Both the position numbers and the translations under genes were made by a program. From IMG/VR virus record IMGVR_UViG_3300028654_000384, positions 151,858-215,857 of that record: DNA of 64,000 bases, one strand, 5' to 3'. The notes beneath the pieces are model-generated. The model was given only the letters and a program-made list of their open reading frames with translations, did not search any database and was not told the DNA's origin. Shown piece by piece: positions 1 to 64,000 of this stretch. Within the stretch, counting starts at the first letter, position 1, and each line of letters opens with the position of its first letter. The stretch is from a virus.

Positions 1-144
1 GATGAAGGCAACATCGATGTCTGGTAACATTTCGTAGAGAACAGGATTGTCGCCGTGAACCACGCCCCTTTTCGGAGTGACGCGTTTGATGCCCTCCGTT
101 CGGCTAGTGACAAAGGTGCCGGGCACAAGGCGAGTAGTGCTCAT
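1..144 (-). CDS. PGxL/GW family protein, N-terminal part (cut by window edge)
   Basis: The first 48 residues are visible and the frame is open to the edge. VPGTF at residues 7-11 is the N-terminal signature of the family that fills the left 10 kb. Its ATG overlaps the TGA of the next gene upstream as ATGA, so it is probably translated by re-initiation. Function unknown. Confidence 0.75.
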   Translation of the reverse strand, partial: MSTTRLVPGTFVTSRTEGIKRVTPKRGVVHGDNPVLYEMLPDIDVAFI

Positions 145-386
145 TTCGACACCACGTTGAGCCATGATTGACTCATCCAACCTACCCTGTTCAACGCTGA
201 CACGTAGACGATGACCTCGAGAGTATATGAGTCCGACGCACCTAGAATGAGCACCAACGAGCCGAGCGCGATCGCCGTGGGGATGTTACCGTAATCACTG
301 TCACTGATCGTGCCACGTGGCCACAACTGACACCACACGCGCGTCACTGCTAGTTGGCCGATCAACGCGACGGATACAGTGTTCAC
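141..386 (-). CDS. PGxL/GW family protein
   Basis: An 81-residue member with a degenerate signature (LIGQLAV near residues 8-14), a central hydrophobic strand and a C-terminal VGWMSQSWL. The GTG start at 386-384 is chosen because it overlaps the upstream stop as GTGA, the rule in this array; an in-frame ATG at 434 would add 16 residues that do not match siblings. Coupled at both ends to neighbours. Function unknown. Confidence 0.7.
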   Translation of the reverse strand: MNTVSVALIGQLAVTRVWCQLWPRGTISDSDYGNIPTAIALGSLVLILGASDSYTLEVIVYVSALNRVGWMSQSWLNVVSK

Positions 387-640
387 CGGCGCTCCAAGTG
401 CTCGACGCGTTGAATCACCGACGTGTAGATCCAACCCACCGCGCTAGTTAGTGACTCAATGACCTGTGCCCGTCGGTCGCCGCCGGTATCGAACGTAATC
501 GCAATGACAAGACCAAAGTTGAAGTCACACAGGCGTCGTCTATGTCCCATATCACCATAGACGCCCGGACGCCAAGAAGACGCGTGAAGTGATGTCGGGT
601 ACCAGATCAGGTCACCAGGATGGAAAATGCGGGTCACCAC
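383..640 (-). CDS. PGxL/GW family protein
   Basis: 85 residues: HPGDLIWY at residues 7-14, FGLVIAI in the middle and VGWIYTSVI near the end, the three conserved strands of the family. The ATG at 640 follows the upstream stop by only a few bases. It resembles the plus-strand member at 38873-39112 in its NFGLV-type central strand. An SH3-like fold is inference. Confidence 0.75.
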   Translation of the reverse strand: MVTRIFHPGDLIWYPTSLHASSWRPGVYGDMGHRRRLCDFNFGLVIAITFDTGGDRRAQVIESLTSAVGWIYTSVIQRVEHLERR

Positions 641-644
641 AATC

Positions 645-926
645 TTATCCTACACCGACAACTATTTCGGTTACACCGTGCCAGTGGGTGCCACGTCCCA
701 TCACCTCTTCACTGATTTCGTGAATGTACAGACGACCGCGCATTAATAGGATCAATTCGATTACGTCGTCGGACCGCAATCTTCGCCTGCTGATGATCAT
801 GGCAAGGGTGTCTGCGTTGAACACCGTGAACCTGCCCAGCGTGAAGTGATTGAGAGGTCGATTATCAACGAGTCGTGCATGCATCATCGTCAGGGAAGTG
901 ATGAGGTCACCCGGTTCAAACTTCAT
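645..926 (-). CDS. PGxL/GW family protein, divergent C-terminus
   Basis: 93 residues beginning MKFEPGDLI; the ATG at 926 overlaps the upstream TGA (ATGA). The central LAMIIS strand is recognisable, but the usual G-W strand is replaced by a His/Gly-rich tail. An upstream in-frame start would add 12 residues and lose the coupling overlap. Function unknown. Confidence 0.7.
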   Translation of the reverse strand: MKFEPGDLITSLTMMHARLVDNRPLNHFTLGRFTVFNADTLAMIISRRRLRSDDVIELILLMRGRLYIHEISEEVMGRGTHWHGVTEIVVGVG

Positions 927-1228
927 GGGGTGATCACCTTGATGAAGGTGCTGTTGATCCAACCCATGCCCTGCGCGGTGACGATGAAGACATAATGTCC
1001 CATCACCGTCGCCATAACTGTGCTAGCGACGATTCCGACGTAGAGCGAATCAATGTACGTGTAATGACTGTCGTACACGTGGCCGGATACATCCGTATGA
1101 ACGATGATGCACACGTCGCCCGGATAGTATGCGTGTCCCATGATGCGCGGGGGCAGTGCCGTCCACGAATAACCTGGGTGCCTGAAGGTCACCAGCGCGC
1201 CCGGTGTGGCCTGAGCGGGGGTGATCAT
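923..1228 (-). CDS. PGxL/GW family protein, enlarged
   Basis: 101 residues, starting at the ATG (1228) that overlaps the upstream stop. ATPGALVTF lies at residues 6-14, a CIIVH strand follows, then an insertion relative to siblings, and it ends YVFIVTAQGMGWINSTF. The insertion probably lengthens a loop of the putative barrel. Function unknown. Confidence 0.75.
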   Translation of the reverse strand: MITPAQATPGALVTFRHPGYSWTALPPRIMGHAYYPGDVCIIVHTDVSGHVYDSHYTYIDSLYVGIVASTVMATVMGHYVFIVTAQGMGWINSTFIKVITP

Positions 1229-1497
1229 GCGCGCACCAGGTCGGTGGGAAACACCCACCCCACGCGATGGCCGAGCAAGACACAGATCCATTGAGTGCCT
1301 GGTGAAAAGATGTGGGATACGTCCTTCACGTAATTGATGACGAGGCACCGTTTACCACGGCGATACCATCGGAGGCCACTACTATTTTCCCCGGGATGAG
1401 TGATCCTGACTGCAACATCCTCGCCGTGTCGCCGCGCGTGCGACGACCCATGGAGGCAACACAGCGTCCCGGGCAGGAATTGCTCCTCATGGGTCAT
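1225..1497 (-). CDS. PGxL/GW family protein, first gene of a transcription unit
   Basis: 90 residues with FLPGTLCC at residues 7-14, CLVINY in the middle and GWVFPTDL at the end. It lies just downstream of the minus-strand promoter at 1510-1539 and is followed by five coupled family genes. It is a close paralog of the next upstream gene (MTHEEQFLPGTL against MTNEEKLLPGTL; GWVFPTDL against GWVFLTDL), so duplication was recent. Confidence 0.8.
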   Translation of the reverse strand: MTHEEQFLPGTLCCLHGSSHARRHGEDVAVRITHPGENSSGLRWYRRGKRCLVINYVKDVSHIFSPGTQWICVLLGHRVGWVFPTDLVRA

Positions 1498-1509
1498 CGA
1501 GTTCTTTTC

Positions 1510-1539
1510 ATCCTATCACACCATGGCGTCGACTTGCAC
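1510..1539 (-). promoter_or_regulatory. Promoter of the 1497-to-1 array
   Basis: On the minus strand, GTGCAA and TAGGAT are separated by 18 bp, the window-wide promoter pattern. The ATG is 12 bases beyond the -10, so a very short leader is expected. Confidence 0.75.
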
Positions 1540-1550
1540 GGTACACTCAA

Positions 1551-1826
1551 TCAGAGCGGTTCCAGGTCAGTAAGAAAGACCCAACCCAGCGAGGCATCGG
1601 CAAATAACAAGCAGACCCATCTCGTGGATGACAGGCCAAACCGCCAACTGTTGATGACCAGACACACCACGCCAGCAGCATACCAGACGACGACGCGTTC
1701 CATCGGCAGGCCTTGGTGGGTGCCCAGATCGGGGTGCACGATCCGAACGGCAATCTTGTCACCATAGTCTCTTCGGAGGCACGCTAGTGTGCCGGGCAGC
1801 AACTTCTCCTCGTTGGTCATTGTCAT
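1551..1826 (-). CDS. PGxL/GW family protein
   Basis: 91 residues; LLPGTLACL near the N-terminus, VCLVINS in the middle, LGWVFLTDL near the end. The ATG at 1826 overlaps the upstream TGA; a second ATG two codons later aligns better with its nearest paralog (1225-1497) and may be the real start. Last gene of the unit headed by the RadA-like gene. Confidence 0.8.
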   Translation of the reverse strand: MTMTNEEKLLPGTLACLRRDYGDKIAVRIVHPDLGTHQGLPMERVVVWYAAGVVCLVINSWRFGLSSTRWVCLLFADASLGWVFLTDLEPL

Positions 1827-2038
1827 CTGTTTTCGAGGAAGTACACTGAAACCCAAACCAAGCGCTCCGCGTGCAGGACGAGAACATAGTCCAGGAGGGC
1901 GTCCCATTGCTGAACAATGAGGCACGCGTCACCTGCCTCGTGTGCGTGTCCCAGCGCCAACGTCTTGCGATCTTTCCACCCAATCCACGCGTGCATGAAG
2001 ACTGCCAGCATTCCGGGAATGACGTCATGCGGCGTCAT
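1823..2038 (-). CDS. PGxL/GW family protein, short
   Basis: 71 residues; VIPGMLAVF at residues 6-14, a DACLIVQ strand and a final LVWVSVYFL in which the G-W motif has become V-W. ATGA overlap at both ends places it in the coupled chain 2573 to 1551. Function unknown. Confidence 0.75.
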   Translation of the reverse strand: MTPHDVIPGMLAVFMHAWIGWKDRKTLALGHAHEAGDACLIVQQWDALLDYVLVLHAERLVWVSVYFLENR

Positions 2039-2310
2039 GCCAACACCAAGTCACTGTCGAAGATCCACCCAACAATGCCGTCTGACGTTAGCACACAGAT
2101 CCACCAGATGTTGGCTGACCACACGTAGTCAATGATCAAACCAGCAGTGCCACACCGGGCATATATCACCAGTGATGGTACCTCATCTTTGGGGTGCCTA
2201 GTGCGGATGCTGACCGTTACCAACTTCCTCTTATTGTAGAGAAAGATCAACGTCCCACGTGCATGGATCGTAGGCTGCACAAAGGGTGCTGGGGTTGGTG
2301 TGGAGATCAT
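2035..2310 (-). CDS. PGxL/GW family protein
   Basis: 91 residues. The signature is ARGTLIFL (RG instead of PG), followed by AGLIIDYV and a C-terminal VGWIFDSDLVLA close to the GWVF-T-DL ends of its neighbours. The ATG at 2310 overlaps the upstream stop. Function unknown. Confidence 0.75.
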   Translation of the reverse strand: MISTPTPAPFVQPTIHARGTLIFLYNKRKLVTVSIRTRHPKDEVPSLVIYARCGTAGLIIDYVWSANIWWICVLTSDGIVGWIFDSDLVLA

Positions 2311-2573
2311 GGAACATCACTCGTCTTCGCTATGCGAACGGCGCGGAAGATCGCTCCGATCACGTGGCTGCCTTCGAGCGCGCGAGATAACCCATTACAG
2401 TTCAACCACGTCAGGATGCCTTCGGCGCGGGCGACCAACAGGTTAACGCCACCGATGAGCACGAAGCGATGCTCGACGGATGACCATATCTCTTCATGCG
2501 TGACAACCTCATTGCCGTTACGGGTGTACACCCACTTGATGAGGTCGCCGGGCTTCAATTCACTCGGCGTCAT
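2307..2573 (-). CDS. KPGDLIEW-subfamily protein
   Basis: 88 residues. LKPGDLIKWVY, EEIWSSVEHRFVLIGG and LLVARAEGILTWL define the subfamily also encoded on the plus strand at 19360, 29803, 44039, 49733, 50002, 50265 and 59140. The ATG at 2573 lies inside the end of the RadA-like gene (14-base overlap), which couples the two. Function unknown. Confidence 0.8.
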   Translation of the reverse strand: MTPSELKPGDLIKWVYTRNGNEVVTHEEIWSSVEHRFVLIGGVNLLVARAEGILTWLNCNGLSRALEGSHVIGAIFRAVRIAKTSDVP

Positions 2574-3351
2574 CAGGTGCAACCCAATCCTGACCCTTGG
2601 TGAATGAACCGCGGTTCTCGATGCCCGTCTTGGTCAAGGCGACGACGAACGTTTTCCCGCTACAACCCCACCTGTTCTTGCTGACCTCGAACAACAGGCC
2701 CCCAAACGTCGGGCTCTTCTTGTTCTCGTCGTACGACAGGTGGGCATGGACGTCGATGGCGTGGCGGATGGTGTTCTTGCCCGCGAATTCTCCACCCTTG
2801 GTACATTGTCCCACGAAGATGCAGAAGGCGAAGTTCTGCTGGCACCAGGCGACCAACATCTCAGTGCAGCGCACCGGGGTGTTGCCCGTCGTCCCACCGT
2901 CCTTGTACTTCATGTCGTTCAACGTCTGCAGTGAATCTTGCAGTAGGACGATGACCTTGCCCGGGTTGGCCTTCTTGACGCCGTCGAGGAACTTCAACAG
3001 CTTAGGCAGGTTAGTCTCCTCGGCGACCATGAAGTCGTGCTTCAACTGCAACCGTTCAACGGCCAGCTTGGCCTGAAACAGGCTCTCTTCGCCCGTGTTG
3101 TAGACGACGATGTGACCCGCACCCGTCAGCGTCGACGCCAACTGGCGCACCAGCGTTGACTTGCCGGTGCCCGGGCCACCCGTCAGCATCAGCGTCGTCG
3201 TCGCGGTGAAGCCACCTTCGCCGCCCAACGCCTCGTCGATCCAATCGAGGCCCGTCGAGTGCTTGACCCGCAGTTCGGGTGGCACCGCGATGGTGCTGAT
3301 CTTCGTCCCAGCCTTGAAACCACGCCCAACGTGCAGATTCATCTCGGCCAT
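2560..3351 (-). CDS. RadA/Sak4-like RecA-fold ATPase
   Basis: 263 residues. Walker A is GGPGTGKST; an NTGEES segment follows, then a hydrophobic strand ending VIVLLQDSLQTL (Walker B region), GQCTKGGEFAG and KNRWG. These match the order of motifs in RadA/Sms (GEES, DSIQT, GH-TK-G-IAG, KNRFG). RadA's N-terminal zinc finger and C-terminal Lon-like domain are absent, so this is the minimal ATPase core used by phages as Sak4-type recombinases. It probably acts in single-strand annealing, strand exchange or fork repair. It has its own promoter (3382-3411) and a leader of about 30 bases, and heads a chain of PGxL/GW genes. Confidence 0.88.
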   Translation of the reverse strand: MAEMNLHVGRGFKAGTKISTIAVPPELRVKHSTGLDWIDEALGGEGGFTATTTLMLTGGPGTGKSTLVRQLASTLTGAGHIVVYNTGEESLFQAKLAVERLQLKHDFMVAEETNLPKLLKFLDGVKKANPGKVIVLLQDSLQTLNDMKYKDGGTTGNTPVRCTEMLVAWCQQNFAFCIFVGQCTKGGEFAGKNTIRHAIDVHAHLSYDENKKSPTFGGLLFEVSKNRWGCSGKTFVVALTKTGIENRGSFTKGQDWVAPDDAE

Positions 3352-3381
3352 TGTCTCGGCATCTCCGTCGGTTGAGATCTA

Positions 3382-3411
3382 ACTCTACCAGGTTCGTGGT
3401 GGAACTTGCAC
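3382..3411 (-). promoter_or_regulatory. Promoter of the RadA-like gene
   Basis: GTGCAA-18-TAGAGT on the minus strand with a TGG extended -10. TAGATC follows but no ATG, so this copy gives a leader of about 30 bases. Confidence 0.8.
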
Positions 3412-3413
3412 TA

Positions 3414-3527
3414 TCACCGAGCCAGGATGAACATGCCCAGTGCGACCCACGAGGCGCCACAGACGACGAGGGCAGCGCTCCAGAACATCACCATCTCGGC
3501 CCGACTTGCCTTTGCTTCCTTCATCAT
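3414..3527 (-). CDS. 37-residue membrane microprotein
   Basis: Starts ATGATG directly after TAGATC of the promoter at 3534-3563 and ends TGA at 3414. A charged N-terminus (KEAKASRAE) precedes one hydrophobic segment, roughly residues 13-35 (VMFWSAALVVCGASWVALGM). A single-pass inner-membrane peptide is likely. Its stop overlaps the region just upstream of the RadA-like promoter. Function unknown. Confidence 0.7.
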   Translation of the reverse strand: MMKEAKASRAEMVMFWSAALVVCGASWVALGMFILAR

Positions 3528-3533
3528 GATCTA

Positions 3534-3563
3534 ATCCTACCACGGTCGCCGGCGAACTTGCAC
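3534..3563 (-). promoter_or_regulatory. Leaderless-type promoter
   Basis: GTGCAA-18-TAGGAT-TAGATC-ATG on the minus strand with a TGG extended -10. The 23-bp palindrome at 3571-3593 begins 7 bp upstream of the -35. Confidence 0.85.
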
Positions 3564-3570
3564 TGTCCCC

Positions 3571-3593
3571 GAATTATACCCCGGGTGTAATCC
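3571..3593. repeat. Dispersed 23-bp palindrome, copy 1
   Basis: GAATTATACC then CCGGGTGTAATCC, an imperfect inverted repeat. Its centre is 55 bp from the ATG at 3527. Probably an operator or activator site. The 144 bp between it and the plus-strand promoter at 3738 show no gene. Confidence 0.75.
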
Positions 3594-3737
3594 TAGCCTG
3601 CCTGTCCCGGGACACCCCCGGACCCACCCAGGTGCGGCCCGACGGCCCACAGGACGGCCCAGGTCACCTTGCCACGGGCGGGAGGCAGTTCCACCCCTTC
3701 GATTATTGTGGGTGCCCGGTGACAAGGCACGTGGACG

Positions 3738-3767
3738 GTGTAAGTCCCCGGTGAATCGTGGTAGAGT
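3738..3767 (+). promoter_or_regulatory. Leaderless-type promoter
   Basis: GTGTAA-18-TAGAGT-TAGATC-ATG; the ATG at 3774 is 6 bases past the -10. Confidence 0.85.
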
Positions 3768-3773
3768 TAGATC

Positions 3774-4073
3774 ATGGTAGCAAATAGGTCTCGCCTCAAC
3801 GTGCCCATCCACAGTGCTCGCAAGTTCAGGTGGAGCAACGATTTCACCGGCAGTGCCGAGGTGTCTGACTTCAGCCGAACAATCAGCTCGCGGGTGTACA
3901 CCGATGCCGCGGACGTGGGTTTCATCTGTGAATCACCGCGGACGGGTAAACAGGTGCTGTTCACGTTGTGTGAAGAAGAACGGCACGATGGTGAGTTGGT
4001 GTCGGAGACCTACGTGTCGTGCGCTTTTGGGGGTTGGGTGCCCGACATGCGCATCATAATCTTCAACGACTGA
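3774..4073 (+). CDS. Hypothetical protein, 99 residues
   Basis: Start fixed by the leaderless promoter. A basic N-terminus (residues 1-20) precedes an alternating hydrophobic pattern suggesting a beta-rich domain, ending WVPDMRIIIF. No family recognised. Transcribed alone; the next promoter begins two bases after its stop. Confidence 0.75.
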   Translation: MVANRSRLNVPIHSARKFRWSNDFTGSAEVSDFSRTISSRVYTDAADVGFICESPRTGKQVLFTLCEEERHDGELVSETYVSCAFGGWVPDMRIIIFND

Positions 4074-4074
4074 A

Positions 4075-4104
4075 GTGCAAGTTCAACTCCGAACCTGGTA
4101 GGAT
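4075..4104 (+). promoter_or_regulatory. Leaderless-type promoter
   Basis: GTGCAA-18-TAGGAT-TAGATC-ATG with a TGG extended -10; drives 4111-4407. Confidence 0.85.
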
Positions 4105-4110
4105 TAGATC

Positions 4111-4407
4111 ATGATCAAATACAAGCGTGCCCCTGCCGGGTACATTGCCCAGTTCTTCACAGACGAGAAGCTCCCATACCCGGGCGCGGTCAACCAGGAT
4201 TACCGTGACAACCATTTCATGGACGTGACAGGAGACTGGTGTCCCACTCTCCCGGAGGCGATCGAGTCAGTCAAGAAACAACGTCCCAAGGAGATCAAGA
4301 AGCTCCAGAAAAAGCTCGAAGCGCTTGAGGCGAGAGCTCAGGAACTGAGGGCTTACATCAAACAACTCCAGGAAACGTCAGCGACCTCCGTCGAAGAGAA
4401 AGTCTGA
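4111..4407 (+). CDS. Hypothetical protein with C-terminal coiled coil
   Basis: 98 residues. The N-terminal part (YKRAPAGYIAQFF, then DVTGDWCPTLPEAI) looks globular; residues about 52-90 are a charged heptad-like helix (KEIKKLQKKLEALEARAQEL), so oligomerisation is likely. Start fixed by its promoter. Function unknown. Confidence 0.75.
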   Translation: MIKYKRAPAGYIAQFFTDEKLPYPGAVNQDYRDNHFMDVTGDWCPTLPEAIESVKKQRPKEIKKLQKKLEALEARAQELRAYIKQLQETSATSVEEKV

Positions 4408-4448
4408 GGAAGATCTGTGCAAGTTCAACTTCGAACCTGGTGGTTGCA

Positions 4449-4478
4449 GTGCAAGTTGCCCTGCAACTGGCATAGGAT
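4449..4478 (+). promoter_or_regulatory. Leaderless-type promoter, with a decayed copy upstream
   Basis: GTGCAA-18-TAGGAT-TAGATC-ATG. The spacer contains AGTTGCCCTGCAACT, a small palindrome. About 30 bp upstream is a second GTGCAAG and spacer whose -10 is lost (GGTGGTTG), apparently a decayed duplicate. Confidence 0.85.
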
Positions 4479-4484
4479 TAGATC

Positions 4485-4727
4485 ATGGCAAAGAGAACCC
4501 TCAAAGTCGGCGACGAATTCCACAAGGGCCTGTGCATTGTGCGGGTGATGACCCTCGAGAACCCGGGCAGGTTCCCGGTACGCTACGTGTGGGTCGTCGA
4601 GGCCAATGGCCGCCGCGAAGCGGACCATTGTGGCCGTGAAATGGCCGGCGTCAATTCGGTCAGCGGCACCTTCAAGTTCCTCGAAGGCGAGGGCTTCACC
4701 TATCACCCGGTGCAAGTCACCGCCTGA
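4485..4727 (+). CDS. Hypothetical protein, 80 residues
   Basis: Begins MAKRTLKVGDEFHKG, contains YVWVVEANG and ends with a short aromatic strand; compact beta-rich, possibly related to the SH3-like small proteins but without the G-W strand. Its last codons (VQVTA) overlap the -35 of the next promoter. Function unknown. Confidence 0.75.
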   Translation: MAKRTLKVGDEFHKGLCIVRVMTLENPGRFPVRYVWVVEANGRREADHCGREMAGVNSVSGTFKFLEGEGFTYHPVQVTA

Positions 4728-4739
4728 TCGTGGTAGAGT
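4710..4739 (+). promoter_or_regulatory. Leaderless-type promoter inside the preceding gene's end
   Basis: GTGCAA-18-TAGAGT-TAGATC-ATG; the -35 lies within the last codons of 4485-4727 and the -10 just after its stop. Confidence 0.85.
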
Positions 4740-4745
4740 TAGATC

Positions 4746-5177
4746 ATGGCAAAGAAAGTAGCAAAGAAGTCATCCAAGGCGACACCGTCTCACTACTGCG
4801 TCGGCGACACATTTGTACACTCCGACCACAACGCGGGAGTGCACATCCGGGTAGTAGCTGTCACCTCTAACTCGGTGTCTTACACGTGGCACTATTCGCC
4901 CGGTGGTGTCGGCGAGCCACCGTGGAAACAGCCCGTGTCACATTCACAGTTTCAAACGCTGCTCACTGACTTTGGCTTCACAAAGCAAAGCTGTAACAAG
5001 AGACGCGCGGCGCTCGTCGATCACATTGCACTGGCGGTGTGCAATGCGTTCAACCGAGAGGTCAGCAACGCGCTCAGTGAATTGACTCCCGTGTCGCCCG
5101 GGCTCATTGAACACGATGGGGCGATGATCATCATGAAAGATGCAGTGCACGCCGCCATTCAGCGCTTGACTTCGTAG
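4746..5177 (+). CDS. Hypothetical protein, 143 residues
   Basis: A Lys/Ala-rich N-terminal tail (residues 1-13) precedes YCVGDTFVH and VHIRVVAVTSNSVSYTW, a beta-rich segment, then a helical half with RRAALVDHIALAVCNAF. The tail could bind nucleic acid; that is inference. Start fixed by the promoter. No family recognised. Confidence 0.75.
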   Translation: MAKKVAKKSSKATPSHYCVGDTFVHSDHNAGVHIRVVAVTSNSVSYTWHYSPGGVGEPPWKQPVSHSQFQTLLTDFGFTKQSCNKRRAALVDHIALAVCNAFNREVSNALSELTPVSPGLIEHDGAMIIMKDAVHAAIQRLTS

Positions 5178-5182
5178 GAGCA

Positions 5183-5212
5183 GTGCAAGTCTTCCGTCAC
5201 TCGTGGTATCCT
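5183..5212 (+). promoter_or_regulatory. Promoter with a leader
   Basis: GTGCAA-18-TATCCT followed by GATC but no ATG. The start at 5245 is preceded by AAGGA, so this transcript has a Shine-Dalgarno leader of about 26 bases. Confidence 0.7.
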
Positions 5213-5244
5213 GATCTCTCCACCCATAATCAAGGAATGAAGCC

Positions 5245-5484
5245 ATGTCGATGCGATCCACCAACTCTCCCCGCCGTGTCTACTCCCGCAACAACGTCGT
5301 CCACGTGCTGTTCGCCGGCACCGTCTTCGGCCCCAACGGCGACACCAAGGTGCGCCTCGACACCCCCGTCCGCATCACCGGCAACGGCGACGGGACATGC
5401 ACCATCGTGCAGCGCCGTGCTCACGCCAAGGGCATCACCGAAGTGTGGCCGCAGGTCAAGGTGCCCTGCACCCCGCGTGGTTAG
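5245..5484 (+). CDS. Hypothetical basic protein, 79 residues
   Basis: ATG at 5245 is preceded by AAGGA at a normal distance; another ATG at 5237 is out of frame. The protein is Arg-rich at the N-terminus with beta-type stretches (VVHVLFAGTVFG, TKVRLDTPVRITG). Function unknown. Confidence 0.7.
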   Translation: MSMRSTNSPRRVYSRNNVVHVLFAGTVFGPNGDTKVRLDTPVRITGNGDGTCTIVQRRAHAKGITEVWPQVKVPCTPRG

Positions 5485-5487
5485 GTC

Positions 5488-5760
5488 GTGATTCACACAG
5501 GTCCCCGGGTACACATTCCTCACGGTGACTCAAATGATCGAACGGATGCGAACCTGCTGCCCGGTACCCTGGCCATCGCCGGTGCCCTCTGGCACGACGT
5601 AGACCTACAGCAACCCGTGGTGGGCACCAATTTTCTGTGTCTCATCGTCGGCGAGGTGTGCAATGGCAACATCTGGCGACCCACGTTGGTCAGTGCGCTC
5701 GACGGAGGGGTGCTGTTTGGCTCAGCCTTCTATTTGGAGCCGACGACCGTTAGGTCGTGA
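5488..5760 (+). CDS. PGxL/GW family protein on the plus strand
   Basis: 90 residues; LLPGTLAIAG near residue 23, FLCLIVGEV in the middle and a final LVSALDGGVLFGSAFYL. The GTG start is 4 bases after the preceding stop. Its end overlaps by 31 bp the end of the opposing family member at 5730-5990, so the two are convergent. Confidence 0.75.
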   Translation: MIHTGPRVHIPHGDSNDRTDANLLPGTLAIAGALWHDVDLQQPVVGTNFLCLIVGEVCNGNIWRPTLVSALDGGVLFGSAFYLEPTTVRS

Positions 5761-5990
5761 CTTCGCTCAAGTGCCCAGGCCTCGCGCACGCCGAAACAGC
5801 TGACCCACAGCAATTGATCACCAAACAGGATGAACGGGTGGTCACCGGTGATATCTTGGCACGAGATGACGAGGCACAGCGTGGGGCGCTGCACCTGGGT
5901 GACATAGTCAGCGGGTAGCATTGTCTCATTGCTCCACAACACCGCGCCCGGGACGACGGTGATCAATTGTCCGGGTCGCAGCACGCTCAT
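5730..5990 (-). CDS. PGxL/GW family protein, last of the 6898 chain
   Basis: 86 residues: LRPGQLITV at residues 4-12, LCLVISCQ, then PFILFGDQLLWVSCF where L-W replaces G-W. The ATG overlaps the upstream stop (ATGA). Its closest local relatives are the next two genes (PGQL signature). Function unknown. Confidence 0.8.
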   Translation of the reverse strand: MSVLRPGQLITVVPGAVLWSNETMLPADYVTQVQRPTLCLVISCQDITGDHPFILFGDQLLWVSCFGVREAWALERSHDLTVVGSK

Positions 5991-6208
5991 GTCGGCACCC
6001 GATGCAGGTACACGTGGCTACACCACAGTAGCTGATCATCACCGGTGAGGACGAGTGCCAGTTGCCATTTTTTTGATGTCCTGATCACAGCGATGATGAG
6101 TGACACGCTATCGGGCTTGTTCAATACGTTAAAGCCACGCATCCTTCCGTCGTCGCAAGTTCTCCACCCGGCGTCGCAGAGGACCAGCTGTCCGGGCACC
6201 AGTTTCAT
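5987..6208 (-). CDS. PGxL/GW family protein
   Basis: 73 residues, MKLVPGQLVL at the start, SLIIAVI strand, and a C-terminal DDQLLWCSHVYL matching the neighbour's L-W form. ATGA overlaps at both ends. Function unknown. Confidence 0.8.
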   Translation of the reverse strand: MKLVPGQLVLCDAGWRTCDDGRMRGFNVLNKPDSVSLIIAVIRTSKKWQLALVLTGDDQLLWCSHVYLHRVPT

Positions 6209-6441
6209 ACCTGCCTCAGGTAGTGTTCACTAGTCCACAACAATCGCCCATCACTAGTGACGACGAGTGTCGGCCGCCAGTTGTTAGAAATGACACCAGC
6301 AGAGGTGCCGATGACGAGGCACAGTTCTTCACGCCAGACGCGGCGAACATAATCGATCAGTGTTTGATTGAACCACAGACCCGCACCTGGGATCAGGAAT
6401 GTCAGTTGACCCGGTTGATAGAGCCAATCGTCACCTGTCAC
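6205..6441 (-). CDS. PGxL/GW family protein
   Basis: 78 residues from the GTG at 6441, which overlaps the upstream stop as GTGA. YQPGQLTFL, LCLVIGTSA and LVVTSDGRLLWTSEHYL are the three family strands. It is similar to the plus-strand member at 5488-5760 (NNWRPTLV against NIWRPTLV), indicating an inversion-duplication across the array edge. Confidence 0.8.
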   Translation of the reverse strand: MTGDDWLYQPGQLTFLIPGAGLWFNQTLIDYVRRVWREELCLVIGTSAGVISNNWRPTLVVTSDGRLLWTSEHYLRQV

Positions 6442-6656
6442 AACAGCCTCCAACGTCCGGGGTGGGCCCACGTCAGGCCCAATCGACCGTCGATCAACAA
6501 CAACGTCGGGTGACCGTGATTTGATCGACGACCGACGACCAGCGCGACCCGGCCGGCTTCGATGACGGTGCCGTTCTGATCAGATGAACTGACCATGATG
6601 GGTGCCGTGATCTCAATCAGTGCTCCTGGGACGGGCGCGGTGGGTGACGGCATCAT
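6438..6656 (-). CDS. PGxL/GW family protein
   Basis: 72 residues; PVPGALIEI, VALVVGRRS, then LLLIDGRLGLTWAHPGRW. ATG at 6656 overlaps the upstream stop. It belongs to the same PG-(Q/A)-L, DGRL branch as its neighbours. Function unknown. Confidence 0.8.
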   Translation of the reverse strand: MMPSPTAPVPGALIEITAPIMVSSSDQNGTVIEAGRVALVVGRRSNHGHPTLLLIDGRLGLTWAHPGRWRLL

Positions 6657-6898
6657 ACTCCCACTATGGAGTTACGATTGATCTCACACAGTTTGCCGCG
6701 CGCAAGGCAAATCACGTAATCAGCATCAACCTTAGAATGGGTGATGACGAAGAAACACTCGCCAGGCCAAGCAGTGCTGGGCATTTCGTTGACGAAAGCG
6801 ATGATGTCTGTTGTCATCCACCACAATGTGCAGGCGGCGTGCGTCGGCATGGTCAAGGTGCCCGGAGAGAACTTCACGTCGGCGGGTGACAACACCAT
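6653..6898 (-). CDS. PGxL/GW family protein, divergent
   Basis: 81 residues; FSPGTLTMP, CFFVITHS and YVICLARGKLCEI, the last matching VICIARGRLCEV of the next upstream gene. The annotated ATG is only 2 bases past the -10 of the promoter at 6901-6930, so transcription may begin within it and the adjacent GTG (6895) may be the used start. Confidence 0.75.
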   Translation of the reverse strand: MVLSPADVKFSPGTLTMPTHAACTLWWMTTDIIAFVNEMPSTAWPGECFFVITHSKVDADYVICLARGKLCEINRNSIVGV

Positions 6899-6900
6899 TA

Positions 6901-6930
6901 ATCATACCCCTGGTGTCGGTCAGTGTTCAA
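6901..6930 (-). promoter_or_regulatory. Promoter of the 6898 chain
   Basis: TTGAAC-18-TATGAT on the minus strand, closer to the general sigma-70 consensus than the GTGCAA sites. Confidence 0.65.
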
Positions 6931-6941
6931 GCGTTGAACAT

Positions 6942-7142
6942 TCACAGCGACTTTAACCAGGCATATGCAACCTCGCACAGTCGCCCCCGTGCGATACAAA
7001 TGACGTACTTGGGGGAATAGCCGGCACCAATGATGAGGCAAGGCTCGCCGTGAACGGCGTTGTTGGGGTCACAGTCGCCCAACCACCACAACAGACAAGG
7101 CAGTTGGGTGATAACGGCCAAGGTGCCAGGTTGCAGCTTCAC
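6942..7142 (-). CDS. PGxL/GW family protein
   Basis: 66 residues from a GTG that overlaps the upstream TGA (GTGA). LQPGTLAV, PCLIIGAG and YVICIARGRLCEVAYAWL are conserved with the following gene, so the two are recent duplicates. Last gene of the chain that begins at 8864. Function unknown. Confidence 0.8.
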   Translation of the reverse strand: MKLQPGTLAVITQLPCLLWWLGDCDPNNAVHGEPCLIIGAGYSPKYVICIARGRLCEVAYAWLKSL

Positions 7143-7366
7143 CTGACTTCCTCCCCTTCGACGGCGTGTCGGTGACACCAGCCCAGCCGTCCGGTCGCCA
7201 GCACCCGGACGCGGAATTCAATCGGGTTCACTTCAACGATGAAGACAAGGCTTCCGGGGCGCAAAGAACCAAGGTTCACGCCGTCCGCGCCGTCGGCGCA
7301 CGTCCACAGCGCCCATGCGCCTCCTTCGAGGTCACCCACCTTCCTGAGTTGACCGGGGGCGATCAC
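7139..7366 (-). CDS. PGxL/GW family protein with two PG motifs
   Basis: 75 residues from a coupled GTG. Near the start IAPGQLRKV, later LRPGSLVFIVEV and VRVLATGRLGWCHRHAV. Two PG-x-L segments in one short chain suggest fusion or strand duplication. Function unknown. Confidence 0.75.
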   Translation of the reverse strand: MIAPGQLRKVGDLEGGAWALWTCADGADGVNLGSLRPGSLVFIVEVNPIEFRVRVLATGRLGWCHRHAVEGEEVR

Positions 7367-7572
7367 CAAAATGCCTCGACGGTCAGCCAACCCAGGCGCC
7401 CTAGGGCAAGAACACAGAAGTAGCCACGGTGCCCGGGGCCCGAGACGATCAAACAGACAGTGCCAGCAGGGAGCCTGGTGCTCCAGTTGGGGCCTGCGTT
7501 TCGCAGTTCATTCATGTCGAGCGCCCACACGGGCCTCTCGGGCCGGGTGATGGTGCCCGGTGATATCATCAT
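7363..7572 (-). CDS. PGxL/GW family protein
   Basis: 69 residues from the ATG overlapping the upstream stop: ISPGTITR, VCLIVSGPG and YFCVLALGRLGWLTVEAF. The long in-frame extension upstream is Arg/His-rich shadow sequence and is excluded. Function unknown. Confidence 0.8.
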   Translation of the reverse strand: MMISPGTITRPERPVWALDMNELRNAGPNWSTRLPAGTVCLIVSGPGHRGYFCVLALGRLGWLTVEAFW

Positions 7573-7784
7573 GCCAGTGCGAGGTAGTGAAGGCAACCGA
7601 TCTGGTCGCCGATGATGACGTCGACATACTCGCCGACGTCGCTGCGCTTGGCGATGATGAGGCACAGGCAACCCACGGCCACATCACCTATGACGTAAGT
7701 CGAGCCTCCGTTATCATTCCTGAACCGCCACAGGGCAAAGTGGGGGCTTTTGACGGCGTGCAGGTCACCCGGAACCAACATCAC
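7569..7784 (-). CDS. PGxL/GW family protein
   Basis: 71 residues starting GTG-ATG (GTGA overlap): LVPGDLHAV, CLCLIIAKRSDVG, then YVDVIIGDQIGCLHYL with G-C instead of G-W. Coupled to both neighbours. Function unknown. Confidence 0.8.
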   Translation of the reverse strand: MMLVPGDLHAVKSPHFALWRFRNDNGGSTYVIGDVAVGCLCLIIAKRSDVGEYVDVIIGDQIGCLHYLALA

Positions 7785-7993
7785 GTGGCGTCCCTCATAC
7801 CGAACGTGTGGAGCCAACCACTGCGTTCCAGGCGCGAGACAAAGACGTGCACGTAGGCACCGTCGAATCCCAATACCAGGCAGACGTCGCCACGCTGCAT
7901 GTCGCCAACCTTCAGGGCACCAAGCCCCCGAAAGTTTCCAGGGTTGCGATCCCACAGGCGGCCGGATCCATCGCAATCGACGACGCGGATCAC
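7781..7993 (-). CDS. PGxL/GW family protein lacking the PG motif
   Basis: 70 residues from the coupled GTG at 7993. The N-terminus (VIRVVDCDGSGRLWDRN) lacks PG, but RGDVCLVLGFDGAYVHVFV and RLERSGWLH are typical. It shares the VFxSRLxRxGW ending with the members at 7990, 8903 and 9404, a distinct branch. Confidence 0.75.
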   Translation of the reverse strand: MIRVVDCDGSGRLWDRNPGNFRGLGALKVGDMQRGDVCLVLGFDGAYVHVFVSRLERSGWLHTFGMRDAT

Positions 7994-8199
7994 GGCACCA
8001 CCCTCCCAGCGCTGGTCCGGAGCCAACCCGCTCGCTGGTGCCGTGAGGCAAAGACACGGATGTACTCACGACGCGGAGGCCAGGCCTCCAACAACAGGCA
8101 GACGTCATCCATGTGGACAACTTCAATCGGCCCGTGCCCATGGGCGGCGCGGGGGAGCTCGGGCCACAGGAAGGCGGTCTGATTGACGAGGAAGATCAC
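7990..8199 (-). CDS. PGxL/GW family protein, VFxSRxxRxGW branch
   Basis: 69 residues from a GTG in a GTGA overlap. VIFLVNQTAFLW opens, DDVCLLLEAWP is the central strand, YIRVFASRHQRAGWLR ends it; PG is missing. Function unknown. Confidence 0.75.
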   Translation of the reverse strand: MIFLVNQTAFLWPELPRAAHGHGPIEVVHMDDVCLLLEAWPPRREYIRVFASRHQRAGWLRTSAGRVVP

Positions 8200-8417
8200 G
8201 ACAGCACCCACTTGTTGAGCCAACCAAAGCAACCTGCAGCGAGGACGAAGACGTAACCACAGTCGCGGTCGACCATGCCCACGATGAGCACCGCACCGTT
8301 GAGTGTAACGTAGCCCCGCTTATTGGTGCCGACTGTGGCCAGTATGGGATCGGTGTCCCACAGCACAGCACCGATGTTGGCGAAGAACAGGGTGCCGGGC
8401 TCGAACCCAGACATCAC
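8196..8417 (-). CDS. PGxL/GW family protein
   Basis: 73 residues (GTG start overlapping the upstream stop; an ATG follows at once): FEPGTLFFA, VLIVGMVD, YVFVLAAGCFGWLNKWVL. A canonical member. Function unknown. Confidence 0.8.
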   Translation of the reverse strand: MMSGFEPGTLFFANIGAVLWDTDPILATVGTNKRGYVTLNGAVLIVGMVDRDCGYVFVLAAGCFGWLNKWVLS

Positions 8418-8659
8418 AACACCTCCAAGTGGAAGGTGTTGAGCCAACCCAACTGACCCTCACCGGTGACGATGAAGGCAAATACCTGCCCGTCTAGTCT
8501 CCTCACGACCTGGGCCGCGGCGAGGGCGACGGTGTTACCAGCAGCGCGCAGGTTCGCGTAGTCAGCACTAGTGATTGAATCAGGCGACGGCACCCGTGGC
8601 CACAACAGGCCACCGAGGGGTGGGACGAGGTGACCGGGTTGAAGTTTGACGGAAGACAA
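8414..8659 (-). CDS. PGxL/GW family protein
   Basis: 81 residues: KLQPGHLVP near the start, FAFIVTGEGQLGWLNTFHL at the end. No ATG or GTG lies near the expected start, so a TTG at 8659, 7 bases after the upstream stop, is proposed. Function unknown. Confidence 0.7.
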   Translation of the reverse strand: MSSVKLQPGHLVPPLGGLLWPRVPSPDSITSADYANLRAAGNTVALAAAQVVRRLDGQVFAFIVTGEGQLGWLNTFHLEVL

Positions 8660-8666
8660 GGTGCAC

Positions 8667-8864
8667 TCACCTGCGACTGCGATAAAAGGCACGCTGGGCA
8701 TCGGGATGATAGGCGACCTTGGCCAGCACCTGAGTGCCCCGCGAGATGTGCCCGGGCAAAAAGGCATAGCGCTCGGCACTGGCACAGTCGAAGGACACGA
8801 TGGTGCCCCTGTCGTCGGTGGTCAGCAGTTCATTGGTTTCGAAAGAAGGGGAGGAGGTGGCCAT
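8667..8864 (-). CDS. Hypothetical protein heading the 8864 chain
   Basis: 65 residues from the ATG at 8864, eight bases past the -10 of the promoter at 8873-8902. It lacks the family strands in their usual order; RGTIVSFDCAS and a late FLPGHISRGTQVL are visible. It may be a rearranged family member or an unrelated leader gene of the chain. Confidence 0.6.
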   Translation of the reverse strand: MATSSPSFETNELLTTDDRGTIVSFDCASAERYAFLPGHISRGTQVLAKVAYHPDAQRAFYRSRR

Positions 8865-8872
8865 GATGGTCA

Positions 8873-8902
8873 ATGGTAAGCCAGTATTGGCACAGTATGC
8901 AC
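8873..8902 (-). promoter_or_regulatory. Promoter of the 8864 chain
   Basis: GTGCAT-18-TACCAT on the minus strand, a weaker match to the common pattern; ATG 8 bases beyond. Confidence 0.55.
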
Positions 8903-9142
8903 TCAGGTGATGTCACACAGGTACCGCAACTTGACCCAACCGCACCGGTGCAAGCGCGAGACAAAGACATAGGCATCATCGACGTCACGGCCGACCGACA
9001 GCACCAGGCAGACATCGTCCACCCGCAGGACCTCGGTGTCAATGCCGTAGCCCGCGCCAGGCCGCGCACCGAGCCACAACAGGTTCACGCTGCAAACCCT
9101 CTTGAGGGTGCCCGGCGGTGAGGAGGAGGAGGAGGGTTGCAT
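8903..9142 (-). CDS. PGxL/GW family protein
   Basis: 79 residues: a Ser-rich start, SPPGTLKRV, DDVCLVLSVG, then AYVFVSRLHRCGWVKL. The ATG overlaps the upstream TGA by one base (TGATG). Same branch as 7781, 7990 and 9404. Function unknown. Confidence 0.8.
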   Translation of the reverse strand: MQPSSSSSPPGTLKRVCSVNLLWLGARPGAGYGIDTEVLRVDDVCLVLSVGRDVDDAYVFVSRLHRCGWVKLRYLCDIT

Positions 9143-9403
9143 CACCGTGATGACCATGACAGAATGTCGTGCCGAACCCAGCCGACCTTCATGAGGCGGG
9201 AGGCAAGGACGCAGACATAGGCGACGTTGCGCTGGTCGGGGGTGACCCCCGGTTGAATGTAGACAACAGCAGACAGGCGTCGCCGGCCCACAAGTCATCG
9301 GTGTGGAGATCCCACAGCCCGGGCCCTCGGGGTGCATGCGACGCCACAGGAGGCCGGGCTGCGCGGTGAAGAACAGGGTCTGGACCGGGGGCATCATCTG
9401 CAT
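9142..9403 (-). pseudogene. Frameshifted PGxL/GW family gene
   Basis: Family strands occur in three successive frames: the start MQMMPPVQTLFFTAQPGLLW in one, WAGDACLLLSTFNRG in a second, and YVCVLASRLMKVGW before the TGA at 9144-9142 in a third. Shifts fall near GAGGGCCCGGGC and CGGGGGTCACCCCC, both homopolymer-rich. It is either a decayed gene or carries two assembly errors. The flanking start (after a TAG) and end (TGATG) are in place. Confidence 0.65.
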
Positions 9404-9760
9404 CTAGACCTCCCCCAAAGAATCGAGGCGAACCCAACAGATTCGCTGCAAACGTGAGACAAAGACACGGGCATAGGACGTGCTCGCGCCGGGAAAGGGA
9501 CTCACTGCCAACAACAGGCAGGTGTCACCCACTTCGAGTGCACTAAGTGCGTCATCGTTCGCCGTGACTGAGCAACCATCGGGCCAGGCAATGACGTGCG
9601 AACAGGCAAACAGCAAGGCGGGGGTCGGATCGGTGAAGACCAACGTACCTGGCCTCGGGAACCGAGGCGCCTTCGGTGGGAGTTTGGCTCCCACTGGCAT
9701 GTCGGTCGTCGTGCGATGAACTCGTTCGTCGTCGGGAATCGACACTGGGGTGATGATCAT
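9404..9760 (-). CDS. PGxL/GW family protein with N-terminal extension
   Basis: 118 residues from the ATG at 9760, which overlaps the stop of a family remnant. A 40-residue polar extension precedes FPRPGTLVF; VGDTCLLLAVS and YARVFVSRLQRICWVRL follow. An internal ATG at 9700 would remove part of the extension. Function unknown. Confidence 0.75.
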   Translation of the reverse strand: MIITPVSIPDDERVHRTTTDMPVGAKLPPKAPRFPRPGTLVFTDPTPALLFACSHVIAWPDGCSVTANDDALSALEVGDTCLLLAVSPFPGASTSYARVFVSRLQRICWVRLDSLGEV

Positions 9761-9876
9761 GGGGCTAGCAACACATCTCGCAGGTCGCTGCGGCCGAGCC
9801 AACCCAGGTGGGGGTTGGACCCGCGCGTTAAGATTGGGCGGGCGTGTGGTCGCACCACACGCAGGCGCGTGCATGT
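9757..9876 (-). pseudogene. 3' remnant of a PGxL/GW family gene
   Basis: An open stretch without a usable start ends HLGWLGRSDLRDVLLAP and a TGA in ATGA overlap with the gene at 9760, exactly like a family C-terminus. The 5' half is missing (in-frame stop just upstream). It marks the outer edge of the array, probably a recombination endpoint. Confidence 0.6.
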
Positions 9877-10300
9877 GATGATTGATCATTTGAGGGTGCG
9901 AGAGGGGCACTGATGTGTGGTAGGCACGTATGGTGATAGGCTACGGTGTCCACGGTTTGACGGGCGCTGGAGGCTGCGTGAAGGGGTGAAAGGGGCACCA
10001 TGAAGCGTGGAGGTGAACCGCGTGACGGCTGAGCATTGCGAGAGCATTCGTAACGAATATATTCGCTGTCGATCTGCGAGGTCGCAGCGAGAGAGCTCGT
10101 CGCCAAGTGAAGTGACTTCACCCATCCCCTCTGCGTCACACGGTGCGTCCGCCAAATCTGCCGCCCACGTGCTCAGTCTGGCTGCTGCAAATAGCCGACC
10201 CAACTGCACCTCCGCTCATGCGGGTGGGATTGTCTCGCACGTTGCTCGCGCATCGCGTCCTTCGTTGCAAGGCGCTGCTGGTCCAGGCATTGGGTGCACC
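9877..10300. other. Non-coding stretch at the array edge
   Basis: No supported gene on either strand. Near 10049-10069 there is a small AT-rich palindromic patch (ATTCGTAACGAAT followed by ATATTCG) flanked by GAGAGC and CGAGGTCGCAGCGAG repeats. It could be a regulatory or replication element; nothing decides this. Confidence 0.4.
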
Positions 10301-10576
10301 TTACACGATGTAGAAGTTGCCGTCGATGCCCAGGTAGCTGCCCACTGCCATGACGCGGCCCAGCGTGTTGTGGCGACGGGCGGCCAGCGACTGCTTGCTG
10401 TGGAAGCTGATGGTGGTGGCTCGCTGTGCCCAGTAGTAGCTCTGGCCATCGACTGCCACCATGGTGGGCTTCCGCTGCAGGGCGGCCTGCAGTGCCTTGG
10501 TCACCGCGTCGTTGGCGACCCAGTGGAGCTTCGCGGTGACGACGGTGATGGGGATGTGGTCTTGTGCGTTCTTCAT
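10301..10576 (-). CDS. Hypothetical protein, 91 residues
   Basis: ATG at 10576 with GGAGCAGAG upstream. The sequence begins KNAQDHIPITVVTAKLHW, contains LQAALQRKPTMVAVDG and a run of basic residues, and ends SYLGIDGNFYIV. Mixed alpha/beta; no family recognised. It stands apart from the coupled arrays. Confidence 0.65.
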   Translation of the reverse strand: MKNAQDHIPITVVTAKLHWVANDAVTKALQAALQRKPTMVAVDGQSYYWAQRATTISFHSKQSLAARRHNTLGRVMAVGSYLGIDGNFYIV

Positions 10577-10854
10577 GGTGGTCTCTGCTCCGGGCGTTGT
10601 GGTGATCTGAAGATGTTCAATTGCTCTCGCGAGCACGTGTCGTGTCGTCGTGCGCCCGACAACAACTCGTGGGTTTGGGCGCACTTCACTCGAGCGCTCG
10701 CTCGCGAGCAGGGGTGTCGTCGAGCGTGTGTGCTCGCATCGCAGGTCGCTACAACGACGCGTGTCGTCCGCCTGCGTGCACCCGAAAGATCGCGTATCGG
10801 GTCGCACGTGGCGCCCGGGCGTGCAGGGGTTTATGCGACCTTACGGGGTGACCC
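10577..10854. other. Non-coding stretch with CTCGCGAG palindromes
   Basis: No convincing gene. It is rich in CGAGC/GCTCG words, with CTCGCGAG near 10626 and GAGCGCTCGCTCGCGAGC near 10690-10710, and a GGGGTGACCCC hairpin near 10845. Possibly a protein-binding region at the strand switch. Confidence 0.35.
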
Positions 10855-11037
10855 CTACGGCACCTCGATGACGTGTGACTGGGCGATGAGGTTGCCGTCG
10901 CTGTCGAGGGTGACGGTGTGGACCCACTGGCCGTCGCAGTACCAGCAGCACTCGAGCTCGATGAGGGGCTCGGTGGGAATGTTGTTGATGAGCCGGGTGT
11001 GCCAGAGGTGGTCACCGGGGCAGAAAGTGGGGTCCAT
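10855..11037 (-). CDS. Small protein related to the PGxL/GW family
   Basis: 60 residues from the ATG placed directly after TAGATC of the promoter at 11044-11073. FCPGDHLWH at residues 5-13 matches the family signature, and VHTVTLDSDGNLIAQSHVI resembles the final strands without G-W. Divergent from the gene at 11158. Confidence 0.7.
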   Translation of the reverse strand: MDPTFCPGDHLWHTRLINNIPTEPLIELECCWYCDGQWVHTVTLDSDGNLIAQSHVIEVP

Positions 11038-11043
11038 GATCTA

Positions 11044-11073
11044 ATCCTACCAGGAACGGGTGGTCTCTTGCAC
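11044..11073 (-). promoter_or_regulatory. Leaderless-type promoter
   Basis: GTGCAA-18-TAGGAT-TAGATC-ATG on the minus strand with a TGG extended -10; palindrome copy 2 begins 7 bp upstream. Confidence 0.85.
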
Positions 11074-11080
11074 TGTCCAT

Positions 11081-11103
11081 GAATTATACCCGGAGTGTAA
11101 TTC
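11081..11103. repeat. Dispersed 23-bp palindrome, copy 2
   Basis: GAATTATACC then CGGAGTGTAATTC, between two divergent promoters. Its centre is 55 bp from the ATG at 11037 and 66 bp from the ATG at 11158. Confidence 0.8.
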
Positions 11104-11121
11104 TGGCAGACAACGTGAGTA

Positions 11122-11151
11122 GTGCAAGTCTCAAGTAAACCGTGGTACAGT
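11122..11151 (+). promoter_or_regulatory. Leaderless-type promoter
   Basis: GTGCAA-18-TACAGT-TAGATC-ATG. Confidence 0.85.
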
Positions 11152-11157
11152 TAGATC

Positions 11158-11403
11158 ATGGACCCCAACAGCAGCTTCGAGATGGAGTGGATCATCTGCA
11201 TCAACTTGCAGCCGGCGCCCTCGGTGATCACCAAGCTACCCAATGTCTACTTGACCAACGTGAACGTCGACACCCGGGTCACCACCAACATCTACCAGGC
11301 GCAGGGTTACCACTACAAGTCAGACGCTCGGGTCGCTGCCGAGCTGACCGGTGTGGTCTACGACATTCGCCGACGACGTGACTTCCGCGCCTCAACGGTG
11401 TAA
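11158..11403 (+). CDS. Hypothetical protein, 81 residues
   Basis: Start fixed by the promoter. Alternating hydrophobic residues (MEWIICINLQPAP, VYLTNVNVDTRVTTNIY) suggest a beta protein, ending in a basic RRRRDF. Its TAA stop forms part of the -35 of the next promoter. Function unknown. Confidence 0.75.
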   Translation: MDPNSSFEMEWIICINLQPAPSVITKLPNVYLTNVNVDTRVTTNIYQAQGYHYKSDARVAAELTGVVYDIRRRRDFRASTV

Positions 11404-11427
11404 ACTCCTCACCGTACGTGGTAGAAT
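11398..11427 (+). promoter_or_regulatory. Promoter overlapping the preceding stop codon
   Basis: GTGTAA-18-TAGAAT; the TAA is the stop of 11158-11403. A leader of about 85 bases follows, containing the hairpin GTGAGGG-CGCTC-CCCTCAC at 11460-11478 and a GGAA before the ATG. Confidence 0.75.
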
Positions 11428-11519
11428 GGTACTTGATGGTGGATGAAGCAGTCCACACAGTGAGGGCGCTCCCCTCACCAGAACTCCCTCCAACAGGAAC
11501 ACAGGAAAAGGAACATCCC

Positions 11520-12152
11520 ATGTCAGACACGCAGAACGACCCGACCAGCACGTCCGAGATCGACAAGGCCATCAACGCTGCCAAGGCACGCAAGGCCGCG
11601 CGCGGTGAGAAGGTCATCTCTGCCGACGGCACCCCCAAGGCCGCGAAGGCGCCCCGGGCACCCCGCGCTCCCAAGGCCACCGACGAGGCCAAGCTCGCCC
11701 TCAAGGCAGCGAAGGCAGCCACCGCCGCCGCCAAACGTGCAGCGCGCCAGGCAAAGAAAGCGGCCGCAGCGCCCAAGGCGACGGCCCACATGAAGAAGGT
11801 CGAGAAGGCCGCCGAGCGCCTAGGCACCCTGTCCGACGCCGCTTCCCTCATCTTCAACGAGGCGACGGCGAGCCTGTCGGCCCTCGAGCTGGGCATCCTC
11901 GCCGGCCACCTGCAGCACTTCAACCGCGTCAAGGCGACGTCCCGCGCCGCGGCGACCCGCCCGTCGGTGGGCCAGACTGTCACCATCGTGTCGGGCGACC
12001 CCCGCTACGTGGGCCGCACGGGCACCGTCACCAAGTCGCAGCGCATCCGCATGTACGTGCAGCTCGACGGCGTCAAGAAACCCGTCTACCTGTTCACCAG
12101 CGACGCAGTCCTCGCGAATGACGAAGCGACCGAACAGTCCGCATCGGCGTGA
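11520..12152 (+). CDS. Ala/Lys-rich histone-like protein with a C-terminal KOW-type segment
   Basis: 210 residues. Residues about 35-100 are a low-complexity Ala/Lys/Pro tract (AKAPRAPRAPKA, AAKRAARQAKKAAAAPKA) like the tails of bacterial histone H1-like proteins. The C-terminus has VGQTVTIVSGDPRYVGRTG, a KOW/SH3-type turn, and KPVYLFTSDAVL. DNA or RNA binding is likely; condensation of phage DNA or a translational role would fit. ATG chosen by GGAA spacing; an in-frame ATG at 11418 lies upstream of the expected transcription start. Confidence 0.7.
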   Translation: MSDTQNDPTSTSEIDKAINAAKARKAARGEKVISADGTPKAAKAPRAPRAPKATDEAKLALKAAKAATAAAKRAARQAKKAAAAPKATAHMKKVEKAAERLGTLSDAASLIFNEATASLSALELGILAGHLQHFNRVKATSRAAATRPSVGQTVTIVSGDPRYVGRTGTVTKSQRIRMYVQLDGVKKPVYLFTSDAVLANDEATEQSASA

Positions 12153-12382
12153 AGGTGATGTTGCAGTGGGTGGTGCCGGCACTCGTCGGCACCACTTTGC
12201 TGTCACCCGCTCAGGCCCACCCGTCTCCCACCCACAATTCGACGACACAGTGTGAGGCCATCAGTGACCCCGACCACCGGCACTTTTGCCGAGCGGTGGT
12301 GGGCCACGACCCCCTCGAGTGCGAGCTGATCCACAACCACGACCTGCGGCAGCTGTGCCGCGCCGAAGCCACACCGAAGTGA
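12149..12382 (+). CDS. Secreted Cys-containing small protein
   Basis: 77 residues from a GTG overlapping the upstream stop (GTGA); an ATG lies three codons in. A signal peptide is visible (LQWVVPALVGTTLLSPAQA, cleavage before HPSP), followed by four Cys in a His/Asp-rich mature part (TTQCEAI, HFCRAVV, LECELI, LCRAEA), which could form two disulfides. Periplasmic; function unknown. Confidence 0.7.
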   Translation: MKVMLQWVVPALVGTTLLSPAQAHPSPTHNSTTQCEAISDPDHRHFCRAVVGHDPLECELIHNHDLRQLCRAEATPK

Positions 12383-12398
12383 AGAGGAGCAACGCCGG

Positions 12399-12698
12399 AT
12401 GACCAGGAAAGAATTCTGCCACCAACTGCTGCTGTCGAACCTGCTGAGCAAGGGCCAGGACTACAACAGAGCCGACAAGCCCACCGAGCCCGAGGTCGAC
12501 GCCGTCAAGCGCCGCTGCACCTTCATCGGCAGGCTGGCGGACGCGGTGCCCATCGGCTTCTTCGATGACGAGCACCCGGGTGCGGTGTCCCTCGGCCTCG
12601 ACGAGAGCGCCGGCCCATTTTGCCCACCGCAGTCCGACGCCACCGACCCACAGGTCACCCTCACCCAGCGCGTCACCGGCAGCATCGATCCCAAATAG
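12399..12698 (+). CDS. Hypothetical protein, 99 residues
   Basis: ATG with GAGGAG upstream. The N-terminal half is helical and charged (RKEFCHQLLLSNLL), then GRLADAVPIGFFDDE and a polar tail. No family recognised. Same transcription unit as the two genes before it. Confidence 0.65.
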   Translation: MTRKEFCHQLLLSNLLSKGQDYNRADKPTEPEVDAVKRRCTFIGRLADAVPIGFFDDEHPGAVSLGLDESAGPFCPPQSDATDPQVTLTQRVTGSIDPK

Positions 12699-12753
12699 GC
12701 CTCCCAAAGTTGAACATTCTTCGGATCACAGATCCAGAAAGTCACGGTGCGCG

Positions 12754-12960
12754 GTGAATAAAAAGGCGAGACAGCTCAACAGCTTCAAGATCAAGGCCTC
12801 GCAGCAGGGGCTGACGAGGGCGCGAGCAGAAAGACTGATCAGCCAGCAGTGGGACACGCTGACCGACGAGCAGCACGCTCAACTGGCCGCCCACAAGAAC
12901 AACCACGTCAAGGTGAAGCTGGCAGTGAAGTTGGCGCAGCAGAAGGCACAGCAGGGATAG
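12754..12960 (+). CDS. Basic helical protein, 68 residues
   Basis: Proposed GTG start (MNKKARQLNSFKIKASQQG). Lys/Gln/Ala-rich helices with EQHAQLAAHKNNHVKVKLAV to the end; probably nucleic-acid binding. The start is uncertain because the frame is open upstream and no clear ribosome site is seen. Confidence 0.55.
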   Translation: MNKKARQLNSFKIKASQQGLTRARAERLISQQWDTLTDEQHAQLAAHKNNHVKVKLAVKLAQQKAQQG

Positions 12961-12987
12961 ATAACGCGCCGAGACCATAAATACAGC

Positions 12988-13263
12988 ATGCACTGGCAAC
13001 CACCCTTCCCGGCGCGCCAACTGGAGCTGCAGTGCCCGAGCTGCGGAGTGCAGGGCCACGTCTGGGCGCGGGTGTCGGCCAGCTACTGCGACGGCGACAC
13101 CGTCGACGCCTACTGCGGGCACTGCCATCAACCCCTCGAGGTGACGGCACGGGTCAGGGTCGCCTTCGTCGATGCCGCGTGCTGTGAGACGGGCTCGGTG
13201 GAGCCGGCGGCCGACGAGCGGGGGATGGACATGCTGCAGCACGACCCGCGGCACCACGGGTGA
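12988..13263 (+). CDS. Zinc-ribbon protein
   Basis: 91 residues. CPSCG at residues 16-20 and YCGHCH at about 47-52 form a two-knuckle zinc ribbon; the rest is polar, with a CCET segment and a His-rich end. Similar ribbons occur in many small phage regulators; the target is unknown. Confidence 0.65.
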   Translation: MHWQPPFPARQLELQCPSCGVQGHVWARVSASYCDGDTVDAYCGHCHQPLEVTARVRVAFVDAACCETGSVEPAADERGMDMLQHDPRHHG

Positions 13264-13581
13264 GCGACCCCCTGAGCGGGCGGCCGGTTGAGGGCCCACC
13301 GCAGAGCCACGGCGGGGCCCCGTCGAGACCCCATGGCCCCACCCCATGGCCCTGGAGGGGCAGGCAACCTTTGTGGGGCCTTTCTGGGGGAGGCTCGAGC
13401 TTGACCTCATCGCACAAATCACGTGCAATTCCCGCGCCTAATCAGCCCATCTGTGTGCATCTGTGTGGCTTTGTGATGTATGATGTAGCGCGAGAGCAGG
13501 TGGGAGTGAAGCTCCCACTTCACCACATTCACCGCGCCCACACGAAAATCCCGTGAAGCAAAGTGAGGCATACTTACCACC
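13264..13581. other. Intergenic region with a promoter and hairpin
   Basis: No gene supported. It holds a GC-rich stretch with duplicated CCCCATGGCCC, the promoter at 13455-13484 and the hairpin GTGGGAG-TGAAG-CTCCCAC at 13500-13518 in the leader of the next gene. Confidence 0.5.
13455..13484 (+). promoter_or_regulatory. Promoter of 13582-13920
   Basis: GTGCAT-18-TATGAT; leader of about 90 bases containing a hairpin. Confidence 0.6.
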
Positions 13582-13920
13582 ATGGACATGACAGCATTTT
13601 GGGCCACCGTCCCGCCGCAAGACAAGTTGGCCGTGGGCCAGCTGAAGAATTCACCTTCGCTGGCCGCGGCCAGGCAGGACTTTCTCGGTGACGCGCCGAC
13701 GGAGTTCGCTTCCACTGTCATCCCCAACATCGGGCCCAGCGGCGCGACGACCGACGACGACGAAGAAGACCTCGCCGAACGCGATCCCGATCAGGAGATC
13801 ACCGACGCCGACGGGCCCTCGGTCAGCGGCGACAAGGCCCTGATGGCCTACCAACCGTCGATCGATGCCCTGTACCTGTGGTACCCCGACGACAAAACTT
13901 GGCGCATGTGGAACTATTGA
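13582..13920 (+). CDS. Acidic hypothetical protein, 112 residues
   Basis: N-terminal half mixed; residues about 54-75 are strongly acidic (TTDDDEEDLAERDPDQE); the end is aromatic (LYLWYPDDKTWRMWNY). Possibly a scaffold or DNA-mimic type protein, but this is speculative. Stop overlaps the next ATG (TGATG). Confidence 0.7.
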   Translation: MDMTAFWATVPPQDKLAVGQLKNSPSLAAARQDFLGDAPTEFASTVIPNIGPSGATTDDDEEDLAERDPDQEITDADGPSVSGDKALMAYQPSIDALYLWYPDDKTWRMWNY

Positions 13921-14372
13921 TGCCGTGCCTTGATGCCGGCATGGCCATTGAAGTGAGTGTCGGGCCCAGGAACTGGGTGACCCTTTTGGGTCATGTCGGT
14001 TCCCGACACTGGCCCTCACCGCGCACCCTGATCCTGTTGCTCACCCTTCTCCAGGTCTCTGCTTGCGGCGGCACCCTGGTTGGGCCCGTCTTCGAGTATC
14101 AGGTGGGGGCACAGCCCCCACCGCCTGCACACCCCACTTCCGGCTTTGCTGCTTCAACGTGGTCGCCGACGAACAGTAACCAGGCCATCGTCTATGCTCA
14201 AGCGGCGACCCCTGCCGCGGTACCGCCCATCCACAAGCGCCACACCACCGTCGCCTCGGTGCAGTGGCCGTGGATCGCCGTCGCCGCCACCGTCCTCGTC
14301 GGCGGCACCCTGGCGGGCCTGGCGGCGTCAGGTTGTTTCGATGGCAACTGTGGCAAGACACTGGGCTGGTGA
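13920..14372 (+). CDS. Lipoprotein with C-terminal membrane segment
   Basis: 150 residues if started at the TGATG overlap. A hydrophobic run TLILLLTLLQVSAC ends in a lipobox (VSAC-GG) near residue 51, unusually far in, so a later start is possible. The mature part is Pro/Thr-rich and ends with a second hydrophobic helix (IAVAATVLVGGTLAGLAASG). The 5' coding region contains a 9-bp inverted repeat (13956-13964 with 14002-14010) around TGACCC-TTTT-GGGTCA, which may control translation. Confidence 0.6.
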   Translation: MPCLDAGMAIEVSVGPRNWVTLLGHVGSRHWPSPRTLILLLTLLQVSACGGTLVGPVFEYQVGAQPPPPAHPTSGFAASTWSPTNSNQAIVYAQAATPAAVPPIHKRHTTVASVQWPWIAVAATVLVGGTLAGLAASGCFDGNCGKTLGW

Positions 14373-14401
14373 CGTGCCCAGCACGTCACGCACCCGGTGC
14401 A

Positions 14402-14425
14402 CCCAAGTCCCTTCGGGACGTTGGG
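14402..14425. repeat. Hairpin element CCCAA-GTCCC-TTC-GGGAC-G-TTGGG
   Basis: Two stacked stems. The same architecture with compensatory changes (GTCGC/GCGAC) occurs at 16403-16426, each time preceded by GCA and followed by a G-G-purine context. Conserved pairing with changed bases supports a selected RNA structure. Confidence 0.6.
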
Positions 14426-14448
14426 CTGGTGATTGTCATGAAGGGACG

Positions 14449-14482
14449 AAATTGCTTCAGTCCTCACGGACTTCAGGACGTG
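14449..14482. repeat. 34-nt repeat (inverted copy at 47924-47957)
   Basis: The reverse complement occurs without mismatch at 47924-47957; both copies abut a 23-bp palindrome. It contains an AGTCC-TCAC-GGACT hairpin, so it may act as a terminator or an insulating element upstream of the promoter. Confidence 0.75.
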
Positions 14483-14504
14483 AATTACACCCCGAGTATA
14501 ATTC
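14482..14504. repeat. Dispersed 23-bp palindrome, copy 3
   Basis: GAATTACACC then CCGAGTATAATTC, ending 8 bases before the -35 at 14513; centre 56 bp from the ATG at 14549. Confidence 0.8.
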
Positions 14505-14512
14505 GACGGGGA

Positions 14513-14542
14513 GTGCAAGCGCACTGACTTCTGGCTTACAGT
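14513..14542 (+). promoter_or_regulatory. Leaderless-type promoter
   Basis: GTGCAA-18-TACAGT-TAGATC-ATG, with palindrome copy 3 just upstream. Confidence 0.85.
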
Positions 14543-14548
14543 TAGATC

Positions 14549-15292
14549 ATGAGGACGATAGGAATCATGACGATGGCCTGCCTGGTGGGAGCAACGCTCC
14601 CACTGGTTGCCTGTGGCGGCGCGCCCCCGGCAGCGCCCCCCGAGCTGACGAGTGCCTGCGCCGGCCATACCTGCAGTGGGGGTTCCACCCCCACCAGCCC
14701 CACCGACCCTTCACTTGCCCCCACCGTGTCGCCCCCAAGCGCTTCGTCGGTGCCGGCGAAGGAATCCCCTTCGCCTGAGGCGGGGATTTTACCTGATGCC
14801 GCCACGGTGCCAGTGGGGGCAACGCCCCCACCAGCCCCACCATCGACCCCGCTTCCCGACGCTGCCAGTGAGGGTTCAACCCTCACCGCCGTCGATATCG
14901 ATGCAGGTACCATGGTCAGTGTCCCCGAAGTCGATGCCGGGCCCGATGCGCCGGTTATGGCCGTGCTTCAAACCGACGCCGCGCCACTGCCCGATCCCTG
15001 TGCTGGTGCGAGTGGGGGTTCCACCCCCACCATGGTTCCTCGTGCCTATCCGGGCGGCGGTGGCATCGGTTGTGCGCGGCTCGCGGGTACCGGCACCTCG
15101 GTGCCTTGCCAGTGCTTCGTTACTGCTGGTGAGGGCGGCACCCTCACTGCCACCGCGCTGGCCCTTACCGTCTGCGGGCCGACGGGCTGCAACTGCATCG
15201 CCAACGACGGCGAGGGCCCGGCTGACCGCCCGTACTGCATCGGGCCCAAGTGCACCGCTGACCAGATCGCCAACCAGACGTGCTGGTATTGA
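14549..15292 (+). CDS. Pro/Ala/Ser-rich lipoprotein with Cys-rich C-terminus
   Basis: 247 residues. Signal peptide with lipobox LVAC-GG near residue 22, a long low-complexity region (about 25-160) and a C-terminal domain with CNCIAN and TCWY and about ten Cys. DAGTM and DAGPDA segments resemble lipoproteins of myxobacteria. At least six 19-nt hairpins of the form GTGRGRG-N5-CYCYCAC are embedded in the coding sequence. Its own leaderless promoter drives it. Probably outer-membrane anchored and surface exposed; role unknown. Confidence 0.75.
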   Translation: MRTIGIMTMACLVGATLPLVACGGAPPAAPPELTSACAGHTCSGGSTPTSPTDPSLAPTVSPPSASSVPAKESPSPEAGILPDAATVPVGATPPPAPPSTPLPDAASEGSTLTAVDIDAGTMVSVPEVDAGPDAPVMAVLQTDAAPLPDPCAGASGGSTPTMVPRAYPGGGGIGCARLAGTGTSVPCQCFVTAGEGGTLTATALALTVCGPTGCNCIANDGEGPADRPYCIGPKCTADQIANQTCWY

Positions 15293-15300
15293 TGCCGAAG

Positions 15301-15332
15301 GTGGGAGCGAATCGCTAGCGATTCGCTCCCAC
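15301..15332. terminator. Perfect hairpin after the lipoprotein gene
   Basis: GTGGGAGCGAATCG and its complement meet around CTAG; a 15-bp stem just after the stop at 15292 and before the promoter at 15341. No T-run follows, so termination is only likely. Confidence 0.5.
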
Positions 15333-15340
15333 TGCAACAA

Positions 15341-15370
15341 GTGCAAACACTGCACCAACCGTGTTAGGAT
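15341..15370 (+). promoter_or_regulatory. Leaderless-type promoter
   Basis: GTGCAA-18-TAGGAT then CTGATC-ATG; extended -10 TGT. Confidence 0.85.
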
Positions 15371-15376
15371 CTGATC

Positions 15377-15571
15377 ATGGACAGCTACTCGTACCGCATC
15401 ATTCCCATTGCCGAACGCCATGGCGTTCTCGCCGAACAAAAGGCTCTGCGCCCCGGCGAACGCCTGTGGGTGATCACCACTGCGATGTATGGGGCCTTGT
15501 ACGCCGAACGCGCTACCCCTTTTCGCAGCAGGTTTCGCGGCAAGTCGAAGACGCGAGGTGAACACCGATGA
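15377..15571 (+). CDS. Hypothetical basic protein heading a microprotein operon
   Basis: 64 residues from the promoter-fixed ATG. RPGERLWVITTAMYGALY recalls the PGxL pattern; the end is Arg/Lys-rich (RFRGKSKTRG). Its TGA overlaps the next ATG. It heads seven coupled genes up to 16660. Confidence 0.7.
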   Translation: MDSYSYRIIPIAERHGVLAEQKALRPGERLWVITTAMYGALYAERATPFRSRFRGKSKTRGEHR

Positions 15572-15732
15572 TGCGCGGTCCATCCATTTCCGTCAACGTT
15601 ATGTGCATTCTGGCCTGGGCCTCTCTGTCGGTGTACTTGACATGCCTGGCCATCTCCGCGGTGGAGCACCTCGGTGATGCTGGTGAGGGCGGGACCCTCA
15701 CTTCCGACGTCGTCATGCGGGAGCACCAGTGA
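15568..15732 (+). CDS. 54-residue membrane microprotein
   Basis: Starts ATGATG in an ATGA overlap. Hydrophobic segment about residues 8-28 (SVNVMCILAWASLSVYL), then a polar tail encoding a GTGRGRG hairpin. Next gene starts by GTGA overlap. Function unknown. Confidence 0.65.
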   Translation: MMRGPSISVNVMCILAWASLSVYLTCLAISAVEHLGDAGEGGTLTSDVVMREHQ

Positions 15733-15836
15733 GGTGGGTGATCTTTGCCATCATCATGGTGCCCATCGCTTGGGTGGTCATCATGTGCACGCTGTCACAC
15801 GTAGCGTATAAACGGTCACGAGGAGACGATAGATGA
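15729..15836 (+). CDS. 35-residue membrane microprotein
   Basis: GTG start in GTGA overlap; nearly all of residues 3-22 is hydrophobic (WVIFAIIMVPIAWVVIMC), ending in the (V/F)xMC motif shared with the next genes, then a basic tail. Stop overlaps the following ATG. Confidence 0.65.
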   Translation: MRWVIFAIIMVPIAWVVIMCTLSHVAYKRSRGDDR

Positions 15837-16051
15837 ACAATGCTAGCACATTTCTCATCATTCTCTGCGCCGGCGCGCTCGTCCTGTTTTTCATGTGCAG
15901 GCCTGAGCTCCTCGACAATCATCCATCGTCGTTGGGCACCAACACGCTGGTCCAACATCACACTCCACCGTCTGATGCCGCCCGTCTCGACGCTGTCGAG
16001 AAACGGCTCCACGACATCTGTTCGATGAACGTCCTAGCGGGGTGCCCGTGA
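15833..16051 (+). CDS. Membrane microprotein with FFMC motif, 72 residues
   Basis: One transmembrane helix (residues 6-22, ending LVLFFMC) followed by a polar domain and a C-terminal AGCP. The next gene has the same plan (VFFMC, DAGCP) with a RLD-VEKRLH-type helix, so they are paralogs. ATGA and GTGA overlaps. Confidence 0.7.
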   Translation: MNNASTFLIILCAGALVLFFMCRPELLDNHPSSLGTNTLVQHHTPPSDAARLDAVEKRLHDICSMNVLAGCP

Positions 16052-16278
16052 AGAACCACATTGTGCTCATCTACATCATCGGCGTCTGTGCTAGCACCGT
16101 GTTTTTCATGTGCACGCGCGACGCCATCATTAGGCTGGCCGCCCGGGCGGGAGCCGAGCTCGCGCCTTCACCTCCTGCCCTACATGAACATATCCCGCAT
16201 GAATGGTCAGCGACTGTCGACGACCGCCTCGACCGCCTGGAGAAGCAACTTCATACCTGTGATGCGGGGTGCCCGTGA
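16048..16278 (+). CDS. Membrane microprotein with FFMC motif, paralog
   Basis: 76 residues from a GTG in GTGA overlap: helix IVLIYIIGVCASTVFFMC, a linker, RLDRLEKQLHTC and a final AGCP. The RLD-x-L/VEK-x-LH segment is shared with the preceding gene and could be a short coiled coil. N-in/C-out topology is likely. Confidence 0.7.
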   Translation: MKNHIVLIYIIGVCASTVFFMCTRDAIIRLAARAGAELAPSPPALHEHIPHEWSATVDDRLDRLEKQLHTCDAGCP

Positions 16279-16388
16279 AGAACATCAGCTTTTTACTCGT
16301 CCTAATCGCCGTTTGCAGCATCGCCCTGGTTCTCATGTGCACCGCTTTTGCGGCGCCTGAGCTCCGCGCAGCGTTGAGGTGCCAGTGA
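16275..16388 (+). CDS. 37-residue membrane microprotein with VLMC motif
   Basis: GTG start in GTGA overlap (VKNISFLLVLIAVCSIALVLMC), then a short tail AAPELRAALRC. Same N-terminal VKN and membrane-MC pattern as the gene before, without the coiled-coil domain. Stop overlaps the next GTG. Confidence 0.65.
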   Translation: MKNISFLLVLIAVCSIALVLMCTAFAAPELRAALRCQ

Positions 16389-16660
16389 CAAAACGTCATG
16401 CACCCAAGTCGCGCAGCGACGTTGGGCCAGTGAAAAAGTCAACTCGTAAGGTCGTGGAGAACATCAAGGCACAGGGTTCCGTCTTTGCTCCCCGCGACGA
16501 CGTCTATTCGTTGATGCCACAGTGGCCCATCGACCCTCGCCTCGACAAGTGGTCGCCCATCGCCCCGCCCGTTGACTGTGACCTGTGTCACCGCACTGCG
16601 ACGTGGCGGCACACCCGCGGCGCCCTTCGCTGCGACAGGTGCCCTCGTCCGAAGAAGTGA
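16385..16660 (+). CDS. Zinc-knuckle protein, 91 residues
   Basis: Basic N-terminus, then a C-terminal CDLCH 12-16 residues before CDRCP (two CxxC knuckles). The GTG overlaps the upstream stop. The first codons contain the covarying hairpin at 16403-16426. Possible nucleic-acid binding; function unknown. Confidence 0.7.
   Translation: MTKRHAPKSRSDVGPVKKSTRKVVENIKAQGSVFAPRDDVYSLMPQWPIDPRLDKWSPIAPPVDCDLCHRTATWRHTRGALRCDRCPRPKK
16403..16426. repeat. Hairpin element CCCAA-GTCGC-GCA-GCGAC-G-TTGGG
   Basis: Counterpart of 14402-14425 with a compensatory change in the inner stem. Lies within codons 7-14 of 16385-16660 and may affect its translation. Confidence 0.6.
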
Positions 16661-16670
16661 GGAATTCCCC

Positions 16671-16904
16671 ATGAGCAATCGTCGTTTCATTGTCACCCTT
16701 GAACTGTCGACCGATGCGCTCGCCGACGCTGACGAGGTGTTGGATGCAGTGGGCCGCGCGCTGACTGCATCGTTGCAGCTACCTCACACGGCCGGGGTGT
16801 GGACGCTGGGCATCGTCGGCATGCCCGACGTGCCGGCGACCCGCGACGATGTCGCCCACGCTCAGCGCGACGTTTCCATTGAACGTGATCCGAGGTTGAA
16901 CTGA
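16671..16904 (+). CDS. Hypothetical protein, 77 residues
   Basis: ATG preceded by GAGGAATTCCCC. RRFIVTLELSTDALADADEV then a helix and VWTLGIVGMPDV: a compact beta-alpha-beta pattern like small ferredoxin-fold proteins. Stop overlaps the next ATG (TGATG). Function unknown. Confidence 0.7.
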   Translation: MSNRRFIVTLELSTDALADADEVLDAVGRALTASLQLPHTAGVWTLGIVGMPDVPATRDDVAHAQRDVSIERDPRLN

Positions 16905-17137
16905 TGGCATCTTATGTCGTCGTCCCACTGAAGCTGACCAAGCCTACGTCGGGTCACACCTTCGATCGCCTCGACGTTGCCGCCTCGCTGGCGGCCATGC
17001 TGCAGCCCGGCGACCGCGTCGTCAGCGTCTACCCCGTCCGTGGCCTCGTCCGCAATCAGTGGGACCCCGCGGCCACCTACTTCGAACTTGAGGCCCTCGT
17101 CGAACGAAAGGAACCCGCATCCCATGAAGAAACGTAG
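16904..17137 (+). CDS. Hypothetical protein, 77 residues
   Basis: SYVVVPLKLTKP, LDVAASLAAMLQPGDRVVSVY and YFELEALVERKE: beta-alpha-beta, with a LQPGDRVVSV strand resembling the PGxL signature in a different place. Coupled by TGATG to the gene before. Function unknown. Confidence 0.7.
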   Translation: MASYVVVPLKLTKPTSGHTFDRLDVAASLAAMLQPGDRVVSVYPVRGLVRNQWDPAATYFELEALVERKEPASHEET

Positions 17138-17417
17138 CAAGAAGGAACGCCGCGACCTGTCACCCATCCACCCGCCCATGCCCGTCGAACAGGCCGAGAC
17201 CTATGCCCGGGCCCTGCAGGCACAGAAGGACCTCCGCGCGCAGCTGGTCAAGGCCACCCCGAAAGGGGCCGACGCGCCCTGCATCGGCCTGGCCGACACG
17301 TGCACCGGCACGTATCAGCTGTTGGTCTGGTGCAATGCGGGTCGACCCGCGGCGTTGCCCGCCACCTTCGAGGGTTTTGCAGTCGACTTTAGGGGTCACC
17401 TGCCCCGCGCACTGTGA
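17124..17417 (+). CDS. Hypothetical protein with basic N-terminus, 97 residues
   Basis: KKRSKKERRD at residues 2-11, then a helix (EQAETYARALQAQKDLRAQL) and a Cys-containing segment (DAPCIGLADTCTGTYQLLVW). ATG with AAAGGAA upstream, overlapping the previous gene by 14 bases. Function unknown. Confidence 0.65.
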   Translation: MKKRSKKERRDLSPIHPPMPVEQAETYARALQAQKDLRAQLVKATPKGADAPCIGLADTCTGTYQLLVWCNAGRPAALPATFEGFAVDFRGHLPRAL

Positions 17418-17447
17418 TTCGCTGCCGGCACCACACTCGAGGTAGAA

Positions 17448-17585
17448 ATGAAAAGAAGCGTAAAACAGTTGGCGTCGGACGCGTACCAAGACCTGCGTAG
17501 TCTACCCCTTGATTGTTGTGCACTGATCCTGTATGGGTTCTGGCGCTTGTATGCTAAGCTTGACAATGAGCAGTCAGCAGCTTGA
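17448..17585 (+). CDS. Possible 45-residue protein
   Basis: An ATG in a GGTAGAAATG context opens a frame with a basic start and a hydrophobic-aromatic stretch (CCALILYGFWRLY). It overlaps the start of the next gene by 20 bases in another frame. Weak support: no promoter or clear ribosome site. Confidence 0.35.
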   Translation: MKRSVKQLASDAYQDLRSLPLDCCALILYGFWRLYAKLDNEQSAA

Positions 17586-17814
17586 ATACCTGCCCGGTCG
17601 CCTCGCCCGCGTGGCCTTTGAGTACTATCACTTGTGGACGATCGACATGAACACCGACCTCGCCACCCGCTCTCGCGTCGGCGATGGTGCTGTCGTGCGC
17701 TGCGGCATGGTGGGCCTCATCGTATCGCCGATCGGCGGTGCGGGCTACGTCGTGGCACTGTTCGGTGATAAGTGGGGGTGGATCCACCACCGCGCGTTGG
17801 CAGCGGTGCAGTGA
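17566..17814 (+). CDS. PGxL/GW family protein on the plus strand
   Basis: 82 residues: YLPGRLARVAF near residue 8, MVGLIVSPIGGAGYVVALF and DKWGWIHHRAL. A close paralog of the next gene (YLPGRLVVASY, GDKVGWIHHDA). Stop overlaps the next ATG (TGATG). Function unknown. Confidence 0.8.
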   Translation: MSSQQLEYLPGRLARVAFEYYHLWTIDMNTDLATRSRVGDGAVVRCGMVGLIVSPIGGAGYVVALFGDKWGWIHHRALAAVQ

Positions 17815-18044
17815 TGAATTACTTGCCCGGTCGCCTCGTCGTTGCTAGCTACAACCACTATGGCCTGTGGCTGACGGCGAAGGCGGTCGGTCTCGTGGCG
17901 GTGGTGCAACGCGGTGAAGTGGGCCTCATCGTGTCGGCGACGCGTGGGGCGGGGGGTTATGAACTGGTGCTGTTCGGCGACAAGGTGGGTTGGATACACC
18001 ATGATGCATACGTGGTTTACACCGCCACCACCACACCCGTGTGA
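17814..18044 (+). CDS. PGxL/GW family protein, tandem paralog
   Basis: 76 residues; MNYLPGRLVVASY, EVGLIVSATRGAGGYELVLF, GDKVGWIHHD. Coupled to the preceding member. These two are the clearest plus-strand relatives of the left-arm arrays. Confidence 0.8.
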   Translation: MNYLPGRLVVASYNHYGLWLTAKAVGLVAVVQRGEVGLIVSATRGAGGYELVLFGDKVGWIHHDAYVVYTATTTPV

Positions 18045-18085
18045 CGTGGTGGGGATTTCCTGGTGTGCGCGGAAGGCATGAGCCA

Positions 18086-18114
18086 TTGAACACCGAGGTT
18101 GGGCAAAGTAGGAT
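18086..18114 (+). promoter_or_regulatory. Promoter of the second microprotein operon
   Basis: TTGAAC-17-TAGGAT, followed by a leader of about 50 bases and an AAAGGT before the ATG at 18170. Confidence 0.7.
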
Positions 18115-18169
18115 TGGTGGCGAGGGGGTGGGCCTTTGGTGTCCACGAATACCCAAAGAAAGGTCCATC

Positions 18170-18271
18170 ATGAAACAGTTCATCAACAACAACGCCATCA
18201 TCATCGCCATCATAGGCGCCGGCGCCCTCGCCTTCGCCGTCAGCCTCTGGGCACTGCACCTGTGCAACTAA
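18170..18271 (+). CDS. 33-residue membrane microprotein
   Basis: ATG with AAAGG upstream. MKQFINNN then a single hydrophobic helix (IIIAIIGAGALAFAVSLWAL) ending LHLC. First of several micro membrane proteins; an in-frame GTG at 18041 lies upstream of the promoter and is excluded. Confidence 0.65.
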   Translation: MKQFINNNAIIIAIIGAGALAFAVSLWALHLCN

Positions 18272-18272
18272 C

Positions 18273-18374
18273 ATGAACAACATCAACATCGGCTTTGGCA
18301 TTCTGCTCGGCTCGTTGCTCGGCGTGTTGCTTGGCATCGCGATCATGGCGGTCATTTCATCTTCGTGCTGGTGA
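18273..18374 (+). CDS. 33-residue membrane microprotein
   Basis: Starts one base after the preceding stop. A Gly/Leu zipper-like helix (GFGILLGSLLGVLLGIAIM) with GxxxG spacing suggests helix packing in the membrane. The next gene repeats the plan (FGLMLGAMCGVGIVVII), so the pair are paralogs. Confidence 0.6.
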   Translation: MNNINIGFGILLGSLLGVLLGIAIMAVISSSCW

Positions 18375-18378
18375 CTAA

Positions 18379-18471
18379 ATGAACATCGTCTTTGGCCTCA
18401 TGCTCGGCGCGATGTGCGGCGTCGGGATCGTCGTCATCATCTTCGTCATTGTTGCGCTGGTGACTAAATGA
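18379..18471 (+). CDS. 30-residue membrane microprotein, paralog
   Basis: MNIVFGLMLGAMCGVGIVVI with a C-terminal VTK. Both this gene and the preceding one end in a shared GCTGGTGACTAAATGAAC-type segment, evidence of tandem duplication. Function unknown. Confidence 0.6.
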   Translation: MNIVFGLMLGAMCGVGIVVIIFVIVALVTK

Positions 18472-18489
18472 ACGCTGTCCGTTCAACCC

Positions 18490-18642
18490 ATGAAACAACC
18501 TAAACCACGCAAGTGCAAGGCCGGGCCCAACTGCGCCACGGCACCCGACCAAGAACTGGCGTGGGATTGGTTCAATCCCCGCGCACAGTACTGCAAGATG
18601 TGTCAGAATACGTCTCGTCGAAAGTTTCGCCCCTCACTGTGA
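18490..18642 (+). CDS. Small Cys-containing basic protein, 50 residues
   Basis: KPRKCKAGPNC, then WDWFNPRAQYCKMCQNT and RRKFRPSL: four Cys (C-x5-C and CxxC) could bind zinc. It overlaps an 11-codon open frame from 18468. Function unknown. Confidence 0.6.
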   Translation: MKQPKPRKCKAGPNCATAPDQELAWDWFNPRAQYCKMCQNTSRRKFRPSL

Positions 18643-18649
18643 GAACACC

Positions 18650-18802
18650 ATGAAAAACAGCTTCCTCGCGTGGGCCTTCATCATCGTGCTTGTTTGCCTT
18701 GCGTTCTATGTCTTGCACTTTGCGATGTCTTGCACTGCGACAAATACCTGCAACGGACACAGTCGTCTGGCGTCACCGCCCGCCGAAAGAAAACACCCAT
18801 GA
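18650..18802 (+). CDS. 50-residue membrane microprotein
   Basis: MKNSFLAWAFIIVLVCLAFY forms one membrane helix; the tail has CTATNTC and a basic Pro-rich end. Stop overlaps the ATG of the following lipoprotein gene (ATGA), reminiscent of spanin gene pairs, though no further evidence supports that. Confidence 0.6.
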   Translation: MKNSFLAWAFIIVLVCLAFYVLHFAMSCTATNTCNGHSRLASPPAERKHP

Positions 18803-19038
18803 ACAATCACCTTCGAACTTTCACTGTCACCGCGTTCATCATCCTCGCCGGCTGCGCCTCAAGCGCGGGGGCGCCCCTCATCCCCGTCAAGCCCGTCGCC
18901 ACCCACTATGTCACCGTCCCCAACCAAGAACAGGCGTGCAGCGGGCCCCTGTCGTGCGGCAGTCGCGGGGGTTTCTGCACCATGCGGTGCACCGGTGACG
19001 TCGCCCCCTTCGACTGCACCGTGCTGGAGTGCCATTGA
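18799..19038 (+). CDS. Small lipoprotein, 79 residues
   Basis: Signal peptide with lipobox LAGC-AS near residue 19; mature part has six Cys (ACSGPLSCG, FCTMRC, FDCTVLEC). The coupling of an inner-membrane microprotein with an outer-membrane lipoprotein resembles an i-spanin/o-spanin arrangement, but the small Cys-rich mature domain is unlike known o-spanins. Role unknown. Confidence 0.7.
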   Translation: MNNHLRTFTVTAFIILAGCASSAGAPLIPVKPVATHYVTVPNQEQACSGPLSCGSRGGFCTMRCTGDVAPFDCTVLECH

Positions 19039-19039
19039 C

Positions 19040-19249
19040 ATGGAAAAGTTCAAGGACGACTTCAAGTTCGATGGCGATGATGCGGCATGGCTCGAGTTCA
19101 TGAAGGCGGCGATGCCCATCGCCGCAAAGTTCTGGGGTTCTGATGTTGGCGGTTCATACCGCGATGAATTCATCAAGGACGCCGCCGTGCTCGCTGACGC
19201 TGCACTGGCCGAGTGGAACCGCCGACGAGGCACCCGCACACCCCTGTAA
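19040..19249 (+). CDS. Hypothetical protein, 69 residues
   Basis: MEKFKDDFKFDGDDAAWLEF and a long helix to RRRGTRTPL; acidic first half, basic end. Two bases after the lipoprotein stop. Function unknown. Confidence 0.65.
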   Translation: MEKFKDDFKFDGDDAAWLEFMKAAMPIAAKFWGSDVGGSYRDEFIKDAAVLADAALAEWNRRRGTRTPL

Positions 19250-19257
19250 AAACCCCT

Positions 19258-19339
19258 GATCCCAAGCCGTGAGGTGGGCTGTAAGTGACCCCTCCCTACA
19301 TGGCAAAGGCACGTGCAACCCACCTCACGGCTTGGGATC
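19258..19339. repeat. 21-bp perfect inverted repeat
   Basis: GATCCCAAGCCGTGAGGTGGG (19258-19278) and its exact complement (19319-19339) are separated by 40 bp. The right arm ends about 20 bp before the next ATG. It could be a terminator, a large operator or the ends of a small mobile unit. Confidence 0.8.
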
Positions 19340-19359
19340 CTTTCTACAGTGTTGCTAAC

Positions 19360-19638
19360 ATGAAGCCCGGAGACATGATCGAATGGCGCTACGAGTCGAG
19401 CGATAAGCCCATCGCCCGTGATGAATATGTCTGGTCATCGGTGATGAACCGTTGGTTGCCCATCGGCGGTGTACACCTGTTGATCAGTCGTGACAATGAC
19501 GAGCTGACGTGGCTCTACACAAGTGCCGGTGCCACGCGCATCGGCAAGGCACTGGTTAGTGACAGCAACCTGGGTCGCTTAGATAAACGAGTGTTCGATG
19601 GGTGCTACCCCGTCGTAGTGCAAGGTCACCTCACTTAG
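19360..19638 (+). CDS. KPGDLIEW-subfamily protein
   Basis: 92 residues: MKPGDMIEWRY, EYVWSSVMNRWLPIGG and LLISRDNDELTWLY, then a 30-residue extension. Start at the MKPGD ATG, preceded by TACAGT 9 bases upstream that could be a -10. It lies directly after the inverted repeat. Function unknown. Confidence 0.8.
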   Translation: MKPGDMIEWRYESSDKPIARDEYVWSSVMNRWLPIGGVHLLISRDNDELTWLYTSAGATRIGKALVSDSNLGRLDKRVFDGCYPVVVQGHLT

Positions 19639-19647
19639 GTCTATAAT
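19618..19647 (+). promoter_or_regulatory. Promoter upstream of the polysaccharide cassette
   Basis: GTGCAA-18-TATAAT, with a consensus -10, beginning in the last codons of 19360-19638. Leader about 20-25 bases. Confidence 0.75.
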
Positions 19648-19674
19648 GGTCTTTCAACGCTAGAAAGCAGTGCA

Positions 19675-19845
19675 ATGCAGGTCTATAAGCACACGGAAAT
19701 TCAGGCGGTGTTGGCCATGTTCTCCGCCTTCAACATCGAAGTTGAAGTGGTCGAGGGCGGTGCCAACCAACCCATGACGATCCACACCAAGTTGTTTCAA
19801 CGCAAAGACGGAGAGTACGCTGATGAACCCGAAGAGACTGTTTAG
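19675..19845 (+). CDS. Small hypothetical protein, 56 residues
   Basis: MQVYKHTEIQAVLAMFSAF then VEVVEGG and an acidic end. Its last 23 bases overlap the next gene, whose ribosome site (GGAGAG) lies within it, so it may serve as a coupled leader of the cassette. Confidence 0.6.
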   Translation: MQVYKHTEIQAVLAMFSAFNIEVEVVEGGANQPMTIHTKLFQRKDGEYADEPEETV

Positions 19846-20941
19846 CTCGCTCGCCGCACTGCTGGTGGGGCTGGGCGTCGTTGGCACCGCCAGTGCGCAG
19901 GAAACGGGTCACGACAAGGATATTCACGATCGTGATTATTGCGACAAGGTGCAGGCCCGCGCCCATGCTGATGCGTGGTTGTTGTTCTCGCCGTCGCTGC
20001 AGGTGCAGGGCATCAAGTACCCGGCGGGGGCACCGGGCGTCGTCGCGGTTGGTGGATCAGAAACTCCCGGTGGTTATCAGGTTCGTAGCTCACTATTGTG
20101 GAGCCCGCTCGATGCCTACAAGGGCACCGTCGAACAAGCCGTCGCAAATAAGGATTGCCTGCAACACTCGGCCATGGTCGATGCCCAAAATCTTTTGGAG
20201 ATGATGAATGACGTCGGCCGAGCACCTGCATTGCAGGCCGAGGTGACGTACCTCAAGTTCCATGCCGACGATATGAACGACATTCTCACCAATGTGCATA
20301 AACGCCTTGTGATTGGTCACAGCACGATCATCGAACTCGCTGCTGTACAGGCAGGCATCGATCTGCTTGAACGCAAGCTCGCCGCAGCGCAGGGTCAACT
20401 GTCACTCATCGAAACGAAGGATTATGTCGTTACACCACGCTCGTCGACAGAGATCGTCGAGCGATTACAACGCTACTCAATGGAATATGAGAAAGAGACG
20501 GCACGACTCAGATCGATCGATCCATGGGCTATCAGCGTGTCAGGCGGCGTTGTCCCGCCCATGGGCGACGGTGGTTCGGCGGCGTGGTTTGGCATGGTGA
20601 CGGTGCAGTATAATTTCGGGGGTTTCGTCCGCGGGGCTGATGAGAGCAAGTATCTCTCAGCCCGCCAGCACGAACTGCAATATGCTCGTTACGAACTTGC
20701 TGATCAGGTTCGGCGTTTACAAGATGGCATTCAGGTGGGCATCGAATCTGCGGATGCCGAAATCGTCACGCTTGACAAGCGTATCAGTGAACTTAATGAC
20801 CTATGTGAGCAGTTAAAGCTTCATATTGAAGCACCCAATGCTATGAGCACATTAGGCGTCGTTGAGCTTCAGCACATGGATGCGGTGAGTGATAGGTTGT
20901 ACTTGATCGAACTACGTCGGCAATTGTCGGCGTGGAAGTGA
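19823..20941 (+). CDS. TolC-like outer-membrane efflux protein
   Basis: 372 residues. Signal peptide (LFSSLAALLVGLGVVGTASA, cleavage before QE), then two long helical regions (about 125-225 and 270-370; for example IELAAVQAGIDLLERKLAAA and KYLSARQHELQYARYELADQ) around a beta segment (SVSGGVVPPMG, FGMVTVQYNFGG). This matches the helix-strand organisation of TolC/OEP proteins, although it is shorter than the usual 420-480 residues. It would form the outer-membrane channel for the polymer made downstream. Assignment rests on pattern, not alignment. Confidence 0.65.
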   Translation: MNPKRLFSSLAALLVGLGVVGTASAQETGHDKDIHDRDYCDKVQARAHADAWLLFSPSLQVQGIKYPAGAPGVVAVGGSETPGGYQVRSSLLWSPLDAYKGTVEQAVANKDCLQHSAMVDAQNLLEMMNDVGRAPALQAEVTYLKFHADDMNDILTNVHKRLVIGHSTIIELAAVQAGIDLLERKLAAAQGQLSLIETKDYVVTPRSSTEIVERLQRYSMEYEKETARLRSIDPWAISVSGGVVPPMGDGGSAAWFGMVTVQYNFGGFVRGADESKYLSARQHELQYARYELADQVRRLQDGIQVGIESADAEIVTLDKRISELNDLCEQLKLHIEAPNAMSTLGVVELQHMDAVSDRLYLIELRRQLSAWK

Positions 20942-20963
20942 TGAAAGTAACGAGAGAGGGAAT

Positions 20964-22052
20964 ATGACAATGGAACAGACCATGGAAACTGCACGCGCCT
21001 CTGCACAAATTAACGTGGGGCGGTTTTGGAAGACGCGTGTCTTCTCGTTTGTGGCATTAGCATCAATGGTGGGTGGCTGCGGCGCCATGGTGCGAGAGGG
21101 CTATTTTGTCACTACCGATTCCTTCGTTGCCCCGGCGATTTTGTCGCCTAATAACGATCTCGTCCTCGACGCACGTTTGAAGCTGGAACAAATCATGTTA
21201 CAGAAGGGTATTGCCGAACAGGCATTGACGGAAGCCGAGGGCGACATCAATGCAGGTGAACAAGCAACGATCAAGTTGATCGAATTGCGTGACACCATTA
21301 GTCATGCACTGACGTGGACCAGCAACTTGACAGGTGCGCAAGTGACGATGGGTAACGCCGATGTTAAGGTCATTGCGACACAGAAGGATGAGTTACAAAA
21401 CATGATTGCTCGTCAAGAGCAGCTAGTTGAAGACGCTAAATTGAATATGAATGGCGGGTTGATCGCGCGTCCTGATTATGACCGCGAGGTGCAGGCGCTT
21501 GACTCGCTGAAACTAGCACAGTTCGAAAATGACAGGACGCGTATGGCTAGCGACCTACAGTTGAAACAGGCTAGTATGGGTCAGCAGGCGCTACTTGCGG
21601 GTAAGGGCACCAAGATGCCGATGCCCGATCAGGTCATGGTATTGAACTCATTGATTACGGTCGAGGTGCAGTTGTTGCAGACGGAAGAATTGCAGAGAAC
21701 GAAGATTGCTGAGAAGGAAAAAGATCAGGAAGAATTGAAGAAGATTGAGTCGCTAGAGAGCGATCTGCGATCGCGGCCTATTTTCAAGGCAATTGATAGT
21801 AACGTAGATTTGAGCTTTGCACCATATTCTGCTTTGAAGAATATTGTTGTGGGTGCGAAAGTGATGAATTGTGTTTGGGGAGTTTTCAATTGTAAGGAAG
21901 TTGGAAAAGTGAAAGAAATTATCTCTGGTGAGGCAGTTCTTCCCGCAATTTTTGGAACGGGGCAAACAAGAGGACAATTTATTGCAGTTGAGCTAAATGA
22001 TGCAGATCATGATGCTTCAATGAAAAGTACGATTCTAAGAATCCGAAACTAA
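20964..22052 (+). CDS. Periplasmic adaptor (membrane-fusion) lipoprotein-like protein
   Basis: 362 residues. A hydrophobic segment VFSFVALASMVGGC near residues 27-40 could be a membrane anchor or lipobox. Two antiparallel-type helices (about 70-110 and 140-270, for example DELQNMIARQEQLVEDAK and EEKDQEELKK-like stretches) form a coiled-coil hairpin, followed by a C-terminal beta region. This is the plan of HlyD/MFP adaptors. The last quarter, from about 21750, is much more AT-rich than the start. It sits between channel and synthase genes, consistent with a trans-envelope export complex. Confidence 0.6.
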   Translation: MTMEQTMETARASAQINVGRFWKTRVFSFVALASMVGGCGAMVREGYFVTTDSFVAPAILSPNNDLVLDARLKLEQIMLQKGIAEQALTEAEGDINAGEQATIKLIELRDTISHALTWTSNLTGAQVTMGNADVKVIATQKDELQNMIARQEQLVEDAKLNMNGGLIARPDYDREVQALDSLKLAQFENDRTRMASDLQLKQASMGQQALLAGKGTKMPMPDQVMVLNSLITVEVQLLQTEELQRTKIAEKEKDQEELKKIESLESDLRSRPIFKAIDSNVDLSFAPYSALKNIVVGAKVMNCVWGVFNCKEVGKVKEIISGEAVLPAIFGTGQTRGQFIAVELNDADHDASMKSTILRIRN

Positions 22053-22062
22053 AGGACATCAG

Positions 22063-23805
22063 ATGGATACTATTCTTTGGCGTTTGCATGATTCCATGCA
22101 TCTTGCATGGGTTGTTATTTTTGCACTCGTAGTCAGTCTTTGTTTGCTCAACGTCCACTACATTCCTGTAGTATTTCGTACAGCATTCAGAAGGTTGGTA
22201 TCTGGCAATTCTTCACATACGCCCAAGAATATGGGCAATTGCCCTACTGGACTTGTAATCATTCCATCGCTGCTTAGAAACGAAGAAGATTATACCGCCA
22301 TCATTGCCACAGTAGAAAGTTGTGCTTCTAATCAATACCCCAATGATTTGTATATCATAGTTAGTATTGATGGGAAGAACGAGAATCAAAAATTATTTGC
22401 ACAACTAGCTAACTGGCTCGATTCAAGATCGTACTCTAACACTGTAAAACTGCACCTCACATATGATGAGGTTCGTCGTAGCAAAATGATGGCTATCGAT
22501 CGTGGGGCACAGTATATGAAAGCCCTTGTTGCTAGTGGCGCGGTGTCATCCTTTCCCACCATCTATTTTAGCATCGACGCTGACTCTATTCTTAGTGAGC
22601 AAGCTCTCAATAGAATGGCATCTCAGCTAAATACTCCACACCCAATTACCGGTAACAAAAGGCGAACTATTGCCGGAACTCCGATGGTTCACTCGCACGT
22701 GTTATGGCAAGGTTGGCGCTCATTCTTTACGATTGAAAATCAGATCTATCTCAATGTTGCTCGTATGTTTATGATGTCAGGTGTTGCTCGTAGCAATTTG
22801 GGTGTTATTCCTTACATTGGAGTGCCAGGAGCTATTTACGCTACTTGGAGTGAGATTCTATTGGATGCTCCTAAGTTTATGGGTTACATAAGATCCATTA
22901 CATTTATTGACTGGCTACGTTGGTGGGTGGGAATTCCTCTTCCTACGTTTGCAGAATCTAGCGCTGAGCCAATTCCTCAATTGTTGACAGGAAACACAGA
23001 TGATACAAGTATGGCGGTTGTAATTTCAATCTCTACTTGGCAAGACAATAGGTTTGTTCTTGAGTTGCCAAGATCTCCACTTCATGCGTTTGGCAGATTG
23101 CTTCGCTCTTGGTTTATTGAACGAACGCATAATCACGATCCAGAATCGAAAGCTTATACTTATGTTCCTCCTTCTATTAAGGGATTGTGGCTTCAACGAA
23201 AACGATGGAACAGCTCGAGAATTGAATTAAATTTGAGATTCTCAAAAGCATTTTTGTTTTGCTGGGACACTGGATTTCCGTTTATGTTTCAGCTATCTAT
23301 TGTTGGAATAATTTTCTTTCGAGTGTTGCTGACATACGTTATAATTCCATTCGTCATATTTGGTGAAGCCTCCAACGTCTTCTATTGTTTGATGGTGGGT
23401 ATGACGTTGAGTTTTATTTGTAATCTCATTCTTACATTGACCGCACTTGCAATGGATACTGAACGACGTAGATATTGGGCGGTGTTGCTTGCGTTACCAA
23501 CGGCTGGTTTGTTTTCTCTCGTGTTCGGTGCAACCGTAGGTATTTGGGGATTTATGAAAGACGTATTGTGGAAAGGAAACAATGTTAAATTCACACCAGC
23601 TTCTACGTTGATAACTGGTGGAAGTCAGCGAATTGCAATTGCATTTCGTGTTCAGCGATTCCTATCAATGTGTATTCGTTCATTACGATATGGTGATGTT
23701 CCGTTCGGTCTTTGGTGGGGATCTTGGTATGAAAGAGTGCCCTATGTTCGTAACGGTTATGCAGATTGGTCTAACAAAAAGAACAGTCAATACGTGCTAA
23801 AATGA
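22063..23805 (+). CDS. Processive family-2 polysaccharide synthase
   Basis: 580 residues. An N-terminal membrane segment (LAWVVIFALVVSLCLLNVHY), then a GT-A domain with SIDGKNEN, the metal-binding FSIDADS, an NTDDTS segment in the acceptor-site position and LWLQRKRW, which matches the Q-(Q/R)-x-R-W motif of cellulose, chitin and hyaluronan synthases. Several C-terminal membrane helices follow (ISIVGIIFFRVLLTYVII and others). It should polymerise a nucleotide sugar and extrude the chain through the inner membrane. Codon and base use are strongly AT-biased against neighbours, so recent transfer is likely. Substrate unknown. Confidence 0.85.
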   Translation: MDTILWRLHDSMHLAWVVIFALVVSLCLLNVHYIPVVFRTAFRRLVSGNSSHTPKNMGNCPTGLVIIPSLLRNEEDYTAIIATVESCASNQYPNDLYIIVSIDGKNENQKLFAQLANWLDSRSYSNTVKLHLTYDEVRRSKMMAIDRGAQYMKALVASGAVSSFPTIYFSIDADSILSEQALNRMASQLNTPHPITGNKRRTIAGTPMVHSHVLWQGWRSFFTIENQIYLNVARMFMMSGVARSNLGVIPYIGVPGAIYATWSEILLDAPKFMGYIRSITFIDWLRWWVGIPLPTFAESSAEPIPQLLTGNTDDTSMAVVISISTWQDNRFVLELPRSPLHAFGRLLRSWFIERTHNHDPESKAYTYVPPSIKGLWLQRKRWNSSRIELNLRFSKAFLFCWDTGFPFMFQLSIVGIIFFRVLLTYVIIPFVIFGEASNVFYCLMVGMTLSFICNLILTLTALAMDTERRRYWAVLLALPTAGLFSLVFGATVGIWGFMKDVLWKGNNVKFTPASTLITGGSQRIAIAFRVQRFLSMCIRSLRYGDVPFGLWWGSWYERVPYVRNGYADWSNKKNSQYVLK

Positions 23806-24761
23806 AAATTTTATCGCTTATAGCTCTAGTACTGTCTTCGTGTGTAAGTAGCAATCTCTATTTTAGAGAAGTTCACGCTAAAAAGCCAACATTTTCATTA
23901 GAGGAGAAAAAAATGACAGTCATAAACAACGATTCTGTGCGTGGACTATTTGTGTGGGATGATGTTGCTAACTCAGAAGAGGAAATTACCAGTTTAGTAA
24001 CTTTTTGTAAAGTAAAGGAAATCAACGTAGTATATGCATCATTGTATAGTCACTTACTTGTAAAAAAAGATTTTGTCGCAGTTCAAAATCTACTCAATAG
24101 TTTGCATTCCAACGGAATAAAAGTTCATGCATTGTTTGGTAATTCAGATTACGGTTCCAAAAAACAATGGGTTGTTGAAAACGTTGGCGAAGCAGTAGTT
24201 CAATATAATTCAGTATCATCTGATAAAATCGATGGTGTGTTGCTAGACGCTGAGTATTGGTCTGGTAGTGCTGGACATCATACGCAAGCCGATGCGATAG
24301 GCATGATGGATCTAATAAGGGCACTAAAAATAAAAACTGGCACGCCAGTTGGATTTAGCCCTCCGTACTGGTTTGCAGATCCTAAAAATAATCAAGCGCT
24401 GGACGTTGTTTATGATGGACACACAATGAAAGAAGGTCAGCACATGATTTATGTTGCGGACTACGTTGTAGTGCAGGACTATTTTAGTGATCCACAAAAA
24501 CAGATTGAACATTTCAATCCGTGGTTTGATTTTGCAGTTTCTACCGGTAGAAATGTTGGTTTGGTGTTGGCATCAGAAGTTAGTGAGCCATCGAAACTAG
24601 CTCATGCCTATTCCTATAATAGACTACAGGTGGGTGATGAGGCGCACATGCAGTCTAGCCTGGCCAGCGTTTCGCAATTCTATACAATGAAGCACGGTGC
24701 AGACAGGGTATGGTGGGGTTGTGCTATTGAGCAGTATCGTTCGTATCGTCAGATGAAGTAA
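23802..24761 (+). CDS. Putative TIM-barrel glycosidase lipoprotein
   Basis: 319 residues, ATGA overlap with the synthase gene. Signal peptide ends LALVLSSC (lipobox LSSC). RGLFVWDDV, VVYASLYSHLL, KVHALFGNSDYG, IDGVLLDAEYW and TPVGFSPPYW follow the strand order of a TIM barrel; DAEYW is a plausible acidic catalytic site. Polysaccharide secretion systems often carry a periplasmic hydrolase that trims or edits the polymer. Family not identified. AT-rich like the synthase. Confidence 0.6.
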   Translation: MKILSLIALVLSSCVSSNLYFREVHAKKPTFSLEEKKMTVINNDSVRGLFVWDDVANSEEEITSLVTFCKVKEINVVYASLYSHLLVKKDFVAVQNLLNSLHSNGIKVHALFGNSDYGSKKQWVVENVGEAVVQYNSVSSDKIDGVLLDAEYWSGSAGHHTQADAIGMMDLIRALKIKTGTPVGFSPPYWFADPKNNQALDVVYDGHTMKEGQHMIYVADYVVVQDYFSDPQKQIEHFNPWFDFAVSTGRNVGLVLASEVSEPSKLAHAYSYNRLQVGDEAHMQSSLASVSQFYTMKHGADRVWWGCAIEQYRSYRQMK

Positions 24762-24793
24762 ATGCGCATTCGATATCATTGCATAGATTTACG

Positions 24794-24994
24794 ATGACCA
24801 CTCCCAATCACTACTGGTACATCCTCGACAACGCGGGAGCTGACTGCTGCATGCCCTTCTGCGACGAGGAGAAATTCCGCGCCGAGTTCTGGCATGACTA
24901 CCTGTCGCGCGCCAACCCGACCCGCGGTCCCTACTCACTGGCCTTCCTACCTTACCAGAAACCGGCCGAGTATATTCCGCCGCCCAATCCGTAA
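24794..24994 (+). CDS. Hypothetical protein, 66 residues
   Basis: ATG seven bases beyond TAGATT, which may be a -10. TTPNHYWYILDNAGADCCMP and FWHDYLSRANPTRGP; aromatic-rich, Pro-rich end. Base composition returns to GC-rich here, marking the end of the AT-rich cassette. Function unknown. Confidence 0.6.
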   Translation: MTTPNHYWYILDNAGADCCMPFCDEEKFRAEFWHDYLSRANPTRGPYSLAFLPYQKPAEYIPPPNP

Positions 24995-25001
24995 TCGGTC
25001 A

Positions 25002-25031
25002 GTGAACACCACAACCTACATGGTGTAGGTT
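25002..25031 (+). promoter_or_regulatory. Promoter of the OmpA-like gene with overlapping palindrome
   Basis: GTGAAC-18-TAGGTT. A perfect inverted repeat, ACAACCTACA-TGG-TGTAGGTTGT (25011-25033), covers the spacer and -10, so a repressor site or RNA hairpin is possible. Confidence 0.55.
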
Positions 25032-25073
25032 GTTACAGCATACAACTAAACCATTCCAAGGAGAGAACAACAC

Positions 25074-26114
25074 ATGTCGAAACGTATCATCACGGTGCTC
25101 GCCGCAATCGCGCTGGCATCAGTCACCTCCGCCGCATCGGCCGAGGACTTCTCGCTCCACGTCGAAGGCGGCCCGGCGCTTCAGCTCCGCGCCCCCAACG
25201 GCGACATCGTCGACCACAATCGCTTCAAGTTCGGCGCTAGTGGTGAGGTCGACGGCCTCATCGCCTTGATCCCCAACCTCGCAGTCGGTCCGACGGTGTC
25301 GGCGGTGTTTCTGCCGCAGTCCACCCCCAATACCGAAGGCGCTGTCATGTGGCAGTTCGACGGCACCGTCCGCCTGCAGGGCGCGCGCTCGGCCGGCTGG
25401 TCGCCCTACATTCAAGGTTCGCTCGGCGCTGCGAAACAGGCGGCGATCTGGAACCCGGGTTTCATGACGCAGGTCGGCGTCGACTTCGCCCTCAATCAGG
25501 AGCACTCGTCGTGGCTCGGCCTTTACGTGGGCTGGGACAAAGTGCTCGACACCTACAACGCCGCTGACAAGCAGACGGCGCTGCTCTCTCGCCAAGACAC
25601 CAGCGTCGGCACCGCAGGCGTCAGCATGTCGTTCGACTTCCCGTCGAAGCACGCAAAGCGCACCCTCGGCGTCATCACGGTGCAGGAACCGGCACCCGCC
25701 TGCCCGCCCGCTCCCGCTGCCCCTGTCGCAGCGCCCGCTCCCGCGGCCGACGACGGCACGGCACTGTTGGCACCGTCGGTACAGTTCGACAAGGACAGCT
25801 TCGTTGTCAGCGCAGACGCTCAGGCGATGCTGACCGACTTCGCCTCGCAGTACAATGCTGCTCCCGGTGCGAAGAACTACATGCTGATGGTCGAGGGTTA
25901 TGCCTCGTCGGAGTGCAGTGCGTGCGAAGTTACGCACAACCTCGTACTGTCGAATAGCCGCGCCAACGCGGTCGCAGACGTCCTCGTCAACAGTGGCAAG
26001 GTCGATCGCACCATGATCCACCCGGTCGCCTTCGGCGGCGTGGGCGCCCCGAACGATGCGAGCAACCGACGCGTCGACACGATTGTCATTCGCCTCGTGA
26101 AGATCCAGAAGTAA
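25074..26114 (+). CDS. OmpA-family outer-membrane protein
   Basis: 346 residues with a strong AAGGAGAG ribosome site. Signal peptide (cleavage after ASA, before EDFSLH), an N-terminal beta-barrel of about 180 residues, a Pro/Ala linker (residues about 203-225) and a C-terminal OmpA-like domain: VQFDKDSF, VEGYASSE, LSNSRANAVADVL, GGVGAPNDASNRRVD. The final Asn-x-x-Arg-Arg segment corresponds to the peptidoglycan-binding site of OmpA/MotB domains. It would tether outer membrane to cell wall. An OmpA-like gene in a phage is unusual. Confidence 0.85.
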   Translation: MSKRIITVLAAIALASVTSAASAEDFSLHVEGGPALQLRAPNGDIVDHNRFKFGASGEVDGLIALIPNLAVGPTVSAVFLPQSTPNTEGAVMWQFDGTVRLQGARSAGWSPYIQGSLGAAKQAAIWNPGFMTQVGVDFALNQEHSSWLGLYVGWDKVLDTYNAADKQTALLSRQDTSVGTAGVSMSFDFPSKHAKRTLGVITVQEPAPACPPAPAAPVAAPAPAADDGTALLAPSVQFDKDSFVVSADAQAMLTDFASQYNAAPGAKNYMLMVEGYASSECSACEVTHNLVLSNSRANAVADVLVNSGKVDRTMIHPVAFGGVGAPNDASNRRVDTIVIRLVKIQK

Positions 26115-26178
26115 CAGACGTAGACGTCTCGGTGTGCTCGGTCATCTCACGGTGGCCGGGCCTTCGCCGTTAAGAAGT

Positions 26179-26430
26179 ATGAACTTCATCAAGCCACCCT
26201 CATCACAATGCGCATGGATCAACAAGCTCAAGCAGCCGTCGCCTCGCCTGTCGCTGTGGGTCAACCTGCTCATCGGGCTCTACACGGGCTGGTGTCTGGC
26301 ACACTCGCCGCCCCACGTTAATGCGTTGACAATCATCAGGCTGTTGACACTTTCCTACAACGCGTGGGTCGTGTCGTACTTCGTACAGCACGTCATCGTC
26401 AAGACTTTCAAGTCACCCCGCGCCCATTGA
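26179..26430 (+). CDS. Two-span membrane protein, 83 residues
   Basis: LSLWVNLLIGLYTGWCLAHS and IIRLLTLSYNAWVVSYFVQH are two hydrophobic helices joined by a short loop. No clear promoter; the region from 26115 is short. Function unknown. Confidence 0.65.
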   Translation: MNFIKPPSSQCAWINKLKQPSPRLSLWVNLLIGLYTGWCLAHSPPHVNALTIIRLLTLSYNAWVVSYFVQHVIVKTFKSPRAH

Positions 26431-26434
26431 GCGG

Positions 26435-26464
26435 GTGTAAATTGGACGCAGCTCGACTTAGGAT
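26435..26464 (+). promoter_or_regulatory. Promoter of the barrel-protein gene
   Basis: GTGTAA-18-TAGGAT; leader of about 20 bases with AAGGAG before the ATG at 26492. Confidence 0.8.
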
Positions 26465-26491
26465 CTAACTCTCTACCCAAGGAGTTCGTTC

Positions 26492-27286
26492 ATGAAGAGT
26501 ACGTTGATAGGTCTGTGCGTTGCCCTGTGCTGCGTGGGTGTTGCGACCAACGCCATGGCACAGGACAAGGGTACCAACAGCGCCGACGTCGCGGATCAGG
26601 CGTCGACCGTCGTGCACAACGACGTGCAGGTTGCGAACGATCTGGTGAACCAAGTCGGCACGCAAGAGCCCGTGGTTGCACCGCCAGCAGTTGCACCCGT
26701 GGTGCCTGCCCCCGCGACCGTGGCACCCGTCGGCGATCACACCCACGATCAGTGGTACCATCGGGGCAACTACGAGTACTACTCTCCCACCGAGTACCAC
26801 CCCGACATCCGCGCCTCACTGCACCCGCACCAGCTCCACGCGGGCCTGTACCTCGACGCGGGTTTCCCGAGCGGTGCCAGCGCCGGCGTGCTGGTGTCGC
26901 CCTGGCTCCCGTGGTTGAAGCTGGGCGTGGGCGGCAACTACAACTACGTGGGTGAGGGCCTGTCGGGCCACGTCACCCTCGATCCCTTCCACTTCCCGGT
27001 GTCGCTGACGCTGACGGGTGAGGCGGGCGGCTTCTTTCCGTCGACGATCCCGGGCATCAAGAACAGCCCGACCGTCGCCTATACCTACGAGAGTGCGTTG
27101 CTGGGCCTCGAGCTTGGCTCACAGCGTCACCTGCGTTTCTTCCTGCGGGGCGGCATCAGCCACGTCGATGCCAGCGTCAGCAACTTCGGCACCGCCTTCA
27201 CGCTGCCCAACGGCGTCAGCATCGGCGAACCCAACATGAGCCTCGTCGCTCCCGCGGGTAAATTCGGCATTGATTGGTTGTTCTAA
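26492..27286 (+). CDS. Outer-membrane beta-barrel protein
   Basis: 264 residues. Signal peptide ends NAMA, before QDKG; a Val/Pro/Ala-rich linker follows (to about residue 80), then alternating strands (LHAGLYLDAGFPSG, LKLGVGGNYNYVG, HLRFFLRGGISHVD) and a C-terminal Phe (FGIDWLF), the usual signal for Bam-assisted insertion. Function unknown; it may alter the host surface. Confidence 0.75.
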   Translation: MKSTLIGLCVALCCVGVATNAMAQDKGTNSADVADQASTVVHNDVQVANDLVNQVGTQEPVVAPPAVAPVVPAPATVAPVGDHTHDQWYHRGNYEYYSPTEYHPDIRASLHPHQLHAGLYLDAGFPSGASAGVLVSPWLPWLKLGVGGNYNYVGEGLSGHVTLDPFHFPVSLTLTGEAGGFFPSTIPGIKNSPTVAYTYESALLGLELGSQRHLRFFLRGGISHVDASVSNFGTAFTLPNGVSIGEPNMSLVAPAGKFGIDWLF

Positions 27287-27297
27287 AGGAGCATGCG

Positions 27298-27819
27298 ATG
27301 AAAACTCTAGGTCTGTTCGCGCTGGTCGCTACGCTGGGTGGCTGTGTCACCGGCACGCTGTCCGACACCGTCCACGTCACCGAAGACATGCAGTTCGCGG
27401 TGCCCGTCATCGGCGGCTTTAGCCCACCCATCTGTGGGTCGGCCAACGCGCCCGTCTTCACCACGACGCAGGGCACCTCATTCGACATGAGCGACGTGGT
27501 GTCGCAGTTGCAGAAGCAGGGCACCCTCGCCGTCGACTTCACTGACAACGGCATCAGCGGCGACCTGTCGGCATTCAAGCACGCCCGCATCTTCATCAAC
27601 AACGATGGGTTGCCCCCGGCACTGTTGTCGGAGACCGACTTCGTGCCCGTCAACGGCCACGTCAACCTGCCCATCCTGCTCGATCACGCGGTGCTCGTTG
27701 CCGACGTGGCCCGGGGCAAGGTCAACGTCACCGTCGACTTGAGCACCTGCATTCCGACCAGCGCCGTCGACGTGCACTACACGATGAACGCTGACTTGGC
27801 ACTGACCGTCAGCAAGTAG
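27298..27819 (+). CDS. Lipoprotein, 173 residues
   Basis: ATG with AAAGGAG; signal peptide with lipobox LGGC-VT. The mature part is beta-rich (SDTVHVTEDMQFAVPVIGGF, TLAVDFTDNG, KVNVTVDLSTC). It follows the barrel gene by 11 bases and is probably co-expressed. Function unknown. Confidence 0.75.
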   Translation: MKTLGLFALVATLGGCVTGTLSDTVHVTEDMQFAVPVIGGFSPPICGSANAPVFTTTQGTSFDMSDVVSQLQKQGTLAVDFTDNGISGDLSAFKHARIFINNDGLPPALLSETDFVPVNGHVNLPILLDHAVLVADVARGKVNVTVDLSTCIPTSAVDVHYTMNADLALTVSK

Positions 27820-27826
27820 GGGTACC

Positions 27827-27916
27827 ATGTTCATCTTTCTGGCGATTGTACTAGTAGTCATCGTAGCGTGTTTCCTTCTTGATCGACAACCCGGCGAGAA
27901 CGTGAGACCACCATAA
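27827..27916 (+). CDS. 29-residue membrane microprotein
   Basis: MFIFLAIVLVVIVACFLLDR followed by a short polar tail. Starts 7 bases after the preceding stop with AGGGG upstream. Function unknown. Confidence 0.55.
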   Translation: MFIFLAIVLVVIVACFLLDRQPGENVRPP

Positions 27917-27934
27917 ACGCCGGCGCGGTGTGCA

Positions 27935-27964
27935 GTGCAAGTCTCCACCGATCCGTGGTACTGT
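27935..27964 (+). promoter_or_regulatory. Promoter with a short leader
   Basis: GTGCAA-18-TACTGT-TAGATC, but the ATG (27985) is 14 bases further than usual. Confidence 0.8.
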
Positions 27965-27984
27965 TAGATCAACAGAGAATACCA

Positions 27985-28446
27985 ATGAACACCAAGATTG
28001 CCCTCACCCTTGCATCCCTCGCCCTCATCCACTGCGGGGGTTCGGCCTTCACCAGTGCAGCATCACAGTCGTCAGGCACCTACAAGGCCGGCAGGTTCAC
28101 GTACACCTGGGCCATCACGTCGCAGACGCCGCAACAGACCTGCGTCACCGTCACCAACCCAGCACAATCGCCATCGGAGCAACAGCAAACGACGTGTGTG
28201 GCCCACTGGTACGGCTTCGTGCCGGTGAAGGGTGGCACCGTCCCCGAGGCGGTCGATGAGAGCGGCGACTGTGCGGGACAGGCCTACGCCGATGGCGACC
28301 TCGGCGCGAATTGCCCACCAGGCACCCAGTACGTCTATGACTGCAACGATGGCACTCAACCCGAAGGGGTCGGGGCGTGGACGAAGTTGTGGCCCAGTGC
28401 AGTCTCCCACGATCCCAAAGCCGGCGTCTTCTGCATCGCGCCGTGA
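27985..28446 (+). CDS. Cys-containing lipoprotein, 153 residues
   Basis: Signal peptide with lipobox ALIHC-GG near residue 17, a Ser/Thr-rich stretch, and a domain with paired Cys (QTCVTV, TTCVAHW, DCAGQ, NCPPG, YDCND, FCIAP). Probably disulfide-stabilised at the outer membrane. Function unknown. Confidence 0.7.
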   Translation: MNTKIALTLASLALIHCGGSAFTSAASQSSGTYKAGRFTYTWAITSQTPQQTCVTVTNPAQSPSEQQQTTCVAHWYGFVPVKGGTVPEAVDESGDCAGQAYADGDLGANCPPGTQYVYDCNDGTQPEGVGAWTKLWPSAVSHDPKAGVFCIAP

Positions 28447-28447
28447 A

Positions 28448-28477
28448 GTGTAAGTTAACACCCAACAGTGATAGGAT
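28448..28477 (+). promoter_or_regulatory. Leaderless-type promoter
   Basis: GTGTAA-18-TAGGAT-CTGATC-ATG with TGA extended -10. Confidence 0.85.
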
Positions 28478-28483
28478 CTGATC

Positions 28484-29104
28484 ATGGCATACGACGAAGC
28501 ATTCTTCACCGCCTACCGCGCCTACCTGCAGGAGACCCTCGTCAGGAAGAACCACAGGCGAGCCTTCGATCACCTCATCGGCCTGATGACCGACGGGCCC
28601 ATCGATTACGCTCCTCGCGTCGTCGACCTGGGTTGTGGTACCGGTGAGTTCTACGAGCGGGGTTATCACCGCGACTACGTCGGCATCGATCTCAATCCAC
28701 GCATTGCCTGGCAGGGCGCCAAGGTGATCAAGGCCTCCAGCGTCGACGTCGATGCATGGAGCAAGCAGCTACCCTTCGAGCCCAACACCTTCGTCAGCGT
28801 GTTCTCGATCGAGCCAATGCGGGGCGCGTACTATCGCTACGAGCTGTACGATCGCCTGTTCAGGGAGTTGCCGTCGCTGCAGTTCGGCATGTCGGCAGGT
28901 TTCTACTATGACAATGAGCGTATGGGCGACCGCAAGGTCAGCGAGGCGGGTGGCATCGTCAGCTGGCAGACCAACCAACTGTTGGGCAAGGACGGTGATC
29001 GCAGCCTGTACAATGAAGAGTGGCTGACGATGCGGACGCCGTCGCAGATGTTCGGGCCCGACGTCGTCGAGGTCTGGAAGTTCTTCAGTCGAGTGCAGCC
29101 GTGA
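28484..29104 (+). CDS. SAM-dependent methyltransferase
   Basis: 206 residues, class I fold. VVDLGCGTGEFY (motif I, residues about 46-57) binds S-adenosylmethionine; YVGIDLNP follows (motif II acidic residue), then FVSVFSIEPM in the motif IV position. The substrate is unknown; the surrounding surface-polysaccharide genes make a small molecule or sugar plausible. Leaderless start. Confidence 0.8.
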   Translation: MAYDEAFFTAYRAYLQETLVRKNHRRAFDHLIGLMTDGPIDYAPRVVDLGCGTGEFYERGYHRDYVGIDLNPRIAWQGAKVIKASSVDVDAWSKQLPFEPNTFVSVFSIEPMRGAYYRYELYDRLFRELPSLQFGMSAGFYYDNERMGDRKVSEAGGIVSWQTNQLLGKDGDRSLYNEEWLTMRTPSQMFGPDVVEVWKFFSRVQP

Positions 29105-29535
29105 AGCAGTGGTACTTTCCGCTGGCCCGCGTCGAGCAGGATGACAACTACGGTTGTGCCATTGCGTCGGTGGCGACGGTCTGCGGCGTCACCTATGGTC
29201 GAGCGCGAGCCGAGTTCTTTCCCAAGCGGCGCGACTTCGACGACAACCGAACGCTGTGCGTGCGCGGTCACCACATGCTGCGCGTCATTCACAAGTTGGG
29301 CTTCAAGGCGCACTTCCACCATGGGACCTACGGGCACTTCAGGTGCCCGGTGCTGGTGCCCTTCGCGTGGTTCCCGCCCGATCCCAATTGGATCCACTGC
29401 GTCGTCTGGGATCCCTTCGGAGAAGAGTACATTGATCCCGGGCCCGATCACAACGACCCGGCGCCCAACAACAGGTACACCAAGCTGTGGCGCAAGAGCA
29501 ACTTTCGCGTCATCGTCGTCACCGGCAAGAGGTAG
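29101..29535 (+). CDS. C39-like papain-fold peptidase
   Basis: 144 residues from a GTG in GTGA overlap. QDDNYGCAIASVATVCGVTY carries the Gln and the putative catalytic Cys; a conserved-type His (NWIHCVVWDPFGEEYIDPG) and Asp follow in C39 order. C39 domains cleave double-Gly leaders or act as bacteriocin/toxin-processing enzymes; on its own this could be a protease or transglutaminase-like enzyme. Coupled with the methyltransferase. Confidence 0.6.
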   Translation: MKQWYFPLARVEQDDNYGCAIASVATVCGVTYGRARAEFFPKRRDFDDNRTLCVRGHHMLRVIHKLGFKAHFHHGTYGHFRCPVLVPFAWFPPDPNWIHCVVWDPFGEEYIDPGPDHNDPAPNNRYTKLWRKSNFRVIVVTGKR

Positions 29536-29540
29536 GTCAC

Positions 29541-29822
29541 ATGGTCACCAAGAGCATCGCCAAGCGCCTCGACGCAATGCAGAAGCACAAGCAACCCAAG
29601 GTGCCCGTCTTCCCGCCGTCGGCACAGACGACCTATGACAAGGCGCTGTGCATCAGCACCGAAGGTGGGCCCATGGCGTGGGTTGCCTACGGCATCATGA
29701 GCCGCATGAGCGTGCTGTATGCAGCTAACACGGATGCCTTCGACAATGAGAAGATGATGGCTGCCATGTTGACCATGGTGAACACGCTGTCGGCGTACGT
29801 CGATGCCACAACCTCAACATGA
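29541..29822 (+). CDS. Hypothetical helical protein, 93 residues
   Basis: Basic N-terminus (KSIAKRLDAMQKHKQPK), then helices (MAWVAYGIMSRMSVLYAAN, MMAAMLTMVNTLSAYVDA). Directly follows the C39-like gene. Function unknown. Confidence 0.65.
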   Translation: MVTKSIAKRLDAMQKHKQPKVPVFPPSAQTTYDKALCISTEGGPMAWVAYGIMSRMSVLYAANTDAFDNEKMMAAMLTMVNTLSAYVDATTST

Positions 29823-30144
29823 GCTGAAGGGCGGCGGGACACTACGTCCTGGCGACTTGATCGAGTGGGTCTATACCGTCGGCAGGGACCTCGTCTATGC
29901 TGACGACATGATGTGGTCACCAGAGATGCAGTCGTCGGTGGCGATCGGCGGCGTCCACCTGTTGGTCAGTCTCCGCGTCGGCCTTGGACTTGCATGGTGG
30001 GAGATGACGTGGTTGCCACTGGGCGACGGCCCGGATCGTATGGGATTGTGTAGCATCGCCATTGTTCATACGTCTCCTGCACGACCCAGGCGAATGACCG
30101 AAGGTGCTCGGGGCCATGGCCAGCCGCGCCGGCGCTACCTATGA
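29803..30144 (+). CDS. KPGDLIEW-subfamily protein with basic tail
   Basis: 113 residues from an ATG inside the end of the preceding gene. LRPGDLIEWVY near residue 15, MMWSPEMQSSVAIGGVHLLV, then WEMTWLPLGD and an Arg-rich tail (GHGQPRRRYL). Longer than other members of the subfamily. Function unknown. Confidence 0.7.
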   Translation: MPQPQHELKGGGTLRPGDLIEWVYTVGRDLVYADDMMWSPEMQSSVAIGGVHLLVSLRVGLGLAWWEMTWLPLGDGPDRMGLCSIAIVHTSPARPRRMTEGARGHGQPRRRYL

Positions 30145-30148
30145 TAGG

Positions 30149-30186
30149 GGAAACTACCTTCGTTCGAGTGCATCATCCTAGGGCGG
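30149..30186. repeat. Conserved intergenic module, copy 1
   Basis: GAAACTACCTTCG-TTCGAG and CCTAGGGCGG, immediately before palindrome copy 4. The same order is found at 47850-47886 and 57437-57478. Confidence 0.65.
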
Positions 30187-30192
30187 CTCGTG

Positions 30193-30215
30193 GAATTGTA
30201 CCCGAGGTGTAATCC
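30193..30215. repeat. Dispersed 23-bp palindrome, copy 4
   Basis: GAATTGTACC then CGAGGTGTAATCC; ends 8 bases before the -35 at 30224; centre 56 bp from the ATG at 30260. Confidence 0.75.
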
Positions 30216-30223
30216 CGAGACAA

Positions 30224-30253
30224 GTGCAAGTTCACCCCTGACCATGGTAGGAT
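30224..30253 (+). promoter_or_regulatory. Leaderless-type promoter
   Basis: GTGCAA-18-TAGGAT-TAGATC-ATG with a TGG extended -10. Confidence 0.9.
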
Positions 30254-30259
30254 TAGATC

Positions 30260-30556
30260 ATGGCAAAGCAGACGGCAAAAGCAACGATCGTCAACGGCAT
30301 CCACGTCCTCCACACCGACGGCGGACGCAAGACCTACGGCATCACCGTCCGGGCGACGGGCACCGAAGCCGACGTCGAGAAAAAAGGCTTCAAGCGCGAG
30401 TGGGACCTCAATGCCCGCTACATTCTCGACACCACGTTCGAGCGTCTTGAGGGACTGTTGGGCCTGTCTCGCCTTGAACACGTTGCCCTCATCGTCGCCG
30501 CTCAATCGAAGATGAACGAAGAGGCGGCCGCCGAGGCACAGCGCTTCACCAAGTAA
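30260..30556 (+). CDS. Hypothetical protein, 98 residues
   Basis: Start fixed by the promoter. A beta-rich first half (ATIVNGIHVLHTDGGRKTYG, GITVRATG) and a helical second half (LEGLLGLSRLEHVALIVAAQ). Function unknown. Confidence 0.75.
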   Translation: MAKQTAKATIVNGIHVLHTDGGRKTYGITVRATGTEADVEKKGFKREWDLNARYILDTTFERLEGLLGLSRLEHVALIVAAQSKMNEEAAAEAQRFTK

Positions 30557-30584
30557 ATCAGGTGCAGGTGATCACGGAGATCGA

Positions 30585-30794
30585 ATGAAACTCATCAAGT
30601 GTACACAGACAAACGACGGCCTCATCCACTTCGAGCCCGATGATGCCGAAGATCAAGCGTTGCTCGACGAGTGGGAAACGTTGAAAAAGTGCATGTTGAC
30701 CGGCGATAGGTTACGCGGCAACATGCATGAAGTGCATGTTTACGATCAGATGAATGCGCTGCGCGAGAAGATCATGAAGAGGTTGACGCCGTAA
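30585..30794 (+). CDS. Hypothetical protein, 69 residues
   Basis: ATG with CGGAG upstream. MKLIKCTQTNDGLIHFEPDD then charged helices to EKIMKRLTP. Function unknown. Just after its stop lies a perfect palindrome, AATTTCATGAAATT, which may be an operator for the next gene. Confidence 0.65.
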   Translation: MKLIKCTQTNDGLIHFEPDDAEDQALLDEWETLKKCMLTGDRLRGNMHEVHVYDQMNALREKIMKRLTP

Positions 30795-30823
30795 TTTCAT
30801 GAAATTCTTGCTACTTATTGGGC

Positions 30824-31762
30824 ATGTTGCGTAGACTCGGCGAATTACGTGAATTCATCGCCCTCGAACTGATGTTCGAGGCGTTGAACGTCGGGGCCAT
30901 GGCAACCCGCGGTGCGAACGGAAAGGGCATCGTCACCGACTCAAGTCGCTCTGAGGACGGTCATGCATCGCACTTTGTCGCGGTGTCAACGAGCGTCAAA
31001 GCAGCGTACAAGATTGCACACGATGCAGAACTACCCAAGGTGCTCGGAGCCGTTGTTGGCATCGAGAAGTCGCCAGTCAAGGGCAAGCAGGTGTGGCAGT
31101 TGAAGACGCTCTATGCTGACAATCCTAGCACGATGATGGTGCTGTTGGCCACGGCGTTGTCACGCTGGGGCGTCATCGTCCCCGACACAAGCGTCAGTCC
31201 TGCCGTGTCCGCCGTCATCAAGCGCTACTACGAGATGTACAAGGGCGACCCAACACGCGTCAAACAGTGTTTTGACCGCGACATGAGCTTTGAGGAAACG
31301 CGTGACTACAAGGAGGCGCCATGGCGCTGGGCCGCATACTTGGGGCCTGTCCCGGGATTCAACCTTGATGCAGTCATCAAGGCGGGTGATGATGCAGTGG
31401 CATCTGCCACCGACCCTACCAACCCACCCGTCAAGGATGAGAAGCGTACCAGGGCTTGGATCCGCATCGTCGGCGAACAGGGCTTTGGAGCGGCCTTTGC
31501 CGATCCTGACAAGACGGGTCGCAAGGCCGTCGAGGCCTCTGACTTCAGCGCCATGCTACGCAATGCACGTCATGGATTTGACGATAGTGACAAGTTGCTG
31601 TTATCGCTGATGCGTGCGTTGGGAGCGGGCGAGAAGACGCGCGCTCGTAAGATTGCGCTTGACTGGTACGCCGACAACAAGACACACGTCAACGACCTGT
31701 TCAAAGATGATGTAACATGGACCGAACACGGTGTGAACTTGCTGACCGATCCCGACGCGTGA
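30824..31762 (+). CDS. Hypothetical protein, about 312 residues
   Basis: Starts MLRRLGELREFIALELMFEA (a TTG two codons earlier is also possible). It contains KAAYKIAHDAELPKVLGAVV, a Trp-rich segment EAPWRWAAYLGPVPG and a helical C-terminus ending in DWYADNKTHVNDLF. No motif recognised. It is one of the larger unassigned proteins here; a leaderless-type promoter starts at its stop. Confidence 0.7.
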   Translation: MLRRLGELREFIALELMFEALNVGAMATRGANGKGIVTDSSRSEDGHASHFVAVSTSVKAAYKIAHDAELPKVLGAVVGIEKSPVKGKQVWQLKTLYADNPSTMMVLLATALSRWGVIVPDTSVSPAVSAVIKRYYEMYKGDPTRVKQCFDRDMSFEETRDYKEAPWRWAAYLGPVPGFNLDAVIKAGDDAVASATDPTNPPVKDEKRTRAWIRIVGEQGFGAAFADPDKTGRKAVEASDFSAMLRNARHGFDDSDKLLLSLMRALGAGEKTRARKIALDWYADNKTHVNDLFKDDVTWTEHGVNLLTDPDA

Positions 31763-31792
31763 GTGCAAGAACACCCACCACCGGTTTAGGAT
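31763..31792 (+). promoter_or_regulatory. Leaderless-type promoter
   Basis: GTGCAA-18-TAGGAT, then GGAACC-ATG: the 6-base spacing is kept without TAGATC. Confidence 0.8.
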
Positions 31793-31798
31793 GGAACC

Positions 31799-32749
31799 AT
31801 GGATCCCATCGAAGTCCTCGAACTGTGTGCACGTGCTAGCGACGAAGGCGCGCCCTCCGACGTCCTCGTCCCGCACGTCTTCACCTCGGGTGACTATGAG
31901 GCGATGTGGCGGCGTGACCCCGACAAGGTGCGTCAGATCCTCGATCGACTGATGTGCGGTGTTCACGCCGATGACGGCCTCGACCTGTTGATGAAGTCGG
32001 GTGCGCTGAACGCCTTGTTGCCAGAGTTGGTGGCGATCAAGGACTTGGGCGATGACCCCGCCTCCACGCTGCACAAGGACGTGTGGACGCACACACAGAA
32101 CGTGGTGATGGGCGTGCCTGCCGTGGTGGAACTGAGGTATTCTGCGCTCTTCCACGATGTCGGCAAGGCGCTGACCCGCAAGTTCGACGGTCGCAAGGTC
32201 ACCTTTCACAACCACGACGTCGTCGGCGCACGCCTCGTCCTCAACGTCGAGCTACGCCTCGGCCTGTTTGGTGACGACGGTGCACTGTTCTCGACTGTCC
32301 GCAGCTTGGTGTTGAACCACCTGCGGCCCGCGGGTTACAAGAAAACGTGGACCGACTCGGGGGTCAGGCGCCTGCTCGTCGACGTCGGCGGGCTCGAGGG
32401 CTTTGAGCGCCTGATGCAGTTGTCACGCGCCGACCTGACGACCAAGAACCCGACGAAACGCGCCAACTGTGTTCGCCGCGGCGATGAGCTCGAAGCACGG
32501 GTGCGGGCAGTGCTCGCGGCTGATGCGGCGCCGAAGCTACCCAAGGGCACGATGGGCCTCATCATCGAACGTCGGGTGCTGCCCGTGGGCCCCGCGTTGA
32601 ACCTCGTCCGCGACGGGCTCGAGCAGATGCTGCGGGTGGGCACCTTGCCCACGGGCCACGATGCACAGTGGTACGCGACCGAGGGCCTCAGGCTGTTGTT
32701 GGCACAGGGCCCGGTGGTGGGCATCCACGATAAATTGGTGAGCACCTAG
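31799..32749 (+). CDS. HD-domain protein resembling the tail of a bacterial CCA-adding enzyme
   Basis: 316 residues. An N-terminal helical part with YEAMWRRDPDKVRQILDRLM and GALNALLPEL resembles the RNA-binding helices of class II tRNA nucleotidyltransferases; then THTQNVVMG, LFHDVGKAL and FHNHDVVGA give the H...HD...H pattern of a metal-dependent phosphohydrolase, as in the C-terminal HD domain of such enzymes. The catalytic nucleotidyltransferase head is missing. With 19 tRNA-like genes nearby, a role in tRNA 3'-end repair or 2',3'-cyclic phosphate removal is plausible. Confidence 0.65.
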   Translation: MDPIEVLELCARASDEGAPSDVLVPHVFTSGDYEAMWRRDPDKVRQILDRLMCGVHADDGLDLLMKSGALNALLPELVAIKDLGDDPASTLHKDVWTHTQNVVMGVPAVVELRYSALFHDVGKALTRKFDGRKVTFHNHDVVGARLVLNVELRLGLFGDDGALFSTVRSLVLNHLRPAGYKKTWTDSGVRRLLVDVGGLEGFERLMQLSRADLTTKNPTKRANCVRRGDELEARVRAVLAADAAPKLPKGTMGLIIERRVLPVGPALNLVRDGLEQMLRVGTLPTGHDAQWYATEGLRLLLAQGPVVGIHDKLVST

Positions 32750-32759
32750 CGCAGAGACG

Positions 32760-32789
32760 GTGCAAGCCGCCGGTGACATGGCCTAAGAT
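32760..32789 (+). promoter_or_regulatory. Leaderless-type promoter
   Basis: GTGCAA-18-TAAGAT with the ATG 7 bases beyond. Confidence 0.75.
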
Positions 32790-32796
32790 GGAGCCC

Positions 32797-33018
32797 ATGG
32801 AAACCTTGAGCACCGAATTGGTGGGATTGCCCCGGAAATTGGCGTCGGTCCGGATGCGTTTGGTCGATGCTCGTGTTGGCCTCGACCTGTTCATCGCCGA
32901 GGCACAAAAAGCGCTGGCCACGCGCGAGCTGACGGTTGATCAACACGTGTCGCTGTCGGCGATCTTGGCATCGGTGGAACTCGAGGCCATGCGCTTTGAC
33001 GTCATCGGCGCACCGTAA
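32797..33018 (+). CDS. Hypothetical helical protein, 73 residues
   Basis: METLSTELVGLPRKLASVRM and two further helices (VGLDLFIAEAQKALATREL, LSAILASVELEAMRF). Start chosen by promoter spacing. Function unknown. Confidence 0.7.
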   Translation: METLSTELVGLPRKLASVRMRLVDARVGLDLFIAEAQKALATRELTVDQHVSLSAILASVELEAMRFDVIGAP

Positions 33019-33069
33019 CTATAGTCGCTTTGTGTGGATGATTGGCGACGCGGCTAACTAGTTAAGATC

Positions 33070-33534
33070 ATGTTTTCTATGTCCGATCTCATTGGTGCCG
33101 GCTTCCTTGGCATCAGTGCTGGCGCAGGCTTTGCTGGCGCTGTTTTCAGGAAGATGTACGGTGGGCCGGCGCCGAGTGTGGACGGAGTGAGCTTCCCGCC
33201 TCGATCAAAACCCGCCACGCGGCTCTTTGCATCGGGCACAGTGCTGGTCACTGGTTCAGGCGAACTCATCATTGACGAGGTGTTGCCGGCGATCAAGACG
33301 ATCCTCGAAAACCCCGACATCTACATCGTCATTGAGTTTGACCCGAACGCACCTGCACCGCCTCCCTGCGCTGGTGGTTTGCCCGATGAGTGCGATTGGA
33401 CGCTGTGTTTTAAGCACGTCCATGACGACACTCACATCGATCCGAAACAACGCCACGAAGAACTCAAGTTGAAGATTGAGTGGCGAGTGGCGGCTGCGCG
33501 TTTCCTCACCTGGCGGATCTACTTCCCGGTCTAA
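33070..33534 (+). CDS. Hypothetical protein, 154 residues, first of a tandem pair
   Basis: A Gly/Ala-rich hydrophobic N-terminus (IGAGFLGISAGAGFAGAVF) could be a membrane segment. The rest (GTVLVTGSGELIIDE, DIYIVIEFD, PPPCAGGLPDECDW, LKLKIEWRVAAARFLTW) is shared with the next gene, giving a beta-rich domain with a Pro/Cys loop. A weak GTGTGG-17-TAACTA promoter may precede it. Function unknown. Confidence 0.7.
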   Translation: MFSMSDLIGAGFLGISAGAGFAGAVFRKMYGGPAPSVDGVSFPPRSKPATRLFASGTVLVTGSGELIIDEVLPAIKTILENPDIYIVIEFDPNAPAPPPCAGGLPDECDWTLCFKHVHDDTHIDPKQRHEELKLKIEWRVAAARFLTWRIYFPV

Positions 33535-33538
33535 GGCA

Positions 33539-33850
33539 ATGGACGATCGGCACTACCCCCACCCAAAGCAACGCGTGCTGGGCCACGGTAATTTGCTGGT
33601 CACCGGCCATGGCCATGTCATCATTGAAGAACGACTGCGACGTAGCCGTGCATTGCTGGTGAGATCGATTGAAGCCGTCTATGTTGCGTTTAGTGCCGAC
33701 GATCCCCCGTGCCCGCCCTGCAGCTCATCAGCGCCTGATGAGCTGTCGTGGGAGACGATCGAGCGTCACCGTGGCGAGCTGTACCTGAAGATCAATTGGC
33801 GCGTGTCATGTGCACGCACGATCAATTGGAAGGTGTTTGAGATAGAGTGA
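33539..33850 (+). CDS. Hypothetical protein, 103 residues, tandem paralog
   Basis: GNLLVTGHGHVIIEER, AVYVAFSADDPPCPPC, ELYLKINWRVSCARTINW parallel the second part of the preceding gene and lack its hydrophobic N-terminus. Tail- or particle-type beta domains have similar patterns, but nothing identifies it. Confidence 0.7.
   Translation: MDDRHYPHPKQRVLGHGNLLVTGHGHVIIEERLRRSRALLVRSIEAVYVAFSADDPPCPPCSSSAPDELSWETIERHRGELYLKINWRVSCARTINWKVFEIE
33843..33848 (+). promoter_or_regulatory. Possible -10 element
   Basis: TAGAGT 6 bases before the ATG at 33855, as in the leaderless promoters, but without a recognisable -35. Confidence 0.4.
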
Positions 33851-33854
33851 GGTC

Positions 33855-34814
33855 ATGAGCCTCACCTTCCTTGTCTACGGCTGGTTCAACAAGCAAAACG
33901 TCGGCGATGAGCTGATGAAGCAGGCACTCCGCGTCATCTTTGAGCCCAAGAGCGTCGACCTGCGCTTCGTCGATCACATCAGTACCCAACAATTGGTGGG
34001 CGTCGATGCCGTCGTGTTCGGTGGTGGCAGCATCCTCTACGATGATCCCGTCATCGATGCCGGAGTGTTGGCGGCGTTGTTGGCACGTGAAGTGCCCACC
34101 TTCTACGTCGGCGTGGGCGGCGAGACGGCGGTGGGCCGGGTACACCAACAATTACTCGACGTCGCCGAGCTCACCTTCTTTCGGGAGCTCGATGTACCTG
34201 ACCTGGTCTATGCGTTGGAGCCCGACCTCAGCACGTTGGCCCACCCGCCCAAGGGCGTGCTCTTCGTGCCCAACGTTGAGGTGGTGCCCACCCATGCCGA
34301 GCCACACTGGGCCCACGTGGCGTGGGAGCACTTCAAGAACGAGGTGGCACAGTGCCTCGATCAGTTCATCGATCGCGGCGTGCCCGTCTCCTTCCTGCTG
34401 ATGTGCAACGGCGAACAGAAGCAGGACGCATGGCCTGCGGCCGAGCTGATGGGCAGGATGCTGCGACGAGCGCCTCGCCTGTGGACGTATGCAGCGACTG
34501 ACCTGTCGATCACTCGCTTGATGCGACACTTTGAGTGTGTTGTCACGCAGCGTTATCACGGCATCATCCTGTCAGAACTGGCGGGGGTGCCCTACGTCAG
34601 CATCGCCCACCACGACAAATTGAAGCTCGCGCAACCACACCGAGGCCAGCACTTGGCATACCACGCCATGAATAAAGACATGCTGACGGATGCACTGGAA
34701 TTGGCTCGCACCACGCCCATCGCGCCGCACCGTGTCCCGCGCAAGGTGTACGATGACATGGTCGATCAGATCATCAGCGTCGTCACCGGCGGAAGAAAGA
34801 GTGGGCACACATGA
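33855..34814 (+). CDS. Polysaccharide pyruvyl-transferase-like protein
   Basis: 319 residues. FLVYGWFNKQNVGDELM (glycine-type loop with N-x-GDE), AVVFGGGSILYDD, PTFYVGVGG, FFRELDV and VVTQRYHGIILSEL follow the CsaB/WcaK-type pattern, in which an enzyme adds pyruvate ketals to cell-surface polysaccharides. The RYHG motif near the C-terminus is typical. The next gene overlaps by ATGA and encodes a glycosyltransferase, so the pair probably modifies a surface glycan. Confidence 0.8.
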   Translation: MSLTFLVYGWFNKQNVGDELMKQALRVIFEPKSVDLRFVDHISTQQLVGVDAVVFGGGSILYDDPVIDAGVLAALLAREVPTFYVGVGGETAVGRVHQQLLDVAELTFFRELDVPDLVYALEPDLSTLAHPPKGVLFVPNVEVVPTHAEPHWAHVAWEHFKNEVAQCLDQFIDRGVPVSFLLMCNGEQKQDAWPAAELMGRMLRRAPRLWTYAATDLSITRLMRHFECVVTQRYHGIILSELAGVPYVSIAHHDKLKLAQPHRGQHLAYHAMNKDMLTDALELARTTPIAPHRVPRKVYDDMVDQIISVVTGGRKSGHT

Positions 34815-36109
34815 ACAGGTTCGTTGCATCACGAAGAGGCAGCATCTATGCAGTCTCCAGTGCCCCCATCGTGGCTCCCGATGCTGTCGACACCGAAGTC
34901 GTTGAAGTACCAGACGTCCACGCTGACGTCGACACCGCCATGTTGATCACACACTTTCGGGTGCGCGGCGGCAAGGTACAACCGCGACGGGGCTCACCCG
35001 GCACCGCCAGTGCGTTGAAGTTGGCGCTGGTCGGCAACTGGAAGATGCGGTGCGGCATTGCCACGTACAGCGAGAACCTGTGGCCCGAAATCGCCAAACA
35101 CGTCGGCGACTTCAAGCTGTTCATCGAGAAGAATGAGCAACCCACTGGGCCCACCAACGTCATCGGCGACGTCGCTGTCCCACCTGAGAAGGTGCTGGCG
35201 TGCTGGCGGAGGGGCGAGCCGCTGGCCGAGCTGGTGAAGGCGATCAAGGACTATGAACCTGACGTGGTGCTAATTCAACACGAATTTGGCCTGTGGCCCA
35301 ACGCAGGACACTGGCTGTCGCTGATGAGCCAGTTGAGCAACTACCGCGTCATTGTGACGATGCACAGTGTGTTTCGACACCGTGACAAGACGATCGTCGA
35401 GGCGGCGATCCCCGAGATCGTGGTGCACCTCGAGGGCGCCAAGCGAGTGTTGAAAGAGGAGAAGGGGGTGCCCGGTGAGGTCTATGTCATCCCACACGGG
35501 TGTGCTCCAGTCACTGACGTTGAGCGCCTGTGGAATTTCTATAAGTCAGATCGAACGCTAATGCAATTCGGATTTGGCTTTAGATACAAGGGGTTTGAGC
35601 TGGCGATCAAGGCGACCGACGTGCTGCGGCGCAGGTACCCCGACGTCTTCTTCACCGCGTTGTTCAGCGAGTCGCCTTACAACTTGATCGATCACCAGGT
35701 CTATTACGACGAATTGATGCACCTCGTCGATGACCTCGATCTCCATAACAACGTGGCAATCATCCGGGGTTACCAAAGCGACACTTCGCTTGACTCCTAC
35801 ATGCGGACGAATCAGGCGATCCTGTTTCCCTACATCAGTCACCCGGAACACGAAGTCTTCGGTGCCTCGGGCGCCGCGCGGCTGGCGATGTCGAAGATGG
35901 CACCCATCGTCACTACGAGTGTCAATCACTTCAGCGACTTGCCGACGTTGAAAGCAGACACCCCTGAACAGATCGCCGATGCTCTTGACGCGATGTTCTC
36001 CAATCCGATCGCTCGCAAAGTGCAGGTCGATCGGCAACTAGCTTACTTGAACGACAACACTTGGGCTCGGGTTGGCGTCCGCTATGTAGAACTGTTCACG
36101 AAGGTGTAG
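34811..36109 (+). CDS. Family-4-type glycosyltransferase
   Basis: 432 residues. After a 60-residue variable start, LALVGNWKMRCGIATYSENL is the N-terminal Rossmann glycine-rich loop of GT-B enzymes; VVLIQHEFGLWPNAG, MHSVFRHRD and VYVIPHGCAP are typical GT4 landmarks; FGFGFRYKGFELAIKA and HEVFGASGAARLAM sit in the C-terminal nucleotide-sugar domain, though the usual E-x7-E is altered. It likely transfers a sugar to a surface glycan with the preceding enzyme. Confidence 0.8.
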   Translation: MNRFVASRRGSIYAVSSAPIVAPDAVDTEVVEVPDVHADVDTAMLITHFRVRGGKVQPRRGSPGTASALKLALVGNWKMRCGIATYSENLWPEIAKHVGDFKLFIEKNEQPTGPTNVIGDVAVPPEKVLACWRRGEPLAELVKAIKDYEPDVVLIQHEFGLWPNAGHWLSLMSQLSNYRVIVTMHSVFRHRDKTIVEAAIPEIVVHLEGAKRVLKEEKGVPGEVYVIPHGCAPVTDVERLWNFYKSDRTLMQFGFGFRYKGFELAIKATDVLRRRYPDVFFTALFSESPYNLIDHQVYYDELMHLVDDLDLHNNVAIIRGYQSDTSLDSYMRTNQAILFPYISHPEHEVFGASGAARLAMSKMAPIVTTSVNHFSDLPTLKADTPEQIADALDAMFSNPIARKVQVDRQLAYLNDNTWARVGVRYVELFTKV

Positions 36110-36117
36110 TGTTATTC

Positions 36118-36480
36118 ATGGTCAAGCACGTAAATGAAAGGGCGACGCCTAAGACTGTGTTGTCGCGCGATAGTGACACGTATAGGCGGATCTATGACCT
36201 GCTTGAGGAACACACGTACAGCTTCATCACTGACGAGTGGAGCAAGAATCCGACTACTAATTCAGTTCGCATCGAACAACTTGAACCATTGTCACGCGAT
36301 GATGTGTTGGCACAAGCCATCAAGGACGGTGTGGCGCAAACAAAGGCAATCGACGCAGTCAAGCGTTATGAGCAACACGTATTGTTACACATCAATGATC
36401 AACGCGTCGTGGTGACCAAAAACGTGGCAAGTACAACCATGAAAGTGTTAGCTGATCATGTCGACGTAGAGGACACGTGA
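36118..36480 (+). CDS. Hypothetical protein, 120 residues
   Basis: MVKHVNERATPKTVLSRDSD then charged helices and a beta end (HVLLHINDQRVVVTKNV). ATG 8 bases after the glycosyltransferase stop. Overlaps the next gene by GTGA. Function unknown. Confidence 0.65.
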   Translation: MVKHVNERATPKTVLSRDSDTYRRIYDLLEEHTYSFITDEWSKNPTTNSVRIEQLEPLSRDDVLAQAIKDGVAQTKAIDAVKRYEQHVLLHINDQRVVVTKNVASTTMKVLADHVDVEDT

Positions 36481-36734
36481 CCAAAGAATACCTCGATCTA
36501 AGCGACGCCGTCTTCTACGAACTCAACGGTCACAACATCATCGTCCGCGCTGACGTGCCCTACGCTGACATCGGTGAACACTTGTTGTTGTCAAAGTGTC
36601 AACGCTTCGTCGCCGCCGTCTCGCAGCAACCTTCGCAGCCCGTGTTGCTGTTCACGCTGGCAGACGGGCGCCGCTTCATCACTAGTGACACCACGCAGGT
36701 CGCACAAGACTACCTGAAGAAGCAACAGAATTGA
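36477..36734 (+). CDS. Hypothetical protein, 85 residues
   Basis: GTG start in GTGA overlap. Beta-rich (DAVFYELNGHNIIVRADV, VLLFTLADGRRFITSD) with a final basic helix. Function unknown. Its stop lies in the -35 of the next promoter. Confidence 0.7.
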   Translation: MTKEYLDLSDAVFYELNGHNIIVRADVPYADIGEHLLLSKCQRFVAAVSQQPSQPVLLFTLADGRRFITSDTTQVAQDYLKKQQN

Positions 36735-36759
36735 CCTTCACCCGGGGGTGGGTTATGAT
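36731..36759 (+). promoter_or_regulatory. Leaderless-type promoter of the nuclease gene
   Basis: TTGACC-17-TATGAT followed, 6 bases on, by GTG (36766). The -35 is the best match to the host-type consensus in the window. Confidence 0.7.
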
Positions 36760-36765
36760 CAGTCG

Positions 36766-37383
36766 GTGAGCGGCATAACTTCTTCTGCGGACAATAAAGA
36801 ACAAAAATTGTCGCCGGGTCAGATTAGTGGTATCAAGCGAAAGGCCCGCTTTGAAGCATTTATGGAAGCTTTATGGCCACAGATTCAGGAACTTTACTAC
36901 ATCAAACAAATGGCTTTGATTGAAGTAGTTGATGAATTACATCGTCAAGGACATCTTAAATTATCATACAGTCGTTTGCACAAATGGTTGAAGAGAAAAC
37001 ATCTGATGCAACCTAAAAAAATCAAAGTCATACAATGTGGTGTGCCATGGTGTGGTAAGATGTTTCATCCCACGAGTTCTACACAAAAGCGATGTAATGT
37101 CTGCGCACCAGATGGTGCTGCTAATAATCGTTGGAACAAATATCAGATGACACAACCACAATTTGATGAATTTCTTGTAAAACAATCTGGACTTTGCATT
37201 GGTTGTTTACGAACACTAACGCCTGGTGTCATGGGTAAAGGTCTTCCTCACGTAGATCATTGTCATATTACAGGTCGAGTGCGTGGAATCTTATGTATGA
37301 GTTGTAACACGGTGTTGGGTCAATTACAAGATGACCCATCAAGGTTACGTCGTTTGGCTACATATATTGAGAAAAATCGATGA
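36766..37383 (+). CDS. Endonuclease VII-like HNH nuclease
   Basis: 205 residues. N-terminal helix-turn-helix-like part (MALIEVVDELHRQGHLKLSY), a CGVPWCGKMFHPTSS zinc segment with RCNVCAP, and a C-terminal nuclease core: SGLCIGCLRTL, HVDHCHITGRVRGILCMSCN and VLGQLQDD, which fits the recombination endonuclease VII family (D-H-C-H and paired Cys). It could resolve branched DNA or act as a homing-type nuclease. The gene is AT-rich against its neighbours and has its own promoter, signs of a mobile insertion. A GTG 18 bases earlier would lie within the -10. Confidence 0.8.
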   Translation: MSGITSSADNKEQKLSPGQISGIKRKARFEAFMEALWPQIQELYYIKQMALIEVVDELHRQGHLKLSYSRLHKWLKRKHLMQPKKIKVIQCGVPWCGKMFHPTSSTQKRCNVCAPDGAANNRWNKYQMTQPQFDEFLVKQSGLCIGCLRTLTPGVMGKGLPHVDHCHITGRVRGILCMSCNTVLGQLQDDPSRLRRLATYIEKNR

Positions 37384-38408
37384 CGATCCATGATCCACTT
37401 GTCAGACGTGTTTTACCTGTCGGAACAATAGATTTATGCGTCGGTGAATCGCACCTGGTACGGCAGGCACTTCGTGACACCTTCACCCCGCCGAGTACCT
37501 TCGACTTGCTAGACGTTACAAACAATTGTGATTATCAGGAACCAGAGGGTTATCCACCACTGGTACAATCGCTTGAGAGGCGTCATGGCCAACATGTTGT
37601 CATTACCGCTGGAGCAAAACAAGGATTGGCGGCATGCTTCTATGCTGCAAAGCGTATGGGTATGGACGGATTGACAATGAGAACTCCGTATTGGTCACAG
37701 ATGCCGCATGCAGCTAAGATTATGGGTCTTATGCCTCATTTTACAGATGCGCCCATCAATAATTGCGCACATTTAATTGTCTCACCAAATAATCCAGATG
37801 GCCACGTGATGTCGCTTGCCGATGCAGCAGTGTTGAAGGAGCAGTGTCGTCAGTTGGGGGTACCACTCATTCACGACGCTGCTTATCACACGCCAGTCTA
37901 TCTCAATGAAATGACGTGTGCTGACCCACTACCAGATCTGGCAGATATTACGATCTATAGCGTCGCCAAGATGTATGGGATGTCAGGTCTCCGCATAGGG
38001 TGGGTTACTTGCAAGGACTTGGACTTTAAACAACACGTCTGCGACTACGTCGAAACGACGACGGTGGGTGTGTCGGTGCTGTCACAGCGCACCGCTCACC
38101 GCATCATTCAACTGGAAGAGACGGTCCCCGGCCTCCGCGAATTGTTCACCCACCGCGCCCAACAATTACTGATCGAAGCGAAGAAAGTCGCAGCGAAATT
38201 GGACCCTGACGTGTTGGATGCAACAGGTGTCGAGCAATCGATCGGGATGTTTGGCTGGTTCAAGGTAGGCCCGCGATTCGACAACGAGATCGCGAGGATT
38301 GCAGTGGCTCACGGCGAGCACTTCGGCGATGAGACCCGCGTTAGGCTCAATCTCGCCGTTGAACCTCACCTGCTCTACGAAGCGATCAGTCGCCTCAACA
38401 GGCTGTGA
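37380..38408 (+). CDS. PLP-dependent aminotransferase (class I/II)
   Basis: 342 residues, ATGA overlap with the nuclease gene. VITAGAKQGLAACFYAAKRM (cofactor-phosphate site), HLIVSPNNPDGHVMS (the NPDG motif), PLIHDAAYHTPVY (Asp-x-x-Tyr pair), IYSVAKMYGMSGLRIGW (Schiff-base lysine, SxxKxxGxxGxRxG) and a C-terminal ETRVRLNLAV (Arg). All key residues are present, so it should be active; substrate unknown. It may supply an amino sugar for the nearby glycan genes. The first half is AT-richer than the second. Confidence 0.85.
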   Translation: MTIHDPLVRRVLPVGTIDLCVGESHLVRQALRDTFTPPSTFDLLDVTNNCDYQEPEGYPPLVQSLERRHGQHVVITAGAKQGLAACFYAAKRMGMDGLTMRTPYWSQMPHAAKIMGLMPHFTDAPINNCAHLIVSPNNPDGHVMSLADAAVLKEQCRQLGVPLIHDAAYHTPVYLNEMTCADPLPDLADITIYSVAKMYGMSGLRIGWVTCKDLDFKQHVCDYVETTTVGVSVLSQRTAHRIIQLEETVPGLRELFTHRAQQLLIEAKKVAAKLDPDVLDATGVEQSIGMFGWFKVGPRFDNEIARIAVAHGEHFGDETRVRLNLAVEPHLLYEAISRLNRL

Positions 38409-38434
38409 AAGTTACCACACGACTGGCATAGGAT
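38405..38434 (+). promoter_or_regulatory. Leaderless-type promoter
   Basis: GTGAAA-18-TAGGAT, overlapping the end of the aminotransferase gene; ATG 5 bases past the -10. Confidence 0.8.
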
Positions 38435-38439
38435 CAATC

Positions 38440-38685
38440 ATGCCGTTGTTAGGTCAACAGAGTTTGAACATGCGGTTTCGCTACTGTGAGTGCGGTTGCA
38501 AGGGCTATGCATCGTCGACTCACTGGATCTTTTGGGACTTGATGAACAAGTTCGACGCCTACCGAGGCCACGGCTTCTCCGGCGTAAAGCTCCGAACGTG
38601 CAGCACACGGGCAGATGCAGAATTGGCGTGCAACAATGACGTTGAGCTAGCTCGCGTAATCAAGTGCATGCAGGTGTCGACGTGA
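38440..38685 (+). CDS. Hypothetical protein, 81 residues
   Basis: MRFRYCECGCKGYASSTHWI holds a CxCxC cluster; the rest is polar with TRADAELACNNDVELARVIK. Overlaps the next gene by GTGA. Function unknown. Confidence 0.65.
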   Translation: MPLLGQQSLNMRFRYCECGCKGYASSTHWIFWDLMNKFDAYRGHGFSGVKLRTCSTRADAELACNNDVELARVIKCMQVST

Positions 38686-38876
38686 GGGAATCGGGGTGGG
38701 TGAGTGGTGACGGCCATGAGGCCGGAAACGACGCGCTGGTGTGTTTCAAGACGCGGCGGTGGTGGCGCCTATTTTTCATCACTGGCGCTCGCGTCAGCCC
38801 TCCACGACAGGGCGATGGGTTCTGGTACTTGGGTGTCGAAGGGGTGTCGTGGTTGCACCTGGCGGGTGAGTGGTGA
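38682..38876 (+). CDS. Possible PGxL/GW-related protein
   Basis: 64 residues from a coupled GTG: ALVCFKTRRWWRLFFITGAR then YLGVEGVSWLHL. The strand order fits the family without the PG signature. Function unknown. Confidence 0.55.
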   Translation: MRESGWVSGDGHEAGNDALVCFKTRRWWRLFFITGARVSPPRQGDGFWYLGVEGVSWLHLAGEW

Positions 38877-39112
38877 GAGAGTTTCGGATAGGACCACACG
38901 CTGTCAATGATCCACAGACATGGCCTCCGGGGTCACTGATGAAGTATGACACTAGTGTGCGTGACGCAGACGACCGCCGCCTGCACCGCAATGACTTTGG
39001 GTTGGTCGTTGCGAACGATGGTGAGTGCGTCAGGGTCTTGTGGAAGGGGTTGCGCTTTTCCCACTATCAAATCAACCTTCTCAATCCCGATGTCATCTTT
39101 CCGATCTTGTAA
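38873..39112 (+). CDS. PGxL/GW family protein on the plus strand
   Basis: 79 residues from the GTG overlapping the upstream stop. WPPGSLMKYD near residue 18, NDFGLVVANDGECVRVLW in the middle, ending INLLNPDVIF. Nearest relative seen is 383-640. Function unknown. Confidence 0.7.
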   Translation: MREFRIGPHAVNDPQTWPPGSLMKYDTSVRDADDRRLHRNDFGLVVANDGECVRVLWKGLRFSHYQINLLNPDVIFPIL

Positions 39113-39130
39113 GGATGCTTGCCTATTTAG

Positions 39131-39433
39131 ATGGTGAAGTACCAGATCGATGAACGCCAAACGCGTGATGCAGTAGGTGAAGCTCTCAAGAGTGATAGGT
39201 TCGTTCGTTTTTTTCCACACATCATCACCAAGTGGTACGAGACGCACGTCATCACGTTCAGTGACTTGCCCCGTGCATTGCCAATTTCGCGGGACGACTG
39301 GACGGAGCATGATCACCACCGTGCAATGGTCGAACGAACACATGCAGTCGTGACCGTGGGTGATGATGCATCGTTCTCCTGTGTCGTTGAACGTGTAACA
39401 GCTGATCACGTTGTAGTGTTACTCGGGAGATGA
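39131..39433 (+). CDS. Hypothetical protein, 100 residues
   Basis: MVKYQIDERQTRDAVGEAL then FVRFFPHIITKWYETHVITF and a beta end VVTVGDDASFSCVVERV. Its stop is within a few bases of the next start. Function unknown. Confidence 0.65.
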   Translation: MVKYQIDERQTRDAVGEALKSDRFVRFFPHIITKWYETHVITFSDLPRALPISRDDWTEHDHHRAMVERTHAVVTVGDDASFSCVVERVTADHVVVLLGR

Positions 39434-39436
39434 GCG

Positions 39437-40489
39437 GTGTTGCAACCTGGTGATCGCATCATTGATGTCAAGTTGACGTTCAAGAGACCGGGAACATTGC
39501 TTGGTATCAGCTACGACGACCTAGGTCATGCAACAGTTCTGTGGGATGATGGTGAATTCGAGCAAGGTGTGCCAATCGAGAACATTGGGCCATGGGAACC
39601 ACACAACTTGAAGGAATGGTCGGGTAGTAGGATACGTAGATCCATGCGAGTTCGCCTTGGCCTGCTGCGTGAGTACCTCCGTGAGGTGGTGCTTCGCGAG
39701 ATGGTGCCCATGTCGGGCATGACGTCGCCGTCTGCACCCGGTGATGACGATGCAACGGTGCCGGGTCACCTGCCCAATGAGTTGCCGCCGAGCGCCACGT
39801 TGTCTGACGAGGAGATCAATGGCGGGGGCCTTGATGAGACGGACGATCGGACGGTGGGTGACGGCGACGGTGAGGGCGGCATCGACGATCCTGACACCAA
39901 CCCCGAAGGCAAGATGGCACCGCACCTGCGCACCGACGACGACACATCATTGGGATCGCCTCCTGAAGAACGGCCCAACAAAGGCTTCTATGAGTCGACG
40001 TGGCTCAACCGTGAGATCAAGCGCTTCATGCTGCAGGAGAATCCCGCCGGCGCGGGCATGGTCGATCCTGTTAAGCCACCCCATGGTTTCTATAGCGATT
40101 TTGATGCCGTAAAAGACCACGGCGATGTCGCCAAGATGCAGGGTGCATGGTACAGGTCACCTGGTCGCGAACCCGGCGGCGAGGGCGATCCCTTCAGGGG
40201 CGAGGACGCCAATGCGCAGTTGGGCTTTCACCCGCCCGCCGGCGAGAACACCCCCGACGCGGCACCACCCGAGACGATGGGCATGGCAGGCGTCGCCGCC
40301 CGGCGCGCTCCACCTGAATGGACGTTGAATGCGGGCAGCGACACATCGAAGGTGTTGGGAGCAGGCGCAAAGCCGTCCGACGGCGCAGGCTCAATGGACA
40401 GCGATTCAGGTGAAGGGGGCGACGACGGAGCGGGTGATGCCGACAAAGAGCCCAACGACGAAGGGGCCGACGATGCGACCGCCGACTGA
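39437..40489 (+). CDS. Large acidic protein with an N-terminal SH3-like segment
   Basis: 350 residues. The start (MLQPGDRIIDVKLTFKRPGT, then DDLGHATVLWDDGEFEQG) looks like a full PGxL-type barrel. A helix follows (about 55-85), then a long Asp/Glu/Gly/Pro-rich, probably disordered region, including PHGFYSDFDAVKDHGDVAKM. The acidic tail recalls scaffolding or neck proteins but is unassigned. The GTG start is 3 bases after the preceding stop. Confidence 0.65.
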   Translation: MLQPGDRIIDVKLTFKRPGTLLGISYDDLGHATVLWDDGEFEQGVPIENIGPWEPHNLKEWSGSRIRRSMRVRLGLLREYLREVVLREMVPMSGMTSPSAPGDDDATVPGHLPNELPPSATLSDEEINGGGLDETDDRTVGDGDGEGGIDDPDTNPEGKMAPHLRTDDDTSLGSPPEERPNKGFYESTWLNREIKRFMLQENPAGAGMVDPVKPPHGFYSDFDAVKDHGDVAKMQGAWYRSPGREPGGEGDPFRGEDANAQLGFHPPAGENTPDAAPPETMGMAGVAARRAPPEWTLNAGSDTSKVLGAGAKPSDGAGSMDSDSGEGGDDGAGDADKEPNDEGADDATAD

Positions 40490-40492
40490 CAT

Positions 40493-40522
40493 GTGCAAGT
40501 TGCTTCATCGTTGGCATAGGAT
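40493..40522 (+). promoter_or_regulatory. Leaderless-type promoter
   Basis: GTGCAA-18-TAGGAT-GTGATC-ATG. Confidence 0.85.
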
Positions 40523-40528
40523 GTGATC

Positions 40529-40894
40529 ATGCCTGGCTTCATCCTCCGCGTGTACACTTACCACAACGATCCCGTCGCGATCACCAACAACGTCCTGTTG
40601 AGATCGCGGTACTCCCACGACGAACCCTTCACTGCCGAGGCCATCGTCAATGACCTGATGTTGGGCGAGCCCTTCGACGGCCTGCTCGACGACATTGAGG
40701 CCAAGTGGGAGTGCAAGATTGCCTTCTGTGACGATGACATCTACGACGGCGTGCGAGTCGTGGAACTCGACGTCTTCGAACCCACCTACAAGACTGCTGC
40801 ACAAGCACGGCAGGTCCTCGATGAGATCGCTGCACAGGCGTCGGGGTGGGTGAAGGGTACCGTGCAACCTGAACCGAATAGGTATCAGTCATGA
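40529..40894 (+). CDS. Hypothetical protein, 121 residues
   Basis: FILRVYTYHNDPVAITNNVL, a helix with LMLGEPFDGLLDDIEAKW, DGVRVVELDVFEPTY and a final helix: alpha/beta. ATGA overlap with the next lipoprotein gene. Function unknown. Confidence 0.7.
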   Translation: MPGFILRVYTYHNDPVAITNNVLLRSRYSHDEPFTAEAIVNDLMLGEPFDGLLDDIEAKWECKIAFCDDDIYDGVRVVELDVFEPTYKTAAQARQVLDEIAAQASGWVKGTVQPEPNRYQS

Positions 40895-41373
40895 ATAGAA
40901 CATCGTTCCTCGGTCTCATCGCCTCGGCAATTCTTGCCCTGTTGAGCGGTTGCTCCACGGCGTACGACGCTCAACCGGTTGCCTACGGCGTGTCAACGCC
41001 CACTGCCAGCGTCGCCGTCGTGGGGACTGATTACGTCTATCCCACCGGCGCCATCATCGTTGAGCCGGGCTACTACTACACCGACACCTACGTCGATGGT
41101 TACCCATACCGCAACTACTACCGCTTCGGCGGCGGTCGTTGGAACACGGTGGGGCATTATGCTCGGCCAAACGTACGCATCGGCGTCGGAGCAGCCGCTC
41201 GGGGCGGTCACCCGTACGTCAATCACGGCAGCATGCACGGTGCTCCTGCAGGCCACGCGGTGGGCCCCGCACACGTGGGTGGGGGTAACCACGGAGGCGG
41301 GGGCAGTCACGGTAGTGGGCACGCCGGGGGCGGCGGTCACGGCGGCGGGGGACGCGGAGGAGGGCACCGATGA
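40891..41373 (+). CDS. Gly/His-rich lipoprotein
   Basis: 160 residues. Signal peptide and lipobox LLSGC-ST near residue 21; a Tyr/Val-rich middle (IIVEPGYYYTDTYVDGYPY) and a Gly/His/Ser repeat tail (HGGGGSHGSGHAGGGGHGGG). Such tails bind metal or act as flexible surface material. ATGA overlap on both sides. Function unknown. Confidence 0.7.
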   Translation: MNRTSFLGLIASAILALLSGCSTAYDAQPVAYGVSTPTASVAVVGTDYVYPTGAIIVEPGYYYTDTYVDGYPYRNYYRFGGGRWNTVGHYARPNVRIGVGAAARGGHPYVNHGSMHGAPAGHAVGPAHVGGGNHGGGGSHGSGHAGGGGHGGGGRGGGHR

Positions 41374-42044
41374 AGAAGCAGACTGCATCGCTCAAGGCGT
41401 TACGCAAGGCCATCGCCGAAGCGCTGGAGAATGACGACCTCAACTCCATCGAGGTGGGGGACGTCGTCGAAGTGGATCTCGATGAAATTGGCATTCTGCC
41501 CGTGCGGGTCATTGAGCTGTTCGATGACGTCAATGCCGTGGCGGGTGGCGAGGCCCCGCGCAATCCGGGTGAGTTCTCCGGACCTGGCTTCTTGGGTGAG
41601 ATTGACCCCGAGTCGGGCGAATCAGGCCGCATGGTCTTTTCGCTGAATCAGGTATTGCCGGGTAGCAAAGCCAAGGGCTACTTTCCACGTGACGTCGACG
41701 ACGTTGATCTCGATGCGCGACCCGACGTTGACGAAGGTGACAAGGTCGACGGCTACGTCGCCAACACCGACGGCGATCCACACAAAGAAGACCACGCTGA
41801 TCCGACGGGACGTAACTGGGGTGCTAGCCTCGATGAACTTGACGAGAGCAATTACAGTAGCTTCGGTGGGATCAATGAAGACATCACTGAAGAGGTAGGC
41901 GAGACGTTCTATCGCCTGCTGATGAAGCACTTCTCGGCCGAGCACCTAAAGCGCGGCACTCTGGAGATTCTGCGGCGCAACGTCGAAGAATGTGTCAGCG
42001 AACAAGTCGACAAATTGACTGGCATCACCAGCTGGCGCAGGTAG
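41370..42044 (+). CDS. Acidic protein, 224 residues
   Basis: A basic start (KKQTASLKALRKAIAEAL), then SIEVGDVVEVDLDEIGILPV (an SH3-like strand pair), a Gly/Pro/Asp-rich middle and a helical end (ETFYRLLMKHFSAEHLKRGT). Like 39437-40489 it combines a small barrel and an acidic linker. It converges on the opposite-strand gene that ends at 42047. Function unknown. Confidence 0.65.
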   Translation: MKKQTASLKALRKAIAEALENDDLNSIEVGDVVEVDLDEIGILPVRVIELFDDVNAVAGGEAPRNPGEFSGPGFLGEIDPESGESGRMVFSLNQVLPGSKAKGYFPRDVDDVDLDARPDVDEGDKVDGYVANTDGDPHKEDHADPTGRNWGASLDELDESNYSSFGGINEDITEEVGETFYRLLMKHFSAEHLKRGTLEILRRNVEECVSEQVDKLTGITSWRR

Positions 42045-42046
42045 AC

Positions 42047-43414
42047 TTACTCGACGTGGATCACGCCGTCGACGTCGACAAGCACCAACCAACACACGTT
42101 CGATGGCACGCTGACCGTCTGCTTGTGCTCGGGCACCTGCAGCAGGATTGAGCTGGGCGTCAGGTTGCGGACGGTCATGGTGTGAGACTTCAGCGGCGCC
42201 GGCGGAAGATTGATCGTCAACCCGACGACCGTTCCCTCGAGCCGCAGGTTCTTGGTGGTTGCATCGGGCGTGACGCTCAGCGTCACCTGTCGTGGCACCG
42301 CTGCCACATAGCGCGACCACACGCCGTTGCCGTCGAGGGTCGCCTTCAACCAACCCTGCAAGTTGCCGTTGGGCCCCGTCGTGGCGACGGTCATGTTGCC
42401 CGCAGTGCCGCCTTCTGTCAGTGACGGTACGGGCTTTGACGTGTCGAGCGGCGCGCGGTAACGTTCAACGAGGCTGGCGATCCTATCCTTCGACTCCACG
42501 GCCAACTGCGTCATCGTGGCCCGAATGTGAGCGTTGGCCTCATTGGGCTGCCACGTCCACCTGGGTGCGCGGTCCTTCTCGACGGCCAGCCACTTGTCGA
42601 TGGCGTTGTAGAAACCCGTGCTGACGCCGCCGTTGCGGTACGGGTGCCGCAGGCTGCCGCGCTGGTGGGCAACGAAGGGCACATCGCCGTCCACATGGAA
42701 TTCTTCGTGATAGTCGCCGAGGCCCTTCAGGACGATGGCGGTGCCCGAGCCCTTCAGGTGCTTCCACCCGACGTAGTTGATGTTGCGAGAGTGCAGGTAT
42801 TCCGGGATCTGCCAACCCACATCGCACAGCACCTGGTAGCCCACGGGCAGGTTGTAGATCTTGGCCTGACCTTCATTGGTGATGTTGAGGGTGTTGCTCT
42901 TGCTGGGCACCACCTTGAGATCGCGCCAGCGGTGGGCCGGCGACATCGCCAGCCACGCGGTGTACGGGATGCCCTTGAACGTCTGGTTGGTGCCGTTGCC
43001 GCTGGAGAAACCTCCGATGTCTTCGAAGGTGGCACCGCAGATGCCGGTGCCCCTGTCGAGCAATTCGTTACGAACGTAGTCATCCCACCCCTTTGCCAAC
43101 ACCACAGTGTCGCTGTCGACGTTGAGGTGGATGTCGCCATCGTCTGTCATTGCCAACCCGTGCTCGATGACGACGCCGTGGGCCATCGAACCACCCTGGC
43201 CCCCGACGCCGCCGTCGGTGCTCGGCACGCAGAATGTCTGTGTATTCGGCAGTGATCTCAACCGTTCCGCTGCGGTGGGCCCAATGCAGTGCACCGTCAT
43301 CTTGAGGGCCTCGGGATGGTTGGCCAACATTCGCATTGTTTCCCACATAAATGTGACGTAGGGTACGGTTGACTTATCGCTATGACAGTGGGCGTGGATG
43401 ACGGGTGTGTCCAT
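42047..43414 (-). CDS. Glycosyltransferase with C-terminal beta domain
   Basis: 455 residues. TPVIHAHCHSDKSTVPYVTF opens a GT-A-like domain; HLNVDSDTVVLAKGWDDYV provides the DxD metal site (about residue 115); ICGATFEDIGGFSS and HVDGDVPFVAHQRG follow. After about residue 340 the sequence becomes a beta-sandwich (VTLSVTPDATTKNLRLEG, HTMTVRNLTPSSILLQVPE) like appended domains on phage surface proteins. The only minus-strand gene between 11 and 64 kb. Start at the ATG with AAAGGCGAG upstream. Confidence 0.65.
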   Translation of the reverse strand: MDTPVIHAHCHSDKSTVPYVTFMWETMRMLANHPEALKMTVHCIGPTAAERLRSLPNTQTFCVPSTDGGVGGQGGSMAHGVVIEHGLAMTDDGDIHLNVDSDTVVLAKGWDDYVRNELLDRGTGICGATFEDIGGFSSGNGTNQTFKGIPYTAWLAMSPAHRWRDLKVVPSKSNTLNITNEGQAKIYNLPVGYQVLCDVGWQIPEYLHSRNINYVGWKHLKGSGTAIVLKGLGDYHEEFHVDGDVPFVAHQRGSLRHPYRNGGVSTGFYNAIDKWLAVEKDRAPRWTWQPNEANAHIRATMTQLAVESKDRIASLVERYRAPLDTSKPVPSLTEGGTAGNMTVATTGPNGNLQGWLKATLDGNGVWSRYVAAVPRQVTLSVTPDATTKNLRLEGTVVGLTINLPPAPLKSHTMTVRNLTPSSILLQVPEHKQTVSVPSNVCWLVLVDVDGVIHVE

Positions 43415-43479
43415 GTGGGTGCGCTCGCCTTTCGGGTATCTTACGGCGAATTGTGTGACGTGGGTCGGCAAAGTGCACA

Positions 43480-43509
43480 GTGCAAGTCACTTCGACGTGG
43501 TGGTAGGAT
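43480..43509 (+). promoter_or_regulatory. Leaderless-type promoter
   Basis: GTGCAA-18-TAGGAT-GTTAAC-ATG, divergent from the glycosyltransferase gene. Confidence 0.85.
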
Positions 43510-43515
43510 GTTAAC

Positions 43516-44037
43516 ATGGCGTCCACTCCCGTACCCGGCAAACGAACCAAGTCGATGGAACTCAATGCGATCCGAGGATCAATGAACGAGTCGCCCCCAC
43601 CGCCACCCCCGAACATGACCACCCGCGAGTGGTTCGCTGGCTTAGCGTTGATGAACGCTGCGTTGATGAAGGACTTGCCGGTGACCATGCGTGCAGCTGA
43701 AGCCGTCCGCCTCGCCGACGAACTGATGGCGGCACTGGCGGTGCCACGGGTGCCGAGCAAGGCATCGATGGAGGCACCGTCGGAGACCGACATGGGTGCG
43801 TGGGATCAACACGTTGTCGACAAGCGTGAGAAGTCGACCCCGGGAACGCGAGACACCAACCCGGCATGTGCCATGGCCCGAGGCGACGTCGACGCGGGGC
43901 AATCTAAATCCACCGAAGCCAGCGTTCACTTTCGCCGTGCTAACAATGAATTGACGGCGGCACTCGACGACCTGCATGATACTTCAACGCAGTCGCCGGG
44001 CAGGTACTCGACGCTCAACGTCAATGACGATGAGTGA
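43516..44037 (+). CDS. Hypothetical protein, 173 residues
   Basis: A poly-Pro stretch (ESPPPPPPNMTTREWFAGLA), a helix (LMNAALMKDLPVTMRAAEAV) and a polar tail with NELTAALDDLHDT. The residues after TTREWFAGLA resemble short phage hypothetical proteins, but this one stays unassigned. Its end overlaps or abuts the next start. Confidence 0.65.
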   Translation: MASTPVPGKRTKSMELNAIRGSMNESPPPPPPNMTTREWFAGLALMNAALMKDLPVTMRAAEAVRLADELMAALAVPRVPSKASMEAPSETDMGAWDQHVVDKREKSTPGTRDTNPACAMARGDVDAGQSKSTEASVHFRRANNELTAALDDLHDTSTQSPGRYSTLNVNDDE

Positions 44038-44038
44038 C

Positions 44039-44272
44039 ATGAAACCCGGTGATCTGATCGAGTGGTTCTACACGTCGAACGACAAAGCAGTTAAACCTCG
44101 TGAAGAGCTGTGGTCGTCGATCGATAAACACTACGTGACCATTGGCGGCACCCACCTACTGATTTCCCGTGCTGACGAGGTGCTGACATTCCTCACCATG
44201 GGCAGTGACAAGGGGTTGCTCCGCGCGCGCGAGGATGATTCGGGGAGTGAACACGAGTGCATAAAAAAGTAG
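44039..44272 (+). CDS. KPGDLIEW-subfamily protein
   Basis: 77 residues from the MKPGDLIEWFY ATG one base after the upstream stop; ATGs at 44030 and 44024 are also in frame. ELWSSIDKHYVTIGGTHLLI and KGLLRAREDD are conserved; the last phrase is encoded by the 28-nt repeat at 44214-44241 shared with 50.2-50.6 and 59.3 kb. Confidence 0.8.
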   Translation: MKPGDLIEWFYTSNDKAVKPREELWSSIDKHYVTIGGTHLLISRADEVLTFLTMGSDKGLLRAREDDSGSEHECIKK

Positions 44273-44275
44273 GAT
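44247..44275 (+). promoter_or_regulatory. Leaderless-type promoter
   Basis: GTGAAC-17-TAGGAT within the end of the preceding gene; ATG 5 bases beyond. Confidence 0.7.
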
Positions 44276-44280
44276 GACAC

Positions 44281-44979
44281 ATGCTGATCGTGCTATCAGG
44301 TGAAGCGGGTGCAGGCAAGGACGCCGTTGCTCGGGTGTTGGCCGAGCACCACGGCTACATCATGCACTCGCTGTCGGCGCCGCTCAAGCGCTTCGCCGAA
44401 GACATGTTCGGCTTCAGCGACACACAGTTGTACGGGCCCTCGCGGTACCGCAATGAACCCGACCCGAGGTGGGCGCGCCCGTGTTCGACGTGTGGTGGCT
44501 TGGGCAAAGTCTACGGCACTGACATTCCGCATGCCCAGTGTAGGGGCACCGGCAAGCTCAATGACAATTCGCCACGCCGTGTACTGCAATTGCTGGGTGA
44601 CGAGTGGCTACGCCAGATGATCCACCCCGATGCGCTGACGATACGCGCGAGATCTGAACTGGAAGACTTGCTAGCCGATGATTGCAGTGTCGTCATCAAT
44701 GATGCGCGCTTTGCCAATGACCGCGACAATTTACGTGCATGGTTGGGGGCCCACCGGGTCGACGTCAGGGCGCTGGGAAAGCAGGTCAAGTCAGCCGCCT
44801 GGCGCAGCCATGGCAGTGAATTATCGAGGCCCACCGACGATGAAGTCGAGTACGTGCTGGTGAACCCGGAAGAGTTTCCGTTTCCTGGGCTCAAGACGCG
44901 TGTGGACGACATGCTGGTGAAGTTGGCCTCAAGAATTGAGGTGCCCGAAGGGCATGCAGTTCCTGCACGGACGCCATGA
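44281..44979 (+). CDS. Deoxynucleoside monophosphate kinase with a zinc-knuckle insert
   Basis: 232 residues. MLIVLSGEAGAGKDAVARVL is the P-loop; LKRFAEDMFGF, RRVLQLLGDEWLRQ and VVINDARFANDRDNL follow the T4 gp1 dNMP kinase order. Such kinases convert dNMPs to dNDPs for phage DNA synthesis. Between the LID-adjacent helix and the core is an insert with CSTCGGLGK and CRGTGK, like a DnaJ zinc-knuckle, giving at least three Cys. ATGA overlap with the next gene. Confidence 0.82.
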   Translation: MLIVLSGEAGAGKDAVARVLAEHHGYIMHSLSAPLKRFAEDMFGFSDTQLYGPSRYRNEPDPRWARPCSTCGGLGKVYGTDIPHAQCRGTGKLNDNSPRRVLQLLGDEWLRQMIHPDALTIRARSELEDLLADDCSVVINDARFANDRDNLRAWLGAHRVDVRALGKQVKSAAWRSHGSELSRPTDDEVEYVLVNPEEFPFPGLKTRVDDMLVKLASRIEVPEGHAVPARTP

Positions 44980-45389
44980 AATATCGACCTGAAATCAGTG
45001 GCGAGCTGCAACTCCATTCGATTCCCATCTTCATCGAACGCGTCGGGCACGTTGATCCCATGCGGTGCGGCACCTTCGTCGAGCTGTTGCACAAGCAGGC
45101 GACGGTGAAGTTATACGCCGACTTCGACGATCGCGCCGGCGGGCTGGCCATATGCGAGGCGGGGGTGGGGGTGGTGTTCGACCACGTATGGCACGTGGAT
45201 CCGTTGGAGCTGCGCTCCGCACAAGCGGTGGAGCACGTGCACTCGCAGTCATATGGGCACCTGAAGTTGAAGAATGTCTATGAATTCCTGTGGTACCGAG
45301 TGAGGTTTAATCGTGGCACCTTCTTGGCGAGGTACAACTGGTTGACGGAAGGAGTGACGGCGCCGGTCGAGCAAAAAGTGTCGCCGTGA
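44976..45389 (+). CDS. Hypothetical protein, 137 residues
   Basis: SGELQLHSIPIFIERVGHVD, GLAICEAGVGVVFDHVWHVD and NVYEFLWYRVRFNRGTFL: beta-rich, with repeated HVDP segments. Function unknown; coupled to the dNMP kinase gene. Confidence 0.7.
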   Translation: MKYRPEISGELQLHSIPIFIERVGHVDPMRCGTFVELLHKQATVKLYADFDDRAGGLAICEAGVGVVFDHVWHVDPLELRSAQAVEHVHSQSYGHLKLKNVYEFLWYRVRFNRGTFLARYNWLTEGVTAPVEQKVSP

Positions 45390-45398
45390 CGTAAAACG

Positions 45399-45428
45399 GT
45401 GAAACAAGCTGACGTAGCCTGATATAGT
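45399..45428 (+). promoter_or_regulatory. Promoter of the tRNA array
   Basis: GTGAAA-18-TATAGT, ending 17 bases before the first tRNA. Confidence 0.7.
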
Positions 45429-45445
45429 ACTTGATACCGGCAAGA

Positions 45446-45520
45446 CGAACCGTAGCTCAGCATGGTTAGAGCATCGCACTGATATTGCGAGGGTCAGGGG
45501 TTCGACTCCCTTCGGTTCGA
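45446..45520 (+). tRNA. tRNA-Ile (GAT)
   Basis: Acceptor CGAACCG/CGGTTCG, anticodon stem TCGCA/TGCGA with loop CTGATAT, T loop TTCGACT. No CCA encoded. Confidence 0.9.
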
Positions 45521-45545
45521 CGACGAAATCACACAAGAAGAAATC

Positions 45546-45623
45546 ATGAATACCCAACCCGCACAGAAAAAGCTCGTAAAGCAGTGGCAGCGTTATGCTG
45601 TTGCTGCCAATCAAGATACGTGA
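45546..45623 (+). CDS. Possible 25-residue leader peptide between tRNAs
   Basis: ATG AAT ACC ... TGA encodes MNTQPAQKKLVKQWQRYAVA and five more residues. A GTG frame overlaps its stop (GTGA, 45620) and is itself followed by an ATGA-coupled frame reaching into tRNA-Tyr. Basic and short; weak support. Confidence 0.3.
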   Translation: MNTQPAQKKLVKQWQRYAVAANQDT

Positions 45624-45751
45624 GCGCGGAGCCTCTCAGCTTCGCAAACGCTCCGAAGCTGGTGAGATGAAGGTGAAGAAAGAGCCGACACCGAACCAGC
45701 CGAGGAGGAAAGGAACTTCCCTCGGCAATCGTCGTTTCGACACAACACACT

Positions 45752-45832
45752 GGTGTGCTATACCGCTATGGAGACGGGGCAGTCTGTAACACTGTCGCTT
45801 AAGCTCGCAGGGTTCGATTCCCTGGCGCACCA
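45752..45832 (+). tRNA. tRNA-Tyr (GTA)
   Basis: Acceptor GGTGTGC/GCGCACC, anticodon stem GCAGT/ACTGT with loop CTGTAAC, extended variable arm as expected for bacterial tRNA-Tyr, T loop TTCGATT. Confidence 0.85.
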
Positions 45833-45882
45833 CGACTGCGATGACGAAGGTCATCACGATCATTGACAATCTGCGTTCCTAT

Positions 45883-45956
45883 TGCTCGATAGCCAAGTTG
45901 GTACGGCAGCGCACTGTTAATGCGCCCATGCGCAGGTTCGAATCCTGCTCGAGCAG
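45883..45956 (+). tRNA. tRNA-Asn (GTT)
   Basis: Acceptor TGCTCGA/TCGAGCA, anticodon stem GCGCA/TGCGC with loop CTGTTAA, T loop TTCGAAT. Confidence 0.9.
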
Positions 45957-45957
45957 C

Positions 45958-46028
45958 TCGGGTATCATACAGTGGTAGTATGACTGACTCTGACTCAGTT
46001 CACGGACGTTCGAATCGTTCTACCCGAA
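45958..46028 (+). tRNA. tRNA-Gln (CTG)
   Basis: Acceptor TCGGGTA/TACCCGA, anticodon stem ACTGA/TCAGT with loop CTCTGAC, T loop TTCGAAT. Confidence 0.88.
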
Positions 46029-46029
46029 C

Positions 46030-46102
46030 GGGCTCGTAACTCAATTGGTAGAGTACTCGGTTCTTACCCGAGAAGTTGAAGGTTCGACTCCTTTCGGGCT
46101 CA
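46030..46102 (+). tRNA. tRNA-Lys (CTT)
   Basis: Acceptor GGGCTCG/CGGGCTC with wobble pairs, anticodon stem CTCGG/CCGAG with loop TTCTTAC, T loop TTCGACT. Confidence 0.88.
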
Positions 46103-46103
46103 C

Positions 46104-46178
46104 CTCCTCGTAGTTCAGCGGAATTAGAACGTCGGCCTGCGAAGCCGAAGGCCGTGGGTTCGAGTCCCACCGAGGAGA
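46104..46178 (+). tRNA. tRNA-Arg (GCG)
   Basis: Acceptor CTCCTCG/CGAGGAG, anticodon stem TCGGC/GCCGA with loop CTGCGAA, T loop TTCGAGT. Confidence 0.9.
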
Positions 46179-46179
46179 C

Positions 46180-46252
46180 GTGGCACCAGTAACTCAGTGG
46201 GAGCAATCTCATACCCTTCCCTTGACGAAGGTGTAGGTGAACAAGTGCCACT
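46180..46252 (+). tRNA. tRNA-like gene, degenerate
   Basis: A perfect 7-bp acceptor (GTGGCAC/GTGCCAC) and 73-nt length, with stem CCTTC/GAAGG around CCTTGAC (anticodon TTG if real, but C33). No T arm is recognisable. Decayed tRNA or tRNA-like RNA. Confidence 0.45.
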
Positions 46253-46275
46253 GCATGTTGTATGATTCAACTCAC

Positions 46276-46345
46276 GGAGGAGTAGCTCAGTGTAGAGCAG
46301 TGCCTGTACCGGCACAGGTCGTAGGTTAAACTCCTGCCTCCTCCA
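46276..46345 (+). tRNA. tRNA, possibly Val (TAC), six-base anticodon loop
   Basis: Acceptor GGAGGAG/CTCCTCC and D arm are good. The perfect stem GTGCC/GGCAC encloses only six bases (TGTACC). T arm GTAGG/CCTGC with loop TTAAACT. The anticodon is uncertain. Confidence 0.6.
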
Positions 46346-46351
46346 CGATAC

Positions 46352-46422
46352 GGGAGAGTAGCTCAGAGAAAGAGCAGTGCCCTTGCTGGCGCAGGTCGGT
46401 GGTTTAATTCCATCCTCTCCCA
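46352..46422 (+). tRNA. tRNA, possibly Ala (TGC), six-base anticodon loop
   Basis: Acceptor GGGAGAG/CTCTCCC, anticodon stem GTGCC/GGCGC around six bases (CTTGCT), T loop TTTAATT. Sister of the preceding gene (similar D and variable arms), with the same short loop. Confidence 0.6.
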
Positions 46423-46443
46423 CCGTCACTTCACGTGACGCAT

Positions 46444-46516
46444 GCCCTCGTAGCTCAGTTTGCAGAGCGCCGTCGATTTTAGACGGAGGTCGGTGGTCCG
46501 ATTCCATCCGAGGGCT
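46444..46516 (+). tRNA. tRNA, possibly Lys (TTT), atypical loop
   Basis: Acceptor GCCCTCG/CGAGGGC, anticodon stem CCGTC/GACGG with loop GATTTTA: anticodon TTT by position, but A at position 33. CCA follows the discriminator base in the DNA. Confidence 0.6.
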
Positions 46517-46531
46517 CCACATTCAACACAC

Positions 46532-46603
46532 GGATTCAGAACTCGAGTGGCAGAGTTCCCGGCTTTTACCCGGGTAGTGACGGTTCGAGCCCGTCTGGAT
46601 CCA
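46532..46603 (+). tRNA. tRNA-Lys (TTT)
   Basis: Acceptor GGATTCA/TGGATCC, anticodon stem CCCGG/CCGGG with loop CTTTTAC, T loop TTCGAGC. Confidence 0.88.
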
Positions 46604-46604
46604 C

Positions 46605-46675
46605 GCAGACGAGTGACGCGGTTCACTGAAGCTTCATACGCTTCAAACGCCATGGTTCGACTCCGTGGGTCTGCA
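46605..46675 (+). tRNA. tRNA-Met (CAT)
   Basis: Acceptor GCAGACG/GGTCTGC (last pair G-G), anticodon stem GAAGC/GCTTC with loop TTCATAC, T loop TTCGACT. One base after the preceding tRNA. A tRNA-Ile with modified C34 cannot be excluded. Confidence 0.8.
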
Positions 46676-46683
46676 ACCACTTT

Positions 46684-46756
46684 CACCCCGTAGATCAGCG
46701 GCAAGATCGCTTGCTCGACACGCAAGAGACCGTGGGTTCGAGTCCCACCGGGGTGA
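46684..46756 (+). tRNA. tRNA-Val (GAC), C33
   Basis: Acceptor CACCCCG/CGGGGTG, anticodon stem CTTGC/GCAAG with loop TCGACAC; position 33 is C rather than T. T loop TTCGAGT. Confidence 0.8.
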
Positions 46757-46886
46757 CGACGCGAATGAGCGTCAGTGTAAGTAACTAACAACAGTACACA
46801 TTGATATGGGTAGGTGAAAGCCGTCTCGGCCGGGACGATGAGTAACCACAGTACCTAAGCACTTCGGTGCTGGTGCAACCAAACAT
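46757..46886. other. Structured spacer in the tRNA array
   Basis: 130 nt without a canonical tRNA. It contains the hairpin AGCAC-TTCG-GTGCT near 46859-46872 and a CGTC-TCGGCCG-GGACG element near 46820-46836. Possibly a remnant tRNA or a small RNA. Confidence 0.4.
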
Positions 46887-46963
46887 GGGGCCAACAGGCG
46901 AGTCGCGCAGCAAAGCCAACATGGAAGCTGAGCGCACGGCGGGTTCGACTCCCGCTGGCTCCA
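46887..46963 (+). tRNA. tRNA-like gene, anticodon unresolved
   Basis: Acceptor GGGGCCA/TGGCTCC and T arm GCGGG/CCCGC with TTCGACT are canonical; the middle forms GCGCAGC/GCTGAGCGC rather than standard D and anticodon arms. Confidence 0.55.
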
Positions 46964-47031
46964 CGAGTGACACCTACTGGATATTGCTAGCATCAAAAGT
47001 GGTGTGACATCGGGGAGAGACCCGACAATTT

Positions 47032-47102
47032 GGGGCGTTGATCTACCGCGATGATTCCTGACCTGCAATCAGGCCGACCGGGTTGGATTCCCGGACGCTC
47101 CA
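47032..47102 (+). tRNA. tRNA, probably Ala (TGC), C33
   Basis: Acceptor GGGGCGT/ACGCTCC, anticodon stem CCTGA/TCAGG with loop CCTGCAA; by position the anticodon is TGC with C33. T loop TTGGATT. If the loop is read one base later, the anticodon would be GCA (Cys). Confidence 0.7.
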
Positions 47103-47115
47103 CTCGTTGTGAATT

Positions 47116-47186
47116 GGTGATGTGCGCCACGGGAGGCGACTTCCCTGTCTAGGAAGCGTACGCGGGTTCGAATCCCGTCATCATCG
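47116..47186 (+). tRNA. tRNA-Asp (GTC)
   Basis: Acceptor GGTGATG/CATCATC, anticodon stem CTTCC/GGAAG with loop CTGTCTA, T loop TTCGAAT. Confidence 0.88.
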
Positions 47187-47187
47187 C

Positions 47188-47259
47188 AGGGGTATCATTC
47201 AGCGGCTAGGATGTCCGCCTCCAAAACGGATCACCTCGGTTCGAGTCCGAGTGCCCCTG
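47188..47259 (+). tRNA. tRNA-Trp (CCA)
   Basis: Acceptor AGGGGTA/TGCCCCT, loop CTCCAAA, T arm CTCGG/CCGAG with TTCGAGT. A 3' CCA is encoded at 47260-47262. Confidence 0.88.
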
Positions 47260-47272
47260 CCACTTTTCTCAC

Positions 47273-47340
47273 GTCACTGCTTCGGCGGCCGAAGTGAACC
47301 ATGGGCACATCGCGCGCACGTTCGAGTCGTGCCGGTGACA
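47273..47340 (+). tRNA. tRNA-like gene, anticodon unresolved
   Basis: Acceptor GTCACTG/CGGTGAC, D stem TCGG/CCGA and T arm GCACG/CGTGC are good, but only about 20 nt remain for the anticodon and variable regions and no 5-bp anticodon stem forms. Confidence 0.5.
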
Positions 47341-47369
47341 CACATAAATAGGAACGCAGGTTATCACAC

Positions 47370-47443
47370 TGGCCACTCGTCTAAAGGCAGGACCCCGCGC
47401 TTTGAACGCGGATGAAATGTGGGTTCGACTCCTACGTGGCCAA
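47370..47443 (+). tRNA. tRNA-Gln (TTG)
   Basis: Acceptor TGGCCAC/GTGGCCA, anticodon stem CCGCG/CGCGG with loop CTTTGAA, T loop TTCGACT. Confidence 0.9.
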
Positions 47444-47446
47444 CCA

Positions 47447-47476
47447 GTGTAACTCCCCTTCAACCCATGTTAGGGT
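47447..47476 (+). promoter_or_regulatory. Leaderless-type promoter
   Basis: GTGTAA-18-TAGGGT-AAGACC-ATG, beginning four bases after the last tRNA. Confidence 0.8.
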
Positions 47477-47482
47477 AAGACC

Positions 47483-47797
47483 ATGGACTCGTCTGTACCC
47501 TACCGCGTCGGCGACATCGTCTCCATGACGGGCCCTTTCGGCGCTGACAGCGGGGCATTCGACGGTATCCTGTGGCGCGTGGTCATGATCAAGGAGATCA
47601 CCAAGCACGCCCACAACCTCCGCATCGAATTCTGTTGGTGCGCGACGGGCAGCTCCAGCCTCAGGCCCAAGTGGATCGCGGCCTCACGCGTCAAGCAGCG
47701 CTTTGACTTCGTTCGGCTCGGGCAATTGCGGATGCAGCTCGATGACCTGTGTCGGCAGGCGTTGAATCGTGAAGTCGATCCCATCCCGTTCGGATGA
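47483..47797 (+). CDS. Hypothetical protein, 104 residues
   Basis: VPYRVGDIVSMTGPFGADSG and ILWRVVMIKEITKHAHNLRI suggest an SH3-like start; then FVRLGQLRMQLDDLCRQALN. Start fixed by the promoter. Function unknown. Confidence 0.7.
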   Translation: MDSSVPYRVGDIVSMTGPFGADSGAFDGILWRVVMIKEITKHAHNLRIEFCWCATGSSSLRPKWIAASRVKQRFDFVRLGQLRMQLDDLCRQALNREVDPIPFG

Positions 47798-47849
47798 AAG
47801 CCTGTGCCCTTGACCACGTTCAGGAGTGAACTCGTGGGTCGGAAGGTGG

Positions 47850-47886
47850 GTAACTACCTGCACGTGGGTTGGTTATCCTAGGGCGG
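47850..47886. repeat. Conserved intergenic module, copy 2
   Basis: GGTAACTACCT hairpin and CCTAGGGCGG (47877-47886), then palindrome copy 5. See 30149-30186. Confidence 0.65.
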
Positions 47887-47901
47887 TCTGTGGGTGGTCA
47901 G

Positions 47902-47924
47902 GAATTACACTCGGGGTGTAACTC
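47902..47924. repeat. Dispersed 23-bp palindrome, copy 5
   Basis: GAATTACACT then CGGGGTGTAACTC; its last base is the first of the 34-nt repeat at 47924. Centre 88 bp from the ATG at 48001. Confidence 0.75.
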
Positions 47925-47957
47925 ACGTCCTGAAGTCCGTGAGGACTGAAGCAATTT
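47924..47957. repeat. 34-nt repeat (inverted copy of 14449-14482)
   Basis: Exact reverse complement of the copy at 14449-14482, here between the palindrome and the -35. Confidence 0.75.
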
Positions 47958-47964
47958 GGTAGCA

Positions 47965-47994
47965 GTGCAAGTCACCCCATGACCGTGGTAGGAT
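47965..47994 (+). promoter_or_regulatory. Leaderless-type promoter
   Basis: GTGCAA-18-TAGGAT-TAGATC-ATG with a TGG extended -10. Confidence 0.9.
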
Positions 47995-48000
47995 TAGATC

Positions 48001-48249
48001 ATGGCAATCAAAGCACTCAAGTACAAGCGCGAAATCCGCAAGCCCAACGGCATGACCATCGTTCACAACGGCTGGTGCACCACGCTGCCAGACTCCGCAG
48101 AGGAGATGCGTCAGCTCATCAGGCAGGGGCCCAACAGTGGGGGCAACGTCTTCTGCCGTGGGACGGGTGACGACTACATCCTCAACAATCCGTGTGTCGT
48201 CAGGTACTACCTTGACGGAAAGTTCGTCAGGGCATTCACCTGCAAGTGA
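48001..48249 (+). CDS. Hypothetical protein, 82 residues
   Basis: KALKYKREIRKPNGMTIVHN then GGNVFCRGTGDDYILNNPCV and YYLDGKFVRAFTC: beta-rich and basic. Function unknown. Confidence 0.75.
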   Translation: MAIKALKYKREIRKPNGMTIVHNGWCTTLPDSAEEMRQLIRQGPNSGGNVFCRGTGDDYILNNPCVVRYYLDGKFVRAFTCK

Positions 48250-48251
48250 CG

Positions 48252-48281
48252 GTGTAAGTCGCTGTCGATTCCTGATAGGAT
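48252..48281 (+). promoter_or_regulatory. Leaderless-type promoter
   Basis: GTGTAA-18-TAGGAT-CAGATC-ATG with TGA extended -10. Confidence 0.85.
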
Positions 48282-48287
48282 CAGATC

Positions 48288-48497
48288 ATGATCACCGTCA
48301 ACCGAGATAAGCTCAAGAGCCTGCTGTACACGCCCCCTCCCGCTCCCGTGGGCTTCAATAGGCCACCGCCGAGCTACAAGGGTTACGGAGCGTGGCTCGA
48401 CTACAAGTCGGAGTTGCAGGACGCAGTCGATGAGCTGCTCGAGCAAGGCCTGACCGAGCAAGAAGCCGCGCGGGCCTGCAACCAGCTGTTGTCGTAG
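48288..48497 (+). CDS. Hypothetical protein, 69 residues
   Basis: A basic start, a Pro-rich segment (YTPPPAPVGFNRPPPSYKG) and a helix DYKSELQDAVDELLEQGLTE. Function unknown. Confidence 0.7.
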   Translation: MITVNRDKLKSLLYTPPPAPVGFNRPPPSYKGYGAWLDYKSELQDAVDELLEQGLTEQEAARACNQLLS

Positions 48498-48501
48498 ACG
48501 A

Positions 48502-48531
48502 GTGCAAGTCTTCACCCGTTCGTGGTACAGT
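48502..48531 (+). promoter_or_regulatory. Leaderless-type promoter
   Basis: GTGCAA-18-TACAGT-TAGATC-ATG. Confidence 0.85.
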
Positions 48532-48537
48532 TAGATC

Positions 48538-48690
48538 ATGGTGAAGTTCAACGTCACGGTGATCGATCGCGGTGAACAACGCATCGTCGAGGTCATGACG
48601 GCCAAGACGGAAGCAATTGTCCGTCGGTCGTTCCGTCGCCTGCAGAAGCAGCACGGCCGCGAGAACGCGGTGCTCGTTGGCCCAGTGTAA
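48538..48690 (+). CDS. Basic 50-residue protein
   Basis: VKFNVTVIDRGEQRIVEVMT then RRSFRRLQKQHGRENAVLVG: one beta pair and a basic helix. Below common size limits, but start and promoter are as clear as for its neighbours. Its TAA is part of the next -35. Confidence 0.7.
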   Translation: MVKFNVTVIDRGEQRIVEVMTAKTEAIVRRSFRRLQKQHGRENAVLVGPV

Positions 48691-48714
48691 GTTCCACTTC
48701 GATCCTGGTACAGT
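48685..48714 (+). promoter_or_regulatory. Leaderless-type promoter over a stop codon
   Basis: GTGTAA-18-TACAGT-TAGATC-ATG; the TAA terminates 48538-48690. Confidence 0.85.
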
Positions 48715-48720
48715 TAGATC

Positions 48721-49116
48721 ATGGCCACCAAGCGAACCCCAAAGCGGTCCCCTCTAGTTCAAGCGGCTCTCACCCACCTCAAGACGACGGCCGACTACAA
48801 GGACGGCATCCCGAGGAGCTACATGCGCGGTGATGCCGAGAGCGGCGCCACCGAGTACGCCCTGCTCGCCTACGTCGAGGAGTTGGAGAAGCGTCCCAAG
48901 AAGGCGACGAAGAAGGCGACCTCACCTGACCTTCGTGATGCAGTCATCACCCGCATGCGAGACATGCTCCGTGAGGTGCAGGCGCTCCACTTTCACCGGC
49001 CCGACGCCGACGCGATGCAGTTCTGTGTAGGTTGTGGCGGTAACCCAAACCACACGCCACAACACGATGATGACTGCATCGTCGTCCGCCTTGCCCACCT
49101 CCTCGATGAGGTCTGA
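48721..49116 (+). CDS. Hypothetical protein with a Cys/His cluster, 131 residues
   Basis: Basic N-terminus (KRTPKRSPLVQAALTHLK), helices, a Lys/Ala tract (RPKKATKKAT), and a C-terminal FCVGCGGNPNHTPQHDDDC with Cys and His that could bind zinc. Function unknown. Confidence 0.7.
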   Translation: MATKRTPKRSPLVQAALTHLKTTADYKDGIPRSYMRGDAESGATEYALLAYVEELEKRPKKATKKATSPDLRDAVITRMRDMLREVQALHFHRPDADAMQFCVGCGGNPNHTPQHDDDCIVVRLAHLLDEV

Positions 49117-49142
49117 AAGCCGACGCTTGCAGAGGTCTAACG

Positions 49143-49172
49143 GTGCAAGGTCACTGACGATCGTGGTACAGT
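49143..49172 (+). promoter_or_regulatory. Promoter with short leader
   Basis: GTGCAA-18-TACAGT; AGAGG precedes the non-ATG start about 20 bases on. Confidence 0.75.
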
Positions 49173-49192
49173 TGTTCTAGAGGTTGACTCCG

Positions 49193-49444
49193 GTGCCCGA
49201 AGAAGAATTCACCAGCCATCGTTGTCCCACCTGCGGGGGTGTCAGTCACCCGGCATCGGGGTGTGCTTACACGCCCACCTTCATAGTCTGCGGCCCTTGC
49301 ACTCGCGAGGCGTGGAAATGGATCATCGAGATGACGGCATCGAAAGGTCGTCGCAAGGGCCGCCCGGCCTTCTACGACCATGTCAACCGCATCAGCGCAC
49401 CCATCGAAGTGAACGTTGAAGAAGCAGAGGTGCCACATGAATGA
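49193..49444 (+). CDS. Zinc-ribbon protein, 83 residues
   Basis: CPTCGG and CGPC (about 12 and 35 residues in) form a zinc ribbon, followed by a basic stretch (SKGRRKGRPAFYDHVN). The start is GTG 49193 or TTG 49184; AGAGG fits the latter slightly better. Function unknown. Confidence 0.6.
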   Translation: MPEEEFTSHRCPTCGGVSHPASGCAYTPTFIVCGPCTREAWKWIIEMTASKGRRKGRPAFYDHVNRISAPIEVNVEEAEVPHE

Positions 49445-49736
49445 GCGACCTGCAGAGTGCTACGTGCCCGTCGTTGAGGGCGAACGTTGGTACTACGCTA
49501 CGTACAACGTCGAGCTGGCATACCCGGCAGTGTTCTTCTACTTCTCGGAGTGTTCAACGGGTCACAATTTCACTATGAAGATGTCGATGACGTCGGCGGG
49601 TGAGATCGAGGTCGAGAAAGACCACGGGTGCGGCAATGAGTGCGGCTGCTCCACGATCTGCACCTACGTCCCCGTCGCCATCATGGCAGAATTCATGCGT
49701 CAGCACGGCTACACGATCGAAAAGAACGCACCATGA
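49437..49736 (+). CDS. Hypothetical protein, 99 residues
   Basis: CYVPVVEGERWYYATYNVEL, FFYFSECSTGHNFTMKM and GCGNECGCSTICTYVP: beta-rich with a Cys cluster. Overlaps both neighbours. Function unknown. Confidence 0.65.
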   Translation: MNERPAECYVPVVEGERWYYATYNVELAYPAVFFYFSECSTGHNFTMKMSMTSAGEIEVEKDHGCGNECGCSTICTYVPVAIMAEFMRQHGYTIEKNAP

Positions 49737-50005
49737 AGCCCGGCGACCTGATCGAGTGGTATTACTCAACGCCTAGCCTCAAGAGCATGCCAGTCGTCAA
49801 GCATGAAAGCATGTGGTCGACCGTGACGGAGAGGTGGGTGCCGATCGATGGGGTCTACACGCTAGTTAGCATCGCCGATGACATCATGACGTGGTTTCAC
49901 CCTAGCAAAGGTTTGGTGTCCGCGCGGACATATGACCATGAGTCAAGAGGCGTCTCCATCACACGAGGCTTCGTCAGGCCGCGGGTCTGTGATGTCACTT
50001 CGTGA
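49733..50005 (+). CDS. KPGDLIEW-subfamily protein, tandem copy 1
   Basis: 90 residues, ATGA overlap. MKPGDLIEWYY, SMWSTVTERWVPIDGVYTLV and DDIMTWFHPSKGLVSARTYD; the divergent copy of three in tandem. Function unknown. Confidence 0.8.
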   Translation: MKPGDLIEWYYSTPSLKSMPVVKHESMWSTVTERWVPIDGVYTLVSIADDIMTWFHPSKGLVSARTYDHESRGVSITRGFVRPRVCDVTS

Positions 50006-50268
50006 AACCCGGCGATCTCATCGAGTGGGTGTACACGTCTGACAACAATGTCGTTGTCACGAATGAAGAGATATGGTCGTCGGTGATGAAGGAGTACGTC
50101 CTCATCGGCGGCGCTCACTTGCTAGTCTCTCATCGCGATGGAATTCTGTCGTGGCTACCCCTGGGTGTACGTCACGCGCGATTGCTCTACGCTAGCGACT
50201 TTCTAGCGACATGCGGGGGCCGCATGTCGCGGCACCTCGGTTGCTTCGCTCACGCGAGGATGATATGA
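50002..50268 (+). CDS. KPGDLIEW-subfamily protein, tandem copy 2
   Basis: 88 residues from a GTG in GTGA overlap: KPGDLIEWVYTSDNNVVV, EEIWSSVMKEYVLIGGAHLL, DGILSWLPL. Its end contains GCTCACGCGAGGATGATATG, the degenerate form of the 28-nt repeat, which also supplies the next start codon. Confidence 0.82.
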   Translation: MKPGDLIEWVYTSDNNVVVTNEEIWSSVMKEYVLIGGAHLLVSHRDGILSWLPLGVRHARLLYASDFLATCGGRMSRHLGCFAHARMI

Positions 50269-50528
50269 AACCCGGCGACCTGATCGAGTGGGTGTACACG
50301 GATGATGGTTCCCCCGCCGTGCCACGTGAGGAGTTGTGGTCATCGATCGAGAAACGTTGGGTGCTGGTCGGAGGCGCCCACCTGCTGATAGCACTAGCCG
50401 ACGGGATATTGACGTGGTTGCCTCTGCACGCATCCCATAAGGGGTTGCTCCACGCGCGCGAGGATGATACGATGAGCAACGACAACGGCCGCGCCTCGGG
50501 GGCGGTTGCTCCACGCGCGCGAGGATGA
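50265..50528 (+). CDS. KPGDLIEW-subfamily protein, tandem copy 3
   Basis: 87 residues, ATGA overlap: KPGDLIEWVYTDDGSPAV, EELWSSIEKRWVLVGGAHLL, DGILTWLPL, KGLLHAREDDT. The reading frame continues through two copies of the 28-nt repeat, so its last 18 residues are probably an accident of repeat duplication. Confidence 0.8.
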   Translation: MKPGDLIEWVYTDDGSPAVPREELWSSIEKRWVLVGGAHLLIALADGILTWLPLHASHKGLLHAREDDTMSNDNGRASGAVAPRARG

Positions 50529-50590
50529 TACGGCTGCCGCTCTCAAATTTCACGCGAATGGCAGGGTTGCTCCACGCGCTCGAGGATGGC
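50441..50590. repeat. 28-nt repeat GGTTGCTCCACGCGCGCGAGGATGATA
   Basis: Three copies at about 50443, 50504 and 50567 (the last with one change), plus single copies at the ends of family genes at 44214 and 59334 and a degenerate one at 50240. It encodes LLHAREDDT at the end of the subfamily; the two last copies here have no gene attached. Confidence 0.8.
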
Positions 50591-50633
50591 GCGCCAACCT
50601 GACTGAGTGTCGTTTCACGACGCCGCAGGCGGA

Positions 50634-50663
50634 GTGTAAGGTACCCTGCAACTGGCATAGGAT
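50634..50663 (+). promoter_or_regulatory. Promoter with a Shine-Dalgarno leader
   Basis: GTGTAA-18-TAGGAT then CTAATTCAAGGAGTCACATCTC-type leader of about 20 bases with AAGGAG. Confidence 0.8.
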
Positions 50664-50685
50664 CTAATTCAAGGAGTCACATCTC

Positions 50686-50865
50686 ATGGCGACGATCAAC
50701 ATCAGTGACAAGCAGTTGGACACGTTGAAAGCGGTGCTCAACGCCAGTGATGACCTGTGTAGTTGTGTCATCGCTAGTGACATCGGGTCGATGAAGCGCG
50801 CTCTAACGCTGGCCGGCGCACTGTCCGAACTCAAACGCCAGGGTTTCCTCAAAGACGTGAAGTGA
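50686..50865 (+). CDS. Hypothetical protein, 59 residues
   Basis: ATG with AAGGAG 9 bases upstream. ATINISDKQLDTLKAVLNAS then a helix KRALTLAGALSELKRQGFLK; winged-helix-like, so DNA binding is possible. Short but well supported by promoter and ribosome site. Confidence 0.7.
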   Translation: MATINISDKQLDTLKAVLNASDDLCSCVIASDIGSMKRALTLAGALSELKRQGFLKDVK

Positions 50866-50986
50866 GCCACAAGACCTGTACACCGCCCACTGGGTGGTTA
50901 CATTGGTCTTAATTGGTTGGGCCGTCGGCACAACAGCTTCAATTACCCATCATGGGTCACAGTGTCACAACAAGGACGAGGTCATA

Positions 50987-51370
50987 GTGCAGAAGAGCCA
51001 GAAGAATTCTCGGTTCACAGCATCTAGTGGTGTACGTACGCGGCAGCAAGTCATTTCCCAACCCGAGGTCGTCAGCGCAGACGTCCTTGGTACCATGCTC
51101 GATGAAGATCTCATCGTGCGCCTTCGAGTGCTCGATGAAGCGTGTCGGACGGCGACGTCGTCGGGCATTGACACTCGACCGTGGGAAGAGGAGATTGCCT
51201 ACGTCAAGCGTGAGCAGCACCTCCGGCGCGCGCGCCGTGAACAGCACTTGATCTACGCTCGCAAGATCGAGCAGGAGTTCAACGATTCCGAGCGCGGGTT
51301 GCCTGCGGGTGACTTTGACAACTCGGCATTCGTCTACGCGGCATCGGGCGGTCGTCCGAGGTGGAACTGA
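50987..51370 (+). CDS. Hypothetical protein upstream of the sigma factor
   Basis: 127 residues from a GTG (the frame is open to a GTG at 50894, which adds an unlikely hydrophobic stretch). VISQPEVVSADVLGTMLDED, charged helices (YVKREQHLRRARREQHLIYA) and an aromatic end. Stop overlaps the sigma start (TGATG), so it may be functionally tied to it, for example as a sigma-binding protein; inference only. Confidence 0.6.
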   Translation: MQKSQKNSRFTASSGVRTRQQVISQPEVVSADVLGTMLDEDLIVRLRVLDEACRTATSSGIDTRPWEEEIAYVKREQHLRRARREQHLIYARKIEQEFNDSERGLPAGDFDNSAFVYAASGGRPRWN

Positions 51371-52206
51371 TGACGATCGAAAATCGTACTGCGCACAACG
51401 TCGTCGGCACTTACCTCGACAACCTACAACACTTTTCACAGCTCAAACACCCGGAGCTCGTGGAGCTGTTCAAGTCCTACGAAGTCGGTTGCACCCGCGA
51501 TGAGACGGGTGAGGTCACCGATCGTACTCCCGAGGCCTTCAAGCTGCGCAACAAGATCTTGGAGTGCAACCTGCGACTGGTGGTGTCGATCGCCAAGCAG
51601 TACCGAGGTCACAACCTACCGATCGAAGACCTCATTCAAGAAGGCAACATCGGCCTGATGAAGGCAGTCGATCGGTTCAAGTGGGAGAAGGGCTTTCGCT
51701 TCTCGACCTACGCCACGTGGTGGATCAAGCAGGCCATTGGTCAGCACGTCCTCAAGCGCAAGCGGATGATTCGCTTGCCCGCTCACGCGGCGACGGTGCA
51801 GCGCAAGATGTTGCAGGCGGCCGAAGAGTACCGTGAAAGCAACAATTGCGAGCCCACGACTGAGGAGCTGATGGGCCTGACCGGCGCCAGCGCGACGGTG
51901 ATGAAGGCGACGATTCACTCGGGTCGTGGCACCATTTCGTTGCAGCAACCCCTGTCGTCGAGCGGCGAAGGCGACACTCTCGAGGACAAGGTCGAAGACG
52001 ATCGCCCGGGCTCGAATCCATTCGAGAACGTGGCCGAGAAGCAATTGCTCGAGATCACCAAGATGGTGCTCGGTGAGCTGTCGGCCAAGGAGGCGGCGAT
52101 CCTTCGCCTGCGCTTCGGCCTCGTCGAGGACGCGACTGATGACCAGTCGTATCCCATCACCGAGGAAGAGGCACGCCAAGTCATGGCGGGGAAAGGCCTG
52201 ACATGA
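51370..52206 (+). CDS. Sigma-70-family factor lacking region 4.2
   Basis: 278 residues. A region 1.2-like start (GTYLDNLQHFSQLKHPELVE), then region 2: NLRLVVSIAKQYRG, DLIQEGNIGLMKAVDRF, FSTYATWWIKQAIGQ. Gln of the 2.4 helix (Q437 in E. coli RpoD) is kept; T440 is Gly. Region 3.0 RLPAHAATV keeps the His used for extended -10 contacts. The 3.2 finger (ISLQQPLSSSGEGDTLEDK) and 4.1 (LGELSAKEAAILRLRFGL) are present, but the chain ends at ITEEEARQVMAGKGLT, before the -35-binding helix-turn-helix. It likely directs host RNA polymerase to the promoters described here. Confidence 0.88.
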   Translation: MTIENRTAHNVVGTYLDNLQHFSQLKHPELVELFKSYEVGCTRDETGEVTDRTPEAFKLRNKILECNLRLVVSIAKQYRGHNLPIEDLIQEGNIGLMKAVDRFKWEKGFRFSTYATWWIKQAIGQHVLKRKRMIRLPAHAATVQRKMLQAAEEYRESNNCEPTTEELMGLTGASATVMKATIHSGRGTISLQQPLSSSGEGDTLEDKVEDDRPGSNPFENVAEKQLLEITKMVLGELSAKEAAILRLRFGLVEDATDDQSYPITEEEARQVMAGKGLT

Positions 52207-52346
52207 TCAGGTGGATTGCACTCACTGTCGTCGCCGGCGCCGGCGCTGCTTTCGCGGCAGGTTGCTGGTGTGGTTGGCAGACAACGCTACGGGTCATCGA
52301 TAGTGTCGAGCGACGAACGAGGCGCATGCCAGATGCAAGCGCTTGA
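52203..52346 (+). CDS. 47-residue membrane microprotein
   Basis: ATGA overlap with the sigma gene. MIRWIALTVVAGAGAAFAAG is one membrane helix, then CWCGW and a basic tail. Function unknown. Confidence 0.6.
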   Translation: MIRWIALTVVAGAGAAFAAGCWCGWQTTLRVIDSVERRTRRMPDASA

Positions 52347-52635
52347 CTTCTTCACCGTCTGTGCCGGGGTGAGCCTCATCATCCTGTCCGCGGGCTTCAT
52401 CACTGCACTCATCGTCAAGGCACACAGATCTGCTCGCGTTGATGCACGCGTAGCGGCACCCGTACAACACGAACGTCAACCATTAGAACCCACTGACCCA
52501 CTGGCACGCCGCCTACACGAATTTCAGGAGACGCGCTTTGCCTCTCCCATCGTCAGGCGCCAACTCGAACAGGACGTAGTCCCGATCCGTGATGCATCAA
52601 CGTTGCCGCGACCACCGCGCAGGAGCCCTAAGTGA
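52333..52635 (+). CDS. Single-span membrane protein, 100 residues
   Basis: FFTVCAGVSLIILSAGFITA forms a membrane helix near the N-terminus; a polar, Arg/Pro-rich cytoplasmic tail follows. Overlaps the previous gene by 14 bases and the next by GTGA. Confidence 0.65.
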   Translation: MQALDFFTVCAGVSLIILSAGFITALIVKAHRSARVDARVAAPVQHERQPLEPTDPLARRLHEFQETRFASPIVRRQLEQDVVPIRDASTLPRPPRRSPK

Positions 52636-52862
52636 AGGACGGACCCATCTACGTGTACGATGTTCGGAGCCAGTTCATGGAACCCGTCTTCATCGTCTAC
52701 AATACTGATCACGTCGACGTCTTTGTCAAGGCCTTGGGCCTCGACGACGCCAACCTCCTCGCCTCTAAAGAAAGGCTACATCCGTACGAGGGCAATCGCT
52801 ACAAGAACACGGGTAGCGGCGGATTTTGCCCGCCGCCCAAGGTAAAAGTCAACACTCGCTAG
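52632..52862 (+). CDS. Hypothetical protein, 76 residues
   Basis: GTG start in GTGA overlap. GPIYVYDVRSQFMEPVFIVY then a helix and a Gly/Pro end (GSGGFCPPPKVKV). Function unknown. Confidence 0.65.
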   Translation: MKDGPIYVYDVRSQFMEPVFIVYNTDHVDVFVKALGLDDANLLASKERLHPYEGNRYKNTGSGGFCPPPKVKVNTR

Positions 52863-52875
52863 GAGAATCACGCCG

Positions 52876-53178
52876 ATGGCACTGCACCGAGGTACCAAGG
52901 TCGATCGCGGTTACGCCACTGTCGCCGACGATGAGGGCGATAACTACCGTGAGATCGCCGACATGATGACGGAGATGGGTTTCTCGATGAACCATTCGTC
53001 GGCACGCAACTACGTGCTGCGCGTGATGCGGAAGTTCGCCCGAGCCTTCGTCGAGCAGTGGAACATCGCACACGATGATCAGAAGATCGATGAGATTGCC
53101 AAGAATCCGCAATTTCAACACGGCATCGCCGACCTGCTCCAGATCATCGAATCACAGCGCCGCGGGAATGGCGTATAA
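52876..53178 (+). CDS. Separate sigma region-4-like helix-turn-helix protein
   Basis: 100 residues with AGGAGA upstream. NYREIADMMTEMGFSMNHSS and ARNYVLRVMRKFARAF line up with sigma region 4.2 (T-L-E-E-I-G... R-E-R-I-R-Q-I-E-x-K-A-L-R-K-L-R), the -35-reading helix-turn-helix. A helical C-terminus (IDEIAKNPQFQHGIADLLQI) follows. It is encoded four genes after a sigma factor that lacks exactly this part, so the two may form a two-subunit sigma. Alternatively it is a stand-alone regulator. Confidence 0.65.
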   Translation: MALHRGTKVDRGYATVADDEGDNYREIADMMTEMGFSMNHSSARNYVLRVMRKFARAFVEQWNIAHDDQKIDEIAKNPQFQHGIADLLQIIESQRRGNGV

Positions 53179-53195
53179 TCAATGAGGGACACCAG

Positions 53196-53657
53196 ATGAG
53201 TAGAGATGGCCGTGGCAACCCAGGAAGGTACGAGCTGAAGAATCAGCCGAAGTTGAAGCTCGTTGACCTGTTGCGTCGCCGCAAGATGACGTTGAAACAA
53301 CTGCTCGATGAGTTTGGCATCTCGACCTATGAGGCCTTGCACATCAGGTGCACCAGGATGGGCATCACTGCACCCACGCAGGCCGAATTTGATGTGGTGA
53401 TGCCGCCCGTCAAGGCTTGGGTCAACAGTGCGCAGGAAGGCGTTGTCGTCGTTGAAGCCCCGCGTGTCGTCGATGAGATCACCGGTCGGCAGATCGATCC
53501 CGATGCGCCCGTCGAGGTACCCTCCGTCACCGTGACGTCGGTGCCCTTCGTGCCCCCGACGCCCATGCCGCCCCCACACTGGGGCGGTGCCCTACCGCCC
53601 ATCGCTGACACACAGAAAAAACAGCGCAGGAAAAAGGATGACCAATCCACTGAGTGA
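53196..53657 (+). CDS. Possible helix-turn-helix protein with Pro-rich tail
   Basis: 153 residues. LKLVDLLRRRKMTLKQLLDE and FGISTYEALHIRCTRMGI look like a helix-turn-helix (residues about 22-55). The C-terminus is Pro/Val-rich (PFVPPTPMPPPHWGGALPP) and ends KKQRRKKDD. TATAAT 20 bases upstream may be a -10. Possibly a regulator acting with the region-4 protein. Confidence 0.6.
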   Translation: MSRDGRGNPGRYELKNQPKLKLVDLLRRRKMTLKQLLDEFGISTYEALHIRCTRMGITAPTQAEFDVVMPPVKAWVNSAQEGVVVVEAPRVVDEITGRQIDPDAPVEVPSVTVTSVPFVPPTPMPPPHWGGALPPIADTQKKQRRKKDDQSTE

Positions 53658-53702
53658 AGTGTAGGCCCTTATGAACGCCCTGAAGCAGGTGGTACTTAGA
53701 TC

Positions 53703-54095
53703 ATGATGGACTTGATCGTCAAGGGACTTTCGACCTGGTTCGCGGATCGCCTGCAAGGCATGCCCTGCACTCCTGAGACGACGGCTTATGTGGCTGGGGT
53801 GCTGGCCAAACGGAGAACCGAGGACGACATGAGCACCGAATCCCTGGTGCTCGCTTATCACGCCGCTTCAATCATCGGCGACTTTGCGGGTTTTCAACGC
53901 ATCGGTGACTACGTGCTGTGGATCGACTCGATCTACCCAGAATTCATCAACGATCACCGCCAAGTCATCGAGACAATCGGTCGCCAATCTTACTCGTCGT
54001 GTCACCGGATCCTCAAGGGCCAGTGGAAAATCTACGATGAACTTGCGCAGACGCTTCCTTTGATTACTGCCACGGTGCGCCAAAAGCTAGTGTAA
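53703..54095 (+). CDS. Hypothetical helical protein, 130 residues
   Basis: Start ATGATG directly after TAGATC, but the -10 region is degenerate (GGTACT). LIVKGLSTWFADRLQGMPCT, VLAYHAASIIGDFAGFQRIG and KIYDELAQTLPLITATVRQK are helices. Function unknown. Confidence 0.65.
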   Translation: MMDLIVKGLSTWFADRLQGMPCTPETTAYVAGVLAKRRTEDDMSTESLVLAYHAASIIGDFAGFQRIGDYVLWIDSIYPEFINDHRQVIETIGRQSYSSCHRILKGQWKIYDELAQTLPLITATVRQKLV

Positions 54096-54124
54096 TTCGG
54101 CGCGAGGTATGTGCCTCAGACCGA

Positions 54125-54154
54125 GTGTAAGCTTGGCCGCCACCGAGGTAGATT
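54125..54154 (+). promoter_or_regulatory. Promoter of the AAA ATPase operon
   Basis: GTGTAA-18-TAGATT with a leader of about 20 bases containing AAGGAG. Confidence 0.8.
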
Positions 54155-54181
54155 GAAACAACCTACCAAGGAGCCTCTCTC

Positions 54182-55390
54182 ATGTCCACGACGTCCATGT
54201 CGATCGCGACCTTCAAGAAAGTCGCCGTCTGCCTGCCCCCGACCCGTTCGATCCTGCTCCGCGCCAATCACGGCGTGGGCAAGAGCAAGGTCATCAGGCA
54301 AGTGTCCACGCTGATCCGCCAGAAACTCCATGCCGACGGGGTCATTGACCTCGCCAAGAATCCGAACGCCTACCCGGTCATCGATCGGCGCGCCGGCCAG
54401 CTCACTGAGGGCGATGTCGTCGGCCTCCCGAGCACCGACGGCAACGTCACCCGCTTCAACCCACCTGACTGGGTCAAGAAAGCGTGCGTCGAGCCCTGCG
54501 TGTTGTTCCTCGATGAGCTTAACCGCGGCACCCAAGAGGTGATGCAGGCGATGTTTCAGATCGTCCTCGATCGGGAACTCAACGGTCACAAGCTGCACCC
54601 GTACACCCGGGTCTACAGCGCCATCAACGCCAGCGCGGCGTACTCTGTCAACGAGATCGACCCGGCGCTGCTCGACCGCTTCTACGTCATCGACCTCGAC
54701 CCCGATGCGACCGAATTCTGTGCCTGGGCGCGTAGCACCGACGCAGAGCAGGGCGGCAACCTCCACTACTTCATCCCCGACTTCATCACCTCGTGCGAAC
54801 AGTGGCTATACCCTGCCAAACAGGCCGAGCCGAGCAGCAAGCAGCCGAGCCCGCGATCGTGGGAAATGGTCAACGAGTCGCTGGTCCACACTGACCTCAT
54901 CGAGGACCCGCAGAACGACATGTTCTACCAGATCAGTCGAGGTTTTGTCGGCAATGAAGCGGCGATCGCCTTTCGCGACTACTGCATGAGCGTCGACAAT
55001 CGCCTGACGGGCGAAGAGATCGTCAACGACCTGGACAAGAAAGCGATCGCAGCTAAGGTGGCGCGCCAGACGCAGGATCGGCAGAACGGCCTCATTGAGA
55101 AGGTCGCTGCCTATGTCACCGACAACTGTGCGACGCTGACTGACAAGCAAGGCAAGAACGTCCACACCTTCATGAAGTCGCTGCCCGATGAGCTCAAGAT
55201 CTCGTTGTGGAGCAAGCTGACGAGCCACGGCATCGACAAGATCGAGCTGGCCAAGAGCATCCACAAGCACTGTGCAGAGACGGTGTTGTCGGTGTTCGGC
55301 GTGCCCATGGGTGAAGCCGGGATTGGCGTCACGCCTAACATACCCGGAGTCTTCAAGGAAAAGGCGAAGGACACCAAGGACACCAAGTAA
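54182..55390 (+). CDS. MoxR-type AAA+ ATPase
   Basis: 402 residues. Walker A RANHGVGKSKVIRQV (about residues 33-47), GQLTEGDVVGLPS in the pre-Walker-B position typical of MoxR/CbbQ, Walker B CVLFLDELNRGTQEVM, sensor 1 YSAINAS and the arginine-finger region LLDRFYVIDL. The C-terminus is helical. MoxR ATPases act as chaperones for metal centres or complexes, usually with a VWA-domain partner; none is seen here. Strong ribosome site. Confidence 0.85.
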   Translation: MSTTSMSIATFKKVAVCLPPTRSILLRANHGVGKSKVIRQVSTLIRQKLHADGVIDLAKNPNAYPVIDRRAGQLTEGDVVGLPSTDGNVTRFNPPDWVKKACVEPCVLFLDELNRGTQEVMQAMFQIVLDRELNGHKLHPYTRVYSAINASAAYSVNEIDPALLDRFYVIDLDPDATEFCAWARSTDAEQGGNLHYFIPDFITSCEQWLYPAKQAEPSSKQPSPRSWEMVNESLVHTDLIEDPQNDMFYQISRGFVGNEAAIAFRDYCMSVDNRLTGEEIVNDLDKKAIAAKVARQTQDRQNGLIEKVAAYVTDNCATLTDKQGKNVHTFMKSLPDELKISLWSKLTSHGIDKIELAKSIHKHCAETVLSVFGVPMGEAGIGVTPNIPGVFKEKAKDTKDTK

Positions 55391-55430
55391 GCGTCCTTCG
55401 ACCATCACACCGACGTCACGGAGAATGTCA

Positions 55431-55817
55431 ATGAAACAGGGTCCTCGCAAGAACCTCCGTGACGTCGACCGGGCCATCATTCATACGGTGATGTTCGACC
55501 AGGGCATCATTCCGATGGAGAGGGTCGACAATGACATGCGGCGGGTGCTGGCCCAACTGCCGCCCGGCGAGGCTCGTGCCCTGCGCCGCAAGTTTCGCAA
55601 GCTGTGGCGCCGCGCGCTCAAGCAGCTCACTCAAGGCGCGTCCGAGCGTAATGCGAAGAGGATCGAGACGCTCCACGGCGTCGGCAAGAGCACGCCTTCA
55701 CGCGCGGAGTTCAACGCTCGCAAGCAGCTGGTCTTCGATCGCCTGTGGAGCGATCACATCGAGCCCATGATCAGGAACTTTGAGGCCGGTGCACCCGGCA
55801 AATTTACCCAAACTTAA
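55431..55817 (+). CDS. Basic helical protein following the ATPase
   Basis: 128 residues; start at the ATG with ACGGAG upstream. KNLRDVDRAIIHTVMFDQGI, RALRRKFRKLWRRALKQLTQ and a polar tail. Strongly basic; could bind nucleic acid or the ATPase. Function unknown. Confidence 0.7.
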   Translation: MKQGPRKNLRDVDRAIIHTVMFDQGIIPMERVDNDMRRVLAQLPPGEARALRRKFRKLWRRALKQLTQGASERNAKRIETLHGVGKSTPSRAEFNARKQLVFDRLWSDHIEPMIRNFEAGAPGKFTQT

Positions 55818-55950
55818 ACTTGGCCTCGGGCGCTCGCCGTTATACGGTGAGGGGCCATAAATAATGTGAACCGCGGGGATGCGCTCCTCCGCCAGTAACA
55901 GGGCCAGCGCAGCCTACAGTCGGCAGTGACTGGCCCACTTTCTGTCCCCA

Positions 55951-55973
55951 CAATTACACCCGGGGTATAATTT
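55951..55973. repeat. Dispersed 23-bp palindrome, copy 6
   Basis: CAATTACACC then CGGGGTATAATTT; centre 85 bp from the ATG at 56047. The preceding 130 bp hold no gene. Confidence 0.75.
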
Positions 55974-55977
55974 GCCG

Positions 55978-56052
55978 TCAGTGTAACACGGCACGATGTG
56001 CCTACACACAGTGTAAGTTCCCGGACAATCGTGGTAGGATTAGATCATGTTG
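55978..56052. repeat. Duplicated promoter block, copy 1
   Basis: About 75 bp from CAGTGTAACACGG to the first codons (ATGTTGAAGC) are nearly identical to 57522-57598, differing by a single base insertion. Confidence 0.8.
56011..56040 (+). promoter_or_regulatory. Leaderless-type promoter
   Basis: GTGTAA-18-TAGGAT-TAGATC-ATG. A second GTGTAA lies 30 bp upstream without a -10. Confidence 0.9.
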
Positions 56053-56742
56053 AAGCAGAACGTTCAAGACACCTACGTAGCCGATCGTGCCGCTATCGCG
56101 CAGCGCATCCTCACCAGCCCGCTTGCTGCCTACGTGGGTTACTCGGGCGACCTCTATCGCCTCGACAAGCTGCATAACATCGCCCGCGACGGAAAGGCAC
56201 ACACCGGTTACTCATTCCTGTCGGTCGAGTTCAAGAAGGCAGGCACTGAGTGTTCGCTCGAAATTCGTGAAGAGGGATCCGGGTACTCTGGTGGTGTGAC
56301 CACCGACGCCGAAGGCAATGAGTATCACGAGTATACGCTGTCCTGTGCCGTCAACTTTCCCTGCCACGGCAGCACCGCCTGCGGTGCGGTGTTGGCCCGC
56401 CTCGCCTTCTATCAGCAGGTCGCATTGTTGGCCGCCGAGATCGAGGCCGAGTTTGTCGTCAATCGACGTGTCAACTACAAGATGACGCGGACCGCAGCCG
56501 AGGTCGTCGCCGACAACGCGAAGGTGGAAGCCCAGCGCATCGAGCAAGCGTATGCCGGTGTGACACTAAAGTATGGCGCTACCGGACTCCGCGTCGGCAA
56601 AGTGGTCGGTCTCGACCCCGAAGACCTCGGCAACTTGCCAGAAGGCAAGCGCGACGTCGAGACCAGCCGAGGCAAGAAGTTCTCGATCTCGATCAATGCC
56701 GATAATGGCATCAAGGTTGGCCTCATCACCCGCACCGCCTAG
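56047..56742 (+). CDS. Hypothetical protein, 231 residues
   Basis: RILTSPLAAYVGYSGDLYRL, a beta region (SFLSVEFKKAGTECSLEIRE), helices (YQQVALLAAEIEAEFVVNRR) and a final KKFSISINADNGIKVGLI. No motif recognised. Shares its first codons and promoter with 57591-57812. Confidence 0.7.
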   Translation: MLKQNVQDTYVADRAAIAQRILTSPLAAYVGYSGDLYRLDKLHNIARDGKAHTGYSFLSVEFKKAGTECSLEIREEGSGYSGGVTTDAEGNEYHEYTLSCAVNFPCHGSTACGAVLARLAFYQQVALLAAEIEAEFVVNRRVNYKMTRTAAEVVADNAKVEAQRIEQAYAGVTLKYGATGLRVGKVVGLDPEDLGNLPEGKRDVETSRGKKFSISINADNGIKVGLITRTA

Positions 56743-56748
56743 GCTACC

Positions 56749-57045
56749 GTGCCCGCCTTCGCCACCGACAGCTACCCCGTCGGCACCCTGGTCACGACCC
56801 GCTATGATATGCAGTGCCCGCCACAACGTGCCAGCGTTGAAAAGTCAACTTTCCCAGTGCTGTTCTACGCCTTCATCGTACGGCCCGCGGCGCTGCCCCG
56901 GGGCACTCCGATGATCTATGCGGGGCCCATTCGTGCGGCGACAACGCCTGACCTGCGTGCTGAACGTGAGCACACCTTCATTGCACCCAAGTTCGGCCGT
57001 GTCATCATCTACCATCCCGACGTCAACGTTGAGCTCATACCATGA
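56749..57045 (+). CDS. Possible PGxL/GW-related protein
   Basis: 98 residues from a GTG 7 bases after the preceding stop. YPVGTLVTTRYD at residue 9 resembles the signature (VG for PG), FPVLFYAFIVRPAALPRGTP and APKFGRVIIYHPDV follow. Coupled to the next gene by ATGA. Confidence 0.55.
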   Translation: MPAFATDSYPVGTLVTTRYDMQCPPQRASVEKSTFPVLFYAFIVRPAALPRGTPMIYAGPIRAATTPDLRAEREHTFIAPKFGRVIIYHPDVNVELIP

Positions 57046-57371
57046 CCGTGACCACCAACGAGAGATTAGTGCGCCACGATCGCCTAGTGCTAGGCACCCT
57101 GTGCGGTTACTTTCACCCGGCATCGAGCACTGACGCCGCCCGGGTCGTCACCGTCATCGGTACCTGGGATTGGGACCACAACGCTGTCGGCCATCCACGC
57201 GACCTCACTCGTAAACAGGCGCGCCAGGGCCAAGACCCACGCACCGACGAGAGCGCCCGGGGCTACTTGCTGATGCCGTCGGATGGTTCACCGTGGATCT
57301 TTGCGTTCTTCGGCGCCGTCGCCGAGGGTGACCTGAAGCCCCTGTTTCCCGCGCTGCGCCTCGTCAAGTAA
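57042..57371 (+). CDS. Possible PGxL/GW-related protein
   Basis: 109 residues. RLVLGTLCGYF, ARVVTVIGTWDWD, RGYLLMPSDGSPWIFAFFGA. The G-T-L and final W-I-F strands suggest the same fold with a longer loop. Function unknown. Confidence 0.55.
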   Translation: MTVTTNERLVRHDRLVLGTLCGYFHPASSTDAARVVTVIGTWDWDHNAVGHPRDLTRKQARQGQDPRTDESARGYLLMPSDGSPWIFAFFGAVAEGDLKPLFPALRLVK

Positions 57372-57436
57372 CGAGGTGACTTGGCGGGTGAATTGTTCAC
57401 CCTCGCTTCGGTCACGTGGGCACACGTGTGACGGGA

Positions 57437-57478
57437 TGAAGGCAACTACCTTCGCTCGACCGCATTGTCCTAGGGCGG
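57437..57478. repeat. Conserved intergenic module, copy 3
   Basis: GAAGGCAACTACCTTCG (a GAAGG/ACCTTC hairpin) and CCTAGGGCGG, then palindrome copy 7. See 30149 and 47850. Confidence 0.65.
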
Positions 57479-57494
57479 CCTGTGGGATTGGTCG

Positions 57495-57517
57495 GAATTA
57501 CATCTCGGGTATAATTT
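57495..57517. repeat. Dispersed 23-bp palindrome, copy 7
   Basis: GAATTACATC then TCGGGTATAATTT; centre 85 bp from the ATG at 57591. Confidence 0.75.
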
Positions 57518-57521
57518 TGAG

Positions 57522-57598
57522 CAGTGTAACACGGCACGATGTGCCTTACACACAGTGTAAGTTCCCGGACAATCGTGGTAGGATTAGATCATGTTGAA
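57522..57598. repeat. Duplicated promoter block, copy 2
   Basis: Near-identical to 55978-56052, including ACACGGCACGATGTGCC and the full promoter and start. Confidence 0.8.
57555..57584 (+). promoter_or_regulatory. Leaderless-type promoter
   Basis: GTGTAA-18-TAGGAT-TAGATC-ATG. Confidence 0.9.
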
Positions 57599-57812
57599 GC
57601 TGAAGCCATTGTTTCTCGAGCAGATCTCACCGCTGGCACATCGCCAAGACGTGAGCATGACCGCAGTTATGAACTTCTTGATGACGGTGCAGTACAACGA
57701 GACCATCGACGCCGCGCTCGAGAACCTCAGGAGCGATGCCGCTTCGTACGGGTGGAACGCCGCGACGATCAAGGCGATCCGCGCCGGCATCCACCTCGCT
57801 GCGAAGGTCTAA
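57591..57812 (+). CDS. Hypothetical helical protein, 73 residues
   Basis: LFLEQISPLAHRQDVSMTAV and IDAALENLRSDAASYGWNAA. Beyond the first codons it does not resemble 56047-56742. Function unknown. Confidence 0.7.
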   Translation: MLKLKPLFLEQISPLAHRQDVSMTAVMNFLMTVQYNETIDAALENLRSDAASYGWNAATIKAIRAGIHLAAKV

Positions 57813-57820
57813 ACACGGCA

Positions 57821-57850
57821 GTGAAAGTTCCACTCCGAACCTGGTAGAGT
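57821..57850 (+). promoter_or_regulatory. Leaderless-type promoter
   Basis: GTGAAA-18-TAGAGT-TAGATC-ATG. Confidence 0.85.
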
Positions 57851-57856
57851 TAGATC

Positions 57857-58171
57857 ATGTGGACAAAGGCAAGCATTGCACAGTTGCTGCGCACCCACGA
57901 CCATGCCGTCGAACGCGCCATCGTCGCCATCTACGAGCACCAGACGCTGGACGAGAAGGTGGCGCGCCACACGAAGCGCATCAATCCACGTGGCTTTCAT
58001 GCCAACCACACCATCACGGGTTCGTACTACGCCATCTTGGTGCTCGCGGGCCGGCGCTTGGTCGGCTATCACCTCGCCAACGCCCGCAACATCGTCCTGT
58101 GTTACACTACGCAATTGGCCGACAGGGCCAACGCCCGGGCCGCGCGCCTTGCCAAACGAGAAGTAGCATGA
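57857..58171 (+). CDS. Hypothetical basic protein, 104 residues
   Basis: KASIAQLLRTHDHAVERAIV, TKRINPRGFHANHTITGSYY and a helical basic end (DRANARAARLAKREVA). Overlaps the next gene by ATGA. Function unknown. Confidence 0.7.
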   Translation: MWTKASIAQLLRTHDHAVERAIVAIYEHQTLDEKVARHTKRINPRGFHANHTITGSYYAILVLAGRRLVGYHLANARNIVLCYTTQLADRANARAARLAKREVA

Positions 58172-58323
58172 TCACCATCAGTCGTCCCCTGCAATTTGCG
58201 GCAGGTTTTGTCATGGTGTGGTTGCTGTTGATCCGCGCCCTGGTGTGCATCAACAGCCACACCCCTCTGCCTCCTCCGCACGCAGCAAGCACCGTCGTGC
58301 ACCCGCCCTACTACGCTAACTGA
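58168..58323 (+). CDS. 51-residue membrane microprotein
   Basis: ISRPLQFAAGFVMVWLLLIR forms a membrane helix; the tail is Pro/His-rich (SHTPLPPPHAASTVVHPP). Coupled by ATGA. Function unknown. Confidence 0.65.
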   Translation: MITISRPLQFAAGFVMVWLLLIRALVCINSHTPLPPPHAASTVVHPPYYAN

Positions 58324-58330
58324 GGTACCC

Positions 58331-58612
58331 ATGACACTCAAGCGCTTGTTGATGCTGACCGTCTGTCCCGTGCTCCTGTTGTTCCTCATCGTCGCATTGT
58401 TTGTGCTGATCCACTTCACGCAACCGCCTTGTACCTGCAAAGAAGTGATCAACATTCTCCCGCAACATGCTACTCGCGCGTATGTCACCTACCAGTGTAC
58501 CGACAACACCATCAACGTGGGTTCATATCACTGGAGCAATGACTTTACGTGTGCGGGTAAGACGTACCACGTCGGCGACTACATCCCGGGTTACGGAACC
58601 AAGCAGTTCTAA
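58331..58612 (+). CDS. Membrane-anchored Cys-containing protein, 93 residues
   Basis: KRLLMLTVCPVLLLFLIVAL is an N-terminal anchor or signal peptide; the outside domain has PPCTCKEV, YQCTDNT and FTCAGK, four Cys likely in disulfides. Periplasmic. Function unknown. Confidence 0.7.
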   Translation: MTLKRLLMLTVCPVLLLFLIVALFVLIHFTQPPCTCKEVINILPQHATRAYVTYQCTDNTINVGSYHWSNDFTCAGKTYHVGDYIPGYGTKQF

Positions 58613-58636
58613 ACCATCATCACCACCGAGACATCC

Positions 58637-58918
58637 ATGAAAAAGCCCACCAAGACGAAGAAGGACCGCACCGTCGGTCTCCACGAGTACCGCTGCGCCG
58701 CGAACCCCGACGAGAAGGCCTTCGCCGATGCGACCGCGCACTGCGATCCGCCAATGTTGGGCTACTTGCTCAACGAACCAGGCTCGCAGTATCAGTATCC
58801 ACTCGACCCGACTGACCGCGACCGATGCGTCGCGGCAACGGTGGTGCAGTGGTTGGGTTCACCCGTCGGCAGGGCATTCTTGAGTGAGCTGGGTTGGGTG
58901 AAGAAGGACGGGCGCTAA
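58637..58918 (+). CDS. Hypothetical protein, 93 residues
   Basis: Basic start (KKPTKTKKDRT), then a mixed domain with VAATVVQWLGSPVGRAFLSE. ATG preceded by ACCGAGA. Function unknown. Confidence 0.65.
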   Translation: MKKPTKTKKDRTVGLHEYRCAANPDEKAFADATAHCDPPMLGYLLNEPGSQYQYPLDPTDRDRCVAATVVQWLGSPVGRAFLSELGWVKKDGR

Positions 58919-58919
58919 C

Positions 58920-59156
58920 GTGGCCCGAGGCAGGTGGACGGACGCGGCCTTCAAGGACTATCCCAAACGCTACGCCACGCCCGACACGGTGCAGGAAGGC
59001 CAGTGGCTGTGCCATGCGCCGACGAAGACGTGGTTCGAGTTCTACGTGCTGATGGCTGACGGCGTGGCGGTCGGCTTCACTTTCGGTGACAAGGACTTCT
59101 TCAAGCCGCTGGTCGAGTGCTACCACCAGTGGGATCCCAGTGTCGACGCAGCGTGA
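58920..59156 (+). CDS. Hypothetical protein, 78 residues
   Basis: GTG two bases after the preceding stop. WLCHAPTKTWFEFYVLMADG, VAVGFTFGDKDFFKP: aromatic beta-rich. Overlaps the next gene by 17 bases. Function unknown. Confidence 0.65.
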   Translation: MARGRWTDAAFKDYPKRYATPDTVQEGQWLCHAPTKTWFEFYVLMADGVAVGFTFGDKDFFKPLVECYHQWDPSVDAA

Positions 59157-59370
59157 CCTAAAACCCGGCGACCTGATCGAGTGGGTGTATGAACCCGAGA
59201 ATGTGCTCGTGGCCGCCAATGAACAGCTGTGGTCATCGGTGATGAAGGCTTGGGTGTTCATTGGCGGTGCTCACTTGCTCATTGCCCGTGCCGAAGGCAC
59301 CCTGACGTGGTTGCCCCTCAGTGCACTTGACAAGAGGTTGCTCCACGCGCGCGAGGATGATACAGTGTAA
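59140..59370 (+). CDS. KPGDLIEW-subfamily protein
   Basis: 76 residues from a GTG inside the preceding gene (no start lies closer to the LKPGDLIEWVY motif). EQLWSSVMKAWVFIGGAHLL, EGTLTWLPL and KRLLHAREDDT, the last encoded by the 28-nt repeat. Its TAA is part of the next -35. Confidence 0.78.
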   Translation: MSTQRDLKPGDLIEWVYEPENVLVAANEQLWSSVMKAWVFIGGAHLLIARAEGTLTWLPLSALDKRLLHAREDDTV

Positions 59371-59394
59371 GTCAACACCTAATCGGGGTATGAT
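59365..59394 (+). promoter_or_regulatory. Leaderless-type promoter over a stop codon
   Basis: GTGTAA-18-TATGAT-CTGATC-ATG; the TAA ends 59140-59370. Confidence 0.85.
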
Positions 59395-59400
59395 CTGATC

Positions 59401-59622
59401 ATGGTCGCTAGCAATAGAACAATCACTGACGTCTACCGGGTACTGCAGGTATGGGTGCCCGATCACTTGATCCGCGGCGACATGCTCGAAGGCCTGGCCA
59501 TGGTGACTGGGAACCGCTCATTCACTGAGACCGTCAACAACCTGTTGGAGCTACACAGGAGTTTGCACCCGACGCCCGGTACGCCGCCCGCATCACCCGA
59601 GACCAATGAGATGTGCCCATGA
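59401..59622 (+). CDS. Hypothetical protein, 73 residues
   Basis: RTITDVYRVLQVWVPDHLIR, then LEGLAMVTGNRSFTETVNNL and a Pro-rich end. The middle resembles a short ribbon-helix-helix or helix-turn-helix segment, not secure. ATGA overlap with the next gene. Confidence 0.65.
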   Translation: MVASNRTITDVYRVLQVWVPDHLIRGDMLEGLAMVTGNRSFTETVNNLLELHRSLHPTPGTPPASPETNEMCP

Positions 59623-59849
59623 TCACTGCCCTACCGCTACCTGGCACCCGCCTCAAGTGCACCAGCAACCGCGATCGCCCTGAACTCGTCGAGGGTCAGG
59701 AGTACGTCGTGGTGCCAGAGGTCGCCCTCGACAAGATGCCCATCAACTACAAGCGCTTTCAACCTGACGACTTTCGGTTGATCGCCGTCGGTCAGGGCAG
59801 TCACGCCGTCGGCATCTTTCCCGTCGGCATCTTCGAGGTGGTGCCGTGA
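59619..59849 (+). CDS. Possible SH3-like small protein, 76 residues
   Basis: LPLPGTRLKCTSNR, VEGQEYVVVPEVA and FRLIAVGQGSHAVGIFPVGI. The PGTRL start fits the PGxL pattern; the G-W strand is absent. Coupled on both sides. Confidence 0.6.
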   Translation: MITALPLPGTRLKCTSNRDRPELVEGQEYVVVPEVALDKMPINYKRFQPDDFRLIAVGQGSHAVGIFPVGIFEVVP

Positions 59850-60139
59850 ATGTGCCCGCAGACTACGAGGCGTGCGGTGAGTGCGGCTTTGATCACGGCT
59901 ATGAACAGACCAGCGCTGCACGTTGGCATGCTAAGGATACGATCACCGTCGCCAACAAGTACGTCGACAATGAGAGCATCATGGCGACCAGCGCAGTCGT
60001 CGCCCTCGATGACGCACAAGACCTGTTCGACAAGGGCGCGTACCCCGAGGCGGCCAAGCGAGCATTGACGTCGCTGAGTTACAGCCTGGGCATCTTGTCA
60101 CCCGTTTACCAGCGGGCGAAGGCAAACCTGGGTTTGTGA
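59846..60139 (+). CDS. Hypothetical protein with an N-terminal CxxC
   Basis: 97 residues from a GTG in GTGA overlap. YEACGECGFDHGYEQTSAAR, then helices (AQDLFDKGAYPEAAKRALTS). Function unknown. Confidence 0.65.
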   Translation: MNVPADYEACGECGFDHGYEQTSAARWHAKDTITVANKYVDNESIMATSAVVALDDAQDLFDKGAYPEAAKRALTSLSYSLGILSPVYQRAKANLGL

Positions 60140-60145
60140 GTGGCA

Positions 60146-60175
60146 GTGTAAGTTCGGTGGTGACTGTGGTAGAGT
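60146..60175 (+). promoter_or_regulatory. Leaderless-type promoter
   Basis: GTGTAA-18-TAGAGT-TAGATC-ATG with a TGG extended -10. Confidence 0.9.
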
Positions 60176-60181
60176 TAGATC

Positions 60182-60367
60182 ATGGACACCGCAACAATCA
60201 TCGGTCTCTCTATCCTCGCCCTCTTCATCATTGGTGGCATGTTCATTTTCGCCTTCGTGGTGGGCAAAACTTACGACGCAGCGCGGGCACTACCGACGAC
60301 GCTGGGTCACGGTGCAGGCTCGTTTGCTCGAGCGTACGCCGAGGCGAAGAAGGGCAACAACCCGTAA
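60182..60367 (+). CDS. 61-residue membrane protein
   Basis: IIGLSILALFIIGGMFIFAF is one membrane helix; the tail is Ala/Gly-rich and basic (FARAYAEAKKGNNP). The start is fixed by the promoter. Function unknown. Confidence 0.75.
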   Translation: MDTATIIGLSILALFIIGGMFIFAFVVGKTYDAARALPTTLGHGAGSFARAYAEAKKGNNP

Positions 60368-60397
60368 GTGTAAGTCATCACACAACCGTGGTAGAGT
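60368..60397 (+). promoter_or_regulatory. Leaderless-type promoter next to a stop codon
   Basis: GTGTAA-18-TAGAGT-TAGATC-ATG, starting directly after the stop of 60182-60367. Confidence 0.88.
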
Positions 60398-60403
60398 TAG
60401 ATC

Positions 60404-60553
60404 ATGGTGGACATCAGGCAACTGGCGGCTGAATGGCTGCAGGAACACGAGCACTACGAAAGCGAGCCCACGTATGAACAGGACCTCGCCGACCTAGTGA
60501 AGTTGCTAGAGGATGTCCTTGCACGTGCCACGCTGGATGGGATTGGATCATGA
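60404..60553 (+). CDS. Acidic helical protein, 49 residues
   Basis: VDIRQLAAEWLQEHEHYESE then QDLADLVKLLEDVLARATLD. The stop overlaps the ligase start (ATGA), so it is the leader gene of the ligase mRNA. Possibly a ligase partner; unknown. Confidence 0.7.
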   Translation: MVDIRQLAAEWLQEHEHYESEPTYEQDLADLVKLLEDVLARATLDGIGS

Positions 60554-61944
60554 CTGACAAATCGGTGGTCGACATTCTCGAAGAACTTGAGGCAACGGCG
60601 GGTTCGCTTGCCAAACGCGACGTGCTGCACCAGCACAGGCGCAACGAGTTGCTTAAGCAGGTGTTTGTCGCCGCGGGGGACCCGTACACCGTGTGGTATG
60701 TCAGCAAGGTGAAAATGCCCAAATTGGGTGTCCCGTCGCATGACATCTCCGAGGACGAGTTTGTCAATGACTTCATCAAGACGCTGCGCACGCAGCTGGC
60801 CACGCGTAAGGTGACTGGCAACGCGGCGAAGGCGCTGGTCGAGAGCCGCCTCGCCGACATGCCCAGTGAACTGTGCCAGAAGTGGTGCGTTCGAATTCTC
60901 CTCAGGAACCTGCGCGTCGGAGTGCAGGAGAGCACCGTCAACAAGGTGTGGCCGGGCACGCTGAAGTCCTTCGCCGTCGCTCTGGCCGAGACGCTGAAGA
61001 GCGAATTCGTCAAGGGTGAGGGGATCAAGCTCCTCGAGCCAGTGACGTACCCCGTCCGCGTGGAGCCCAAGCTCGACGGCCTGCGTTGCATCGCCGTCAA
61101 GAAGGACGGCGTGGTGACGTGCTACACCCGCAACGGCACCGTCATCGAGAACATGCCGACGATCAAGGCGGCGCTCGAAGCGGCGTCATACGACAACGTC
61201 GTCCTCGACGGCGAGGGCATGGCGGCCGATTGGAACCAGAGTTCGTCGATCATGATGTCGGGGCGTGGCTCTGACAAGGGACGGGCCAAGGACGACAGTG
61301 GCCTCATCTACAACGTCTTCGACGCGGTGCCTCTCGCCGATTGGGTCGCACAGAAGACAGAACTGACGTATGCTGAGCGCTGCAAACTGGTGTATGAGGT
61401 TATCCTTGCCTGCACTGAGTTCAAGCAAGGTACAAAGTCACCAGTGTGTCAGGTGCCGCACATCATGGCGCAGGACGAAACAGAGCTCAAGAAGTTCTTC
61501 GCCAAGTGCCTTGATGATGGGTTCGAAGGGGTGATGCTTAAGAGCATGGACGCTCCCTACAAGTGGAAGCGCAGCGACAACATCGTGAAATTAAAGCCCG
61601 TGACAACGTTTGAAGGTGTGATCGTCGGTCACTATGAGGGTCGGCGTGGGACGAAGCACGAAGGTAGATTTGGCGGCTTCAATGTAGTGCTGAGCAACGG
61701 CGTCATCACCCGGGTGGGCGGCGGTTTCAACGACAAGGTGCGGGCTGAAGTGCAGCTCGACGGAGCCGACGCCTGGGTGGGCAAGATCGTCGAGATCGAA
61801 GCACAACCTGACCCGCTGACGACTGACGGGTTGACGAAAGACGGCAAGGCCCGCTTTCCCGTCTACACCCGGTGCCGCGATGCTTCTGACGTCGATCCCA
61901 AGGTGTTGCGGGCCTACGCACAGTGGACACAGGAGAACCCATGA
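60550..61944 (+). CDS. ATP-dependent DNA ligase
   Basis: 464 residues. An N-terminal helical domain (1-170), then motif I VEPKLDGLRCIA with the AMP-accepting Lys (residue about 180), motif III-type DGEGMA, motif IV FEGVMLKSM, motif V DNIVKLKPV, and an OB-fold domain (FEGVIVGHYEGRRGTKHEGR onward). It seals nicks in duplex DNA using ATP, as in T4- and T7-like phages. Coupled to the 49-residue gene upstream and to 61941 downstream. Confidence 0.92.
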   Translation: MTDKSVVDILEELEATAGSLAKRDVLHQHRRNELLKQVFVAAGDPYTVWYVSKVKMPKLGVPSHDISEDEFVNDFIKTLRTQLATRKVTGNAAKALVESRLADMPSELCQKWCVRILLRNLRVGVQESTVNKVWPGTLKSFAVALAETLKSEFVKGEGIKLLEPVTYPVRVEPKLDGLRCIAVKKDGVVTCYTRNGTVIENMPTIKAALEAASYDNVVLDGEGMAADWNQSSSIMMSGRGSDKGRAKDDSGLIYNVFDAVPLADWVAQKTELTYAERCKLVYEVILACTEFKQGTKSPVCQVPHIMAQDETELKKFFAKCLDDGFEGVMLKSMDAPYKWKRSDNIVKLKPVTTFEGVIVGHYEGRRGTKHEGRFGGFNVVLSNGVITRVGGGFNDKVRAEVQLDGADAWVGKIVEIEAQPDPLTTDGLTKDGKARFPVYTRCRDASDVDPKVLRAYAQWTQENP

Positions 61945-62105
61945 CCTACCTCACCGATGAGCAACTCGAGGCACTTCGCAAGTACGTGGGCGAGAGGATG
62001 CACTCAACGCTACCAGCGCTCGAGCACATGTTCGCCGCCATCACCGAGCTGCAGGAACGCCGCAAGAAAGACACACAGGAGAACCCACATGCCGACCAAA
62101 GTTGA
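61941..62105 (+). CDS. Small helical protein, 54 residues
   Basis: ATGA overlap with the ligase gene. YLTDEQLEALRKYVGERMHS then ITELQERRKKDTQ. Function unknown. Confidence 0.65.
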   Translation: MTYLTDEQLEALRKYVGERMHSTLPALEHMFAAITELQERRKKDTQENPHADQS

Positions 62106-62310
62106 AGACCTCAAACAACCTGAACGCCTGCCTGAAGACGGTACCGTCCGCATCGAGCGCACGGGCAATGGTGGCTTGATGATCTGCGAAGACGGCACCC
62201 ACACCGCCGTCATCCTGAGTGAATTCAACGCTTGGCGCGTTTTCGGTATGTTGTCACTGATGCTGGGCATTCCGCTACCTGCTAAGGTCAGCAAAGCGAT
62301 CAAACTGTAG
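62089..62310 (+). CDS. Hypothetical protein, 73 residues
   Basis: ATG with CAGGAG upstream, overlapping the previous gene by 17 bases. GTVRIERTGNGGLMICEDG, HTAVILSEFNAWRVFGMLSL. Function unknown. Confidence 0.65.
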   Translation: MPTKVEDLKQPERLPEDGTVRIERTGNGGLMICEDGTHTAVILSEFNAWRVFGMLSLMLGIPLPAKVSKAIKL

Positions 62311-62316
62311 GCTCAC

Positions 62317-62541
62317 GTGGTCAAGCCCGGTGACTTCGTGCAGATGAACTGCGGCATGATCGTGTCTGTTTTATTGCCCACTACCTATGGCGAGCCCATA
62401 CGCGGCGTGTGGCTGATCAATGGTCAACTGCGCAATTACACCATCGGGTACAGTCCTGCATTTATGCAGGCCGTCGGCGTGGATGACAGAGGCATCGATA
62501 GGCTGAACACTAGCGAACGAGGAGAACTGTTCAGGTGGTGA
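62317..62541 (+). CDS. PGxL/GW family protein, right array member 1
   Basis: 74 residues from a GTG: VKPGDFVQMNCGMIVSVLL, IRGVWLINGQLRNYTIGYS. KPGDFV is the signature; the second strand carries VWLINGQLR. A close paralog of the next gene. Function unknown. Confidence 0.78.
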   Translation: MVKPGDFVQMNCGMIVSVLLPTTYGEPIRGVWLINGQLRNYTIGYSPAFMQAVGVDDRGIDRLNTSERGELFRW

Positions 62542-62753
62542 AGCCCGGTGACTTCGTGGGGGCAGGCGCCGGCATGATCGTGTCCGTAACAAGACCCGTG
62601 TATGATGGCGAGTCCGTTAAGGGCACGTGGTTTGTCAACGGTCAACTGCGACACTATGTCTTAGCGTACTCTTCCTCGCGCGCTTGGGCGACAGCAGGCG
62701 GCGACACCGACGCGCTGTACCTCGACACGTCAGGAGCGCTGCGCAAATGGTGA
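62538..62753 (+). CDS. PGxL/GW family protein, right array member 2
   Basis: 71 residues, GTGA overlap: VKPGDFVGAGAGMIVSVT, VKGTWFVNGQLRHYVLAYS. Recent duplicate of member 1. Function unknown. Confidence 0.8.
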   Translation: MKPGDFVGAGAGMIVSVTRPVYDGESVKGTWFVNGQLRHYVLAYSSSRAWATAGGDTDALYLDTSGALRKW

Positions 62754-63055
62754 AGGTATCGCGCCACGGCACGGCCTACGAAGACCTCACCCATAGGATC
62801 TACCCGGGCACGCTAGTCGGCACTTCGTTGGTCATCGCGGTGAAACTTCACACGCCATATACGCGGACGACGTGGGTGCTGCTGATGCAGAGCGACAGTT
62901 CCCTTCGCAGGTACATGGTCGGCCGCAATACGGCAGGTTCATGGAACCTTAATCACCCGTTTGACTTCGTCCTCGATGAGCCCGGTGAGTGGTATGACAC
63001 CAGGTGGGAATTCATCGGTGATGGGGACGAAGCGCAAGGACAGCGATGGCTATGA
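62747..63055 (+). CDS. PGxL/GW family protein, right array member 3
   Basis: 102 residues from an ATG overlapping the preceding stop (or the following GTG): IYPGTLVGTSLVIAVKL, TTWVLLMQSDSSLRRYMVG. Longer C-terminus. Its stop overlaps the next ATG. Confidence 0.75.
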   Translation: MVKVSRHGTAYEDLTHRIYPGTLVGTSLVIAVKLHTPYTRTTWVLLMQSDSSLRRYMVGRNTAGSWNLNHPFDFVLDEPGEWYDTRWEFIGDGDEAQGQRWL

Positions 63056-63336
63056 GGCCGGCGCCTTCATATCCTCGTGTATTGCTGCGACCTGGCGACA
63101 TGCTCGACGGCATGTTGGTGGTGTCGGTCGAGGCCAAACCTGTCATCTGGGACTGCATCACGGGCACCAGGTTGTGTGTTTGGTCGAATGGGTCGTCAGA
63201 GTTCAGGTGCTTTTTTCTCGCCGCGCGCAGACCGACCACCCAGGAACACTTCGATCTTCGTGCGATATTTCAACCGTCTATCTACGCTTATGACTTCTAT
63301 TACGTCGACCACCGAGGTAGGTTGACAACGTGGTGA
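63052..63336 (+). CDS. PGxL/GW family protein, right array member 4
   Basis: 94 residues, ATGA overlap: LLRPGDMLDGMLVVSVEA, TRLCVWSNGSSEFRCFFLA. It pairs in sequence with members 6 and 7 (PGDL-GxLVVSV). Function unknown. Confidence 0.78.
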   Translation: MRPAPSYPRVLLRPGDMLDGMLVVSVEAKPVIWDCITGTRLCVWSNGSSEFRCFFLAARRPTTQEHFDLRAIFQPSIYAYDFYYVDHRGRLTTW

Positions 63337-63340
63337 TGTG

Positions 63341-63571
63341 ATGGTGAAATACCTCCTCGTCAAGCCGGGTGATTTACTACACAATTGCCTCGTCGTTCAC
63401 GTTGACTTTGCGCACGACTACGACATGGGCGTCGACGACAGCGTAATTGTCATCGCACGAGGAGACTGGCTTCGCGCCGACTGCGTGTACCCGTTCGTGC
63501 TGACCCGCCACCATATCATCGGTTGCCAGTGGTTTTCATGCCGCGAGCTGCAGAAAGTGCTGGGACTGTGA
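63341..63571 (+). CDS. PGxL/GW family protein, right array member 5
   Basis: 76 residues: YLLVKPGDLLHNCLVVHVDF, SVIVIARGDWLRADC. About 40 bp encoding VKPGDLLHNCLV is nearly identical to member 7. Overlaps the next gene by GTGA. Confidence 0.8.
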   Translation: MVKYLLVKPGDLLHNCLVVHVDFAHDYDMGVDDSVIVIARGDWLRADCVYPFVLTRHHIIGCQWFSCRELQKVLGL

Positions 63572-63804
63572 AGCATCTCCTCAAACCGGGCGACTTGATC
63601 GAAGGTCACCTAGTGGTGTCCGTAAACGTTGGGGATCGCTCCTACGCCGTCACCGGGACGTACTGGTGTGAGCGTGAGGTGAGGGCGTTTGTCGTGCTGG
63701 CAGAGGGCACACATCTGTCAGTCTTGCCGGCTGACGACAACGTCGATGTGATGTCGAGGATAATGGCGGGCGCCGACGTGTTCTATGAGGAGATGCTACC
63801 GTGA
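63568..63804 (+). CDS. PGxL/GW family protein, right array member 6
   Basis: 78 residues from a coupled GTG: HLLKPGDLIEGHLVVSVNVG, VRAFVVLAEGTHLSVLPAD. Function unknown. Confidence 0.8.
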   Translation: MKHLLKPGDLIEGHLVVSVNVGDRSYAVTGTYWCEREVRAFVVLAEGTHLSVLPADDNVDVMSRIMAGADVFYEEMLP

Positions 63805-64000
63805 AGCACCGCCTCATCAAGCCGGGTGATTTACTACACAATTGCCTCGTCATCAGCGTGTACGAACCGCTCGGCGTCGGCACCAACGTGGTGGTGCAGG
63901 GTAGGTGGCTGCGTCAGGGACGCGTTGCGGGGTTTGAGATCAGTACGATTCACATCAGCGGGTGTCACTGGTGCCAATACGCGGGCTTAGGTAGTAGGAA
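63801..64000 (+). CDS. PGxL/GW family protein, right array member 7 (cut by window edge)
   Basis: Open from a GTGA-coupled GTG to the end of the window (66 codons): HRLIKPGDLLHNCLVISVYE, VVVQGRWLRQGRVAGF. Shows that the array continues beyond 64 kb. Confidence 0.78.
   Translation, partial: MKHRLIKPGDLLHNCLVISVYEPLGVGTNVVVQGRWLRQGRVAGFEISTIHISGCHWCQYAGLGSR

Follow-up and report, generated by a model that had tools for sequence, protein, structure and literature searches.

A sigma factor truncated within region 4 appears to be assembled from pieces in uncultured giant phages

The sigma operon and its conserved truncation

The window, that is, the whole stretch of 64,000 nucleotides of phage DNA analysed here, carries a sigma factor gene within a series of ORFs (50686-53657), with the following features.

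50634-50663, plus strand: promoter-like GTGTAA-18 bp-TAGGAT, upstream of the ORF series
51370-52206, plus strand: sigma factor of the primary type, 278 aa, truncated after the first helix of region 4; regions 2 and 3 are present, the region 4.2 helix-turn-helix (HTH) is lacking
51559-51765, plus strand: sigma region 2 (residues 64-132), including the Gly equivalent to T440; Pfam PF04542, 8.1e-23
52066-52137, plus strand: region 4 remnant (residues 233-256); Pfam PF04545 positions 1-22 of 50, 0.12
52203-52862, plus strand: three small ORFs between the sigma gene and the small gene, outside the conserved unit
52876-53178, plus strand: small gene for an HTH-like helical protein of 100 aa, an obligate sigma neighbour, with GYATV...YREIA.MT..G..MNHS(S/T)ARN
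53196-53657, plus strand: third gene, with a conserved head of ~60 aa and a variable tail, adjoining the small gene in most loci

The sigma gene, for which an alternative GTG start is possible at 51361, encodes a member of the sigma70 family of the primary type with regions 2 and 3, although the region 3 match (PF04539, 0.0021) is weak and falls below the family cut-off. Its PDB matches are primary and related sigma factors, the best being RpoD (3.5e-41, residues 55-272). The chain ends in ...ITEEEARQVMAGKGLT, and a region 4.2 HTH is absent from it, the Pfam match to PF04545 reaching position 22 only. The Pfam and PDB searches therefore agree with an earlier reading of this protein, made from the sequence alone, as a sigma with regions 2 and 3 that stops before the -35-binding HTH. 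The same reading had noted Gly at T440 of the -10 helix, and indeed the helix, WWIKQAIGQ, has Gly at the place which we take to be residue T440 of sigma70. The T440-R441 pair reads Ser-Gln in 45 distinct relatives, Gly-Gln in 37, Arg-Arg in 13 and Thr-Arg in 11, with other pairs in the rest, so that Gly at this place is common in the family.

The early stop was found in all 266 related loci examined (147 distinct sigma/small-gene pairs). In each of them the sigma ends 6-37 aa past the RFG motif, compared with ~48 aa or more in the bacterial sigmas listed (two odd rows set aside), and the PF04545 match of the truncated sigmas ends at position 18-31. In a tree, the split sigmas lie on one side of a branch in 36/36 cases, with support of 100/99. 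An ordinary sigma gene that had decayed or been mis-assembled would also stop early when a single genome is viewed, but conservation of this stop throughout the 266 loci, in a single tree group, refutes a pseudogene or assembly error, and this explanation has practically no chance of being correct.

The small gene accompanies the sigma gene in 266/266 loci, on the same strand in 147/147 distinct pairs, and the third gene stands beside the small gene in 243 of the 266 (21 are without it and two are cut by the locus end). The sigma and small genes are directly adjacent in two distant relatives (L285 and L286), which places the three small ORFs outside the conserved unit. Sequence and family profile searches of the PDB gave no relative of the third gene product, and a likeness to T4 gp33 is not supported by the family profile search. 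In our reading, the locus encodes a sigma divided within region 4 and two conserved operon partners. Phage RNA polymerase beta subunit (PF00562) was not found in any of the eight records searched, PHROG 1190 was found in 0/9 records, and a scan of cellular genome contigs gave sigmas of at most 41% identity and no host link among the 80 of 587 matches listed.

The GTGNAA promoter class

Promoter-like sites of one class recur in the window, and two features are listed here.

3738-60403, plus strand: span of 16 GTGNAA...TTAGATC sites, with three more on the minus strand
30224-30262, plus strand: GTGCAA-18 bp-TAGGAT-TAGATC-ATG, the example given in the sequence-only reading; predicted leaderless, ATG at 30260

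The unusual GTGNAA -35 element proposed earlier is borne out by counts: GTGNAA-18 bp-TANNNT occurs 39 times on the two strands of the window against 0.9 expected, and among 180 permutations of the hexamer GTGNAA takes the top rank in four phage groups. The spacer is 17 bp in a distant phage group (local scan), and TG precedes the -10 element in many of these promoters. A start codon stands at the expected +1 in 24 of the 39 window sites and 17 of the 19 GTGNAA...TTAGATC sites run straight into ATG; the TTAGATCATG genes are candidate leaderless genes, predicted from this position of the start codon. When whole records were compared with a reversed-pattern control, there were 50 sites vs 4 in G000, 67 vs 6 in G002, 28 vs 8 in G003 and 15 vs 8 in G005, and no excess with the 18-bp pattern in G053 (9 vs 11) or G055 (13 vs 13). 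The T4-type late box TATAAATA occurs in 0 to 21 copies per set, as raw counts without a control. Of 135 distinct sigmas, 96 have a GTGNAA-type site (spacer 16-19) in the 1.5 kb upstream, and in the window it is possible that the sigma regulates itself through the 50634-50663 site.

These promoters might instead be read by the host holoenzyme, aided at -35 by a phage activator, an arrangement known from MotA/AsiA of T4, while the split sigma serves another promoter class. Consistent with this, the sites cluster around the sigma gene (42 of 50 in G000 at 149-212 kb; all but 11 of those listed in G002 at 9-88 kb) and show no enrichment near the gene for the separate region 4.2 protein of relatives described below, and many have the TG of extended -10 promoters, which can be read with little help from a -35 element. 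However, the motif is retained in the different phage groups with the split sigma and lies upstream of the sigma operon itself in the 96 cases noted, and we regard a host-read class as possible but rather unlikely.

Candidate sources of region 4.2

The sequence-only reading had placed the missing region 4.2 at the start of the small protein (52876-53178). Profile searches detect no region 4 homology there: Pfam gives nothing for the protein at E<=1, its PDB matches at E<=10 include no sigma, and hhalign of its 141-sequence family gave a probability of 0.5% against RpoD region 4, with reversed controls at 1.5%, and of 5.2% against the whole RpoD stretch, aligned to region 2 and not to region 4. 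Such searches thus recovered region 2, part of region 4 and, weakly, region 3 in the sigma, but not region 4 in its neighbour, which we reject as a demonstrated region 4.2 and which is probably the wrong partner to supply it. Foldseek returned the yeast Sap1 DNA-binding domain as its best PDB match (E 0.64, prob 0.60) and an uncharacterized phage protein of 72 aa as its best viral model (E 0.026, prob 1.00); VIA-align listed no sigma, a result that excludes nothing. Among isolate phages (50,697 records) there was no match better than E=10 for the window protein and none at E<=1 for a distant family member.

If its region 4.2 had diverged past recognition, the small protein could still be the missing -35 reader itself. 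Its strict linkage to the sigma would fit such a role, as would the AF2 model (pLDDT 81.8; helix 24-33, turn, long helix 40-61), the nearly invariant MNHS(S/T)ARN stretch (some scans used words from that stretch), its presence in the phage of the window, in which searches for the other 4.2 protein were negative, and two faint sigma signals, namely a sigma PHROG touched by three of 60 family members (best 0.0073) and a 69-aa ECF SigR chain touched by the family profile (E 0.22, 23 positions), beyond which the PDB profile search gave no result. Scores at or below those of reversed controls, the Sap1 fold match and the existence of a true 4.2 protein in relatives argue against this role, which we consider unlikely.

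That protein, of ~95 residues, is encoded separately in relatives and combines four N-terminal cysteines, presumably a zinc-binding module, with a true region 4.2. All 20 family members examined match Sigma70_r4 (PF04545), over a span starting at 6-21 and ending at 46-50, and hhalign of the family against RpoD region 4 gave 97.8% (E 1.2e-12; reversed control 2.4%). The fit to the sigma is complementary on PHROG-351, where the window sigma covers 504-692 and three detached proteins cover 685-726, a match at 692-724 beginning just at the point where the sigma leaves off. Foldseek against the PDB returned sigma chains or sigma-region-4 constructs in 19 of 20 matches, none at E<=0.001 and the best at 0.31, from a model with pLDDT 74.6 and pTM 0.45. 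Invariance of the TRMRICQ word is inflated, because the sequences were sought with it. In isolate phages, matches were confined to the HTH of sigmas, apart from a non-significant one to a Dhakavirus stretch (E 0.7); a further search gave none at 0.01.

The 4.2 gene was found in all eight searched records of at least 240 kb chosen by the sigma or small gene (four other such records with it are G020, G024, G025 and G026), in 4/33 searched sigma-bearing records below 240 kb and in 12/41 of all sizes. Records of at least 187 kb chosen by the 4.2 gene carry the sigma and the small gene in seven of eight cases; G051 (236 kb) has the sigma without the 4.2 gene, and G021 (204 kb) the reverse. The proposal that region 4.2 is encoded apart from regions 1.2-4.1 is supported across the clade by the cysteine-bearing protein, but not for the partner originally named. 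No 4.2 gene turned up in the ~298 kb known for the window's own phage, neither in the record of the window nor in a second one (assigned to this phage by 99.993% identity over 14.9 kb), which extends ~94 kb past the sigma on the downstream side. Because the gene lies 103 (G001), 94 (G020), 81 (G003) and 74 kb (G004) downstream of the sigma in near relatives, and 98 kb in G002 when counted across the record ends, its absence through truncation is plausible, and the window's phage would then carry it beyond the known sequence. A long distance separates the gene from the sigma operon, and a GTGNAA site stands upstream of it in only 1/70 cases.

Assembly of the sigma and comparison with known systems

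The observations are that the sigma is truncated and linked to its neighbours, that relatives have a complementary second protein and that a promoter motif recurs; from them we infer how the pieces assemble and which protein reads GTGNAA. As a whole they are probably best explained by a sigma cut within region 4, with region 4.2 supplied in trans and a GTGNAA promoter class of its own. The large piece (51370-52206), with regions 2 and 3 for core binding and -10 reading and with the first region 4 helix, would act on host RNA polymerase; the eight records searched gave no phage beta subunit. The HTH that reads the -35 element would come in trans from the ~95-aa four-cysteine protein, encoded tens of kb away in relatives, and the two together would read GTGNAA-17/18 bp-TANNNT, often with TG before the -10. 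The products of 52876-53178 and 53196-53657 may have accessory roles, docking the detached head, bridging to the beta flap or serving as a second head. A widespread group of uncultured giant phages thus appears to assemble its sigma from pieces. More tentatively, and with a distinctly smaller chance of being right, one sigma body may dock either the cysteine-type 4.2 protein or the small protein, each head with its own promoter class and GTGNAA feeding leaderless genes; the phage would then switch gene programmes by swapping the -35 reader, not the whole sigma.

Region 4 is normally one compact unit that joins the polymerase flap to -35 DNA. A clade in which it is cut would be a natural test of the flap-binding against the DNA-reading part of sigma4, and a split sigma would test whether exchange of the small subunit can change promoter choice. 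The predicted class with a start codon at +1 makes the regulon and leaderless translation of uncultured phages directly testable. Searches of open-access papers showed no earlier report of a sigma gene cut inside region 4.

In T4 late transcription by gp55/gp33, and similarly with SPO1 gp33/gp34, a phage sigma without the region 4 HTH likewise joins a second, small protein in acting on the host polymerase. By analogy, the large piece could act alone or with the small protein and do without any -35 reader; the cysteine-type 4.2 protein would then be an independent regulator, e.g. a beta-flap competitor of host sigma. The distance of the 4.2 gene from the sigma operon would suit this, as would the sigma2 homology domain of gp55 and the binding of gp33 to the flap tip and upstream DNA backbone (PMC7892883). 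Yet the same paper describes T4 late promoters as lacking a conserved -35, whereas the phages studied here have a strong GTGNAA there, a contrast that holds only if the sigma reads this class. Moreover, the sigma and the detached protein are complementary in profile, and the latter, unlike gp33, is a recognisable region 4.2. Neither the 52876-53178 nor the 53196-53657 family, both small and diverged, matches gp33 by sequence. A gp55/gp33-like arrangement therefore seems to us quite improbable beside a sigma with region 4.2 in trans.

SigO/RsoA of Bacillus subtilis, to which the locus had been likened, also divides sigma functions between two genes, and to this extent the likeness stands; the cut differs. 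In PMC8103513, sigma4 (SigO) is separated from sigma2 (RsoA), and PMC10141391 tabulates sigma2, sigma3 and sigma4 for the pair, whereas the phage cut falls inside sigma4, the large piece is of the primary type with regions 2 and 3, and the 4.2 piece, with its cysteine module, is encoded tens of kb away. Group 2 jumbo phages, which use the host polymerase, likewise have a stand-alone sigma HTH: the available part of PMC7824862 describes a 'minimal sigma' (single HTH), seen as a possible ancient remnant, an RpoD-like sigma of a more complete type and a gp33 ortholog. It proposes there no pairing with a truncated partner, and the likeness of the minimal sigma to the detached protein is one of description only. 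RpoD-like sigmas of Microcystis phage MaAM05, Vibrio phage 2.275.O, Synechococcus phage MA01 and Prevotella phage Lak-B5 belong to the same family and share regions 2 and 3, but all four run past the point at which the window sigma stops, with an HTH-like stretch.

The sigma gene and its operon partners

Two genes of the window had been proposed to encode the separate halves of one sigma factor, and both open reading frames (ORFs) were confirmed at the coordinates then described. They are given here with two genes lying downstream.

51370-52206, + strand: sigma gene, 278 residues, ending inside region 4
52876-53178, + strand: small gene, 100 residues
53196-53657, + strand: third gene
54182-55390, downstream of the sigma operon: AAA ATPase (PHROG 1297 at 1.1e-47; weak touch of bpMoxR)

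Among the Pfam models of regions 2, 3 and 4, the sigma protein gave a strong match to region 2, a weak one to region 3 and, in region 4, one confined to model positions 1-22 of 50, which bears out the truncation described in the sequence-only reading. We assign the protein to the primary-type sigmas because its best PDB matches are RpoD, SigB, HrdB and SigA chains.

The truncation is shared across the family. An IMG/VR scan with the window sigma gave 125 relatives (80 taken further), and scans with the small protein or its alignments gave 39, 191 and 234 (39, 80 and 80 taken further). In the non-bacterial loci examined, a sigma was present in all 266 having a small-family ORF, and all 267 sigma ORFs end 6-37 residues past the RFG motif; the only one without a small gene was L193, the second sigma of record G001. 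These loci overlap, and removal of duplicates left 147 distinct sigma/small-gene pairs, all on the same strand. In pairs readable by motif, the YREIA stretch conserved in the small protein begins 53-788 nt past the sigma stop (28 pairs are without this motif, and three negative values, read as reverse-strand loci, were omitted). When regions 2-3 of 36 split sigmas, 44 bacterial sigmas and three other phage sigmas were placed in a tree, all 36 split sigmas fell on one side of a branch (support 100/99), at which the program warns of long branches meeting, and where they belong within the sigmas as a whole is uncertain.

The third gene adjoins the small gene in 243/266 loci and encodes a short conserved head (RRRK..L..FL...GI.TYE.L...C...GV.PP) followed by a variable tail, for which family searches gave no convincing match. 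The L193 sigma (G001:131500-134500, - strand), a separate protein in a near relative, appears to keep a recognition-like helix in region 4 but not the scaffold helix. In the distant relatives L285 and L286 a GroEL-like gene lies upstream of the sigma operon, and in L286 a peptide-deformylase-like gene lies downstream, both named by reading the sequence only. The window also holds a repeat of about 200 bases (50268-50470 and 59161-59363; 74% alike).

The location of region 4.2

The small protein had been proposed as the missing region 4.2, a relationship that was not detectable. It matched no Pfam family at E<=1, and the profile of its family (141 sequences) gave an hhalign probability of 0.5% against RpoD region 4 (63 distinct rows, two odd rows left out), below the 1.5% of reversed controls; against the whole RpoD stretch the value was 5.2%, aligned to region 2. 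Pfam matches over 60 family members were scattered, with no sigma region among the best 25 of 31. The AlphaFold model (pLDDT 81.8) has a low-confidence start and helices at 24-33, 40-61, 68-76 and 78-97, and its top solved-structure match, the Sap1 DNA-binding domain, was not significant (E 0.64). Given the null profile comparison, these helices and this match, we term the protein HTH-like and a possible partner of the sigma.

The relatives carry a detached region 4.2 elsewhere. When nine sigma-bearing records were searched with PF04545 (Sigma70_r4), five gave a second match above cut-off besides the sigma's own partial one, running from model positions 12-20 to 49-50, in a small ORF far from the sigma; in G001 the second sigma was also above cut-off. 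These ORFs encode proteins of about 95 residues with four conserved cysteines and then a helix-turn-helix, TLQ.IG.IY.LTRMRICQIEK. Three of the detached proteins match the sigma family PHROG 351 at positions 685-726 (692-724 for L188), a span that begins where that of the window sigma (504-692) ends. The detached family matched RpoD region 4 with an hhalign probability of 97.8% (E 1.2e-12; reversed control 2.4%), all 20 members examined matched PF04545, and 19 of 20 Foldseek PDB matches were sigma chains or sigma-region-4 constructs, none significant singly. By its sequence this protein is a true region 4.2, made separately. Its recognition helix carries Met and Cys at the places of E585 and R588 in sigma70, replacements that would be compatible with a -35 other than TTGACA. 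The IMG/VR scan for the protein (201 relatives, 80 taken further) used TRMRICQ as search word, so that the constancy of TRMRICQ in the matches is biased; of four sequences inspected among seven found by profile, three have TRMRICQ and one SRMRICQ.

Among 41 distinct searched records chosen by sigma or small gene, 12 contained the 4.2 gene, comprising 8/8 of at least 240 kb versus 4/33 smaller ones; the 4.2 scan found it as well in the remaining four records so chosen that reach 240 kb (G020, G024, G025 and G026). In the reverse test, which started from the 4.2 gene and took 20 records (the larger ones, 20 of 80 loci), sigma and small gene were both present in seven, that is, 7/8 of at least 187 kb and 0/12 smaller. 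Both PF04545 halves occurred in separate ORFs in six records of at least 254 kb. By hand calculation over 19 records with sigma and 4.2 gene, the latter lies 39-107 kb downstream in ten and, if counted across record ends, 53-123 kb downstream in nine, on the opposite strand in 17.

The window forms the last 64,000 bases (151,858-215,857) of a record of 215,857 bases, which stops 12.6 kb past the sigma. The same phage is represented by another record (99.993% identity over 14.9 kb), which reaches about 94 kb downstream of the sigma and in which the 4.2 gene was not found. Because the distance in near relatives is 74-103 kb, the gene is predicted, though not seen, in the window's own phage.

The GTGNAA promoter class

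The unusual GTGNAA -35 noted earlier held up: with a spacer of exactly 18 bp and a TANNNT -10, 39 sites occur in the window versus 0.9 expected. GTGNAA ranked first among 180 hexamer permutations in all four author-picked sets, namely the window (39 sites), A (10 near-relative loci; 54), B (19 loci at about 50-57% sigma identity; 44) and C (25 loci of the distant small-family scan; 32). In a search of all five-of-six hexamers with spacers of 16-19, GTGNAA, or a word that overlaps it, came out on top in the window and in sets A and B; for C the top word was TGTANA at 16 bp, with GTGNAA at 17 bp seventh. Whole-record counts agreed in G000, G002 and G003 and weakly in G005, and showed no agreement at 18 bp in G053 and G055. 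With spacers of 15-19, 22 window sites were intergenic on the + strand and three on the - strand, as judged by a crude choice of ORFs.

An ORF starts exactly 6 nt past the -10 at 24/39 window sites versus 31/724 of all TANNNT, and at 23/54, 16/44 and 1/32 sites in A, B and C. The usual -10 to +1 distance puts such starts at the first transcribed bases, and we therefore predict these genes to be leaderless. Nineteen window sites between 3738 and 60403 (16 +, 3 -) continue as TTAGATC, and in 17 of them an ATG stands exactly where +1 is expected, a predicted leaderless class. A duplicated stretch (55952-56060 and 57496-57604; 92% alike) holds a promoter copy.

A GTGNAA site was present within 1.5 kb upstream of 96/135 distinct sigmas versus 14/135 on the other strand. 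Upstream of the 4.2 gene one was found in 1/70 cases, and the surroundings of that gene were likewise without enrichment.

A proposed sigma factor divided within region 4

The family has a conserved cut, conserved operon partners, a separate 4.2 protein in relatives and a promoter class of its own. The sigma body would bind host polymerase, as a search with one Pfam domain found no beta subunit in 8/8 records; it would itself read the -10, and the -35 reader would reach it in trans.

Among the open-access papers listed by our literature search, none showed a sigma split within region 4. In group 2 jumbo phages, minimal sigma HTH proteins that stand alone have been noted, as have RpoD-like sigmas and gp33 orthologs; the passages of that account consulted here do not link a sigma cut short to a head made separately (PMC7824862). 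The late promoters of T4, read by gp55 with gp33, have no conserved -35 (PMC7892883), and in SigO/RsoA sigma4 is separated from sigma2 (PMC8103513).
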